Assembly: GCA_017591395.1 (NCBI GenBank)
Contig: WEDG01001497.1
Location: 62,001-126,000 of the forward strand
Length of the DNA stretch: 64,000 bases
DNA from: Schistocephalus solidus
Taxonomy: Eukaryota; Platyhelminthes; Cestoda; Diphyllobothriidea; Diphyllobothriidae
Reading direction: 5' to 3'
The translations under genes were made by a program, and so were the position numbers. Positions 1 to 64,000 of this stretch are shown here, one piece after another. The notes under the pieces are model-generated. The model was not told the origin of the DNA. It saw nothing but the letters and a program-made list of their open reading frames with translations, and ran no database searches. Within the stretch, counting starts at the first letter, position 1. Every line of letters begins with the position of its first letter.

Positions 1-3000
1 AATACGAACACGCGAATATTCACTTTTACTGTTATTTTCCTTAAAGTCACATGTGCTCCGGGGGTCACATAAAAAAGTTCGACTAATGATTAAATAGAAA
101 AATTCGTTTGTTTGGAATTACACACTTTTCTTTATTTGAATTATGGGTTTTTTATACGGCTTGAATTAAAGTCGTCCATATGTAACCTTAAAAAAGGAAT
201 TGCAAGCCAAGGCACAGTCGTGGAAGCCCCTCTTATGGGTTGTTTTCAGTTATCTGTAAAATTCTGAAGTGTCATTGAAAAGTCTCTTAGTACTGACCAA
301 TAGAGGATACATTTGTCTATTACACGCTATTTTATATCTCTTAAATAGTAACTTGAACGTCAGACGCATATTCGGCTTTCAGAGAAAACTGAAGGATATT
401 TCTCTACAAAAAATTGTAAAGAAAAATTAAAGATTCCAGCTAAGGAAAGAATAAGCTGGCAAGCTTTAGAAGTAATGAATTGTAAGGAGGGTGAAAACAA
501 GCAACAAAGTCTCTTACTGTGATAAATGACTTATTTTCAGGCACTACAGCACTATTTTTGTAAAAATAAACTTAAGTAGGTGATACTTAAGGTAGGAAGG
601 CTTCCTAATTGGTTTCTAACCTTTTAACCAAGTAAGCATTTTTTTCTGGATTTTTCTCCGACAAACTAAAGAGCTGTTTCCTGAAGGCCAACAAAAGAAA
701 TTTTTGTCTGTATCGTAAAAACGTGTCCATAGCGGAGCCTGCAAACTTAGCCTGAAAGCTTCCAAATCTATCAAAAATGATTCAGTCTCTTGACGCGCCT
801 GTACACTTCAATAAAAATGACGCCCTGTACTTATTAGACTCAAAAGATGATAGTTTTGATAAAATTGTAGTGTTAAATTGCTACGTTTTCCACTTCAGCC
901 TCTAAAACAAAAACAGGACGTGATTGATGTTGTAAAAAGGTCAGTAAATTTATGAAATGGTTTCTTTATCTCAGCTCTTCTGAGAAAGCAGAAAATTAAA
1001 ACATAAACAGTTGTTAACTGCACAAAACCCTTTCGGTCTTGCATAATTATATACAGCTTTGCTAGCCATTGGCCAGGATAAGTATATTCGTGAAGTTAAA
1101 TTCTTCATCGCAAATGGTTTTTTTTGACTAAACGTGACTCTGTGGTTGTGTCTTTGGCATAGACTTACATACATTTCCACGTCAGATGCAATATGTCTGG
1201 TTATTTTGTGCACAACCCTCCATAGAGCAGTTTGATCATGGAGTAGGGCAACGTCAACTATCGGAAGACATCAGTCTTGGCTCAGATTTCCTTCTTAATA
1301 TTTTAAACAAGCATTCTGATTTCAGTGGTATTCGATCATGCCATTTAACTTTATATGACCTAATAAGCAGTTCGCTTTCCTGTGTAAAGTATTTATGAGT
1401 ACCTGCAAACCGATCAAAATTTATTAAAAAAGCACTTTAGCACGCATAAAAAATAATTGGAAAATTTCTCAATAGCTTAGCAGCACTATCCTTCGCTAAA
1501 TCTGACCCGTATTTAAACAGTCTGCCTTGGATGCCATAAAAAACTAATATAAGTGAAATAGGGAATTATTAGTCTAAAACAACAAAGCTACAACCCTAAG
1601 ACCGATAATCTAATGGTCAAAAGCTCACTTTCAGAAGTTGCAAAGTACGTATACGACACTTAAAACGGAAACTATTATGTAATAACTATCCGTTGTTAGA
1701 TTTGCCTTTCTATCAGCATGAGTAATACGTAAAAGTTTAGAAACCCGCTTAATAAATTGTATGCCACCCCGCGCAACAAAGGTGAAGAACTCTGACGAGC
1801 AGTGAGTCTTCCAATGGTTTTTATGTTTTAAATAACGTACATTTCCGTTTTTAATGCTTCACATATCTTGATATGCGAGATCGCAGGAAAAATCCTGCCC
1901 AAGCCCACCAATGTTTGTAACTTTATTTTGCGAGGCCTTTTAAGATATTTTGTTTTCGTAATTCAAAATTTTCCTGTCGTTTATTGCTAAAGGACCGCTG
2001 ATTAGTTTGTAATTTACATTTCACCGAGGCAACGCCTTCTTCTTATACTGAAAACACTTGATGAGCTTTTACACATAAAATATAATTCCTTCCGGTAATT
2101 TTATTTAAAACTAACTGTTATGGGGCGATTATGCCCTTAAAAATCAATCAAAGTTAGAAACGCTTCATTATGAGCAGTGACTAGTTGTTGTATGGTACAA
2201 AAAAATATAAATATTCAATTGATTAGATGCACATATTTATTATTTTTAAAAGCTTTTAGAATGTTTAAATGTCTAAGCCAAATTTCATTAATGCAGAATA
2301 AACGTCTGTAGATTACCATTTAAACAGCCTTAACAACTTTTCCAAAACATCCGTTTCAACATCTTACTAACTCAACTGCATGGTAGATACTTACCTGAAA
2401 TGAATTATGAATGGATTCACTATTAGTGCTAGATACCAATCAGCCATAATTGGCATTGATGCCGTGTTTTGTTATTGCCAATTAGTCATTAGCTCTTGAT
2501 TGCGCTCTGATTAAATGTTTTTTTTATTTCTTCTTTGTGCTATAAAATTGAACGAAAAACATTCAACAGTTACAATACACAATATTTGTCCCATCTCATG
2601 AAATGTCGACCGAAATTCTGAACTGCGGTTTCGATGCAAACAAGGTACTTAAATAGGGTTGTTATACTGATTACCTTATCTTACAGCCTAACCAAAATAT
2701 ACATTTTCTTCAAGTAAAACATTTGAAGAAGATGCACTTTGCAATCAAATGTTTATAAGAAAGAATATTTTTGTTTATGTTTTCTATAAAATATATTAAG
2801 ATTGATAAGGACAGTGAATATTAGTGAGAAAATCACATATCAATTAAGTAGCCATTTTTACAGAGTAAACAATTTGCAGGGGTCAAAAAGAAGTTCATTC
2901 AAAGACCAGCATTCTAAAGCGACTGTCATATGTTGAGAGTAGTCTGCAAGGTAGTCAATATAACAGCGCAACTTAAGAAGCATTTTCGAATTGGAAACAA

Positions 3001-4547
3001 ATTTCAGAATTTCGGTCAACATTGCATGAGATAGGAAAGCTACTGAAAAATCATTTGTAAGCAACCTTTATTACTAGGTTTGGTTAGAATCATAAAGTTT
3101 ATTTACAATGAATGAAGTAGTTTTCGAATGCAAAAGATATCTTTCCAAATTTTGGTTTCTCAATACATTTTTGGCTAGTTGAATCATCCCATTCATCCTT
3201 ATCATCAATTTTATCCACTCAGTTCCCGTTAAAAATTTAAGCAAACATTTAAAATACCATTTTGTCAACTAGCATCTGACAAAATTGGACAATAAATCAC
3301 TAAATTATACATAACAAAGCAACATAATGAAGTAGATATCGTTAAGGACATGAGTTGTTATAAATTCAGTCATGTCTTTCTAAGTAAATATCCACTATTT
3401 CACCGCATCAATGTTAGAAGTTTTCACAGAACCATCACCCAAAGGAAACCAAAGAGAAGAAAATGTTGGGGCTCTTAAAATGCTCAAAACAGTGAAATAT
3501 TGCAGATGGTTTATTACGGCCAGGCAAAAGTGTGTTTTTTATGATGGAAAAACAGCGTTTGTGTAAAAAGCAGCTACCTTTCATGGTTAAACGTGTAGAA
3601 AGTTTTTATTTTCATCATTCTGTTTTCTTTTGAAATAAAAAAATGTCCTGCTAACAGCAAGCAAGAAAATGGAGTCCCCGTTAGTTCGTTGTGACACTCC
3701 AGATGGCTCAGATAAGAACAGAACCCATTAAACAACTACCACGACTATGAGGAGAAGAACATGCAAATATGCATGTTTACGTGGGTGATGCCTGCAGTAC
3801 AACCGAGCTTTTCTCTTTCCAGTCCATTTGTCTGGGTTTTTAAACGACCATTAACTCACAAAAATTTCCGGAGAGCCGAAGCAATTTTTGCGTGCGCGGC
3901 TCAAAGGTCTGCGAAAATAAAGATGGGTTGTAGCCTTGATGGATTTCTATCGGTAAACTGTGTACAGAGATTTTACATAATAAATTTTGCTCAACGTTTT
4001 TAAATATTTATGAACAGTGCGCCCAGGTGTCTGGCTACCCTTAAAAAGTGTATCCAGTGTAAAAGATCACTTCCCCTGTGCGTTGTTTTCAACAACGTTT
4101 GTCAATTTAGCCAGCAGGCATAGTTAAGGGCGTTTTAAAAGACTTTAGAAAATCGGGGAAAATACAAAGAGAAAACACAGTTACTTCCTAAGCTTTACCA
4201 AAAACTGCATTACTCCGCAAAAGCATGAGTGAAAAATGCATGCAAAATTTATTTCATTCGCGTTTGAGCGAAACGTTTTTTCAAAAAACTTTCTGGAGGA
4301 AACAAATAAATGTTTAAATTACGCTGTAAAGTAATTTTATGAAATTTAATTTTACGCAAATTATTCTTTGGTTTTTGAGGTCGTTTGTGCTTACTGCATA
4401 GAATACTTACGAGAGAAGAAATATACTCGCATTCTTGAAATAAATTTCCTCCTGAGAATTTAAAATATTTAAAAATGACGCAAGTTTATACGTTACTTGC
4501 ATAACCTAAATTAAACTTTACAAAGCTTGAAATTAGTTGATTAACGC
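1..4547. other. AT-rich non-coding stretch, no recognised feature
   Basis: I see no recognisable gene, RNA or mobile-element domain here. All open frames are 84 codons or shorter, scattered over both strands, and rich in F, L, I, K and N as expected for chance frames in AT-rich DNA. A short segment near 3671-3706 resembles 12915-12942 (shared core GTTGTGACAC then TCCAGATG), which hints at an old low-copy repeat. Confidence 0.6.
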
Positions 4548-4845
4548 TCACCGATCCGTTATGGCACCCACTCCTCCCATTCTGCCTTGAGGCTAACTCT
4601 CAAGTTCCGCCAGAAGGCGCAAAGCAGCTAGTATAAAAGGCAGAAGAATATTACCGAAAAAGACCAGGAAGTTAGATATGACTGACTGATGAGTGCTAAT
4701 AATCCAGAAATGACCATTCCAGTATCCCTTATCATTGTCGGTAATATTATTTTGCCTATCATAATAGCAGGTGCGCAGCTTCTCGCAGAGCTCAAGAGTG
4801 AGCCTCAGCGCAGAACGGGGCTTGCCCCTTAACCGATCGGTGAGC
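4548..4845. repeat. SINE-derived fold-back: two SINE 3' ends head to head
   Basis: The left arm (about 4548-4660) and right arm (about 4736-4845) are imperfect inverted copies of each other. Both begin or end with the GCTCACCGATC/GATCGGTGAGC motif, and both contain a CTTGAGGCTAACTCT-like block and an AATATTACCG block next to the centre. The centre is the SINE body with a hammerhead-like core on the + strand. By eye the arms match at roughly three quarters of positions. The arm sequence recurs as the 3' part of the SINE copies at 25.4, 36.0, 38.2 and 42.0 kb, so this looks like two copies joined tail to tail rather than a DNA transposon. A fold-back MITE is the alternative. Confidence 0.6.
4680..4724 (+). 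ncRNA. Hammerhead-like motif in SINE body (diverged copy)
   Basis: The CTGATGA core and GAA core are intact, separated by a 14-base segment that is a weak version of stem II. Stem I (GACTGA against CCAGTA) pairs only in part, so this copy is probably inactive. Its value is that it keeps the core although the surrounding SINE has diverged. Confidence 0.4.
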
Positions 4846-5024
4846 ATTTACCAACCAATACATTCATTTAACGTTAGTATACTGTTGATTTTATCTTATC
4901 AGTTGGTTTAGGATAAGGGTAAGGCATAGGTATTACCCCCAGCTAAAGAAATTTATCCTCCATGCATCTATGGTTTCTAAAGGAATTCTGATTCTCCTGC
5001 AGTTCAAGCCATAAGTCGGTCCAG

Positions 5025-5095
5025 AATGACATTACCGACAAAGACAAGGCAGACTGGAATAGCCAGTTCTGGCTTATTAGACGCCATTAGTCATC
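5025..5095 (-). mobile_element. SINE body fragment
   Basis: On the minus strand this holds the SINE-body signature AATAAGCCAGAA, then ATTCCAGTCTG, then CTTGTCTTTGTCGG. There is no tRNA-like head. The hammerhead core is degraded (CTAATGG in place of CTGATGA). It is a truncated old copy. Confidence 0.6.
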
Positions 5096-7724
5096 TCCTT
5101 GGAGAGTAAAAGGACTAAATGTACTTATTGTGGCGATTGAATATAAATAAAAAAGGTGGCACTTATTTTTGATTTTTCACCTGTGTTTGGCACAACTGCT
5201 TGTGGTGTTTTTGATGGAATTCACATCAACTTGCAATCGGTCAACTTTGCGAGCAGCCTATAAAGTATTTGCATCATACCTCCTTGTCAGTATGGCCTAT
5301 ATTAAAGTAAAGTACTTAATCTGAATGAAACAAAACTCAGAGAAAATTGGCCTTAACAACGCTGTTAGTTTATTAAAGACAATGTGTCAAGCGTGTTGGA
5401 AGTTCTTCTGCGCGCTTTTATGCTTTCTATACTGCAGTTAGATTACTTACTAGTTTTAATTATGTGGACATGAGTCTGGAACAGAAAAAGCCAGCAGCAC
5501 ACGAGTTATTGATGTTGCCAATCAAAAAAGCTACAAAATGCAATTTCATGCGCAGCCCTAACTGTGAACTTACTGAGCAGGATTTCTGTCCAGTCTGATT
5601 TGCCCTTCCATCCACGTGTTAGCCGGTTAGCTTGACTGGAGATAGATTCGTCAGATATCATATAAAACTTGGAGTGAGGTTTAGGTTATTGAGTCGCTCT
5701 TGTCTTGGATGTGCGAAAATGCGAAATAGTTCCCAGAATCTTGTAGGAATCTGTATGGGTCTTTTAGTTATCGACGCAACAAAACATAGCACAAATTGTC
5801 CTCCCGCATTATGATTGGCGCACCTATTTGATCAAGCAAGGTACGTGTGACATTCGTCCATTTGAAAAACAATGATAGACAGATAATTAAGCCGTTTTCT
5901 TAGAGCTTACTTGACATCCGGGTAGAGGGAGCATCAATTTACTAGAAACGTATTTAATTGGTTGGTGAACTTGAATGCAGAGTCTAAAGCCAAGTCAGTT
6001 TAATATTGCTTTCTAAAAAATGTACTTTTATAGCAGTTTTCCCTTCAATGGGCCCTTTTCTAGCCCACAAACTAACTTCTCATAACCCAGTTTTGATTGT
6101 TGATGTATACTCAAATGCAGCTTACTTCATTATCATAGATAGTTTCAAGATTGAAAGCCCAATTACAATCATTATCATAACGAGTTTCATTTTTTGATTT
6201 TTAATCTATTAAGCGTTTCTCATCTGTGAGGTTGGAGTTTGTATGATAACCATAGTACAAAACCACATGCTCAGGAAACCTCTAAATCCTACTTTTGGGT
6301 TATGGTCAGAATATTGTTAGTAGTTACCCACCAGAAATAAGTTATGAACTGTTAAAAAGGTTGGGCCAATTATGAATTTGGAATAAAGCCAGGAATTTGC
6401 AATGAACAACTGATATAGAGTACTTGCTGAAGCGAGAACAAGTGACAAAGCCTTTGAGATATGCTTTTAAAGAAAAAGGATGGCTTTGATGAAATTCAGA
6501 TACGGTGTGCATTTAAAATATAATCTAACATTATTGTGTACTCTGTAGGATGTTGTCTATCAGTTAAAATCTTCCGAAGTTGGTGCAATCTCTGGAATAC
6601 GAAGTGTTTCTGGTTGACCTTGCTTAATCTCACAAATGTTTGTAGTACAAGTATTTGGATAAGTTTCCATGGGCGCATGAAATGAATAAAGAGTTCCAAT
6701 ATGAGTGTACACATGGTTAACTTCTTATGCGCCTTATGTAAGGAATTGCGTTTATTTGAATATTGGATTTGAGAACTGGGTCAAATGGGAGTTTAAGTAC
6801 TTTATAATTTTCGTTTCTCAGAGGCCGGTCTGGGGATGTGAATGTTATCAAAACCATAAAGTCATTAATTCTACCAATAAAGCCTACAGTATAATCTAAA
6901 TAACTTTTTATAAGGTTATGATATTGAAGGCACCCTTTTCATTATATCAAATTGCCTAACCTTTACCTTTGGAAATGTATATAAATATATATATATAAAA
7001 GTAGGTATACTTTAATTTAAAAAAATAAGAACCTACAAAAGAATGCCAGAATTGGCGAGCATTCTAAAAAATAACTATTATAAAATTCGCTAAAGTCAAG
7101 TTCTGTAGTTTTTACAAAATGCACGAGATTTTATGCATTTGTACTCTATTTGCTAAACCTCTAAAGAATACAAATATCAATGGCCAACATGCACATAAAA
7201 TTTAAATATATTTCCTTAAAAGTGTGATTTAAAAAGATAAAAGTAAAAAAGCTCTATAACAAGCCCACATTCTGCACTGCTTGATAAGTCAGGGATTTTC
7301 TCTAAGTAAATCATTCTTGGGGCCGCCTTCTGTGATCATTTATATTCAAAAGCATAGCTTTATGTTGTACTTCGAGTTTCGTATGTTTTGACGGTAAAAG
7401 CTGTCACGCTCAGGATCATTTAATCAAGCTACATATCGGGTGACCTTAAAATCTGGGAAAGACCTGTTCCTTTTTACTCCGTTACTAGTGATTACAGTTG
7501 GCGGTAAAATATAACCACCCGCAAACTTACGCTTTGCTAAATGATAACGATGGGAGCAAAGCCACTGCAACAATTATTTATGGTTTATTTTTGCTATCAA
7601 CCGTTTTGGTTGTAAGTCCGTATCTCAGATATAATAAGTTGGTACAAATTACTTATATGGCCCTCTAAAGAGGATATGAGAATAGGAGCTGCCTGATATA
7701 CAATCACCTTGCGCGACCCTCAAG

Positions 7725-7830
7725 GAAAATAGGATAAGGTTTATGGTCAGGGTTGGGTGAATGGTTAAGTTTAAGGCTGCGGTTAAAGTTACCGTTAAGC
7801 GAAGTTAGAGTTAGGGACAAGAACGCATTA
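7725..7830 (+). repeat. Degenerate TTAGGG/GGTTAA-like tract
   Basis: The tract contains many short variants of GGTTA, GTTAAG and GTTAGGG in one direction. It could be a decayed interstitial telomere-like or simple repeat. A comparable tract occurs at 35160-35340. No run of exact TTAGGG units is present, so a true telomeric insertion is not shown. Confidence 0.3.
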
Positions 7831-10108
7831 TCATACCCACTTCAAGGAACAAGGAATAGATCATCGAGTAATCCTTGACCGGTGATAGTATAAATTTTAT
7901 GGGTGGGGCTAAATGAATTAGAGGAGAGTGCTTACTTAACGCTAACCCTATCCATAGTGTTCGCTAGTGTTAGCATTCGCTGCAGGGGTAGTAGGATATT
8001 ACATCACTTTATTGACCCAATACGTGTTTGGCTCGCGAGAGCAGGTGGATTAACGTCACGCTAACCACTATGTGTGATGCTATTCTTAGCTGCCCTGGTC
8101 GACATGTTACGAACCCCCGATGGGAGCAAGAGTGTGACCCCACTGACCCCAAGAGTCAGGAGGAAAGAAGTTTTTACGGCTTGCATAAAGTATGCACTTT
8201 CTCCAAAACGTGGTACCGATTAACACTTAACGTGCACTTAATTATCCAGTAGGAATCGAACAAAAAAGAAAAACGGCATTGCATCTTTTCTAAAAATTAG
8301 ATGTGTTCTAAAACTTTGACTTTACTATTTTATGAATGGGGTCCTCTAGCCTAATGCGTGTGCTATTCGGGATAATGTAGAGTCTCCCTTCTATTTGTGT
8401 TCTTTTCTTACAGACAATTACCACTCCTAGGAAAAGCAGAACTGATTTTAAGTTGTTCATTTTACTATTACTTTAGCAGATTTACAACAGCAATTATTAA
8501 AATATAAAGGTTTATAGATATTTTTCAACCTAATCCAAGCATTAAAAAATCAACACACAGCTTTATAAATGTAAGAAACTAGAGAACATAAGCATTTAAA
8601 AATGAGCACGCAAATGTTTCAGTTGCAAGTGTATTGGTGCAGCAACTGGCTTTATCCTATTTTCGTATAGTACAGCCGAAAGTCACGACAGCTGTTCACC
8701 TTTTGTGGGTACTTTCAAGTGGTTTGAATACTTATCCAACTCTCCAAGGTTCGAAAAGTAGATCTTTTTCTAGTTTCAGTTAAAAAATTATATTTTCATG
8801 GTTCATCCAAAATTATTAGGCGAACTAAAAGAATACTCGTCAAAACAAAATGCTCTTATCAATTTGGGCACACCACTTATAATTTCAATTTCCATAAATT
8901 TTCCGAAAACTTGCTATTTAATTTTGAGTACTATTTAAAACATCAAATAATTTTATCTTCCTCCATGTACTATGGGTAATTCAAAAGCAATTTAAAACCA
9001 AAAACAATAATGCTTCAATGTAAATTTGACATTTTATTTCGGAAAGAGAAACACTTTATTTGATGCTGGGGACAAACAAGTACGTGACACTAACTATACT
9101 TAAATCATGTTTCAAAATTTTCGGTGGTGATTTATACAAATTAAATAAATACAATGTTTCACCTACAAAGGGTCTTTATCCCCATCGCAAATACTCCATC
9201 AATGCTATTGACAAACAGATCAATTTTCTAAAAACATCAAATTTACCCCAGCAAGCTAATTCAAAAGCCATCTTAATGCTTCTTTAAGCCAGGTTTAGGT
9301 TAATCGAAGTAATGGATAATTCAGAATATGACAGTATACACGTAAGACAAGGCTTAATTTATGGCAGTATATTTTGACACGTAGCAACCAATGAAACCGC
9401 TAAAGTAATAAATTGGGGTGAGTTAATTTGTATTGCTTTTCGAAATCAGTGGCGAGGTAAACTTAAATGGTTGATACACAGAGAGATTTATGAAAAATAC
9501 TTGAAAACAAAACTGCGCTTTGACTGTTTTGGTTTATTTTTTAATAAAATATATGATACCTACGGTATATAATTTCAAAAAACATTTCGTGTTTTCAATC
9601 AGAAATGTTTATTTTGATCTCCTGTTTAGCGTGACCACTGTTTGTGCATATTTCAAAGATACGGGGATATTACAGTATGTCCTTAAAATGCGGAAAACTC
9701 TCTGAGCACAGAAAAGACTGTAAAGTGTTACTTAAAAAGCACAAAAGACGTGACAAAAGCTCCGATTATTTTTAAAATTTTTGCCATCAAAAGTTCGTAT
9801 TTAACATCAAATTTGCTAAACATTAACGATAATTTTAAATTTATTTGAATTCCGATGGCATATGGGAAGAAATCGGTATTCTTATCCATAAGGAAACTAC
9901 AGATATAACAAAATGACTAAGAAGTTCATGTAATACGAGTTTATTCATACGATGACATACGATGGCGTGCAACAGAACGGATAACATAAAAAACCTTAGA
10001 TTATGTGCATTTATGCAGCAAGAATTATGTTTGCTCTACGGAATAGATTTAAATACACAATAAAAGTAAACCCGTCAAAGAAATGACACAAAACATTGAG
10101 TAAAATAT

Positions 10109-10136
10109 TAAATGTTTTCCTAGGAGAAAACATTTA
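10109..10136. repeat. Perfect 11-bp hairpin
   Basis: TAAATGTTTTC (10109-10119) and GAAAACATTTA (10126-10136) are exact reverse complements around a six-base loop. It sits in featureless AT-rich DNA and no function can be assigned. Confidence 0.6.
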
Positions 10137-13100
10137 TAACGAATACTTTATAATTAAAATGTCATTTTTTATAACATGCATTATAAAATCCAGACGCATT
10201 TTCGTTAGTAATTTATTAATGACATCAATTGATTAGGTTAAATATATAAAATTTTAGTTGAAAGGTTAATATTATCATAATAAAAACGAACTTTTTTAGG
10301 GATATAGCGCTTTGTTAGTTTAAATATCCACGGGTATGCAAATCAGCCCGCAATGGTTCCAAATCTCTTTAAATTTAACCGCATCGTGAAATTGAAAAGA
10401 GAATACTCTCTGCGCAATGGAACTTTACATACAGTTACTTATACCGTACTCCCGCAAGTTTAGAAAATCGAGACTGTAATGTTTCAGTAGTACGATGAAT
10501 TGTTAAATCCTCCAGCTGTTTCGCGTAAAATGACGAATTTGTGTTCTATTTATCTGACGAACGAAGAAAATCTTTTCTAATGGATGCTGAGGCAAAATAG
10601 CACGTGGTGACAAAAAACTCGATTTACATCCGTGTACGTTTTTGCAGATAAATTTTTGATCAATTTTACATTCTGTGAACAGATGCACACTTTCAATGAT
10701 ACAAAAAGGATCATTCTCTTTCTTTGGGAACAAATTTAATTGTTGTTATGTATCATTAGGATGATAAACCGGAATGTATTCATGGTGTTTTCAGTCATAT
10801 GAACACACTGACAAACACATTGTTTTCAAGAACACATCCATCTGTATTTTCTAATGAAATATTTCAAGCATTGATATTTTTAAAAAATTCAAAAGCTGTT
10901 TAAATAATTTTAGCAGACATAGCGTGCATTTCCCGCGATAACGCTTGTGCACGTTCATAATTTAAGTAATTGCTAGGTTATTCAATATTTGTTTAATATT
11001 AAACATAGACCGTGCCCAGTTGATAAAATCATAGAATGGGAATTAATGCTTAGATAATACGGGTACAAGTAATAAATAAATACATTTTGACAGAAGTATT
11101 CGGCAGGTTCAAGGAATACACAAAAATAAAATTACTCCGTTCATATACTGAGAAATGTATACTGGTTACACTTGGAGTCGTAAAAAATTAACAATATTTT
11201 ACATCAGGAAAATGTTGTGAATCATTGTTTTACTTGTTAGTTCAATCAGTAAAAACTATTTTTTCATAACGAACCAAAGCCTAGGTGTGCGGCGGAAGTA
11301 TATTGGACTGCACCTGGGATAAAAAAACGAAAGTTCAATTTATTCAGGTTTGATTGAGAGGAATAAAAAACGAAATACGAGGAAATGTAGTGGTTCCGTA
11401 ATCTTCGATGCAGTACAAACGTGTCGTGTTTTCATCCTTCTGCCTAGTTGTTTAGAATTTCTCTTTTCCAGGCAATCATGACGTACATGTACGCATCACC
11501 AAACGAATATTTTAAATCTAAGTCAGATGATGGTCTTCTAGTAATTTGGCACCAATAATTATGCCTAGGAATTATTTACCGTGTTTCCAGGCGTATTCGG
11601 TTATGTTGCTATAATATAAGGATAACCAATCTCTCAGCAGCATCAAATGGTATGCTACGGCCTGTTGCACATTAGCATTGGATTCCCCTGAGGAATTTCA
11701 CTGGACGTAGACTTAGGTGAGGACATTGAAAAAGGACTGTCAATGATGAACAGGCTATTGCCATTACCCAGTTTGCATAATGCCACACGGTATATTGTTA
11801 ATTTTCAAGGTCATCAATGTGTGTGTGAAAAGTTTCTAAAACTGCAACGGCCAAATTTACAGAAAATATCAAAACTTATTTGAGCGAATTATGATCGTGA
11901 GCAATTTTGATCAGCTTTGACATATTTTGCAGTATCAGTTGTCACCCCTTGCCTCGTAGGTAGGGCATCATACAGAAGTGCAAACAGTACGTCAGCATTC
12001 TTAATTAAGCTTGAAACTGTGCAGTTACGCAAGAAAATAGTCCCTGTTTAATGACCTTTTACTGCTGATGAGGTTGGCAATGAGGGCACAGTATTCTGCT
12101 ACACCTTGTTTTACTTTTGGAAACCACGTAATTGTGACAGAATTGCAACATTTAAATGTCCATTCTTGAGAGATTGAATACCCTATAATATTTTTCTACA
12201 GTGTGGGAATATAAAAAAGCACTGAATAACCGGAAACCATAAATCGTCCAAACATTCATGTGTTAAAGTAAACTTTGGAAGACTTTTTGGTTATCTGTAA
12301 CTCGTTAGGATTGACCCTGCTGCGTGTCCTATGGAGAATATCCGTCGTTGAAGAAGGATACTTAGGGATCTGTTTACTGAGCTGCCGCGGATGATGCAAC
12401 TTTTTATACTGAACAGCACCATACAGGTAGCTACTAAGTAATATGATAAAATCTGATAAGAGCTGGAAAAATATCAGTTTTCCTTAGTTCTGCAGCATGC
12501 CGTTACTCTAGACATGGCCAACTGAAGGCGAAGAGGAAGAATCGAATATAATAAATATTAGTTTATTAGTCAAAGGTTCAATCAATCGATTCATTTTCAA
12601 GATATTTAACGTCTATTTCTCCTCCTTTAGCAAAATACGTTTGTACAATGAGAGCCAATTTGCTATACCTCAATGAAATCAGCAAAATTGCTGCTGTTCC
12701 AAAAGTAACCATTTTGAAAATTCTTTGCAAGATTTATTTGTATTAATGACGGTTGCTTGGGGCTTTGCTGATCCGTAGTACATTTTTTTCAAGTTGTCCG
12801 TGTAGAAAGTGGCCTACAAATATTTGAAATACGTATAAAGATAGCGATCAATTCTAATGCCATTGAAATCGGGTTGGATTGAAAGGTATGTCCGTAGATA
12901 TCGACGCGAACTTTGGGAGTCCGTTGTGACACTTCTCCAGATGACGTTCAAATTTCAGGCCAGTCATTTTTTCAATATTCTACGAAGAATTTTTAAGGGA
13001 AAAATATATTTTAGCCTGAAAAAACTCTTCTGTATTAGCAAATGCAAGCATAATGTCATAAGTTTATGTCATTAAAATTGAAAATCATTTCAGTTTTTTA

Positions 13101-14237
13101 GAACAAACTTTGTTATTCCCTGCACGAGTCTTTAACGTCACCCTGCATATGGATGCTTGAACGAATTTCAGTTGAAAACAGATATCAAATGTGAAACACC
13201 GTTCGTAATTTTTAACTCTAGTAATGAAATGCACTATTTCAACCTGTAAGTTGGTCGATCAAATTCGCTTTCCCACTTTTTCAAATCACTGAAGTTTTAC
13301 AGCCATTTTATATGAATCCATATCTTGAATGATATGAAGTTGCTTATGTGAATTTCATCTAAAAATAAAAATGGGGCAATATTACATGGATATTTTTTGG
13401 TTCCTATGCACATGCCTACCTGGACTGTTGGTTTCCAGGAAAGAACTATCACAAAGTTTCTTTCTTCATCGATATAAATTATGCGAATGGCTAAAGGTTA
13501 AACAGAATACATAATTTTGGGGCAGGATCAGGCATCAGAATGTGACGCTAGTGGATCACTGACCGATGACACTGGATAAGTCAGAAATAGGTTCATCGAT
13601 TCCCCTGGCCTTTTTCGATAGCTCTTCTTGATTATTGAATTTTCCTCGGTAGGCTTTATTAAGATGGGTTAAAGCCAGGAAAACAAACCTGAAATGTTTT
13701 TGACCGTTTTGTAGTTAAGAGAGTTCATTTTTATTAAGAGATTAGTATATGAGCGTCTTCGAGTGCCCATTTCATGTTAACTGTGTATTCTTGAAGCCAA
13801 CCTATTTGGTTTGATTCGGCATCTACAGCATATAGATCCAACTAAACATGAATACAAAACACTAAACATGTCAGCATCTCGATTGAAAAACTTACAAACT
13901 AATGCCGACAATTAAACGGGAAATATAATTCCCTAATTTGTGTCAATAAGATCACTAACGATATTTGCTGTTAATTTTATAATGATAAGTTGTTAATAAG
14001 ATAAGGAAAACTATAATTAATAGATAATATTTTATTTTTAAATAGTAAACACTTCAGTAACTTGATGATTGCGAACATATTTTCTAAATTATAGCAGATC
14101 AGGTGCAGACTGCCATAGTGCCATATCAACCTTCGTTTTTGATGTTGCGTATACAAAATTCTGCGATAGTGGCAAAATTTTTATCTTTGACTATATGATG
14201 TGGGCGAAGAAAGAGAAACAAATAGAAATTTATTTCC

Positions 14238-14756
14238 TTGTGCCTCAAACCTATCATCATATATTACTCATGGTTTAATGAGAGATGCATTTTCGACGCA
14301 AAGCCACACATAAAAATTAGCAAATCCCAGTACACACAAATGTTCGTACATGGTGCAATGATTATTTGCTCGCACATATTTTTGTCCTCATTGGTTTCGA
14401 TTATAAGTATGTCCCTTGGTAAATGGTCTAATGAGAATCTGAAACGTCGAACAAATAAAAACTCCTGCTCAAAAGACGGCATCTTCCTTCTCAACTGGTT
14501 TCTGGAATTTGTTTTTCCACTCCTTTCGGCCATCTTACATATCCCTAACAATTTTGTCGTGTATTTCATACGGCCGTATTTGTTACTACTATATCGCTCA
14601 TCTAGTTTCATTTACAAGAATATTTTACAAAGGTCGTCTTCCTTACCAGTAACCTGCCAATTACGAAGAAAATTGAAATCTTTTCATCTTTTTCGTCTTC
14701 ATTTAATTCGTATCAAGCGGTCAAAGATAATGTTTAGGATTCTCCATCTAAGATAG
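14238..14756 (+). other. Unusually long open frame on both strands, unrecognised
   Basis: A 172-codon frame runs on the plus strand, overlapped by a 115-codon frame on the minus strand (14611-14264). The plus-strand product is rich in I, L, F, S and basic residues and resembles no family I know. The minus-strand product has a more ordinary mix of charged and hydrophobic residues. Neither has recognisable motifs, and neither shows a convincing splice context. Such lengths are uncommon by chance in DNA this AT-rich, so one strand could be an exon or an old transposon frame. I do not call it a gene. Confidence 0.15.
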
Positions 14757-14760
14757 TCTG

Positions 14761-17039
14761 CATTTGTATTTCTATTCTTGGGTAATCAATAAAACCTCCG
14801 TTTGAAACGATTTGATTCTACAAAATCAAACCATTCAAATACACCTGTCTGACTTCATAAATAAGATTACATTTTATGTGCACAAAGGCCTCGGTTGCCT
14901 AAAACACTGACAGTCTAAAGATCTGGCAGAGTAGCCAGATCATAACAGAGTCATGCATCCTAATCGTCAAAACCAAAAAGTGCCTGAGAAAGATGAACAC
15001 TCTTGAGAGAAATAAGCCAGCTTGTTTAAATAAAAATGATAATCAATAACACAATACTCACCTTCAAAGATAAACTCTGATCAGTTCGTAATTGAATTCA
15101 CAGCAATTAACAAGATTCGTGTCATGGTATTTACAAAAAAGAATTTTTAAAATTTGAAGAAGTATTTGGCGTGCAGCTTTTTTTCACGTTGTAGGAGTTT
15201 AACAGTGGAATCTTCTGTTAAGGTAAACTGTCAGTTCTCTTAATTATAATCAGTCAACATGATTATAAAATTTTGATTAGTCACTTATTTGTATTTTCCA
15301 TATAAATCCAAAACCACACCATTCCATATGCTTTTCAAAACAAGGAAACACATTTAATTATAGCTCAACATTTTCTATGTGCACTGAAACCTTAATAGAA
15401 CCTTTCCTGCTATGCAGCACACAACATGATCACCGCACCCTCTTACCAATGAGCTTTCCAGCTCATATGAAAGGATTTGATAAAGTTTTAGTTTTAAGAC
15501 CTCCAAATACTTAAAATGAAGGCAAAACGATAGACAAAAAAGTGATATAAGACGCAGGGGGGCGAATTATTATTCAGGATCATTCTCAATGCTCTAGACT
15601 TTAACTCAATCGATTGGCTCTTTTCCTTCTTACTCCCCTTACTTAGTCTCTAACATAGTAATTATGCTGAAAACCTGAAAAATGTAAGAGAGGAGGAGGG
15701 GAACAATGAAAGTGACATTCAGGTTAAGTGACCTGTTTATCCATTCTCTCTCTCGCTGAATAAATAAGCTTGTTCCAAAGTAAATTAGGCTGCGTTCAAG
15801 CAACCTGTCATAAACCCGTAGGTGGGGGATTGGAGGTTAGTGGGGCAAGCAAAAAACACATCAACGCGTAAATGTATTCTAAACTCCGGTAAGCCACTCT
15901 CTTAGCAGTCTAGGTTAAGAGTGCCTTAACTTACTCGGGTCACCCATTAAGGTGACGAAAGTGAGTCATTGGCCGAGAAGTTAGATAATCAGTCACTTGG
16001 ATGCAATTCTTTGTCTAAACTCGATGCAAATCATTTGTTGTAAAAAAAAACGGATACGAGCATCTTAAATCGGTAAATTCCTCTAAATGACCGTTCAAAA
16101 AATAACAATCAACTAAGACGAATGTGTTTGAGGAATGTAGTGCGATATTTTGACTTACCAACTCAATTGTCCTGACCTCAAAGGCATCTATAAGGTACTA
16201 AGAAATCAAAACTATAGAAGAGTGTTAATAATTGATTGATATCACTTAAACATTTCAAATTTAGCAACCTTATAAAGATTTCCTATATGTCAGCCAAAGT
16301 TTACCTCACAAGAACGCTTTTCTTGGTAGATATTTATAAAATAACATTTTTGGGCATTCAGTTTCACCGAACTCTTACTCTTCATAACTGGGGTTTATAA
16401 AAGTGTAAAATATTGTGTAAATTTTAATATAAACTAACATAATTCAGTCATTCTAAAAGCCATAAACCAAAAATGCTGTTTTTATCTTTCATCCAATAGT
16501 TTCGCATACTTCGGGAAAATAAATTTCCAAAATCAAAAACAAACTGTTTTAAGAAACTTTTGGTTTGCGCTTCTGTAGACTAGACTACCAAATAATTTTT
16601 TTTAGCAAACATATCAAATATTAACGTTTGAAGAAGTAAAAGGGCAATTTAGGGAGATCGATTCATAAAGACCATCTATGAAATCACATCAAACTGTTAA
16701 TCAGGCACGTTCTATCTGCGAATTTTAAGATACTTTTGAAATCGAAACTAAACGATAAATCAGTTACAAAGGCGTTTTATTAAAATGCAAAAAAACAACG
16801 CGAAAGATGTTTCTATCTTCTACATCGGGCGAAAATGGTTCTTTTCTGCTCCCAACTAAGGTGCGTAGAGAGCTGTTCATAAATTTTAATAACGTACATC
16901 CACAATCCGAAAATGATTTCAAAATTCTACTAAGATTTTATCTAATTGATAAACGAAAGGTTCATATGGCTTTCGGAAAAAGACACTACAGTCACAACTG
17001 GTGGTAGTGAAAATAAGATTGCCAGCTAGTATGACGAAA
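14761..17039. other. AT-rich non-coding stretch
   Basis: No gene, RNA or repeat family is recognised. Open frames are short. A weak hairpin (TTTGATT and AATCAAA) lies near 14810-14835. Confidence 0.55.
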
Positions 17040-18930
17040 AGGCAGGGATTTTCACCGAGAGAGGTTTCTTTTCGGTCTGACGTTTTGAATGGCGATTTCG
17101 ACCACCTATCTACAGAGACTCTTCAACGATAGAGAGTCCCGCAAAATCAACGCTGCCACCAGTCAATCTCATGGTTAAAGAACGTAGACGGAAATCGGAC
17201 ACGGATAAGGTCATCTGCACCAAGGACTGGTATAATGAAAAGTCCAAAGTAGCAGCTACGGTGGGACTCTACGTGCTCCTTAAACTAAAGATGTCAAATG
17301 GGTTTCTCCAACTAACTCTCACTTAGAGACACCCGCACAGCAGACTTGCAAAGTGGTTATTTCAGAAACTCAAGTTCTTGAACACAGACTGACAAATAAT
17401 AGTTCACTTGGCAAAACAATTTCCCAATAAAATAAAAGTGGTCAAATTTCAATCGAATGCGAAAATGCTGCCATTGTTACGACTATACCACGGGCCGTCG
17501 AGGTCAGAAAAATCCATGTCCTGCTTTTTTCGAGTCACACCAAAAATAGTGGCCAATTCACATAACATGACCTTTGTGGAAATTATGGGTTGCTATATGC
17601 AGACATCGTTTACGTTCGAGAAATCACAAATGTGAAAAAACAGGGTACCCTAAGGGGTTTTCGATGCTTGGCACTCATCTATGAGGTCGTTGTCTGAAAA
17701 TTCAAAAGATGGTTTTTTTAAGAATAAAAATCCAAATTTACGGCATGCTTTGTTGGTAAGACCTTTGTCAACTTCGAGTAGAATAGGATTGATCACTATA
17801 AAGCTCACCCTGAACTCAAACATCAGCGATAAAGTGTTCATGATGGAAGAGGAATTGCAAAGCAACCTTCCATTCTTGAATGCTAGCGTTTGCCACAAGC
17901 CAAACGGCCACCTGTTAAGGATATGCCACCGAAATCTGAGGAACATGCCGCGAATTCTCGGTGGTGGTGCAACACAAAGAAAATTGTCTATACACGCTAT
18001 ATGGGCTCCTGATATGGGCAGCGCACCAATCGCCACCGCGACGAGACAAAGTTTCTTAAAGAGCGCCGTAGAGCCACAAATATCAGTTTAAAATAGTCTA
18101 GTGCCACAGAGGAAGTGGTATAGAGAGGGAAGTCAACAAAAAGAATTGTGGAGTATTCCCTATATGAGGGGATCTCTGCGACTGTGGCCACTCTCATCAT
18201 TAGGACTAGGACTCGCAGATCTGCCTCAACAATCCACTGGAAAGTGATGCAGTCAAAAGGGCCTATCCCGAAACAGGAGATGTCAGCTGTTTTCTACCGA
18301 GTTCGTTGCAGCTGCAGTCATTACCCCTAAGTTGGACGTACCGGCCAATAGTAGCAAAGGGAAGTGTACGTCAATCAGTTGAACACAAATTCGGAGGTAG
18401 CAACTAACTCCAGACTGCGGTGAGCGATGTGGATCAAGGCGATTTTCACAGATCATCGTAAGCTCAAGAAGTCTGGATGTCTACCGACTACTCGATGCAC
18501 TGCCACATAAAATTGCCTCCCGCTAGCTTTTTTTTCAAACCTTCTTGACAGGTGCCACGGTCAACAAGGGAGGAATTGACAGAGGTCAAAATATGGAATT
18601 TACAGCGAAGAAACAGTCAAAATGTTACTTTTTGGAAGGAATCATCCTACATGCAAAATAAAGTTACTATACGTCCCGCTACCAGATGCCAGCGTATCTC
18701 ATTTGGCCTAGTAGGGGGTTTCCAATCACGTATGCCAATACGGTCCAGGGAACAAATCTTCCTATACACGGTTTCCTTATCCGGTGTCGGTTGCTCCGAG
18801 CTAAAATCAGAGCAAAATCGGGGAGTTGACTGAATAATTTCTGTCTGGAGAAGTAAGGCTGAAATAAGCTGCGGCTTATTAATGCCTGCTCGGAGTCAAC
18901 AAGCTTCTTTGAAATGGTATGCAACATTTC
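17040..18930 (+). mobile_element. Penelope-like element, decayed (RT and GIY-YIG)
   Basis: PLEs encode a reverse transcriptase fused to a C-terminal GIY-YIG endonuclease. Reading across frames in order: DKVICTKDWYNEK at 17204-17242 matches the N-terminal 'ADKG...DY..K' block; QTSFTFEKSQM near 17600 followed by a GYPKGFSML-like string matches the 'F.F...Y.Q..G..MGS' block; MEEELQ then LPFLNASVCHKPNGHL at about 17843-17914 matches the signature 'E.E....LPFLDV.V.R..G'. Then YEGISATVATLI and KGPIPKQEMSAVFYRVRCSC (18160-18318) match the linker leading to the first GIY-YIG strand. GRTGQ at 18334-18348 stands for the 'YIG.TGR' strand. Stops and frameshifts are frequent, and no catalytic YVDD box survives. 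The distance between the first block and LPFL is shorter than I expect for the family, which suggests an internal deletion. The right boundary is approximate. Confidence 0.8.
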
Positions 18931-19329
18931 GCCTCTGATATATCCGATATATTCTTCAGTGCATTGGTGACATCGTTTAAAAATTTAAGGATGCTAGTTT
19001 TTACATTTGATTTACCTGCACCGTACTGTTGTGTAAATGAGTCGTTGTGAACACTACGTACTCATAATATCAATTATTCTTAAAATAAATGATATTTAAT
19101 CTCGAATTTCGTCTTTTAATCCAACCGATGTCATAAAGTTAAGCAATAATGTTTTATCTTAAACTTTCTTGTTCTAGAGCAACTACCAGCAAATTTGTCA
19201 TATTTTTATATGTTCATTTAGTCAAATAAAATTACAGTTTTAAACATTTATAAGTACATTCTTGTAGCGTAAATTTATTATTCAATATCAAGATGCTCAT
19301 TTTGTAGGCGAACTGAAATATTGTAGCAT

Positions 19330-19376
19330 TCGGTTCTCTAGAACCGATTCCAGGCGACCTAGTTATGTAAACTAGG
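19330..19376. repeat. Two adjacent perfect hairpins
   Basis: TCGGTTCT and AGAACCGA form an 8-bp stem around CT (19330-19347). CCTAGTT and AACTAGG form a 7-bp stem around ATGTA (19358-19376). They lie 10 bases apart, a few hundred bases beyond the PLE. Function is unknown; they could mark an element end. Confidence 0.6.
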
Positions 19377-20137
19377 GACTATATCAGAATGATCAGTTAA
19401 AATTGAAAATTATATATATGCTGACCCTTTTTAACGCAATCACACTGATATTAAAATTCTGAAAATCATGTGAACATCGGTGCGTAATTAATAAATGTTT
19501 AAAACTTACGCATGAAGAGCTAACTTTTGACGGTGATTGAATTTGTTGTGATGAACGTGTTTTGCGGCAACTATCATCTCTATCGTAACTTGTGCCGAAA
19601 AAATATAGGCATTTCTTGCGACTAGAGAATCCTTCATTGAAAGGCTAGAAGTCATTTGGCATGGAGACAGGTTCAGGCACGTGGAATACTTCTTAGTGCC
19701 AATCTGGTCCAGAGAATGTTGTCTGCTTGAAAATTTGTGAAAAACAGTAACCAGAATAATTTCAAGCCAATTTTCACATTTTACCAAACTAAATTGTATT
19801 TTGTCTCGTATTACAATGTCTACCTATAAAAGCTGCACATATACTCCGAATTATTCTGGCATTCTTGATAATTTAGTTTTATCAACTATTTTACTATTTT
19901 TCTTGCTGAAATATATGTAATCTTTATAAACATTTTACAAAAAATGAAAAATTGATTTTCCATCAAGAAAATTGATCAGCCTCTGTGAGCTAGGTCCATC
20001 AAGTAAAAATACTTTATGACATTTTTGGACTAAGCGCTTTGCAGTAGCTTAAATATACAAAATAATATTGCCATTACAACAAATATGTGCGAAGTAAAAA
20101 CAAGCAAGCTGAGAAAATGTCACTTCAGCATTCTGAT

Positions 20138-20434
20138 TCATGCAAAAGGGACTATTAGCAGAAGTGAATAGTGTGCTGCGTTAACTTTCGCACTTGTGTT
20201 TTTTTCGCCCTTCCTTGGGTACGTAAGCTTCCTGGGTGGTCCGATCATCTCGGTCATCAGTCGGCACACAGTCGAGTGTTTACCGTGCTCGTTCTTTTGC
20301 CCATTCGCACACTTATGGCCATCTTTGCGGTTAAGTGCTGTTTTATGAAACCAGCACAAGGCACTTTCAGAGTATTTTCTTTCGATCCTCGCATGTGCGA
20401 GGGCTTTCGCAGAAGGAGAGGCCCCATCTTCCAC
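20138..20434 (-). other. Possible gag zinc-knuckle-like remnant, weak
   Basis: A 98-codon minus-strand frame contains LCWFHKTALNRKDGHKC, which loosely resembles the 'LCWYH..FG..A.KC' block of some flatworm Ty3/gypsy-type gag proteins. It also ends with NAAHYSLLLIV, loosely like the stretch before the protease motif. The FG pair and the second cysteine pair are missing, no protease or RT follows, and the base composition is only mildly richer in GC. The match may be chance. Confidence 0.2.
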
Positions 20435-23400
20435 TGGGAAATGATTTTCGAAATCTGACTGCTAGGAAAGACCGGCATAAAGTGCACTTTCGTCAGATCC
20501 TTAGATAATACGGGAATGGGAGCTGTCAGTCAGAACCGACTGCCGTTCGCACATCGAAAACTATTTCCTCTCCAAGGAAGCAAGCAGAAGAAGCCAATCA
20601 TGCCAAATACGACGAGAGTCCTGCCCGAAGATGTTAAACTAATCATGGCCAACAAAATGAAGCCTAAACTATTACAGACAGTTTTGGAATGGAAATTTCT
20701 GCAGCCAAATTGAACTCAAATAGTTGAGCAACGGTGTACATTTGCATTGCGTATGAATATGATAAAAAAAGCAAAACTAGAGTTGAATTGACTTCCGCTT
20801 CAAAAACTGGCGAACAAATGCATCCACAAAGAAAATTACACATACGTCTGTGTTTTTTGCTGCCTGATTGCTCGTCACATGATCCCCACATACGCCCATG
20901 GGTAGAGTCATCAGAATAGAACATTCAGATTTGATAAAGTCTTGTTAAATTTGGCTGACCTATGCGACGCCCTTATGAATGCACCAGAGCAGGAAGTGTA
21001 CCGTTAAAACCATCAGACCTCGAAAGGTGACTTTACCTCCTCAAATCAACTTGGACATAGCATCTGGAACATTTAAGAAGTCTGTTTCAATAAACAAGAA
21101 CTTTCGCACAGACAACTAAAAAGGAACATTGATGTTGACACGCAATTTCAAGGATTTGTATCATATACGTCCGTATTAAGGCTACGAAGCAAAATTAAGT
21201 GTAGGATTTTGGTCACAGATAAAGAAAAATTATTGTCGCGAAGATTCTCTTGATTTGATACTGCTAAAAATGACTTGGGAGGGGGGCATTTTAATACTTA
21301 CGATTGAACGCAATTTTCCTGCAAGACACTTAAACCTTTTGGAAAACAAATTAAGAGGTTCGCTTTATGAGACTCCTTATAGCACAAAAACATACCCCAA
21401 AAAAATCTGATTTTCGAAAGCAAATAGCATGCTTAAGGTGCAAAGGAAATAAGGAGAAATTATCCGGATGTTGGAGGAGAATAACAGCATTCCCCGAGGT
21501 CTAATCGTATCCACTCTTATCTGACATGACCCTTATACATAGTTTTCAAGCCTGTACATTAGAAATAAGTCAACCTATTCCTCAATCTCATTAAAAAAAC
21601 ATCTAAAAGGGCTTGCTAAAAACCTAGGTTTGCTTGGCTGGTTCAAGATTTTCACGTGAGATTAACTGGCTACTGGAGGTGGAGGGTGACAATCTACTGA
21701 AATATAATGCATTTATCTATTCTCCAGCAGTGTAGTCTCAAACACTGGCAAAACACCCTTTCAGTTTATAGAAAGTTAACATAATAAGGTATACTATTCC
21801 TGAAACCAAAAGTACAATTTATGGGCTTCAGATTTGATAAATATTGTAAACGTCAAAAGCCAAATAATGGATTGAATTTTCAAAACAGGAAATCAAGCAT
21901 AAATTATTACGCAAATGAAATAACATAATTGATTGACCTGAAATGCATTGTCCATAAATTTCCTACCACAGGCCTCTGGTATGAAGTTGACTATTTTTCC
22001 GATATTTCTTGTCCATTAAAATTGTATTATTCCATTTTCGGATGTGTTATTTCACAAAATGGAAGAAATATATAACCCAAATTAACAATTCTTGAACCCG
22101 CAAAATGTTTTGCCCAAGTAATTTGCATTAAACCTTAAAAATTACTGGAGTATGCGTCATGGCACCTTATATTCGACATAACATTGATGATGCCGAACAG
22201 ATGTTGCCACAATCTTTCCGTTGCGCATTTTTCGTTAGCTTTAAAAATATTTTGTTATTTTATTCTTAGCAACCGCAGTAAATATAAAACATAGTTAATA
22301 TTTTTCTGCCACCGAAACGTCATAAAAATGCAAAAAACCATAGCCTCGCTGCTAATTGCATTTCGGACCTTCAAATGTGTCGAATGCTTCCCTAACATTC
22401 TTTACATATTTTTGAAGTAAATCGAATCTTGAATACCATCAGAAAATCTTCTTTCATTTTAGAAGACTTCAAAGCTAATAATAAACACGATCGCAACGTC
22501 CACTCCTTTAAAAATGATTTTGGAAATGTGTATTTACTGTTCCACAACTTACCACTTAAATCTTACCCCTGACCAATCAAAACATTTTTTAAAATTCTTG
22601 TCATTTGTTAGATCTGAGATTATCTCTATGTCCATTTGGTTTAGCTTTGAACTGTGGATGGTTTTTCGTTTGATGACATTCAACGTTCATCAGTCTTCAT
22701 ACTTTGTTAAAAGGTATTGTTAAATAACTCAATTTGTTTAGAATCGAGCTACATTGGCTGAGAATACTAAGTGTACGAAAAATTACATAGGCTTAGTTTA
22801 AATGCACTAAGACTGAAAATGGGCTGTTTAAATTTTCCAGTTGACTCTACGGTTGTTGATTTTGCCCATTTAGCAAGTCCAAAGCTAAATATTTTTAAGA
22901 ATATGAATTCAAACAACAAAAATTAACAACCAATAGGACTCATTTACCCTGCCATTTACTTATACTAATATTCTTTATTTACCTGCAAGGCCCTAATGAT
23001 GAATTATCAAAAATCTTTGTTTGCCATCCCCTTTATAAGGGCAACATTATAATATGCACAAAAATAGGCAATCCAACGATCTCTTGGCTTTTAAAGAACT
23101 CAAGAGATTCCTCAATTTGACAGACATTTGCGGACAAATTTAACGATCGGGTTTTTATCGGGCTATATTGCTCGGAGTAAATATCTGAGATGCTACTGGC
23201 GAACCTTAAAAAGAAAACATATTGTCACTATTTTAGCAATACTAAGCCAACATGAAGAAGGTCACCACAAGGGAGTTGGTGCTGAAATTGTGGAATTTAG
23301 AAGCGATGCGAGAACGTCTCGAAAATGTTGAGATACTGGTGTTTTGAAACTACACATAACCAGTCAGAAATAAAAAAATCAAAGCCAGGTGTTCAAAGCA

Positions 23401-24584
23401 TCTACGAGGTGTACAATTAGTCAGAACGCGGTACGCCCGTTTTCGTTCTTCCCTCTTAGAGGGACTCTCTCTTAATCCTTAATTTTGCCGCTCAGAATGA
23501 ATGCTAGAGTACTTGGATTTAAAAATCCCATTTGAAAGCCTCTTTCATTCAGACTGCCGAGCTAAAACCTACCAAACCTAGGAAAGCTAATTATCTTACC
23601 TAGACTCTAGTTTACGGCTGCTAACAGCATTTAAGAAAGGTTTCAAGAAACAAAGGTTTCTTAACAATGGCCCATCTCGATAGTCTGAGGGACCTTTGAA
23701 AAAACACAAGTTTTATGCTGCTAAGCCCGATAATCTACAGGAATAGTATTGATGAATAGTGTAGATTATTGTGGCGAAATAAAAGGCTATTATGTCAGAT
23801 CGTACCAAATAATTGAAATAAGAGAAGGACACGGATCAGAATGTGGTCTTGTGCTTGAAAAATAACTTCAAAGAACGGAACCTATAATTCATGTATACTG
23901 AATGGATAGACTTCCACAAATTCCCTCACACGGGCTACACGTGAGTCCAGTCTTGTATATTAGAAGGAGATAAGTTTTATTTAGTTAGTATCATTTTAAA
24001 ACTTTCAGCCAAAAGGCTTAAATTCACAGTGGATAAAATTGGTAAACAAAAGAGACAGCAACAAAAGAAAACCGAAGCTATACATATAGCGAAAGCTACA
24101 ACTGTGGACATAATGAACGGTTGTCCAGGAATACGTAGTAAACTTACACCAGATTTCCTTCAAAACGGTGCAGGCGACGGTTGAAAATGGCCTTCTCATT
24201 GTAGTTAATATAAACAGTAGAAAATTATAGTAACTAATGAGAAAAATGGCCAGCCCATGTACAGATAAAAATACACATTTAAACGGAAGAAAATAATGGC
24301 GGCTCGAATTCAAAAGCTCACCGGATGACCTTGCTGGTCTTGTCAAACAATTGCTAGAAAAGCTTAAACCGTCCAACAAGTTGTTTTTGCCCTCAAAGTC
24401 TGAGGAATACCTTTGGGTTTGCCAAGGCTAGCAAGAATCGCAACGTTTTCAGATTGATTCGGTTTCCGTTAGATGAGTGATCACTTTTTCAAAACTATTT
24501 ATGGTAGGAACATTAACCTAGCTCTTTTCTGCTATTCAAATAACAAAACCAGATATGCATGCCAGTGAAAACCCAGGAAAAAAA

Positions 24585-25011
24585 TAATAACCCGTTGCAC
24601 AGAAAACGTTCAGTTTCTCTGCAATGCCCAGTTATACAGGCAGATAGACGGTGTGGCGATCGGGTTCACCACCTGAACCATTTCTCGAAAATTACTTCAT
24701 GGGCGTGGTCGAGAAAACAACTTTACTGCATGCTGTTTCTAGTCTCGACTTCTACAGTCAAAACGTGTACAAACTCTTCTGCCTGACATATCATACCAAC
24801 GACACCAACGTCATGGTCCAAAAGTTTGCCAGGACACAAACTTCGCTTACATTTTCTGCCGTCTGAGTCGGATGCCGAACTCACGTTACTCGACTTGCTT
24901 CTGCACAGACAAGAGGATGAATATGTCAAGCGCAGTGTACGTAGAAAGAAAGCCTGGACGGAATTAAACGTTATTTTTTTAAACTTGGTTCCGCTTAATA
25001 TAAAATAAAAT
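24585..25011 (+). mobile_element. Penelope-like element, RT-core remnant
   Basis: Three frames together give a continuous PLE RT core. RCTENVQFLCNAQLYRQIDG followed by VAIG (24594-24665) is the 'Y.QIDGVAMG' block. A frameshift leads into GSPPEPFLENYFMGVVEKT (about 24660-24716), the 'GSPL.P.LAN.FM..LE' block. The YVDD region then reads NVYKLFC, so the catalytic aspartates are lost. QTSLTFSAV is the 'HPSLTFT.E' block. A second frameshift leads into LLHRQEDEYVKRSVRRKKAW (24897-24956), matching the 'LL.RQ.DG..KRSV.RKKTW' segment. No in-frame GIY-YIG domain is readable downstream, though sequence to about 25310 keeps a similar composition. It is inactive and belongs to a different PLE lineage from the one at 17 kb. 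Confidence 0.85.
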
Positions 25012-25334
25012 ATAATCTGGGGAATGACAGCATATAACAAACCCCAAAACCCCCACATCCAAGATATATATAAACTCTATAAACAGTTCACGACTCCATT
25101 CCCCATTGTAATGGCCTGATGCTGAATTACTGAAAACACGGGTTTGCCAACTGAGTGTTCCAAAAATTGTTGAAACAGAACTCCGGCAGCCACGGAACAT
25201 ACTTCGCGAAAGCAGCTTCCCAGAGAGATTAATTCTTTGGAATATTGGGAAGCACATTGTAAAGGCACCACCACACTTGCAGAAAAGAAAGTCTTACATT
25301 CACTGATGAACACTTAACAATCGCTAACTGGACC

Positions 25335-25447
25335 CACTCATTCCGGCCTGCCTTGAGGCCCACTCTGGAGCTTCGCCAGCAGCCGCATAGTGGCTAGTGG
25401 TAGAATAGGCAAATGAATATGGCCGGTAAAGACATGTCTATAATACT
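25335..25447 (-). mobile_element. SINE 3' end fragment
   Basis: The segment CCTTGAGGCCCACTCTGGAG through GCATAGTGGCTAGTGGTAGA to GGCCGGTAAAGACATG is the arm sequence shared with the fold-back at 4.6 kb and the copies at 36.0 and 38.2 kb. It is the 3' part of the SINE in minus orientation, immediately downstream of the PLE remnant. The body and tRNA head are missing. Confidence 0.6.
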
Positions 25448-28400
25448 GTCTTTTCTAGGGGTGCAGCAGGAAAGATGACATCTAGAGACATTTATGCCTC
25501 TCTTACGCTTGAGAGTTAAAGACCGACCACATTTGCAGAACACACTGATGCACATTTACTCATTAACTCGCACCTGTGGAGCCCGATATATTGGCCGTTC
25601 ACCGAGATACTTTTAAAAAATTAGGGTACGTGAACGCATTCCCGGCTGGCTAGGTATAGGTGAAAACAGAGCAGTTTCAAGTTCTATTCTTGCACATCAA
25701 TTGAATTTAGCCGCTCTGCTATCAGAAAACTTTGATGAAAGCGCGCTGTCTTCCGTGACTCACAACCAACTCCTAATAAAAGTGGTGCCCTACAAACGAA
25801 ATTTACACAATATCTTATCCTCTTCCCCCGTCCCAATAACCACAACACGTTGACCTGGCCATGCGGAAAGCTAAAAACAATGCGTTTAAATAACCATGTG
25901 ACAATTATAAGCGCCGAAAACTTAAAAATATTACTATTTTGTATATAACTGAAATCATGTGTTTACCGATTTCACTTTTTGAGTGTAAAAAAAGAAAAAT
26001 CGCCGAGTTTACAAAATCACTTTAAGTTCAAAAACAAAATGGGAATTCATAAGACTGTGGGTTATCTTTACTCTTTTAGGATGAATAATTACTTAATTTA
26101 AGGATATTGGAATGCAGGAAGCCTTCGTTTGAAGGGGCTCTTTTTCTGTTTTTTGTGAAATAAAACATTCAAATTTTTTGAGAATCACGATTCTTTTGGT
26201 GGAACCTCTATATTATTTTGCATTGCATAGGTAAAAATTAAAGCATAATTACGCTCTTTTGATTTTTGAATTAGATGCGACAATTTTTGCGAAAATCACG
26301 AAAGAATGCGAAGACGTTTGGGCATATTCTACACATTTAAAAGTCAAAGTGTTTTTCTACAAGAGAATTTGTTCGACATCATTGCATTTTTAAAAACTGG
26401 GACGATGAGAAACACCAATGTTTTTTTACACTGGACAATTTCATGTGTTTTTTTGCTATCTCAGGGCAAAACTGCATGACAACACGTGTTTTACTGCAAC
26501 GCAAAGTAACCTTAGCGAAATAAGCTGACAATACGAAAACGTTTTAACTGCGAAAGCAGAGTATGTGCCCAAGAAAATCAGGTGAAACGAGCGATGAAAT
26601 GTTTTTTTTACGAAACGAACTGCGGATTTGACTTTGAGGGGTTGGGTCTGCAGCTAATGGTATTTTGTGACATAAAACGCAGAAATGCTTTCGGCGGTGC
26701 ACATAAAAAAAGACAGTTTGAGCATCGATTCTGACTACGTTCATCATGTGTCTCACAGCAGCGTGGGTGAAAGTATGGTGTCTTGCGTGTGAGTCAGGTT
26801 AAAGTGATATAAGACATGTGCTGCATCTACATAACTCTAAACTTCCTCGCTCCCGTGGGCTCTGTGTAATGCATTGGCAATAATAGTGGACACTAGATCA
26901 GGCGAAGCGGCTAACAGAGCTAAAAAGTCCAATTGTACGTGCCACACACCTGGGCTGAGCATAATCTAGAGGAAAAAGTACACGGCGTAAAGATGTGCAC
27001 GTGGCATATGGAATCTTTCCTCTGCCGTGCGCAATAATCATGCTGAAGCAATTTTGTTTGCTAAAGACTGTAAACGGACAGGGAAATTATCAGCAGAATG
27101 GCTGCCACGTAAGCCATTACGAAGTATTTTAAGTGTGGTAAATTATTGCCAATGCAAGCACACCTGGAGATCGGTGGGGTGGACAAAGTAATGCAAAAGT
27201 AGGCAGACTAACGAATTTAAACCTTGAATATTAAAGCAATCGTGTTTAACCGTTAATATCTGCCGCCGGAAGCATTTCCCGATGTCCTCTTGAGCATAAT
27301 TAGGCAACTGATGAGGAAGCTTAGTATATGTAGGGAGTATTAACTTTAGGCAAGCCTAAAATGTGGGTCTAGTTAACCATATGTGGCGGAACTTTCCGTG
27401 GTAGCGCACTTTACCACTTAAAACGTTTTAAATCTGTCCACCACTTATAGCCTGGATGGCCATCAATTTCGGCTAGTGCGCGAGCTGGCCACCAACATTA
27501 GGCACTGTCATCAGCAAATTGTTCATTAAGGTATGCTTTTGTTCATGTACCTGCAGGAAACTGCTCTTGGTTGTCGCTCAAACAAGGTATAATTCTGATT
27601 ACGTTGATATCGAATGGGAAAGTTTTAAAACAACAACCAATCTGTTTACCTGTGTCTTACGAAAACTTTTTATTCCTAAAAAGATCCTCAGCTTCACTAA
27701 AAATAATTTCGCACCTTTCAAAAAAACTTACCTCAACGGTCAGCCATCTTCTTAATCCAGGTTAGGATAAGTTGATGAGCAAGGTTGGGCTCTATAGATA
27801 TTCCACATAAATTCGAATGCTCTCCCATCAATGCACAAAATCACCATACCATCTGTTCCATTTGGTACGTGTATGGAGGGCATTCGCTGAGTTGAACTGA
27901 ATACAGAACTTGCTCGTTTACTGTTGTTCTTTCCATTCCAGTTCAGTGTCGCTGGATAAAAACGTGTGGAGTTCACTGTCAAAAAAACCGATTTGAAATG
28001 TTAGGACCAAAAACCTTGAAGTGATCGTAGGGTTGGTTGACGATCACGGCTAAGCCAGAAGTAACTAGAGTCTTTTTTCTTCGTAGGTCTCCTTTGTACC
28101 GTTGCTTGCTGCAATGCAACTATCTTCGTGGAGCTCTTGATTGGTTATCAGGACAAAGCTCGGCAGGCGTATCTCGCAATATAGCTGGAAGTCTGAATCC
28201 TTATTTATTGCCTACTCTGAATTTTGTTCGTCCTAGGATGCGAATTGAGTAGTATGCACCAATTGCAACGAAAGTAAACAGCTGAATGTTTATATAAGAA
28301 GGCCAAGGCGAGATACACACAGGACGTTCAATGTGAAGAAGTGTTTATGAGGCACCTGAGAGACACTATCTGATTAGTATTTGAGTTAAATCGGATGTTT

Positions 28401-29199
28401 ATATTTTTATATGACTGCTTCAGTAAGGCTTTCACGACTTAAGTAAAACGTGTTCCGATAAACCACTATATCAATTCACCAACATCCCAGTTGACGGTTG
28501 TTGCTAACATAACTTGAGTGAATACGATTAGTTTGGCAGTTGCACTCCTGAAATGCACTTCTAGAATTTAGAGGGTATTAACGTATGAAAACCAAAAGAT
28601 CCGATAGACAATTAAAAAAGCAGGCTTTATTGGTTCCAATAAAAGTCGAGACAGCTTATCAAAAGCAACCCATCTTTGTATAACACAGATAAAGAATGGA
28701 AGTAGACAGCAGTTTGAATTTTTACAGAAAATCGAAACATAGCAGCAAGGGTCAGAGAACAACGTAAGGAATAATGTGGCCAAAGAGCGAGAGCTGCGCT
28801 TTATTTTGAATGAAAAATTCCAAAAATGTCAGCAAAAAGGTCCATTATTCACCATCAAGAATCGTCTTTGAATGCGTCTCAAAATATTGATCAATTTGGA
28901 CTTTCTTTAAAATGGTGCCAGCTTCGTACGCTGACGACCTCATTTTTGTTGTTTGAATAAACAAAAAGGGTTAAAATACAGTATATAATGGGGGAACTAG
29001 GCTAATCGAAGTACAAATAAGAAGATTCACATGCGAATGGAGAGCAGAAAAGATGGCGGCTCAATTTTAAAAGCCCGCTTTGGTTTAAAAGACGTTGGTT
29101 CAAACTTTCAGAGAGAAAAGAAATGTTAGGAAGGAGTTAAGACAATCACAGTCATGAGTTAATCTAGGGTGAAGATGCCCTAGCAATTAATGATTGACA
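25448..29199. other. Unassigned stretch
   Basis: No gene is recognised. The part at 26540-27500 is less AT-rich and may hold an old transposon, but no domain is readable. At 28025-28075 a string (GGTTGGTTGACGATCACGG then CTAAGCCAGAAG) loosely resembles the SINE body and may be a worn copy. The segment 28560-29100 probably includes PLE flank. Confidence 0.45.
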
Positions 29200-29910
29200 A
29201 CGTGATTTATTTACTTGTATAGGTCAGGTTTCTCCCCCCGTATATACGGTGCTTCTGTGTAGTGCAAGGCCCAAATTGTTTACGTTCGAACAAGTAATCG
29301 GAAAGCTGTTTTGAGGTCAACAAAGTAACCGCTGTCCAACACATGTTTAGTTATCACAGACTGTAGTACTTTATTTTGTCCAAGCAACCAGTTAGGTAAA
29401 TACTTAGCGGCCCTGGTTGCCATGTGCCTTTGCATTCGCCCAATGTATTTGCATCTACAAGTGCACGTAAATTCATAAACACAATTTGGGGTGGCGTGCT
29501 ATGGCAAGGCAATCTTTGGCTGGTTGATTGGAAGGCTTCAAGTAGGACTGACAAAGACGAGCTCAGCTGCATTTTATATTCTTTATATGGGGCAGCGTAA
29601 CCGTAGCTTGATTGTATTTGAAATGTTGTCACCCTTAATGGATAAAGATATCAAACCGAGCTTTTTCGGAACTAACTGTTCCGTCACATTTTGGCCGTAA
29701 AGATTCACTGTATTTTTAAATGAAGCGTGCGGGATATCCACAGTTAAGTAGGGCTGCTTTGATGCAGGCAATTTCGCCATCTAGGATTTCATTAGAGCAA
29801 ATATTTCTCGCTCTTTGAAAAAGGAAAAAATCCAACTTTTATCCAATTGAAGTGCGTTTGCTTGCCTTGTTCCAGTTTCAATTGATTAGCAGAACGAGAT
29901 TTTCAATAAA
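29200..29910 (-). mobile_element. Penelope-like element, 3' half (end of RT and GIY-YIG)
   Basis: Read on the minus strand, FQRARNICSNEILDGEIACI and then CGYPARFI (about 29835-29730) match the 'RAR.ICS...L..EI..I...L..NGYP..FI' region that follows the RT. SLSIKGDNISNTIKLRLR, NAAELVFVSPT and HATPNCVYEFTC lead into KYIGRMQRHMATRAAKYLP (about 29440-29385), the GIY-YIG nuclease core. VITKHVLDSGYFVD, FRLLVRT and HYTEAPYIRG complete it. The conserved arginine is present, but the glutamate-histidine after it reads KY, so the nuclease would be dead even without the stop codons. The upstream RT palm is not readable, so the copy is 5'-truncated. Confidence 0.88.
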
Positions 29911-30737
29911 ACTGAGGTCACAACTGCTGGCAGGAATAAAGAAGCTTCACAGACCACAGGCAAAGAGGATGGCTGTGGTCGAAATTTGATTATAGTTGTC
30001 AACTTAATTGGATTCATCACTCCTGAAAACTTACAACGTCGATTAGGTGTCGGTGAATTTTTTTATAAACGAAAGCATCCTTTGCAATGTCGATTAACAT
30101 CTTTTTATTCATCAGTTTCAGCTTTTGCCTGCCAGATCTGTCACTCTCCTAATTTGATGACCACTCAAACCATCAGGCATCGACTGTTCTTGAAAGTTGC
30201 TTTTGACGAAGTGCGTTCTGTTCCCAGCTGTGACCACCTGGAAAGAATGCGATGGTTTATCTTAAAATAAGACTTAATCAAAAAGTAAGTGCTTTTACAG
30301 AAGGAAAGTTTTGTGATTAATAAACTCTTGAGCAAAACATTCTTCAAACAGTGTTCTACTTAAAAATTGCTTTGTCATGACAGTTAGCTGATGAAGGCCG
30401 AATTCCTTCATCCTTTTTCTTATTATGCGCAGAGACATCAGGGAAAAAATATTCCCTTTGAATAGTCTAAAGGGATACATAATGGATCCGTTTAGTGAGC
30501 GACAAATACAGTGGTTGTCCTGCTCGCTTATGAACCATTTGGTACACCTAGGTCCTGTTTTATAGTTAATAATTACCTAGTGTGGTCTGCCTAATTTTAA
30601 AATAGTAGCCAACAGATAACACAGCAACCATTCAGCTGCCAATCTTCGTATACGCTAAAAATCAACGTCAGAAAATAAGTGAGTTGACACGGCAATAACA
30701 CAAAGTGACTGAAAAAAGGGACAGCATGTCACCATTT

Positions 30738-30760
30738 CCGATATATATATAAATATATAT
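30738..30760. repeat. AT-rich tail of the SINE copy
   Basis: ATATATATATAAATATATAT abuts the 3' end of the minus-strand SINE. The same junction (GTTCCATTCC then AT repeats) occurs at 54281-54342, so an AT-repeat tail appears to be a property of this SINE family. Confidence 0.55.
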
Positions 30761-30790
30761 GGATAAGGTGGAACCGACAAAGACAAGGGA

Positions 30791-30836
30791 GACCGGAATG
30801 GCCATTTTCTGGCTTATTAGCCGTCATCAGCCAGTC
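30791..30836 (-). ncRNA. Hammerhead-like motif in dispersed SINE copy
   Basis: Stem I GACTGG/CCGGTC, CTGATGA, stem II GGCT-AATA-AGCC and the GAA core are all present. One extra A follows GAAA, which would distort the junction with stem III. It is probably weaker than the array copies. Confidence 0.5.
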
Positions 30837-30864
30837 ATATACAATCCCAGGTGTGGATCACCCG

Positions 30865-30918
30865 AGATTCGAATCCGCGATCTTTGGTCTTTGAGTGCAA
30901 CACTCTACCATTGAGCCA
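30865..30918 (-). promoter_or_regulatory. Pol III A box and B box of SINE
   Basis: The minus strand reads TGGCTCAATGG (A box, 30908-30918) and GGATTCGAATC (B box, 30866-30876), a near match to GGTTCGANTCC. Spacing is as in a tRNA gene. The flanking sequence cannot fold into a complete cloverleaf, so this is an internal promoter and not a functional tRNA. Confidence 0.6.
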
Positions 30919-31199
30919 CGGGCCCGTTGTTTTTGTCGGTTGCGATCGGGAATATGAATTATGATAGTGTGGGGTTTCACCGATCTGGTTAAGGAACACG
31001 TATGTTCCGCTGTGTCTTGGAGCTCACTTAAGAGCCCTCACGGGCCGTCGCATTGCGACTTAAGGTATATTTGGAAAAGGCTCTAAAGTGAGCTCCAAGG
31101 CACAGCCCGGAACGATCAGTGATATCATAAATCAGTATCGATATATCATAATATATATATTTATATATATGAATAAAGAAGGTTCGTCTGAAAATCGAG

Positions 31200-31895
31200 T
31201 TGTACTCGTGAATTTTCAAGTTGGTCACAGCAACCAGTCGTCAGCTGAAATGAACAGAGTTGAAATGAAATGGTCAGATGACCAGTTTGTGCTACAGGAC
31301 AGACAAGGACAGACAGCCAACTGGGGTGTGAGGAATGGGCACATAATTATATTGGAGCCGGTTGGGGGGGCTGTTAGGGCTTCCTGTGTCGAAGGTGAAG
31401 ATGGATGGCAACTAAATGCGACTTCAGACGGTAAACTTAATGGTCATCGATGTAGGATGGGGACAGAGGTAATTGCCACGATGTTGGAGGTGTTAATAAT
31501 TTCAACTGTTGTTCGCTATGTCAGGGGAGGAGGTGGCTAGACAGTGAGATTCAACATGGTCCAGAAAAGATAAGCAGCTGTGGTTATGTTGTGGGCGCCA
31601 ATCAGTGAGCCGGGCACGCAGACCTTTGTATTCAGAGTCCAGATCGACGTGGCGGTTGATGCTGTTTGATTTGGAGTGCTAAGCTTCGAGGAATTCTCAT
31701 GCCTGCTTGGTGTTAGCCATGGCGACCACTTCGGTTGCGTTCCAATTGAAGAGGTGGTCACAGTCCACGGTGTGCGCAAACACGAGTTACAAGGGATCCC
31801 GTCCATGGATGGCCAGTTTATGTTCGTTTATGTGGGTCCTAAGTTGTCGACCCGTGTGGCCTATGAAAGCGCTAGAGCAATTTGCACTTAAAATA
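31200..31895 (-). mobile_element. Penelope-like element, GIY-YIG end only
   Basis: On the minus strand, IGHTGRQLRTHINEHKLAI followed by HGRDPL, HTVDCDHLFNWNATEVVAMA, EFLEA and NSINRHVDLDSEY (about 31868-31630) is a clear PLE GIY-YIG C-terminal domain. The glutamate in NEH is kept; the usual arginine before it reads histidine. Three in-frame stops are visible. Upstream (beyond 31895) the sequence becomes AT-rich with no RT, so the copy is 5'-truncated, as expected for target-primed insertion. The proline-rich, GC-richer segment at 31200-31550 is probably its 3' end. A 150-codon plus-strand frame at 31088-31540 is antisense to this and is not a gene. Confidence 0.85.
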
Positions 31896-34558
31896 AATAT
31901 ATTTCATAGGATGCCAATATTTCAATATATATATGTATGCTTTTACGGCTCAAAGTCTCAGTTTGCCAAAACAAAATAGAAGCAAACAGGGTTATTACTG
32001 CATTTAATTGCAAAACTCCTAAATTTGCAAAAATCAATTTTTAAACCTGAATTCGCTTATTAAAAAAATGCTCATCTAGACTTGCCTATTCAAATAAGAT
32101 CATATTTTTAGGTTTCAGAATTTTTTGCTTATGTTAATGATCTTTTACAGAACAAAGCACACAAACAATTGAAATTTTTCGCTGCTAGTAAATACCATAG
32201 GTAATTTCTCGGATACACAGAAACCTCAGATTTCACCCAAAGTCTGCCTTTTGTCATTCAATAAGCCAGCCTGGGAATGAGGCGTTCTTTAGTTAAAAAA
32301 ACTTTCTGAGACTAAAATCCATTCAAAAAATCGAAAACAAAACCCAATGTACGCTGAACTACCAAATAAAATTTCGATCATGATGTTTCAGGAGTTAGGT
32401 CATTTAATGTAGGGTGGTGGGAGGTAACTACGCTTTTTACTTGTCTTTGGGTCAGAGAATCATGACTCAGGCAGCTCTCGACCCACCTGGTATTCATCGC
32501 GCGCTAGACGTTCAGCCTTGTCAAACTGAAAGCAGTGGCTGGGTCCCGTAGACTAAACCGCAATCTGATATCTGGCATCCTTCCCCCTCACTGCCGCTGC
32601 ATGTTTGGCTCTTTGTGCCCCCATTACCCTTATCTGTGACCGTGCAATATGCCCTGGAGTGGATGCATGAACACCCATTGACAATCATTTCACATGCATG
32701 CATTTTCTTTTGGTTCTTCTTGCCGGTCTCAGTTAACATATATGGCTTTACTGACATCGCTTTCGGTAAGACAAATAATGCCTGAATTTTTTTGATGGAC
32801 AACATGTAATTTGAATGCCCGGCTGTTTATCAACTATCATTTCTGTCATATTTACGAATCCATTCCCAACTTGGCTTATGAGTTCAGCGCTTTCTCAAAA
32901 CACAACAGCTTCCCACGTTTTTGCCCTTAGTGATTTTTCGGTATTTCTTGACAAGTCTACCGAGCTATGTGTGGGTTTTGGAAACGTTTTGAATTAATGC
33001 AACTTTGGCAACCTTTTGTCCAGTTTGCTGTGGTAGCCTTTTATCTAGCAACTGAGCAGCTTCCTTTTATGTAACTGGTTGAGTTCAGTTAAAACGTGGC
33101 GAGCAGGAAGTGTCTATCAGCCCTCTGTAAATGATTTAGTTCTCCGTAACATTTTCTACTGGCTGGGAATTCTAGGAACCACAAAGGACAAACTCGTTAT
33201 TTCTCAATTGTAAGCAGGATATTTGAAAAGACTGAAAGAGAAATTTTGCCAATTCTTCAATGATATTCGGTTTTAGGACGCTTCGGAATTCGTAAGTTTC
33301 GTTGACAACATTCGGAAGTCCTTGTAGAGTTGTTTCGGCCGGGACGCTGTCTGACGACAGTCCTATCACTTTACCTTTGACTTGTTTGTGCGAAATACTA
33401 TCGAATGTGGAAAATGATTTTTAGCCATGCCTGAGACCTATTGGATGCATATCTGCTAAACTTTTCGCATACCCCAGTGCCGTATTCTTAATCTAGGTGT
33501 TTTGAGATTCAAAGGCATAATATCACGTGATCGAGGCGAAAACAAAATTACTTCAAAATCCTCATCGCCTCGCCACCTGCGTGTTGGAAGCCTTCTTATT
33601 TTTTACAAGAATTTCCTGCTGCGTGCACAATTATTTTTGGATCCTAATAAACTGCAGCAGAGAATCAGTCAGATGTTACGTTGGGGCTCTACGCAGCGGA
33701 ACAATCGATCGTTGCAGTATTTTTGGTTTTTTTACACATAAACACTGCACTCAATATATCGATTGAAACTCCCTATCAATAACTCGCAAATCTAGTTGAA
33801 ATAAAAGGAATGAAGAAACATTTGAAGCAATATTATGTTGGTAAGAAATAAAAATTATCTTGAGAAAGGCAAAAATGCCGAAAACGCAACAAATATTATC
33901 AACCGGTTTAACTCAAGTTTTAAACGTACACAAAACTGGTCCTTGAAAAATTGCTGAATAAATTAAACAGTTCAAGTGGAACATCCTTTAAAAATAATAA
34001 CTTGGTGGAAATTACACTTAAATCTGTTCCACAACTTGGAGTAAAATTATGTGTTGTGGGTAGCCAATGGTCCATAGTTTGCGTATAGAGAGACAACACG
34101 AGAATAAAAATTCTCTACTTCAATATAGGTAGCCTTGCGCTGCATTCTAGGGAATAGATGGAATTATGGTTAAAGGGAATGGTATAGACAAAATGAGGTT
34201 TGTGGTCATGGCTAGAAGCTGCACTTAATTCATGATAAGGAACCCAGAATTATGCTCTTCCTTATATTACGGTGTTTGCTATTTCTTCCCCTTATTACTC
34301 ATGCCTCCAAAACGGTTTCACGCGTAGCTAATGCAATGTTTCCATTTTTGCATCGTTTTCATTGTTGTAGAATAACGCAAGCAAGCATTTCATTGATTTC
34401 GCCAATATAGATGTCCCAAGAATATGTCTTTAAAATTTCAAATGTTGGCAGTGCAGTCATGGAGCCTTTCGTCAGAAACTTAGTGTGCTTTTTGGATGAC
34501 AATATATTCCACTGAGTTACAGTGTGTCGCTGAAATATCCAAAAATTTTTCGCGGCTG
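31896..34558. other. Unassigned stretch
   Basis: No family is recognised. The interval 32500-33480 is less AT-rich than its surroundings, with frames up to 94 codons on the minus strand (32521-32805), but no motif is readable. A G10 homopolymer lies just beyond, near 34791-34800. Confidence 0.45.
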
Positions 34559-35062
34559 TCAGTGCACTCTATCGACTGCCCTTATTTCTGTAGCATGCGA
34601 ATCTAGCAAAAACTTCAAAAAAGAGCATTGATTGAAATTTTTTATCGATTTAGTAAGTTCTTTAATGTTGCTTTTTATGTAGTTCTTTGCTTTGTGCATA
34701 TTTCTGGACTCACCCGGACAAGTTAACTTCGTCCCCGAAAAAAATTGACATGCACAAAAAAGGCTTGCAGGGAATATGCTCTTGATCATTGGGGGGGGGG
34801 CGTTCTCTAATAAGTCCTCTCTTAAAATGTTTTGAGATGGTATTTTGTTGATAACTGTCCACAAACTTTACCCTTTCCAGAGCAAAGTGCTGGAAATAAC
34901 TCATATTGGACATCCTGCAGCTCTGCTCATAGGTGCAAACATTTTCTATGATAAATTTGCGTAGAGCCTTATAGTGCCTGAATGACGAACATTTTTGTGA
35001 TAAGGGTAAGGCATATGCTTCAACTGCACTGCAATTCAGGTGCCATCTAAATTGTGATCTTT
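34559..35062 (-). pseudogene. Unrecognised protein-like frame broken at a G10 run
   Basis: On the minus strand a frame open from about 35062 has an ordinary protein-like composition (it includes FRWHLNCSAVEAYALPLSQK and FQHFALERVKFVDSYQQNT). At the homopolymer G10/C10 near 34791-34800 it reaches RERPPP. One frame then ends about 26 codons later, while another continues for about 75 codons (NMHKAKNYIKSNIKELTKSI, then DSHATEIRAVDRVH). This could be an exon or old transposon frame with a frameshift, or a sequencing error in the homopolymer. I do not recognise the family, and chance is not excluded. Confidence 0.25.
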
Positions 35063-35995
35063 GTTTGCATCAGCTGATTTCATGAGTAAGAATTACATGC
35101 ACAGCTGCATAGACTGGACATGAGAAAAGGAACTGCTTGCAATGCATGTGGCTGTGTGTCAAATTTCGGGGAAGTTAGGTTTGGGAGTAAAGTGAAGATG
35201 TGTTAAGATGAGGAAGAGGGTCAGCATTATATTAATGATAAGGCTTGGGTTCGTGCAAATCAAGGACTTAGGTTTTTGGGTAAGGTCAGGGTTACCAGTT
35301 AGGTTACAGTTTACTTTCGTTAAAGGGTAAGTGTTAGAGTTAAGACGGAACATAGATACCATTTTGAAAATTTATCACAAGAACACCTTTCTTAAGTGGG
35401 CTGGGCGTTCATATTCCGGTGTCCATTTCAGGCGGCCATACAATTTCTCCTTACTACAAGGACGTACGTCAATCAGGTTATGGAAATTTGTCGCTTCATC
35501 ATACCTAACGGTTTAATTTGTAGCTCTCGTAGCCATTGCATAGAACCAAATACTCAGACCTCAATCAATAGATTGGACTGAGAAAAGCTGAATGATGAAA
35601 AAAACTCAAGCTCAAGTCTGAAGTCATGTAAAGCTGAGATTGTTTATGGCAGAATAACGATGATTGAAAAGGCAGAAATAGTTCATCTCATCTCTTCTAT
35701 CTTTGCCAGTGTCCCTGCCGATGTTAAGTTGATAAATGATCTTATCACGAAAATTAAAATATGAAGATAGTATTCCTCGAAATAAGTTTGATCCAACCTA
35801 AAACTGCAAGGATGCAAGTAATAAAGAGAATAAGAGGGATCAGTTCAAATATATGAAGGATATTTTTGGTGTAAGTATTATGTTTGAGGTGGAGTGTAGA
35901 ACCCCACATACGAAAACTCATTTGGCTTTGTTGTCGATATTCCTTTAATAAAACGCATAACTGGTTAGTAGGGCTAACCGATCAGGTACGGAATT
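35063..35995. other. Unassigned; degenerate GGGTTA-like tract
   Basis: The segment 35160-35340 is rich in GGGTTA, GTTAGG and GGTTAC variants, like 7725-7830. Nearby, at 34998-35015, the string GATAAGGGTAAGGCATA is identical to 4912-4928. Otherwise nothing is recognised. Confidence 0.4.
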
Positions 35996-36130
35996 CACTG
36001 GGCCCATTCTTCTTTAAGCTCACTCTCTATTCCCGCCAAAAACCACACAGCGGCTAGTGTGATAGAGGGAGGAGATAACCGGCAAAGACACGAGAGATTG
36101 AGATGACCAGTTCTGGCTTATTGGCCGTCA
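35996..36130 (-). mobile_element. SINE 3' end and partial body
   Basis: In minus orientation this has the arm sequence (TTTAAGCTCACTCTCTA, GCGGCTAGTGTGATAGA), then ACCGGCAAAGACACGAG and the body remnant CCAGTTCTGGCTTATTGGCC. The hammerhead core is lost because the copy stops within it. Confidence 0.6.
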
Positions 36131-38030
36131 GATTTTGTAGTCCACTTGGTGTATATAGTTAGCAACTTTCGGAACAGCTGTGCTTGCAGGTCCATGTGCT
36201 CCACTGACTCATTAATAATGTACAATCTGTGACCCAACAGATGCAGAATGCTGAAATTTACTAAAGATTGATACTCACTCGCAAACTCGCCTCAACGCAT
36301 GAACCAAAACGTTTAAATATTGATGAACAACTTAAAGCGAATTTAAAACTTACAGGAATTGTGAAAAATATCCTAACCTTGTGAAGAAATACTAAAATTT
36401 TACAAAAAGCAGCAAGTTCTGAAAAGGTGAAAAATCCCTGTAAATGCGACTAATAAATTTAAATAAAATTGTTCGGAGATAGGGTTAGCTAACCATTTAA
36501 GGATATAGATATTTCTGGTATAAGATTAGAAGTAGTTTCAGATATTTTTTGAAATTCCGTTAAATTTTTCACGATTTGTACTGTTTTCAATCGATTGGCA
36601 TTAAATGTGGATCCTGCTCTATGGGTTCATCAAAACTATAGATATAAGGTAGTTTAAAAGCATTTACTGAATAAGTGAGCTTTTGGATATTCCTTCAAAT
36701 TAATATGGCCATTTGCGTCATATTTGTAGAATCACCCAAACATGAAAACTCATTACCAAGAATAGTGAACGTCCGCATCGAATGTCGACAATTAATATGT
36801 CCAATATCAATTTAAAAATTTTTAAAGGTTCAGTCAAAGTGAAAATGTTGAACTTTTATTTGTTTTAGGACTTTTCTGAAAGTAAGTGATACATTGCGGT
36901 TGGAAATGAAAGAACTTTGTTTTTTGCTTTATATTAGAGCGTTTATTGTCGCATTTTTATTTAAATGCCCCATTCTATGACTACAAATACAAAACAGAGT
37001 ATCAGAATATATACTAAGGTTTTATAAAAACTGCTAACATTGTGTCCATGGCGTTTCTTAATTGCGGATAAGCAGAATCATATATTACAAAAAAGTATCT
37101 TATCGCATACTTCCTATTTAATATAGATGATTCTTTAACCAATATCCATAATATCTTGTGCGTACTTTGTTAACGATTCTCATTTTAAAAAGATACTTTG
37201 GTGGGCTTACTTTAAATTTGATAAATTCTTACCCCCGTTGTAAATCAAAATACTGGAAACAAGGTTATTCCTGCATTTTGTGGCACAATGCGTCAGCATT
37301 AATTACAAAATGCTATGTAAGGCCAAATTCATTTCTTATTTTTGTAAAACAATGTGATTCTTTACCCTAATATGTATTTGATTTTCATTGATTCTTGATC
37401 ATATTTTCCAGTTGCAGAAGAGATTTTTTCGAAACATATTTTGCTTATATTAATTTTTTTCATAGCAAAATGCACCAAGAATATTGACTTTGCTTTGTGA
37501 TATTAACCAGTATATTATAAATTAAAAAATAAATTATATATGATAAATATTAAATATAACCGGCAAGCTCTGATTTGTCCCATATCCTGCCACTTTCCTT
37601 CAATATGTAAGAGCCACTCAACCAACCAAAACAACAAGTCCGGATATCCGCTAAACTACTTACTCACGTTAGGTCACCTATTGTATAAGGTGGACAGTGC
37701 TGCAAGCAAAGTGAGTTTATTCATATATTACGCTGCACTGTCGGCGGTGCACACTCGTAAATTTAGTAAAATCTATTTTGCCTTGCTCAACAAAAGCTGT
37801 GCTCATCCTAACCAACTTAAGATATGAGCAGTGTTAATTTATTTTCTGATCCGTCTGATTGCGGGCATATATCCTCTCTTCACCCGTTAGAGCTTAGCCT
37901 GCAGGGTTCTATTAAGCCAATTTTCTCTTAAGCAACTCCCAGGGAAATGGATGTAAGATAAGTTTTCCAAATTAGCGAAGGTACCGGAATGAAATTCAGA
38001 TACATGTAAAGTGCTCCCCGGAACTGGTTT
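36131..38030. other. AT-rich non-coding stretch
   Basis: No gene is recognised. A 95-codon plus-strand frame at 37540-37827 lies in a slightly GC-richer patch but shows no motif. Confidence 0.5.
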
Positions 38031-38034
38031 TTAT

Positions 38035-38110
38035 TGTCACTGACGTTTCAGAGAGCTTGACTAACTTTCCATTTTCAAATCGTCTAACACCCGACGATTG
38101 AAGCCGCAAC
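38035..38110 (-). other. PLE-type hammerhead-like fragment, degenerate
   Basis: The minus strand reads a GACGAT-containing half, a weak stem, then CTGAAACGTCAGTGACAATA. GAAACGTC is typical of the 3' half of the small hammerheads carried in PLE terminal repeats. The same GAAACGTCAG plus ACAATA string is found at 54380-54395. The CUGAUGA half is altered, so this is only a relic, directly upstream of a SINE copy. Confidence 0.3.
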
Positions 38111-38114
38111 CCGA

Positions 38115-38335
38115 AGTCCGAAGCCCTCGGGTGGTGCACCACCTGGGGATAGGTATGACTGACTGAGGACGGCTAATAAGCCAGAAATAGCCATTCCAGT
38201 CTCCTTTGTCTTTGTCGGCCATATTCATCTGCCTATTCTACGACTAGCCACCGTACGGCTGCTGGCAGGGCTCACGATTGAACCTCAAAGCAGATCGGAA
38301 AGAGGGAGTTCCGTTAGCGATCGGTACAGGTCACA
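38115..38335 (+). mobile_element. SINE copy, body and 3' end
   Basis: The body motif CTAATAAGCCAGAAATAGCC is followed by TTCCAGTCTCC, CTTTGTCTTTGTCGGCC and the long 3' arm (TTCTACGACTAGCCACC, GCTGCTGGCAGGGCTCACG, AACCTCAAAGCAGA), ending in GCGATCGGTAC. It shows the full 3' arm of the second subfamily, which replaces the GTTCCATTCC end of the array units. The hammerhead core has one substitution (CTGAGGA). Confidence 0.7.
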
Positions 38336-40020
38336 ATCTCTATAAATTTTTGCCCAAAATGGTGCATAGCTAAGCCTGAAGACCTGAAGGCCTTACAAAC
38401 AATCAAAAGCAGATCACATTCCATAGTGCTTAAAAGTGATTTATTCCCCATACTATCCGATAAGCTGACAGAAGGAAAATGGTTCTAGACCAAGTGGAAT
38501 AATTATGAAAGCACAGGTAAACCAAAAGTAGAACTTCAAAGCGAACTGGAGTGCTGGTCTTCTGTTCTACGACAGAACAATAAACTGGAAGCCTGAACCA
38601 TGTGAATATTTCACACCACAGCCAACAAAGTATGAACCCGGCACTAAAGTATCTGGGATCCAAGATAAGAGGTCAAGTGGGCTTGGTGAAAATCACCGCA
38701 CTTCTTCTCCCGAGACGGTGTTTTGGTTGCCTGATGATACCAAAACGAATCAGAAATTGATATTATGGTACTGAGCATACATTTCCTTGAATCAAAACGT
38801 GTTTTTGTCAGCAAAACTCTTAATTTAAAAGGTGTCAGTGTTTTTTAGTCATTTTTAACAGACTAAAATAAATAGTTTAATGATACTAAGTTACTTCCCC
38901 TCCTCCTCGAACGGAATCCGACGATAAAAGATGTTAGGCGTTTTTGACCAGAGAAACGGGTAGGACGAGCCACTGCGCAGAGGGGTTGAATTTGAGGAAG
39001 AAGTAGGTAGAGTGCAGGGTCGCTAGACGTAAACTGAGGCGGGGAAATCGCCGAAATTGTAAAAGGTTGGCCTGTGGGAGCAGGTGAAGTAGAATTAGCA
39101 TGAGCTTCTTTCAAGGTCCATTAGAATAATTTCATTGTGGTAACCACGAGTGATTGGGATATGTTTGGTTATAAGTGGCTGGACGCGGAACGGTTCTTTA
39201 TAGAGCGATTATAATGGCTTGCAAACACTTTTGACGCGGATAAACACAAACACCTGGAGAGGAAGTAGCTTAGTGTCACAAAGCGATTTATTTCAGTCAG
39301 TATAAAACTTGGTTGCTGGAGCTCATGCAAGTTTGGAGAGTAATAATAGCTTGGCACAGCTTTGGACATAATTAATAGCACCGATATCGAACGAGAAGCT
39401 AAAAGCGAGAATGGAGGGTCTGGGGCGGTTCCTGCTACCAACGTTACAAAGCCACTCCCATTTGCGGTTTCGGTAAACCATGAAGTCCATGAAGTTCATT
39501 TTATTGCAAATGGTATATTCCTTGAAAAGCTGCCGTTCCGACGAGGTGCGGTTAGTTCCAATTCATCCTGTAATTGAATTTCAAAGCAGAAGGAGGCCGA
39601 ACAATCCCAAATTCACTATATTAACAAAAATGGATACAAATTAGTTTTTTGCATTCTTAAATAAAACACAAACAACATACACTTAAAATAGCTTACAGTC
39701 TTTCGCTTTTAAAGGTTAGATGGAAGAATACTGAAATAACGCACATATTTGCGAGATTGCGTGAATGTAAGGTGAGCGGGCAAATCCAGTTAGGTTTTAG
39801 CTTACAGTATGGCCGTAAATGTGCTAAACAGTCTGTGAAGCAATGCTTTATAAGTCGCAGCGATAATGTCCATGTAAGCACTCAAGAAGTCATGTTCGGA
39901 GAACGTACGATTTCAATAAGTCATCATCAGACATGCGCAATAATATAAGTCAGCGTAGAGTAGCGAAATTTTAGACAGCCAGTGAACAGTCATTACAGGA
40001 GGAGACTTAAGGGCATTCAA
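38336..40020. other. Unassigned stretch
   Basis: No gene or repeat is recognised. Open frames reach 90 codons on the minus strand (39169-39441) without motifs. Confidence 0.5.
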
Positions 40021-40023
40021 AGG

Positions 40024-40345
40024 TCAGGGGTCATAGTCTAGTGCAGTCAGAGGTTTAGAGAGGGAGGAGGAAGGTGCATACCAAAGACAAGGGAGTTTGG
40101 TAGCCAGCCCTACCCAACCCCAGTTGTTGCGGCAACCGAGGCGCCAACCCACGACCTGTTGTTCAGAATCGTAGCACGTTAACCCACTGCGACACGGGCT
40201 CGTTGTCTTGTCACTTTCCATCGGGAATATTAGCAATGGTAGATGGACGCAGACAAGAGTAGTGGAATTCTGCCTTTATCACTAGCTACACTACGGATGC
40301 TGACGGGGGTCAAAAGTGAGTTCCATGGCACAACGGGACAAGTGA
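40024..40345 (-). mobile_element. SINE variant with different tRNA-like head
   Basis: In minus orientation, CGAGCCCGTGTCGCAGTGGG starts a tRNA-like head, followed by GGTTAACGTGCTACGATTC and GGTCGTGGGTTGGCGCC. GGTTGGGTAGGGCTGGCTAC and CTCCCTTGTCTTTGG mark the body, in which the hammerhead segment is deleted. On the far side, AAAGTGAGTTCCATGGCACA resembles the block beside the 31.1- and 63.2-kb copies. The head differs enough to suggest a separate subfamily. Confidence 0.6.
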
Positions 40346-42025
40346 GACCCGTAATCGATTGGCAAACGCACATCTACCAATGCATATGTTTCCAGTTCGT
40401 TGCTGTTACGCGATGTGGAACGAGGTGCAACCAAACATGATGGGATCATTTTGAGAAAGAGTCACCTAAGAGCCTATATAAACGCTTTAGAATTGTACTT
40501 CTATACTCTTGTCAAATACCTAGACTTTTTTCACACAAAGACACCGATGGAAAATGTCCTTGGCCTCTCTCAGCAATTTTTCACTAGGGGAGGTCAGGGA
40601 ACTGCCGAGAGGCTCTAGCAATGCTCATGAAATTTAACGTGTGACGACAGTAGGAAATCTATGGACGCCCATAAGGTTAAAGTAGGTGTGCGAGATGGCA
40701 GATTATTACTGGCGCACTTCAGGTTGTCCCATCTATTTATTAACGAACAGCGCTGTAGCTAACTATGCAGCATAAATGAAATGTGGTTAAACCTTTCAAA
40801 CGAGTCTGTAGAAAGTCTATTGGCACTCCAAATTTATGGGTTAACAACTTTTTTCCAGTCGTCTGGCAACGAGTTTTGGTTGCAGTATGTTAATTCAACT
40901 GAAATGACCGACAAGCAGGAAAACTTTCTTACAAGCAAACAAAAACATCCTTTTGAGCGTCATGTAGGCTAAGCAGAAAATAACTCCGTTAGATAGTTAA
41001 CGTTCGGCAAAGAACAGACAAGGGCTGTTATCCAGGCCTTCCTAGCTGTGTGCCAATACACAAAAAACAAGTCGAGTTTGAACTGCCTGAAAAAATGAAC
41101 GCGAGATATTTTTCTAGAAGATCTTTGCTACTCGGTGCTAAACAGGGAGATAAGATCTAAGGCCGAAAAATTCTCTGAAGTAAAAATATAATCTACTCCC
41201 AAGGGCATAAACATTTTCCAGTTAAATTAAGAATAGCATGATAGAGTCACTAAAAACATCTGTCTTGCGCCCGTCCGCATATGGTTTAGCATGGAGGAGG
41301 CCAAGTACGGGCTGCAGATGCACGCCACCTCGAGGCGTGCTTTTCAATTCCCCGCACTTGGCGCAACGAGTACGTTGGCAACATATAAAAGCAAACAGTG
41401 GCCTAAACCTAAACGGCTTTGCAAGCGGCAAATAACGTCTCTCATCCATAACCTCGAAGAGCTCGCTAAATAACCGACATAAGGCTTATTCGAAAACTTC
41501 TTATGGGTCGTTAATAATAACAGAATGACTCGAACGGCAAGTTACTTGAGGCAAATATAATATTATGGTGTAAATTAAACTTGTGCGAATCTCAAGATGA
41601 TATAGTAACGCTGGCTTTTGCACACGAATTCACAGTCTTTAGTTCATACCAGTTTGTTTTCCACCAGACAAATTTTACGCGTTCTACTTTCCTGCCTTAC
41701 TTATCTGGCAAGTTCCTTTAAATTGAATAAATTGCGTGCTGTGGACACAAATCTTGAAGTTTTTGTGAAACTCGAATTTGCTATTAGTATGGTAAATAAT
41801 AAATTAGTTGCATAAAAATGTCTGCCTGTTGGCAGGTTGCGAATATAACGCGGTTATTCCGCATCAGCTTACGGATTTCAACTTGAGTATTCATATCTGC
41901 TTTCGGATCGAGCCTGATAAGTTTTGTTCTGAAGGATTTACTCAATATTCGCGCAACAATTTCCTTGGAACTTAAACTAGAAAAAGTAATTTTTATTGAT
42001 GAAATAGCTTAAAGTTTCTCTCACG
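40346..42025. other. Unassigned; GC-richer island at 41238-41470
   Basis: The 41238-41470 patch (rich in CG dinucleotides, with the inverted repeat GCACGCC and GGCGTGC around 41321-41341) stands out from the AT-rich surroundings. It has open frames on three of the six frames but no readable domain. It may be a fragment of an unrecognised repeat. Confidence 0.4.
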
Positions 42026-42029
42026 CTCG

Positions 42030-42072
42030 GGGCTCGAGAGTGAGCCTCAAGGCAAAGCAGAATGAATGAGTT
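42030..42072 (+). mobile_element. SINE 3' arm fragment
   Basis: GGGGCTCGAGAGTGAGCCTC followed by AAGGCAAAGCAGAATGA is the 3' arm seen at 4.8 and 38.3 kb. It sits just upstream of another SINE copy in the same orientation, so it may be the end of a tandem neighbour. Confidence 0.5.
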
Positions 42073-42130
42073 CCTCTACTGAAAGGTGTGTGTTCATCTA
42101 CGAATGTAAGTCTGATCTAAACCGGCAAGA

Positions 42131-42298
42131 AAATGAGTCCGTGGTTCAATTGTTCGGGCGTTTGACTTCTGATCAATGGGTCATGGTTTCGATCTTCGGA
42201 TAATGCACCACCTAAAGTTGTGTATAACTGGCTGATGACAGTTAATAAGCCAGAAATGGCCATTCCAGTCGCCCTTGTCTTTGCCGGCAATAATAATC
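42131..42298 (+). mobile_element. tRNA-derived SINE copy (head and body)
   Basis: The head begins GAGTCCGTGGTTCAATTG, and a B-box-like GGTTTCGATCTT lies about 45 bases on. The body has CTGATGA, GTTAATAAGCCAGAAATGG and CATTCCAGTCGCCC, ending in GTCTTTGCCGGC. The copy is old (several changes in both promoter boxes) but structurally complete up to the end of the body. Confidence 0.7.
42226..42270 (+). ncRNA. Hammerhead-like motif in dispersed SINE copy
   Basis: CTGATGA and GAA cores are intact. Stem III AUGGCCAU is intact. Stem I pairs ACTGG with CCAGT perfectly (Watson-Crick, where the array has one G-U). Stem II is weakened (AGTT against AGCC). Retention of the core in an otherwise diverged copy supports the motif being real. 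Confidence 0.5.
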
Positions 42299-45200
42299 AA
42301 CCTTTCAACTGGTAGATTTGACCGTTAAACGGAATCGCAAGAAACTTTATATGTCGATGATTGATTTTGATAGGTAAAATCGCACATAAGAACATTTCGT
42401 ATGCCTATAATCTTTGAAAAAAGTTGACTTATAAGTTGAGTGGAGTAGTTGGTAACTTTGCAAACTATATTTGAGCAGATATACTTCAATTTTTACATCT
42501 AAGATGTACGATCATTCAATAAAAACGTTTTAGCTCCGTTTTAGAACCTTTAAATGTTTGACGGGATGTGATTAATCATTACTTTGTACAGGGCTTCTGG
42601 TACATTTACATTTTCATTGGGTAAAATCACCATACTCCTGTCATTTTCTCTCATTTTAAGCTAGCTTTCATTGAACGTATGCTTAAAATTTGAATCAACT
42701 GAAGAAAATCCGAAATTTTGTACTTAATTCCTTGGCTGGACGCATTTTCGCACAATACAGAAAAGCTTCACCTTGGATCTCACAGAAAACAGACGGGCGG
42801 TCTCTGGGAGTGTCGTCAAGATTGGGTGTTTAATAAAAAATTCTTCTTCTGCGATAATTGTTTTGATTTACAAAACTACTATTTCCTTTGATTTATTGTA
42901 AATTTTTCGACTTTTGACCTTTATAGAAACCGACTATTTTCGCATTTAAAGTAGCTCAAATGAGGAAGAAATAACTCCCCGTCCTTTGAAGTTTACGACA
43001 GGTAAGATTTGTTGAATGCTGAAAAGGGCCATTATTGCTTTATAAAAAATTCTTTCCAACGTCTTCTTTGAGGACCCCTGGCAAAAGCGAAAAAATTGTT
43101 CACAAGCAGCTTTTTTAAGACTGTGCTCGTTAGTTTACCCTTCCTGGCAGAGAATTTGTCCGAAAATATTTATTAAATTTCATGCGAAATTTTGGCTGGA
43201 GTTTTTCCAATTACGTTGAAAATTTCTCAACGCTCCAAGCTTCATAAGAATCAGTTCTAGGTTTTTGGAAAACTATTTTAGGTCACCAAAAAAACGCGTT
43301 TTGATTAGAACGTATTGAAGCGCATAGAGACAATAGACAAAGTAAATCGAGACTTAGCTAAAGTGCATATGTTTGCGGGTAGGACAAAATTGCACCAAAG
43401 ACAAAATGTTGTAAAATGTTTAAGAAATTTCAAAAGAACTTTTAACAATTTAGAAGAATTGATATCGAGTGAGATTCTTACGATGTCTGGATTACAGACG
43501 GATGTCTTAAAATTGGTGAAAACGCTAAAAATTACAACAATTACTGCCAATGGTGGAATAAGCACCGGTTTTACCTTAATAACACAGTTTAGTAATGCAA
43601 TTCTTGACTGATCTTTTTTAAGTGTAAATCCGCATTACGGAATGAATAAGCTGTCAACATTTACAGATTACACTCTTGGAATATACAAAAGAATGCTCTC
43701 AATCCATACTAAATTGACATTTTCAGAAAGGGTTTTGTATTTATCCATCCTTAGATTTTGTCCCTGTCCTCAACTTCAAATATAATTTTGGAAAACTAAC
43801 TAAGTGACACCCTGATACATCCTCCAGTACAGTTAGAGTGGTCAGTCATGAATTATGTGTGCATTCACGAAAAATTTATAACAAGTCGGAAACCGGCAAA
43901 CGCGCATCTACCAAAACATTCAGTTGATAGTGAATAGCCCTCTGTTAAATGCAAACACATGGGAAATAGTGAAAATAATATAAAAGTATGTAACCTAGTG
44001 CATAACTTACCCTCTAAATAATGGCAAGCACTAGCTAATTCAAACCCAGTGGTAGCGTACCTTTTAAATCACAAACGAATAACAAAAGACATCCATACAA
44101 CTAAAACTGGAAAATGAGCATTACAAGTACTATTTTGTAACTAATAAAAACAATTTCGTTATGAAATGCAAAAATTCGGGTCTACTGAATACACTAATTT
44201 CAGGAGTGCACATTGTAGATTGCATAACTCGCTTAATGTCAAGATCTAAATTCGACGTGGATGTCACATATATGAAGGTGTTATTTTCGTTTTTTGAATT
44301 TAAATGATGCGGAAAAATCTACTTCTTATTAAGGAATGTATTTCAGGTTTATTTATTGCAAGAAAACGGTGCCAAACTGGGCAAGATCTTACGTTTTTTC
44401 CTAGTCAAGAATTTTTCTAACTTTTCGAAAGCTACGTGTCAGAAAATTTTGTGTTTGTGCGTTTTATTGTAAAGTAACATTCAGAAGACGGCAAAATTTT
44501 CCATTTATCCATTCAGAAAACAGAAAACTTGCTTTGTGTTTACGAAAATCAGGTAAATTCAAGTATGTGAAATCGCATGGTTTTGTAAAAACTAGGGCAG
44601 ATTTAGTTTTAAAAAATCAATTTTGCACATTTGTGACGTTTGGTGCCACAAAACGGTAATAATCTTGTGTGAACATACTTTACTTTACAACATGGATAAT
44701 TAAAACCGTAAACACACGTGAAAAACCGTCACTTTTCTGAGTCACGACATACGCGGGAGATATCCAGACAATTTCTATCGGCAATTTACCATTAAAGAAT
44801 ACGGAAATTTAAAACGAAATGTGCAGAAGATTGGCATTTTTCACAAAATCTTTGAAAATAGTTGGTCACGTTATTGTGCATTTGCTTTCTTAGAATAGGG
44901 CCCAAAGAAATAAATATAGATAAAACCACTCCATTAGAAAGAGATAAGTGAGTTCTTTCATTTTCAGCAGAGATTGTATGTCTTCTTTTCAGCGAAGTCG
45001 AAAAACCGGACAAACTTTCCCAATTTTCATTGACTTTACCTTTTAAAAGGTTGAAGTACCCAGGTATTAAACAAGGTAAAATTCAAATAAAGCCCTTTTT
45101 AGAGAGGAACCTGATTATAAAAGGTTTGGAAATTGATCTTAGGCATATAAATTGCCGCATTATGTTGTGGGCTTTCATTTTTCATGGCAATGAGTTTTCA

Positions 45201-48200
45201 TGTTTGAGTGAGTCTATAAATATGATCAAAACTGTCATCTACACCAGAAAACATGACAAATCTTACTAATACGGTAAATGCATCCAAGAAGTATCTTATT
45301 GTGAAGGTTTTGATAAACACATAGAACAGAATCTACATTTATAGGCAATGAATTGAAAACATTGAAAATCATAAAGTATTAACTACTATCTCAAGAACGA
45401 TCTGACGCTCATCATTATCTAACACCCGAACTTCTTCTAAAGGAGGTTAACATAACTTACACGTCCTCTAATGTAGAACAAATGGTAAATTTACGCTTGC
45501 ACTCTACAATTATATTTCAATTTATTTGTCAGTGACCAGTCTGTCAACTTTTAACCTTATGAATTCTTTTATTCCTGTGATGTTTTTGTTGGCACAATGA
45601 AGCGAAAATCTGCTTGCCTTAGTCACAGGCATGTTTTACAATTTAAAAACGGAAAAAGAAACCGCCAGTTCTCGTGGAACCGTATTGGAATATACACTCG
45701 AAAGTTAAGCTGTTTGGTAACTGTCATACTTTACATTGCTCGTAATCTGGAAGAATACGTCCACGGAATATGCACTAAAGGACCATTTTGAAGCGTAATT
45801 CTACTTATATTGCTTTATTTACTCGTTTTTTCTAGCAGGATCAAGACATATCGAGGTCGGTTAATTACCTTAATTGATTTTTCATGGTTTCGAAATTTTC
45901 TCCTTTTCTTAAATGTTTAAAATTTCTAATCAACGTAACATTAATTTGGAAACCACAATATGCCTTACTTTTAAGAACGGTCGCTTCTTTACTTCTGCAA
46001 AATTTTGGAGGCCGAAGCGTGAGATGTTTTTCGCATTAATGGGCAGTTTCTTGTAAAATCCATGAGATTACATGAGTTTGTGCATTTCCATGCATGTCAG
46101 AACTAAAAAAACGGTTAAGGAACTGTACTGATTAAAAAATATTTTGCATATATTTTAAGTAAATTTCTTAAACTAAAGTGAGGCACGTCTGGTTCTATTG
46201 TGCAAATGTTAATTGTAAAAATCTATATAATTTTTCCGTTTTTATATTACGAGAAATATAGTTAATTTACACAAAGAGGATTCCACTCAAGTTCATCGAT
46301 CAAAATTTTACAAGAATAAATGCTTCTATAAGGCCACACGTTGATAGTTCAGACAGTTACTATTAAACGTGGATAGAATTAGCAGACAAAATAGTAAGCA
46401 AACCATTTTTATATATTGATATAACTTTTTTCCGTCAAATTTACGTACGCTTTTTGGTGATGACAGAGGCTGTTGGATTTTGGAGTACACTTTACGTATC
46501 GATGAATATCTTACGTTTTTTAATGCTTTCAAGCGTTTGCTCGTGAACAAAGGTTCTGTTCCCTTAACATATACTAGAGCTTAACAATAAGCTGTTTCTG
46601 AAAATGTTTTTCATAATTTATATGTGTTTAAGCTTTTCAATTTATATCGATGGTCAGTTGGGTCAAATTTGAAGACATCCAAATATGAAGAACACTCTGC
46701 TTTAATGCAAAATTCTCTATAACACGATCCCTATTTATAATGTGTTTGAGTACAGTATTCTGCCCAAATAGCTTTACGTACATTACGTTTGTACACGGCA
46801 CAGCCGAAAAACAGAAACTTTTGAAGGTTTTTTCACTTTCCTGAAAACTAATGATAACAAATACTGAAACGTAATCTGTCAGAAAAGTAAAAACTTACTT
46901 ATTTTTATAGTGCAATAATTTGCGTGATCTTTATTTACTTTAAGGCTCAGTTTTGGGATTGCCAATTTTCAGAAGGATGGCCATATAAATACTAAAAACA
47001 CTAATGTTTCACTCATACATTATGTAAATTGCGTATGAGCAGAAACTATATCACTGAACAATGTCACTATATGCTTATAATTCTATATGACCATTAGAAG
47101 GTGGTCAGTTTGTACTCTTTGACATCCCGACAATATCGACATTTTTAATCAGGCATTTGTATTACTGCACTGTAGGAGACAAACTCACGCAGAGTTGTAA
47201 ATCGTCTATTTAAAATTCAATAAAACTTCTAGTATCCTATATATATCCTGTTTGTTTACAACTTGGTTCTCACCGTTTACGCCGAAAAAAAAGTAATTTT
47301 TAAGTGCAACAAGTTTTTTGGTTAAACACTTAATAGTATAAGGAGGAACAAGCTCAAGCTTGCAAACAATTTGTGTGCAAGAACAATTTTTAACGTCGAA
47401 TATTTCCCGAGTACATCGAAAAATAGATTTTTGCCTGGATGTATAAAACGTTGATAATGAAGAAGCGTAAGCTAAAAACATAAGCTGCAAATGCAAAATA
47501 TATTTTCAGAATTTTCTCGGCGAATAATATAAATGCACAACGTTTAAGATGCTTAAAATAAATAACCTCAACTTCGCTCATCAGGTTCACCGAGGAAGGC
47601 CATATACTTTAGATTAGTAATCTCTAGCCAGATTCTTGAAAAATGTACCCAAGTACAAAAATCTTATCTTCAGCTTAGTAAAGTAATTTGTAGATTTAAA
47701 TTACGTCTACTTAAACAAAAAAATTAGGGGTTAAAAAACTGATTAAAATAAAAGTTAAAACTCTTTTTGATAATTTTGGGATAACTTTCTTCCAAAACGA
47801 TTTTTTATGCAAGAAAACAACTCTTAACATGTTTGCTGTTTCATTATGCATTTCAAAGTAGTGTCACACGAATCGAGCGTTATTTTTCGTCCTTTCATTG
47901 CTCGGTGTGCATTTAACAACAGCGAAATCGTTTGTGATTTATTCGGTTTGACGAAAATAAGCACTTTTATTAGGTCACCTATTAAAAAAAGTTGTCAGTT
48001 ATTAAGAAATGTGTATACCATAAGCAAATGTAATATCAACATACCATTATAATTTGCATCAAGAGACATTCTCTCCCTTATAATTACTGCGTGCTTTTCA
48101 GTTGTAAGTTACACTGCATTCCCAGGCCCTTTTTGAATATCAATAAATACTTTGTGGTTTTAATTCCTCTGGATAATTTGCCCAAAATAATACATTTCCA

Positions 48201-50639
48201 AATTTCTGTTCACCAAAGAATTAAGAATAAAGCAGTTGTTAAAATGAATAATGAAGAGCCGATTAACTGAGATTTCTTTGTTATGCTGACAAGGTTCTGG
48301 CCCCTGGTTGCATTCACCCAATATTGAGCCCAATAGACAAAGACAGTTGGGTTCTCGATTACGGCCTGTAAAGAATATGACCCTTGCAAACTGATAAATT
48401 ATCCCTTAAAAGTATACCCTCAGGGGTAATTCACCAGTAAATTGTCCCTGTTTATTATATTTTTTTAAAATAGAGTCGCAGAAAACTGATAAGTTTTCGC
48501 TTGTTTATGCATTTTCCAGCAGATGTTTATTTGTTATCTAACAAAATTCGAAAACGACTAAGCTATGTCTTCTAAAACCATTTACGTCCACGTTATTTAT
48601 TTTTTGGGCTCCACTCTGCTCGAACTGATGAGAAATTACGTGTTAAGCGATATTAAACAGCACGAAAAGTATCTCTTCATACGTTCAAATTCAAAAGCAA
48701 TCTTTTAATTGTGGGCGAATTCGTGATTATTTGGGAATATTTGCATATTCATAGAGATTAAGAGTGTGATAAAAACTTATTGACCATTGGCGTCACTTCT
48801 TTATTTTCGAGCGTCAGAGTGCAAGTTTCTTAATCATCGTTTACAAAAGAGAAAAACAGACTTTTCTGAAAATAAAGTTCATATTGTCATTAGGCCTTTA
48901 TTTATACATGGTAATGTAGAACTATCTTTCACCTTAGCAGCAATTGCTTTGATAAGTCAAGATCGTCTTCCAGAAACCCCCTTCTTATGCCTAGATGCCA
49001 GCTAGAACCATTAGTGACACAGGAAACACTTGATTATAAAGCTCCGCACTAACTTGTAATTTTTTCTTTGATGAAAACAAATATAAACACAATCATTATG
49101 GAAAAACGGTTGTCCCACGCGTTCATCTAATAATTAACACACGCATGGTATGCGGAATAGATTGAACTGATAATCTAGACTTTGGATGTGGTGTCTCTTT
49201 TTACGTTGCCTAGTGCTTACATATCAAAAAGACCCATATATGTCTACTCCTCACAGTGAAGTGTTTAGAAAAGGGAATCATTGCTAATGTCCATCAAAGA
49301 AAACTCTGAACACTGTCTAATAAGTGAATGACTATAGACATGAACAAAAACTAATAATTCTGTAATTTTCTGGTTTACTATTAGAGTTAGAACTAACCTA
49401 AGCACATTATCTGTTGCCCACAGTAAAATCTTTCCTGTAACCACTTCCTGAAATCTCATCTACGAGAGATGGTGAAGGTTAAGTTGGAATTTTTCCAACT
49501 TATTCCTTAAATGGGAATTTAATACTAAAAGGCTTTTGAAAAGTAAAAGTTTTAGATATAGGTTATTAGCAAAATAACCAACAATGCAATCCTTTGGATT
49601 TATATATATATATCGTGTATATATATATATATATACTTCTTTGATTCAGCCAATCATCACCCTGCCTACACGATAGGACTGGAAATATAAACATGCGCAC
49701 GAGTACGGCACAGTTAGTTCCCGCACTTAGTCTGGCAGATGAGTCATATGCACACCATGGAATCGAAGTTTATTTATACAACTTTTCCCATAAAACATAT
49801 TATTTGTTGGTGTTTTACGAATAAATCTACATTCGCCAGATAACTGATAATTTTTTCAATGATAAACAACATCCTCATATCTGAATAGATTAATGGTGAA
49901 GAAAGCAGTCAGATCAAGTATTGTCCATTTTTTGAGATTTTTCATTTCATGAATTCTAGTCTAACTAGCTAAAGTGGCTGTCAGATAATACAGGATCATT
50001 AAGGCGTTATAACCACTCATGTGAAATTTATTTAAACTTTTACTTCATCGAAATCTTATATAAAAAATATATGTTATTAATAATCACCAACCTAGTTCTT
50101 AGAACTTCGTGAAAGGAAATTGTGTAAGTAGTTGTGCCTGAGTTCGATGTTTATATTTTTGTTTTGTTAATGAATTTGAGTTCATTGTGTATTTGTTTCA
50201 TGATAGAAATGCAGGCCAGGTTTCAGCGAAATGATACATTTATTGATACAAAAGTTATTTCCTAAACTATGTTATATCGCATATGAAAACCCGTTTTTGG
50301 GGCTGGATTTGCTATAAAAGAACATTCGTATAGGTACAAACGTTTCAATTCAATGCCATATAAAGCCGGAAAATTGGCTTTCATGGCAACGCAAATCAGG
50401 TGAAGGCAGTTATGAGAAATGGAATTGATTTCAAAGCAGCAAGGAAGAATATAGATTGGTAAAACTGATCGCTTAACAAGTCCACCTTCAGAACCTCTTC
50501 GGGACTAATAGATATTCCAACCATTTTATCGAAAAAAAGCAGGCCAAAAACAAACAGCAGACGGCAACATTACTCTGAAGTCTGGAGACCACTGCCTACA
50601 TTAAAGGAGACTTTGAGGCAGTTCCTGGACTTAAGAGAG
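42299..50639. other. Long AT-rich stretch, no recognised gene
   Basis: This is the longest featureless part of the window. Open frames are up to 98 codons (43315-43611, overlapped by an 86-codon frame on the other strand) with low-complexity, AT-driven composition. The only clear structure is an AT-repeat tract at 49600-49635. Confidence 0.55.
49600..49635. repeat. (AT)n microsatellite with CGTG interruption
   Basis: Two (TA)n runs are separated by TCGTG. The tract is nearly palindromic and could extrude a hairpin. Confidence 0.8.
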
Positions 50640-50890
50640 TAGGCATTACTATCCACCCAAAGCAACAATTCGTCGCGGTTTGATGCAACTCAAGAACACA
50701 GTTGTGCCTAAAAGCCAGCGACACGGAGCAAAGACTACACTTAAACAGCCATCACCCTCTGTCTCACAACCGCAGCTGTATCCACACGCTATTCAAAATA
50801 ATTAAAACCCATTGCAGCACGCCAAGGGGCCCAATAACTATACCTCCAAAGCAACAATTCGTAGCCATTTGATGCAACCCAAGGACAGGT
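50640..50890 (+). repeat. Short direct repeat, about 190-bp spacing
   Basis: CAAAGCAACAATTCGT, then TTTGATGCAAC and CAAG.ACA occurs at 50658-50699 and again at 50848-50888, with a few differences. ACTAT and an A/C-rich block precede both. The repeat lies in GC-richer, transposon-like DNA. Confidence 0.6.
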
Positions 50891-51009
50891 TATAACTAAC
50901 TGAAACCTCAGGGGTTGTCTAAAAAATTAAACTTACAACGAGTGAGACTACAAGTTTTGTTATGAAACCCGGGCGGAAATTACAGACCTGCCTGCAGAAG
51001 CTCGGAGAT

Positions 51010-51250
51010 TAGACCCAAACTTTGGAGACTCTGGCCATACTTTCGATCTTCGTGAAGGTAACGTTTCAGGCCAAGACATTTAAAAGACGGAGCGGCTAAC
51101 GCTTGAGGCGAACTCCATCAACACGCATCTTGACCTTCCTGTAGCCTATAATGTTTTACGTTACTATGTACAGGATGCTGAGGACAAGATGGCCACTCAG
51201 AACCCGAGGAAGCTGCACAGACACTCCGAGGACAAACTCATTCGATGAAG
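51010..51250 (+). mobile_element. Possible PLE N-terminal coding fragment, tentative
   Basis: A 54-codon open stretch (51084-51245) includes KTERLTLEANSINTHLDLP and YYVQDAEDKMA, and ends RKLHRHSEDKLIR. The pattern (acidic/basic helix, then 'RKL.RH..KL') loosely resembles the region before the RT in flatworm PLEs. No RT follows; the SINE array begins about 450 bases downstream. Confidence 0.25.
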
Positions 51251-51669
51251 AAAATGAGCCGTCAAACCTAAAAACACTGTCAGAGACTCAGTCGCCCCCT
51301 CCCACATCGAATGAATGACGCATGACACACGCAGCTGGACTGTCCGCTAAACATCCACAAAAGAACCCAGGTGACGAACAACAAAAAATCGATCAGACTG
51401 AGGCCTATAAACCGGTCATCCATGGCACACCACTTCCGGTTCTGTTTGATAAATGGTTGTTAACGCGCTGAAAATGAGGTGCCGATCAAGTTCTCCAAAA
51501 CGTCAGAACAAGAATAAATGTGTTCCGGTGAGCCCGCCTTATTTATCAAACGGACTAATTTAGTCTTAAAAATCTGGTTGGCAAATTGGTACTGTGTCTT
51601 GACGTGCAACTTGGTAATAAATTTGCATGATAGTATTTGTTTTTGATATAATGAGCTTTGGCTGGCATT

Positions 51670-51670
<1 letters not shown>

Positions 51671-51707
<37 letters not shown>
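51671..51707. repeat. (AT)n microsatellite at left edge of SINE array
   Basis: An uninterrupted AT repeat of about 37 bases directly abuts the first array unit. A longer AT repeat abuts the other end of the complex. Confidence 0.95.
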
Positions 51708-51710
<3 letters not shown>

Positions 51711-51843
51711 AGTGTGGGGCTCACCGATCTGCTTAAGGAACATACATGTTCCGTTGTGCCCTGGAGCTCAGACTAGAGCCCTCGCAGGCGGTCGCATAGC
51801 GACGTGTAGCATATGATGGAATGGAACCGACAAAGACAAGGGA

Positions 51844-51888
51844 GACCGGAATGGCCATTTCTGGCTTATTAGCCGTCATCAGCCAGTC
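51844..51888 (-). ncRNA. Hammerhead-ribozyme-like motif, array unit 1
   Basis: Minus-strand order: stem I 5' GACTGG (51888-51883), core CTGATGA (51882-51876), C, stem II GGCT-AATA-AGCC, A, core GAA (51861-51859), stem III ATGGCCAT (51858-51851), T at position 17 (51850), stem I 3' CCGGTC (51849-51844). Stem I forms six pairs with one G-U. Stem II forms four pairs, but its base is a C-A mismatch where known hammerheads prefer G-C. Stem III is a self-complementary 8-mer, so a monomer would have only two pairs and a GGCC loop, while a dimer would have a full helix. The predicted cleavage triplet is AUU, an allowed NUH. A competing hairpin (CTGGCT with AGCCAG) could form instead. Confidence 0.62.
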
Positions 51889-51916
51889 ATACCCAATCCC
51901 AAGTGTGGCACACCTG

Positions 51917-51971
51917 GGATTCGAACCCGCGACCTTTGGTATTTGAGTCGAATGCTCTACCATTTGAGCCA
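51917..51971 (-). promoter_or_regulatory. Pol III A box and B box, array unit 1
   Basis: TGGCTCAAATGG (51960-51971) fits the A-box consensus, and GGTTCGAATCC (51917-51927) is an exact B box. The D-arm stem GCTC/GAGC can form, but the T stem keeps only three pairs and the acceptor stem does not close, so this is a tRNA-derived internal promoter. B boxes at matching places are 52217-52227, 52520-52530, 52823-52833, 53127-53137 and 53425-53435. Confidence 0.75.
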
Positions 51972-52145
51972 CGGGCTCGTTGTTTTGTCGGTTGTGATCG
52001 GGAATATGATGATAGTGTGGGGCTCACCGATCGCTTAAGGAACATACATGTTCCGTTGTGCCCTGGAGCTCAGACTAGAGCCCTCGCAGGCGGTCGCATA
52101 GCGACGTGTAGCATATGATGGAATGGAACCGACAAAGACAAGGGA

Positions 52146-52190
52146 GACCGGAATGGCCATTTCTGGCTTATTAGCCGTCATCAGCCAGTC
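52146..52190 (-). ncRNA. Hammerhead-like motif, array unit 2
   Basis: Identical to the unit 1 motif in core and all stems, although unit 2 has small deletions on both sides of it. Confidence 0.6.
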
Positions 52191-52446
52191 ATACCCAATC
52201 CCGCGTGGCACACCTGGGATTCGAACCCGCGACCTTTGGTATTTGAGTCGAATGCTCTACCATTTGAGCCACGGGCTCGTTGTTTTGTCGGTTGTGATCG
52301 GGAATATGATGATAGTGTGGGGCTCACCGATCTGCTTAAGGAACATGCATGTTCCGTTGTGCCCTGGAGCTCAGACTAGAGCCCTCGCAGGCGGTCGCAT
52401 AGCGACGTGTAGCATATGATGGAATGGAACCGACAAAGACAAGGGA

Positions 52447-52491
52447 GACCGGAATGGCCATTTCTGGCTTATTAGCCGTCATCAGCCAGTC
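52447..52491 (-). ncRNA. Hammerhead-like motif, array unit 3
   Basis: Identical to the unit 1 motif. The distance from unit 1, 603 bases, is two repeat periods, so cleavage in tandem transcripts would release unit-length RNAs of about 300 nt. Confidence 0.6.
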
Positions 52492-52749
52492 ATACCCAAT
52501 CCCAAGTGTGGCACACCTGGGATTCGAACCCGCGACCTTTGGTATTTGAGTCGAATGCTCTACCATTTGAGCCACGGGCTCGTTGTTTTGTCGGTTGTGA
52601 TCGGGAATATGATGATAGTGTGGGGCTCACCGATCTGCTTAAGGAACATGCATGTTCCGTTGTGCCCTGGAGCTCAGACTAGAGCCCTCGCAGGCGGTCG
52701 CATAGCGACGTGTAGCATATGATGGAATGGAACCGACAAAGACAAGGGA

Positions 52750-52794
52750 GACCGGAATGGCCATTTCTGGCTTATTAGCCGTCATCAGCCAGTC
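52750..52794 (-). ncRNA. Hammerhead-like motif, array unit 4
   Basis: Identical to the unit 1 motif; 303 bases from the unit 3 motif. Confidence 0.6.
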
Positions 52795-53053
52795 ATACCC
52801 AATCCCAAGTGTGGCACACCTGGGATTCGAACCCGCGACCTTTGGTATTTGAGTCGAATGCTCTACCATTTGAGCCACGGGCTCGTTGTTTTTGTCGGTT
52901 GTGATCGGGAATATGATGATAGTGTGGGGCTCACCGATCTGCTTAAGGAACATGCATGTTCCGTTGTGCCCTGGAGCTCAGACTAGAGCCCTCGCAGGCG
53001 GTCGCATAGCGACGTGTAGCATATGATGGAATGGAACCGACAAAGACAAGGGA

Positions 53054-53098
53054 GACCGGAATGGCCATTTCTGGCTTATTAGCCGTCATCAGCCAGTC
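53054..53098 (-). ncRNA. Hammerhead-like motif, array unit 5
   Basis: Identical to the unit 1 motif; 304 bases from the unit 4 motif. Confidence 0.6.
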
Positions 53099-53357
53099 AT
53101 ACCCAATCCCAAGTGTGGCACACCTGGGATTCGAACCCGCGACCTTTGGTATTTGAGTCGAATGCTCTACCATTTGAGCCACGGGCTCGTTGTTTTTGTC
53201 GGTTGTGATCGGGAATATGATGATAGTGTGGGCTCACCGATCTGCTTAAGGAACATGCATGTTCCGTTGTGCCCCTGGAGCTCAGACTAGAGCCCTCGCA
53301 GGCGGTCGCATAGCGACGTGTAGCATATGATGGAACGGTACCGACATGCCAAAGGGA

Positions 53358-53398
53358 GACCGAATGCCATTTCTGGCTTATTAGCCGATCAGCCAGTC
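53358..53398 (-). ncRNA. Broken hammerhead-like motif, array unit 6
   Basis: Deletions remove part of the core (CTGATC replaces CTGATGA), one base of stem III and one base of stem I. It cannot fold as a hammerhead. The cluster of single-base losses resembles either decay or uncorrected sequencing error. Confidence 0.5.
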
Positions 53399-53535
53399 AT
53401 AATCAATCCTGCAGTGCACACCTGGGATTCGAACCCGCGACCTTTGGTATTTGAGTCGAATGCTGTACCATTTGAGCCACGGGCTCGTTGTTTTGTCGGT
53501 TGTGATCGGGAATATGATGATAGTGTGGGGCTCAC

Positions 53536-54284
53536 ATGGTAGAGCATTCAAATGGTAGAGCATTCGACTCAAATACCAAAGGTCGTGGTCTCGAATCCCA
53601 GGTGTGCCACACTCTGGGATTGGGCATGACTGGCTGATGACGGCTAATGTCAGAAATGGCCATTCCGGTCTCCCTTGTCTTTGTCGGTTCCATTCCATCA
53701 TATGCCACACGTCGCCATGCGACCGCCCGCGAGGGCTCTAGTCTGAGCTCCAGGGCACAACGGAACATGTATGTTCCGTCTGAGCCACGAATCGGTGATC
53801 TTCGCGCGCGATCAGCAATCCGATGATAGTGTACAAAACAACGAGCCCGTGGCTCCAGTCGGTAGAGCATTCGACTCAAATACCAAAGGTCGCGGGTTCG
53901 AATCCCAGGTGTTACCACTTGGGATTAGCATGACTGTGATGACGGCCAAGCCAGAAATGGCCATTCCGCACTTTGTCTGTTCATTTGCTCATTCTTATCT
54001 CCAGTCATGCTATGCCTGTTCACCGCGACGAGGCTCTTAGTCTGAGCTCCAGGGTGCGATAAACTGGAACATGTATGTTCCTGGCATAAGCATGTCGGTA
54101 GCCCCACATATCATCATATTCCCCGATCGACAACCGACTAAAAACAACGAGCCCATGTTCAATGGTAGAGCATTTCGACTCCAAAACCATAAGTCGATGT
54201 GGGTTCGAATCCCAGGTGCGCTACAATTTGGGATTGGGTATGACTGCTGATGACGGCCAATCATTCAGAAATGTCGGTTCCATT

Positions 54285-54286
<2 letters not shown>
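53536..54286 (+). repeat. Inverted part of the SINE array (2.5 diverged units)
   Basis: Here the same units run on the plus strand, so the whole complex is an inverted array with its centre near 53535. Unit A (53536-about 53840) starts with a short local duplication (GGTAGAGCATTC twice). Unit B (about 53845-54140) has an exact B box at 53895-53905. Unit C (about 54146-54286) has an exact B box at 54202-54212 and ends at TTCCATTCC followed by AT repeats, the same tail as the 30.8-kb copy. Compared with the left units these carry many small indels and substitutions. Confidence 0.85.
53628..53670 (+). ncRNA. Hammerhead-like motif, inverted unit A
   Basis: Stem I GACTGG/CCGGTC, CTGATGA, GAA and AUGGCCAU are present. 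Stem II has lost bases (GGCTAATGTCA) and is doubtful. Units B (53932-53969) and C (54242-54280) are more damaged: B reads CTGTGATGA and C has lost stem I on its 3' side. Confidence 0.4.

Positions 54287-54342
<56 letters not shown>
54287..54342. repeat. (AT)28 microsatellite
   Basis: An uninterrupted AT repeat between the SINE array and the inverted-repeat element. It may have grown from the SINE's AT tail. It generates the artificial Ile-Tyr repeat frames on both strands. Confidence 0.97.
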
Positions 54343-54346
<4 letters not shown>

Positions 54347-54851
54347 AGAAGAGGCAATCACGGGAACCATGTTTATATTGTCCTGACGTTTCAAAATCAA
54401 ACAAGATTTCATCGTCGGAGGTAAATATTGTACCACGCCTCACAGTATTTATAGGTGGAAACATTTCGGTTAATACGGGATTACTAAGATTTTTGAATTT
54501 TGCACACAGGAGGGGCTGGGTAGGGGGTGGAGATCCTCAGTCATCATGCGGCTTTATGAGCAGGGTGGTATTTCATCCTTGGCGATCATCCTTTGCCTGT
54601 TCACCGAGTCCGTGGTGGACTGGGGGAGGGCGCATGATGGCTTATTCTCAATGTGGTCTAGGGCCGGCGCTCGCACGTTGGCAGTAGTCGTCAGTACTCT
54701 CATCGACCGAAGCTGACGCCCCAGGCTGTTAATCATGGTTGCGATCACACCTCAGTGTGTATTCGCACCTGCCGGATAATATTTATAAATATATTGCTGA
54801 TAGAAGCAAAGATGCGTGTCCCCGGACATAAATGAGAAGATCGCCTTTTCT

Positions 54852-54855
<4 letters not shown>
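54343..54855. mobile_element. 513-bp element with terminal inverted repeats between AT tracts
   Basis: The left end GAGAAGAAGAGGCAATC (54343-54359) and the right end GATCGCCTTTTCTTCTC (54839-54855) are reverse complements at 15 of 17 positions, and AT repeats adjoin both ends. Inside the left end, the minus strand reads TGAAACGTCAGGACAATA, a string also found at 38.05 kb and typical of PLE terminal-repeat hammerheads. The interior is GC-richer than the flanks and has no readable coding domain. It may be a non-autonomous PLE relative, a retrozyme-like element or a MITE; target-site duplication cannot be judged because the target is (AT)n. Confidence 0.6.
54378..54425 (-). ncRNA. Degenerate PLE-type hammerhead-like motif
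   Basis: The minus strand reads CCTCCGACGATGAAATC, a loop, GATTTTGAAACGTCAGG. A GATGA half and a GAAAC-GTC half flank an AATC/GATT stem, and CCT/AGG could close stem I. The CUGAUGA core is altered (CGATGA), so I regard this as a relic at best. Confidence 0.3.

Positions 54856-54857
<2 letters not shown>
54832..54857. repeat. 9-bp hairpin at the right end of the TIR element
   Basis: ATGAGAAGA (54832-54840) and TCTTCTCAT (54849-54857) are exact reverse complements with an 8-base loop, so the right terminus can fold on itself as well as with the left terminus. Confidence 0.6.

Positions 54858-54889
<32 letters not shown>
54856..54889. repeat. (AT)17 microsatellite
   Basis: AT repeat at the right edge of the TIR element, the third such tract in this complex. 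Confidence 0.95.
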
Positions 54890-54891
<2 letters not shown>

Positions 54892-57800
54892 AGTACCCAC
54901 AACGTGCTTGCATTTTTGTGCCACTCCATGCAATTATGATGACAGACCACTTCCTAGCTGATGTTGTCTCTGAACCCATGGGAAAATTGGAAGGAGAAGG
55001 ACTGTCGCCCAAATCATAAGCTAATATTTTTAGTAATGAAAAGAAGTATATGTGATCGCTGGGACAAGAATTTCATTCACCTAAGGTTTTGGAATCACAC
55101 TTGAACCCAACATCAGAAAAAAATGCCTAGAATTAGGCAAAATGGAACAAAACGTTCCAAAAGGAAGCAGGATGACAGTTTTCTTCATTGTTCACTGAAC
55201 ACGTGCCACTATAACCCACTTAAGACTATGCACGGAGGGTATTTGTCAATTTTCATATTGTGCATAATTAGACAATGAATGTTGGAATCCAGTCTCCAGT
55301 AACTAAATGATATGATGAAGCCATTTTAAAGAGAAAATGGATTCAATTACGTTTTTACTTGCTCAGGAGTATCTTTATCGCCGACTCATTCTGAAAAAGC
55401 ATTTCTGGGAGAGGTTGTATTTTTAGATGAGCGTCAGATGTCAGCGTAGGTGAGCAGATGTGGGAAGAACTTCCCCGAGAATGCACTGTACTGAGCGCAA
55501 TTTCCAAGAACTGTCGACCACAGATAGTTGGAACGGCCATGAAATATGGAGAACAACTGATCTGATGGTCAACAACAGAGAACTTCAGTTCATCATAATC
55601 GTGCAGGTTCCATGTGGCATTTACCGACGTCAAATGGATACCGTACTATTGCCGCTCGAATGCGGTATGATTCTGATTCAGCAGAAGATTGCAGGCTTAT
55701 TTTTCTAGACTACAGCCAGCCTCTCTGCCTGTGGCTTGTGCAACATTTTGTTTCCCGCAAACAGCTTTGGACCTTAATCTTATAGAAAGTCCTTCTGCCT
55801 TTACCAAAAGAAATTGGAACAGGGCAAGAAACCAATATTCAGTCGGGAAAACTAGTCTTTGGTTGAAACAATTTTATTGACCATCTTGCCATAGACAAAT
55901 TAGTAGTTCCTTTGTCAGTCAAACTTTCAGATGTTTTACCCGCAAGCGACAATTAACAAAGTACTACTATGATGCATTTGTCATTGCTTTTCATTATTGT
56001 CTAGTTATATTATAATTTTCTCCCCTTTGCTGGCAGTCATATTAGGCCTATTAAAACTCCTTTGATGTTTTTCGATCAAGTAATTTATTTTTAGCTATTA
56101 AACGATAATTTATAGTACAACTATGTCTATTTTGAGCAACAATCGTTTCCTTAAGGTCTTATTACGTTCGTAGATGCGGGGTTGGTGGTTTCTGCATTGC
56201 AAGCATTATGTCCTACATTTGTCATCTTTCGCGAACTGCAAGTTTAAATTTTAGTGATGGCTATCCTCATAAGCGGCCGCAACGGATTTATTTAAAAGCC
56301 TATATCTTAGCGCAATGGAAATATCTATGGAGTATGATGCATTGGAATAAGCATACGAGCCCATTTAAGCAATCGCTCTTTATTGGAAAAGCATTTCAGG
56401 ATTCAGATTTAAATTTCATGAGATTGGTTACTGGCCGTGTACAAGGATAACATTCTCAATAAAGGTTGTTTGCTTTGAATACAGAAAACTAACTTTTTCA
56501 ATCAAATTCATCTTTATCTTATGTTTTAAAAGGGTCTTAAGAAAGCAAATGAGACATGAATTAGTTTTGCTGTAGTACTAGTGTAGAAGCCCATTCACGT
56601 AGACCGAAATTGCGTAATCGAGCTGCCTGTAAATGTGTCATTTGAGTTGTTCGGACAGCTTTCCACACATGACAGGTCCCCTGTCCAAGCTTCTCTTCTC
56701 TAGTAGAAAGTGAAGTTCACCAAGCTAATTGTTCCATTATCTGCCATCAGTGCGGTTGTTTCTCAGTCGTGGTTCGTAAAATATCCTACTGTTGCAGCTT
56801 TCTGCGACGCTATTACCTCAATAGTATCCCGGAATACACTAATGGAGCTCTTCCAAGTTAAAAGCATGGTCTTATCTCCTCTATCGCAGTAACAACCTCG
56901 AAATGGAGCATGACCAGTGTGCGAGGAAGATTACGCGCCCCCTTCGTAGTTAGCTCTTAAGGACAGCCAGTGTCTTGGTATCTCTAAATATCTTGCCACC
57001 TCAGCGCTGTGATTAACCCTCTGAGGCATTTTTAAACTCTACTCATTTTCCACATAATTGTATGAGCTCGTTTATTGATTAATAAAACATGTTTTTGTAA
57101 TTTGCCTTTTTAATCACAACGGGAACATTTGCACAAGTTTTTTAAAAACTGTTTAATTTCTTATACCGATCCATGTAAAAGATGGAAAATAATTGTTTTT
57201 CAAGGCAACACTAAAGTTGCAATTATCTTTTGCCTGTTTAAAAAGGTAAAATAAAAATGAAAAAAATAATATCCATAAGAGTTAGAATATTTTCTAGTGG
57301 GGGATTATTAAAAAATTTCAGGAACACCTGCGCTTTTGTTAGTTACTTTTTACTACCAAAATTTCTGATGGAATTATCCTGATTGTTTACTCCAAGTTCA
57401 GGCGGTTCTTTGGAAACTAGGATCGCACGTCTGATAGAGTAACGAGGTATTCGGGTTTCGACATTGAGCTCCTAATAAGCCGAAAAGATGAGAACGGTCA
57501 TACTCCAGCAGAAGTTTACTCTAGCCATTCAAAATCTTCAATGTCATTCACTTATATCGACTGTCAAAATGGGATTTATGGCAATTAATAATTCTAGGTG
57601 GTAACTGGTTTGAGGATTACAAGGTTTTCTTCAGAATTAGAACTTGCGAAGGTCACATAGTCGGCTAATAAATAGCAAATACTAGTACGATTACTGTTGC
57701 TCAAAAATTGATTTTATGTACGATTGTGCAGTAGGCATAATCTTTTGCTGGGAGCAAAACTTTTAATGTGTCTTGGTTGATTTCCAAGGTAATGAATGCG

Positions 57801-60800
57801 CGAACATAGAGCTAATCCTACGAAACAGACCTTTTTGGGCGCGATACGAAGCTTGATGTAAATATTTCAGTTAAAATTAACCACTTGCTGTGGTAAAACC
57901 GCGTAATATTCAAACTGCCAACAGTCAGTCAGTAGTATACAACTCCGTAATTAATTACCGTACTGACAGTACAGGTACCTGCAACAAGTCCAGACACGTG
58001 TTTCGCTGATCTTGTGACGCTGCAAGAGGCAGTTACGAACGGTTCAGCATACCAATTTGCCTTTCACCGTTCCCCGTGTTTATGCTGGTATACGAACTCC
58101 AGTTCAAGCATTCATCTCTAGTTTTGGACCAAGCATATAAAGGTCTATTCCGAAGGATTCATTCCAAGTTCGAGCATTTTTGCCTCCGAAAATACATAAG
58201 GCATGATAAAACTGGTGTTTATATAACAGCTGCGTCAGACAGCGGCATAACAACCTCAACGAAGCACGCGTGTCCGGTGCCCGTGCGGATGGTATGGAAA
58301 ATAATTACGTATTTCAAAACTCTTAAAGCCATAAATTCTGCATTCAGTACACACGCATCACATTTTATGACGTTTCATATAGTGTATTTTCTTGCGGCGT
58401 CAACCGAAGGAAGCATAAGTGGACACAGAATTCGAAATCTACCCTTTGAAGCCACAAGACATGAGCCAAGCCCTCTGGGTTGTACAGTAATCTGGGATAT
58501 TTTTTCTCATTACGCACAGGCAACACCAGCTCTCAGTTCCTGCAACAAATGAAACTACGTGATCATGTACTGGGTGCGGTTCCGGTTGCATACACGATAG
58601 GATGACAGCTGATTACAGGTTCAAAGACGGTGGCAGGTGAGCAAAGTGCGTCAGCGCTGACCGGCCCACCGCCTCAGAAATGAGCGGAAGAAATGGCAGA
58701 CTGGTCAATCTTTTGTTGAAAGGCAGAGCGCTAAAAGAAGGTAGAAATACTCTAAAAAGGCTTATGGTTCGCCGCTATCACCGTGTTTCATAAAATGGAT
58801 CATGACAAAACAGTCAAAGACGATGCTAACTTGATCGGTTTAAAAATGTAGTTCTATCATAAACCTTGGAGTTTTCTTGGACTGTGTCCGAACGCTTTTT
58901 ACCACCCAAATCTTCGTCGACTTATGCCTCAGAATAATGTAGAATGGCTACACTAAAAAATAATAGATGGCCAACTTAATGTATTCTAAATGATAATGAG
59001 GCGGTCTCGGGATATCAATGTCCAGTAGGCTACTGACCTCGAAAAAAACTAATTCTCTCCCATTTTTATCGGCAATCTGCGTATTGTTGTACCTGTTTTG
59101 TGTCACTTTCTAATCCGATTTGTTGTAGGGCATTATAAATTAACCGAAAACCTGACGATATTTAACCTCACCATCGCAATTAGGGTAACGAACAATAATT
59201 GAGTTGAGGTTGTAACTGTACTTAGGCGTATTTCAAAATGATTGTTTTTCAAATTAGATGTAAAAAAATCCGTTATTTGTTCCCGTGGCCACTCATAAAC
59301 TTGGTCCGGTCTGCTGACAGTTAAATCCGTAAGAGCGATCTTTTTAGTCCCAAGACACTTGATGTATTTACTTTGCTTTTGCTTGATCTCTTTAATAAAT
59401 GCCTTTGCGATATTCAACTAAAATGGCATGTCAATGTTTGCATCAACGTTGATAATGACAGTTAAACAAAAGCCAACTTCAATCAGAATAAAAACCATTT
59501 CAACTAGAATTGAACTGCATTACAAAACCTTAAATGCCTTTTTGTATAACCCCAGTGTGATTCAACCAGTTTTAAAAATTTACAATGCGCAATAAGAAAA
59601 TTTGAATAAAAATAAATCATATTAACCCCATTTTATGTGAATTTTGTGGATAAGGAGGAGGTTGAACTTCAAAAATCTGCACATGCTGGTGTTATAATAC
59701 ATCTAATTGGACGTACATAGTAATTTTAACTTCCATGTTTGAACTATAGATCTATATTATCCGTATTTTTCTAAACGTGGAGTAAAATTCACAGATATTT
59801 AGCATTCCATGTGCCAATGCTGAAAAGGATTATAAGTATGGAAAAACGCTATCAAGAAAGCCAATCTAGAGTAGTTTACAGAAACAGCTCATAAACGGCT
59901 AACCTAGGAGCCTGATACGTGCAAGTAATATCAAAATTTGCAATAATTGACTTTTTGTCATTTCGTTGCCCTATGCAGCAAAAAAGAAAATGAGAAACAC
60001 CCACTGGCTTAAATTTTTCATCAGGTGATAACAGGAATACTAACAAGTCATATCGTTAATCTGGCAACTAGAGCATTGTATTCGCTTTCCCTTGAGTGTG
60101 TGTCACTCTGTAATTAATAGCAACATTTCATTGGGCGCTGACCATTCAAATCCGAGGACAAGGCATATGGAAAATATGGGAAACATAAGGAAAATGACTA
60201 AACATTGTATCAAAACAAACAAAGTGCACTTTCATTCAGAGTAAAAGCAGGACTTGCATTCTTCCTATAATTTGTCTAAAAATTACAATCCCATAATCTT
60301 AGTAGTTCGTTCTTTGTACTTCGCAACTAAAAGTGACAAACCAAAACACTCGCAAAACTTTTAACGCTTATAAGTACCGGTTATCTACCGTAAGTACGCT
60401 GACCACAAGGCTACCTGAAGCTCTGAGAGATTAACCCTTCTTTATATTTGGGTTCATATTGAATTTTTGTTACAATTTAATTGCTAAACCATTCACTTTT
60501 ATGTTTGCAAACAACAATCACACGCATAGGAGGATCATTGAAAGTTCGGAAACTTGTGGCAGAACCAACTTTAATGCTTAAAATTTCCTGTAATGGTCAA
60601 TAATTTTTGATAAGAAGGTAAATATTATGAAACACTCAAAACCGAACACAAAATATTCTGTCATGCAAGAACTCACAACATCACCAGTTTCCCAAAAATA
60701 ATGATCACTTTCTTAAATAATCTTATTCGTTTGGGCCACGTTGTAGAAAATACAACGTGGACGAACGTTTAATCCGAACGAAGCATGGATTTGATGGTGA

Positions 60801-61039
60801 CGCTTAGATCACGAAACCCTGCAGTATGCTTTTTCGGTCTAAATGCGAAGGAAATCCGAATATGCTTAGACTTACGGTCACAGGGGCTGATAATTTATGC
60901 AGCCTTTTTGTGCAAAGGTACCAACTTACTTATGCGTTCAATAAAACAAAACCAAACGACTATACAATTAGGTATAAATACTTTCTATTTGTGGCCATAA
61001 TCCGCTTCCAAACCACTGTAGAGCATGCGGCCGGTCAAT
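54890..61039. other. Unassigned stretch
   Basis: No known gene is readable. The longest frame is 158 codons on the plus strand at 58076-58552; its composition is protein-like, but it matches nothing I know and has no motif. It lies in a GC-richer island (57950-58750) that may be an old repeat. A perfect hairpin occurs at 60736-60760. The rest is AT-rich. Confidence 0.45.
60736..60760. repeat. Perfect 10-bp hairpin with 5-base loop
   Basis: CCACGTTGTA and TACAACGTGG around GAAAA. The flanks (CGTTTGGG and ACGAACG) can extend the stem imperfectly. It lies about 300 bases upstream of the LINE remnant; no run of T follows, so it is not a typical pol III terminator. Confidence 0.65.
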
Positions 61040-61287
61040 TACGTTTACTCTACTCGTGGTCTTAAACATCTCAGCCATGTTATACTTTACTTTAAAGAAA
61101 TCAAATCGCAGACCGGAGTGAACCTGGCCCAATATCGATGGGTCCGGGGAACAGCAGTGAAGACTGAAGGAGTTGTCTACAAAGTCAACCGCATCATCGC
61201 TGCCAAAGTTAAAAGAACGGCTCCCAAGTCATAAATCTCGCTGATCAGGGGCTTCAATAGTGAACGCCTTCCATCGCTTCCACAATG

Positions 61288-61572
61288 TCAACGGCCATTC
61301 CGCGCACGGATTGGCCCTCTCGAACATCTCCAGACCCAATGCACTATTAATGCGGCACTCCCCGCGCTCATCTCACAGATCACCTCCACCACCCATACCG
61401 TAACCCCCACGACGTCGATGACCTCCAGCAGAAAAGCATCAACTCCTGAGTTTCGTCGCCCACCCCCACCTACACCATCAATACTGAAAGCTCGGTGAAG
61501 ATGGTGACTGGAATCCTCCTCCTCCTCTTCATCATCATCAACATCACCATCGTCGCAACGACGGAAAAACAC
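61288..61572 (-). other. Antisense acidic frame, not a gene
   Basis: A 94-codon minus-strand frame with a run of Asp/Glu is simply the reverse of the (TCC)n/(TCA)n simple repeat at about 61505-61550 inside the LINE linker region. Confidence 0.6.
61505..61550 (+). repeat. (TCC)n/(TCA)n trinucleotide repeat
   Basis: TCCTCCTCCTCCTC followed by TTCATCATCATCAACATCAC in the low-complexity linker between LINE fingers. Confidence 0.85.
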
Positions 61573-62290
61573 TCTTGACGTCTGTCATCTCACATAACCT
61601 CTACCATAACCATTTCTGCACTAGTAAGACAGAGTCGATCCCAACCTCTCCGCATTCTGATTGCAAGCTTACATCACATATCGACTTGGTCGTTCACTGA
61701 CAAATCATTGCACTTAGGCTGATCAACCATTTGCGGGAGGCTCAACATACACCCATCACACCAGCCACACATGCACACACTACCCATACGTATTCAGGCA
61801 CGGTACAGCGCTACTCGGCTATATGCGCCTCCATAAAATGTTGCAGTACAACACCGCAGCTCATACCTCCCTTCATTACTGTTTGCCACCTCTTCTAAGC
61901 CACATCCCTCTTCCACAAATAAATCGCCGCCACATCCTCTACCAACTACGAGGAGCAGTTAACTATCAATCAAGTACTAAAAATGTTCATCACCGTACCC
62001 TTATGCATGAATTGGTTTGTGGCACACGTAGATGATCCATCGTAGCTCTGTCTATCACTGCGCCCAATCCCATCACCAAACACCACTCGTGTATGATTTG
62101 CATAAACGGCCTATTGGGCTTTGCCAGCCACCTGCGCCCGAGCTCACCTCTGGTAGGCCTGTCTTGCGACGGGGTCTGCGTATATGAGGGATTTAGTAAG
62201 GCAGTTGATGCGCAAGGCTACTATCACTGTAAATCAATTGACGCGCAAGTCCTTGCGCCCACCTCGCTATGGGGTTTATGATGAACATCA

Positions 62291-63060
62291 TCGACAATCC
62301 AACTGAAAGGACTGTTAAATGAAAGGACATCGGGCGAACACAGGATAACTGGCAGTCAATTCAGTTGAGAATCAACCCATATGGCTTAGAAAGTTGAAAC
62401 ACAAAATCCAGCTTTTTTATCTCGAAGCACCTGTTGATTCAAAAGCGTCTCCAGAATTACTGTTCGTATAGAAATAGCTGGGACACTCCGCCATTTGGAA
62501 GCAGCCTAGCTACGGAGCGAAGCCCTGACCTATACAAATATGCGCTGAATTTGGCAAGACTGAACCTTGACTTTGAGTTCTCAGACATTTGATGTGCACA
62601 CTCATTCTAACGTTAACCTCCCTTTTCATTTATTTCTGTCGCGCTTATGAGCAACCTTCAATCTCCGTGTCCACTGTGTGTTCACAAGTGTGATCTTTTC
62701 GTTTCCATATTGCTTTTCATAGCATATTCAGCCCATTTCTCGCTATCAACGTTCCAGGAAGCGGTTAACATGTACTAGCAAACTTCCTTGGCAGCAATAA
62801 ATCGTGTTGCTTAAGCATATCCAGCTGGATGGGGTCAAATAGCCTCAACCGGTTTTTTGGAGAAGTGGCACTATTGAAGGCGATACGTCATGCGATGCGT
62901 TGGAGCTTGGATGGGCAGCGCCCTCAGGTGCAGGGCTTCCTTGGAATTACCTTTTATTTCAGTATCAGAAGCCCTCAACTAGAGACTCAACAGGCGTTTA
63001 GGCCTATCAGACAGCTTCTGTCAAGGAATGACCATGCCGAGATTATTAACTTTGGAGAAA
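62291..63060. other. Unassigned stretch
   Basis: No recognised gene. The 124-codon plus-strand frame at 62829-63203 runs into the SINE copy and is probably artificial. Confidence 0.5.
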
Positions 63061-63063
63061 CTT

Positions 63064-63168
63064 CAAAAAAGACAAGGGAGTCTGAAATGGGCATTTCTGG
63101 CTTAGAAGCCGTCATCAGCCAGTCATACCCGACCCATGTAGTGCACCACCCTGGGCTCGAATCCGAAT
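63064..63168 (-). mobile_element. SINE copy, B-box half of head plus body
   Basis: In minus orientation: GGATTCGAGCC (B box with one change), GGGTATGACTGGCTGATGAC, CTAAGCCAGAAATGCCCAT and CTCCCTTGTCTTT. The A-box half is missing and has been replaced by a CT repeat. At 63225-63300 a block (AAAGTGACCTCCAAGGCCC, CGGAACGATTGGTACCCG) resembles those at 31.08 and 40.31 kb. Confidence 0.65.
63080..63124 (-). ncRNA. Hammerhead-like motif in dispersed SINE copy
   Basis: CTGATGA and GAA are intact. Stem II is GGCTT/AAGCC, changed in sequence from the array but longer and fully paired. Stem III reads ATGCCCAT and stem I (GACTGG with TCAGAC) is weaker. Pairing kept in stem II despite sequence change is the most useful comparison to the array. 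Confidence 0.45.
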
Positions 63169-63169
63169 C

Positions 63170-63187
63170 GCTCTCTCTCTCTCGCTT
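63170..63187. repeat. (CT)n microsatellite
   Basis: CTCTCTCTCTCTCTC immediately beside the truncated SINE head. Confidence 0.8.
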
Positions 63188-63310
63188 TCTCAGCCTAGAA
63201 TAGTAGCCGTTGTATGGCTATTTATGGGGCTGGAAAGTGACCTCCAAGGCCCTACGGAACGATTGGTACCCGTAACTGATATGCGAGCGTCCATCCACGA
63301 AGATTGATAC

Positions 63311-64000
63311 CTTTAAAATGAACTCCGTGCAATGGAGCGAAGAATAAAACCCGTCCTTTTGCAAGCCACAATCTGAGTGCATCCAAATTGCGCAAAAAAA
63401 GTCGATTATAATGAATTTCCAGTGAACTAGGACCTGGCCAGCTTTTTTGCCACAGGTGGAGCCATTACATGGGCGCTCCAATTAATGTTCCAGAGTTCTG
63501 CAGTTAACGGTGGCTGAGCTGGAGTGCACGATTACCGAAAATGAAGCCCAGGTTTTCTTGCTGAGATTCCGTAACATCTTAGCAGTTTTTCTGCCCAGAA
63601 TGCCACAATCATCAAGCCAGTTTGTGGATAGCATGGTTTATTGTGTACAGAACCCTGATTTGTAGTCTTAGGCATCCCTAGTGGCTGCTGAGGTCAGAAC
63701 TTGTGATAGCTATATTAATTCATGCCAGAGGGAGCAAGGGAGGGAATCCAAAGTGTCAGCTACTTTTATACCTTTGTGGGAGCACGTTTCCGTGTCTTTT
63801 GTCCAAATGGTGAGAACTGCATAAAAGAGGGGCAGTGTGTCTAGTGATCCGTGCTGCATTGCCCGACAGAGTGCATGCTTAGTTGGAATATTCACAGCTG
63901 AATGCGTGTGAATGCGCATTTTGTAATCGCTCAGACAGTGTCGGGGTCAGCAGCGCTGGTACCACTCGCAGATAAATGTATTCAAATTTTGAATATATAT
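63311..64000. other. Unassigned stretch to the window end
   Basis: No gene or repeat is recognised. The segment is less AT-rich than most of the window. The window ends in AATATATAT, possibly the start of another AT tract. Confidence 0.45.

What the first reader, a model, noticed from the sequence alone, without database searches (positions are those of the whole stretch)
51708..54286. Tandem tRNA-SINE satellite whose units carry a hammerhead-ribozyme-like fold
Each unit holds a pol III internal promoter and, about 30 bases beyond the B box, CUGAUGA, a 4-bp stem II with AAUA loop, GAA, a self-complementary stem III, then a stem I strand that pairs back over six positions. Five units carry it intact. 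The combination of both cores, correct order and complementary stem I is unlikely by chance. Schistosome Sm-alpha SINE/satellites are a known precedent for a pol III SINE with a hammerhead. If active, tandem transcripts would be cut into RNAs of about 303 nt. Weak points are the C-A pair at the base of stem II, the very short stem III (which may need dimers), and a competing hairpin.
Basis: partly seen in the sequence, partly recalled or inferred. Interest (0 to 1): 0.92.

Follow-up and report, generated by a model that had tools for sequence, protein, structure and literature searches.

The report
tRNA-SINE satellite with hammerhead-like motif
A short mobile element of an unnamed eukaryote sits here in tandem copies that look as if they were pasted in as multi-copy blocks from RNA, and most copies hold a stretch that resembles a self-cutting hammerhead RNA but has one wrong base pair, so whether it cuts is open.

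Summary
Window 51702-54281 is a tandem array of ~303-bp tRNA-headed SINE units on the minus strand plus diverged inverted pieces. Five of six minus-strand units carry an exact type I hammerhead-like layout (unit q112-156), expected by chance about 4e-5 times per 64 kb (descriptor made after the fact).

A working hammerhead is not established. No Rfam hammerhead reaches its cut-off (best HH9, 17.2 of 52 bits). The pair 10.1-11.1 is C.A in 265 of 287 copies and the stems show no compensatory changes. In favour, 12 core positions are the least variable set tested in the domain (45 changes, 72.2 expected), though not significantly in 22 mostly dispersed old copies alone (28 against 33.7, p 0.13).

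Beyond the brief: arrays look retroposed as multi-unit blocks into (AT)n. 19 of 49 tail-side ends fall at the unit's only two ATAT sites, head-side ends scatter, and 17 of 23 strand switches are head-to-head, as in twin priming. That fits the circular-RNA model for animal retrozymes.

My estimate is about 0.27 for a working hammerhead.

The parts
51702..53535 (-). head-to-tail array: six ~303-bp SINE units (51702-52001, 51999-52301, 52299-52604, 52602-52908, 52906-53212, 53210-53509) and a 29-bp piece
53548..54281 (+). three diverged units or pieces on the opposite strand, head-to-head with the minus-strand array
51844..51888 (-). hammerhead-like motif, intact copy 1
52146..52190 (-). hammerhead-like motif, intact copy 2 (stem I 52185-52190 with 52146-52151; CTGATGA 52178-52184; stem II 52173-52176 with 52165-52168; GAA 52161-52163; stem III 52153-52160; H17 52152)
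52447..52491 (-). hammerhead-like motif, intact copy 3
52750..52794 (-). hammerhead-like motif, intact copy 4
53054..53098 (-). hammerhead-like motif, intact copy 5
52217..52227 (-). pol III B box GGTTCGAATCC of unit 51999-52301 (q75-85)
52209..52278 (-). tRNA-like head of one unit: RF00005 24.9 bits, below its cut-off of 29
51672..51707 (.). (AT)18 at the left end of the array; joins a q298-type tail end
54287..54342 (.). (AT)28 at the right end of the array; the last bases before it (GGTTCCATTCC) read, by eye, as a q189-type tail end
30769..31059 (-). diverged copy of the same unit, parts of two adjacent units
38133..38218 (+). old dispersed copy, central domain best kept
42218..42287 (+). 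old dispersed copy, match confined to the central domain
63068..63130 (-). old dispersed copy, match confined to the central domain
4677..5093 (.). two old central-domain matches, 4677-4742 plus strand and 5034-5093 minus strand
36077..36130 (-). old dispersed copy, match confined to the central domain

Best explanation
A tRNA-derived SINE whose units spread as multi-unit tandem arrays. SHOWN: units are head to tail; arrays on several contigs begin or end in (AT)n; many tail-side ends fall at the only two ATAT sites of the unit while head-side ends scatter; most strand switches are head-to-head; in the inverted arrays checked (L038, L045, L047) both arms share marker variants. INFERRED: multi-unit RNA (read-through or circular) is reverse-transcribed at an (AT)n target whose end anneals to one ATAT site, and a second, twin priming at the other site makes the inverted arm. 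The hammerhead-like motif is really present in the conserved central domain, but most likely does not work as a normal hammerhead today: it is a weakened relic or a chance likeness inside a domain kept for another reason.
For: ATAT occurs only at q186 and q295 of the consensus. Of 49 tail-side outer ends 11 lie at q297-298 and 8 at q187-189, 14 of these 19 directly against a run of AT by my reading; 29 head-side ends scatter from q1 to q270. 17 of 23 strand switches are head-to-head, at variable positions; 5 of the 6 tail-to-tail switches lie across (AT)n at tail ends. In L038 the markers 49A and 256T are in every unit of both arms that covers them; L047 has 256T and L045 (second array) 49A in both arms. 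11 of 16 runs of three or more full units are more alike within than between. The unit has no T4 terminator. Against a standard hammerhead: 10.1-11.1 is C.A in 265 of 287 copies and no covariation is seen; stem I is as variable as the rest of the domain (O/E 1.09-1.28); Rfam scores below cut-off.
Against: The 12 core positions are the least variable set tested in the domain (45 against 72.2 expected, stratified p about 0.001, stable when any one locus is left out). Variants found on several contigs avoid the core (0 against 3.3, and 2 against 8.0) while singletons do so only weakly (4 against 7.6, p 0.10, and 7 against 8.4, p 0.36). Measured against the whole unit stems I and II are mildly less variable too (0.83 and 0.84 by array; 0.66 and 0.70 by unit). 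The two stem III pairs are kept while its tetraloop varies. In the full-length unit stems I and II have pair probabilities 0.36-0.82 and about 0.5. On the array side: 30 of 49 tail-side ends are not at the two ATAT sites, many in old or locally truncated copies; five of 16 runs are not more alike within; markers 49A and 256T are mixed in some arrays (up to 0.69 and 0.33 of units) and occur on 8 contigs each; unequal crossing-over could also homogenise arrays.
Confidence: 0.58

Rival explanations
1. A working retrozyme: the motif is an atypical type I hammerhead (C.A at 10.1-11.1, U17, two-pair stem III) that cuts multimeric pol III transcripts, probably as a dimer. The ~303-nt RNA is circularised by a host ligase, and rolling reverse transcription of the circle into (AT)n makes near-uniform arrays.
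For: Exact register of both cores and all three stems, rare by chance. Core constraint. Near-uniform young arrays and shared arms. Published animal type I hammerheads have two-pair helix III with a tetraloop; one axolotl family has a U.U mismatch at the base of helix II and still cuts 22% in an hour as monomer, with dimers much more efficient (PMC7229834 section 15). Published repeat sizes 150-450 bp, and coral arrays from dimers to 62-mers (section 13).
Against: No Rfam hit over cut-off (none of 58 scored candidates genome-wide for RF02275). C.A at 10.1-11.1 in 265 of 287 copies and no compensation in stems. Stem I as variable as the rest of the domain. A shared variant with a broken 1.1-2.1 pair: G117A in 11 copies on 4 contigs. 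Other folds win in most sub-contexts tried, though not in q105-160 or the full unit. No array end exactly at q150/151. Core depletion not significant in 22 mostly dispersed old copies alone (28 against 33.7, p 0.13).
Confidence: 0.27
2. Ordinary satellite formed at the DNA level: a SINE was tandemised by unequal crossing-over, replication slippage or extrachromosomal circles that joined (AT)n tracts by short homology. The hammerhead likeness is chance and the constraint reflects some other use of the conserved SINE domain.
For: A satellite from a Nin-SINE is known in limpets (PMC11121367, parts 1-2 of 6). The central domain is the best-kept part of old dispersed copies. One array (L048) runs from q189 to q186, about a whole number of units joined to (AT)n at one ATAT site on both sides, as a circle joined by microhomology would.
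Against: Head-side ends scatter and differ from tail-side ends; 17 strand switches are head-to-head against a single tail-to-tail switch that does not lie across (AT)n; I would not expect a DNA joining process to favour one polarity.
Confidence: 0.15

Closest known systems
Sm-alpha / Sj-alpha SINE-like satellites of schistosomes
   Same: SINE-like elements in high copy number that bear a hammerhead motif, type I in Sm-alpha; in S. mansoni related to tRNA-Gln SINEs (passages in PMC2770079; PMC6155905)
   Different: there the motif was found by blastn with the Rfam motif and the Sm-alpha ribozyme cleaves fast in vitro; here it has a C.A pair at 10.1-11.1, scores below Rfam cut-off and is untested
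Metazoan non-LTR retrozymes (coral, mussel, axolotl)
   Same: tandem units of 150-450 bp, dimers to 62-mers in coral, type I layout with weak helix III; model of reverse transcription of circular RNA into cDNA of more than one unit (PMC7229834 sections 13-15; PMC7761336 passages)
   Different: here a tRNA head with a B box is present, the hammerhead is atypical, no RNA evidence exists, and ends in (AT)n with head-to-head arms are seen
PcH-sat of the limpet Patella caerulea, from a Nin-SINE
   Same: satellite DNA born from a tRNA-SINE with a conserved domain (PMC11121367)
   Different: 179-bp unit that holds mostly the 3' part of the SINE; no ribozyme mentioned in the two of six parts read; no sequence was available to compare
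Hammerhead_HH9 (RF02275)
   Same: best Rfam hit to the motif, 17.2 bits, core and stems in register
   Different: far below the cut-off of 52 bits

Membership tests
Hammerhead ribozyme, type I | catalytic core C3-U-G-A-N-G-A9, G12-A-A14, A15.1-U16.1, H17 (numbering and consensus recalled) | tested here: met
   five of six minus-strand units exact; 248 of 287 aligned copies have the core intact
Hammerhead ribozyme, type I | G10.1-C11.1 pair at the base of stem II (that it is G-C in nearly all is recalled) | tested here: not met
   C.A in 265 of 287 copies; U-A in 6, C-G in 3, the rest other states or gaps
Hammerhead ribozyme, type I | three stems with open-ended stem I | tested here: met
   I 6 pairs with one wobble, II 4 pairs, III 2 pairs, in the consensus
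Hammerhead ribozyme, type I | covariance-model score over the curated cut-off | tested here: not met
   none in the window at gathering or at E 10 in 3.2 kb; RF02275 17.2 of 52 bits; clan overlap may hide an RF00163 score
Hammerhead ribozyme, type I | compensatory changes in the stems | tested here: not met
   2 of 12 double changes paired; 56 of 157 changed states paired against 54.2 expected; power is low because copies decay after insertion
Hammerhead ribozyme, type I | loop I - loop II tertiary contact | not tested
   -
Hammerhead ribozyme, type I | self-cleavage | not testable with these tools
   -
Metazoan non-LTR retrozyme | tandem 150-450 bp units | tested here: met
   303-bp units; 34 hits in one 10-kb piece, L043
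Metazoan non-LTR retrozyme | type I hammerhead in each unit | tested here: inconclusive
   see hammerhead rows
Metazoan non-LTR retrozyme | circular RNA of unit length | not testable with these tools
   no RNA data; near-uniform young arrays fit it
tRNA-derived SINE | tRNA-like head with A and B boxes | tested here: met
   B box perfect at q75-85, A-box-like stretch at q31; RF00005 24.9 bits, under the cut-off 29; ARAGORN finds no tRNA
SINE superfamily with a conserved central domain (Meta, Nin and others) | shared central domain sequence | not testable with these tools
   domain q~105-174 is the best-kept part of dispersed copies, but no reference sequence was reachable (not held; some searches failed)

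The most novel reading that the evidence does not exclude
The conserved central domain of this SINE is a noncanonical hammerhead that tolerates a C.A pair at 10.1-11.1. It cuts multimeric pol III transcripts into 303-nt circles, and the arrays record the next step directly: rolling, twin-primed reverse transcription of one circle into an (AT)n target at the two ATAT sites of the unit.
Probability: 0.22. Interest if true: 0.85.

Novelty: new variant of a known kind. Interest (0 to 1): 0.5.

Why it matters
How animal retrozyme-like repeats get back into the genome is open: a review says their sequences show no conserved motif that would betray the helper retroelement (PMC7761336 passages). The array ends seen here suggest a concrete, testable insertion rule: an (AT)n target, two internal ATAT priming sites, head-to-head arms, and near-uniform units in young arrays. 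If the motif cuts, it would also give a function to a conserved SINE domain and extend the hammerhead rules at 10.1-11.1.

Tried and rejected
Chance likeness was tested by Markov sequence and conditional simulation. It is rare per window, but cannot be excluded given the post-hoc descriptor and an unknown number of windows read in the first stage.

Genome-wide hammerhead searches: RF00163 gave 4 places, best 24.4 bits at C59, and RF02275 gave 2, best 20.2 bits, none over cut-off. None of these six places is a locus listed; only C59 was read. Only 73 of 91055 and 58 of 40398 candidates were scored, so absence of the SINE there says little. RF00008 did not complete.

The competing 6-bp hairpin as the conserved fold: its arms are only slightly less variable than the domain (0.84 by unit, 0.87 by locus, all copies) and 18 of 66 changed states pair, expected 17.6; 4 of 6 double changes pair. 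The minimum-energy fold of q99-180: 123 of 383 paired, expected 139.2. Folding is not unusually stable (z -0.62 and 0.41).

Relatives elsewhere: none in phages, plasmids or, by exact patterns, viral contigs. Three genome-contig pattern hits are about the number expected by chance by my own estimate (about 4) and were not examined. A small nucleolar box C reading of TGATGA was considered from memory only; no match to this stretch of that kind appeared in the Rfam lists.

Window ORFs of 150 aa or more (3 of 3) have no Pfam match. A GIY-YIG search for a Penelope-type helper gave 5 weak matches from 150 of 1471 candidates scored and settles nothing. The organism was not identified.
Full report
WHAT IS THERE. 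The window lies in an unnamed assembly of 603.7 Mb in 8019 contigs, a eukaryote by its SINEs and size (inference). Positions 51702-53535 hold a 303-bp head-to-tail repeat on the minus strand, followed by three diverged inverted pieces to 54281. (AT)18 lies directly at the left end and (AT)28 a few bases beyond the right end. The unit has a tRNA-like head (RF00005 24.9 bits, under the cut-off 29), a perfect B box and no run of four T. Several other contigs carry such arrays: 160 matches came from the 40 of 2885 first-look candidates that were scored, and not all are listed. The central part, about q105-174, is the best-kept part of dispersed old copies in the window. Whether it is one of the published SINE domains could not be checked: those papers are not held.

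THE MOTIF. Five of six minus-strand units carry the exact layout reported. Unit positions: stem I 112-117 with 151-156; CTGATGA 118-124; 10.1 and 11.1 at 125 and 138; stem II 126-129 with 134-137; GAA 139-141; stem III 142-149 (two pairs and a GGCC tetraloop); H17 at 150. By simulation this layout, bad pair allowed, is expected 4.3e-5 times per 64 kb. The descriptor was written after the fact. The best Rfam match is RF02275 at 17.2 bits (cut-off 52), E 0.033 for 91 bases that were chosen because they look like a hammerhead. Scaled by me to the whole window and to about six hammerhead families (number recalled), that is about 3 per cent.

CONSTRAINT. I compared copies with the consensus. Of 321 blast hits 265 span the domain. 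In these, 13 core positions had 4 changes against 18.4 expected in 230 young units and 16 against 33.8 in 35 older ones, counting a variant once per contig. Placed at every shift along the unit the pattern ranks 1 and 2 of 255 (1 and 3 when each unit is counted). Restricted to the domain and corrected for base and CpG, 12 core positions (N7 dropped) had 45 against 72.2 expected over 287 copies, variants counted once per locus (p 0.0005, 0.001). The older subsets alone give p 0.014 and 0.016. Leaving out any one locus keeps p at 0.005 or below. The two stem III pairs are quieter (14 against 20.6) than its tetraloop (43 against 30.1). Stem I is no less variable than the domain (83 against 68.2); against the whole unit stems I and II are mildly low (0.83 and 0.84 by array). 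Depletion sits in variants seen on several contigs (0 against 3.3, p 0.02; 2 against 8.0, p 0.006) more than in singletons (4 against 7.6, p 0.10; 7 against 8.4, p 0.36), as expected if selection acts when arrays spread. But A and B boxes show no such depletion overall in that class (A box 4 against 3.2 and 8 against 6.9; B box 1 against 2.2 and 7 against 5.3), which weakens the reading. In 22 mostly dispersed old copies alone the depletion is not significant (28 against 33.7, p 0.126). The sequences are the 20 pieces, the window, and 7 of the 30 loci; the other 23 loci lie inside regions already held and were left out. The domain alignment kept 287 of 297 hits, those that span the core.

STEMS. 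Of 157 changed pair states in the three stems 56 still pair, expected 54.2; 2 of 12 double changes pair. So there is no covariation, with low power because dead copies decay. One shared variant, G117A (11 copies, 4 contigs), breaks the 1.1-2.1 pair; A113G (9 copies, 5 contigs) and G153A (26 copies, 9 contigs) keep theirs. The 10.1-11.1 pair is C.A in 265 of 287. Folding depends on context. In q100-156, q86-160 and q60-165 the hammerhead stems have probabilities of at most 0.08; in q105-160 stem I has 0.30-0.69 and stem II about 0.45; in q22-175 0.11-0.26 and about 0.65; in the whole unit 0.36-0.82 and about 0.5. Stem III has none in any, and the extended stem III of a double hammerhead none in the dimer. 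For the bare motif the hammerhead fold is -6.5 against a minimum of -12.5 kcal/mol.

HOW THE ARRAYS MOVE. The consensus has ATAT only at q186 and q295. Of 49 tail-side outer ends, 11 lie at q297-298 and 8 at q187-189, 14 of these 19 directly against a run of AT by my reading; the other 30 lie elsewhere, many in old or truncated copies. The 29 head-side ends scatter from q1 to q270. No end is exactly at q150/151, the predicted cut; the nearest are a tail-side end at q152 (the window's own right end, which by eye reads on as a q189-type end) and head-side ends at q146 and q154. There are 17 head-to-head switches at variable positions. Of 6 tail-to-tail switches, 5 lie across (AT)n between tail ends, so they look like neighbouring insertions. 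Six inverted arrays have AT-rich sequence at both ends (window, L015, L022, L039, L045, L047; at the left ends of L015 and L022 it is short or interrupted), and each has one q298-type and one q189-type end (the window's right end read by eye). Both arms of L038 carry 49A and 256T wherever covered, both arms of L047 carry 256T and both of the second L045 array 49A; these markers occur on 8 contigs each, and are mixed in some arrays. In 11 of 16 runs of three or more full units, units are more alike within than between (the two arms of L039 count as two runs). I infer reverse transcription of multi-unit or circular RNA at (AT)n with twin priming. That twin priming gives head-to-head inversions is recalled knowledge. 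The retrozyme review proposes that a circular template yields cDNA of more than one unit (PMC7761336 passages).

VERDICT. The layout is real and rare, and its core is kept; but a defining pair is wrong, stems do not covary and no model reaches its cut-off. I put a working hammerhead at about 0.27, and a relic or likeness as more probable. The retroposed-array reading stands on its own evidence whichever way the motif falls.

LITERATURE SEEN. PMC7229834: passages and sections 13, 14, 15. PMC7761336, PMC6155905, PMC2770079, PMC10294476, PMC6887750, PMC5874043: passages. PMC11121367: parts 1 and 2 of 6. The MetaSINE paper and two related ones are not held. I make no claim that this element is unpublished.

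Noticed in passing
L054 54-127 (G000:C59:242753-242826): A separate hammerhead candidate in the same genome: RF00163 24.4 bits (cut-off 34), E 4.7e-4 in 181 bases, with GAAAC-ACGU-GUC, a layout I recall from minimal type I motifs. Not the SINE.
   Followed up: partly
window 54343-54456: The right flank of the array is a repeat of about 114 bp found also in L040, L048, L050 and L010; L040 matches over 439 bp at 91%.
   Followed up: partly
L041 7424-7560 and flanks of L042, L045, L047, L050: Another repeat of about 137 bp recurs next to several arrays in both orientations.
   Followed up: no
L040 1220-1324 and 9531-9647: Two pieces hold only the unit tail (q194-298 and q182-298) and share similar downstream sequence, as if the tail came from, or was captured by, another element.
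   Followed up: no
L034, L036, L037, window 4546-4845: Old diverged copies (about 60-75% identity) also occur as direct or head-to-head pairs, so paired insertion may be an old habit of the family.
   Followed up: partly
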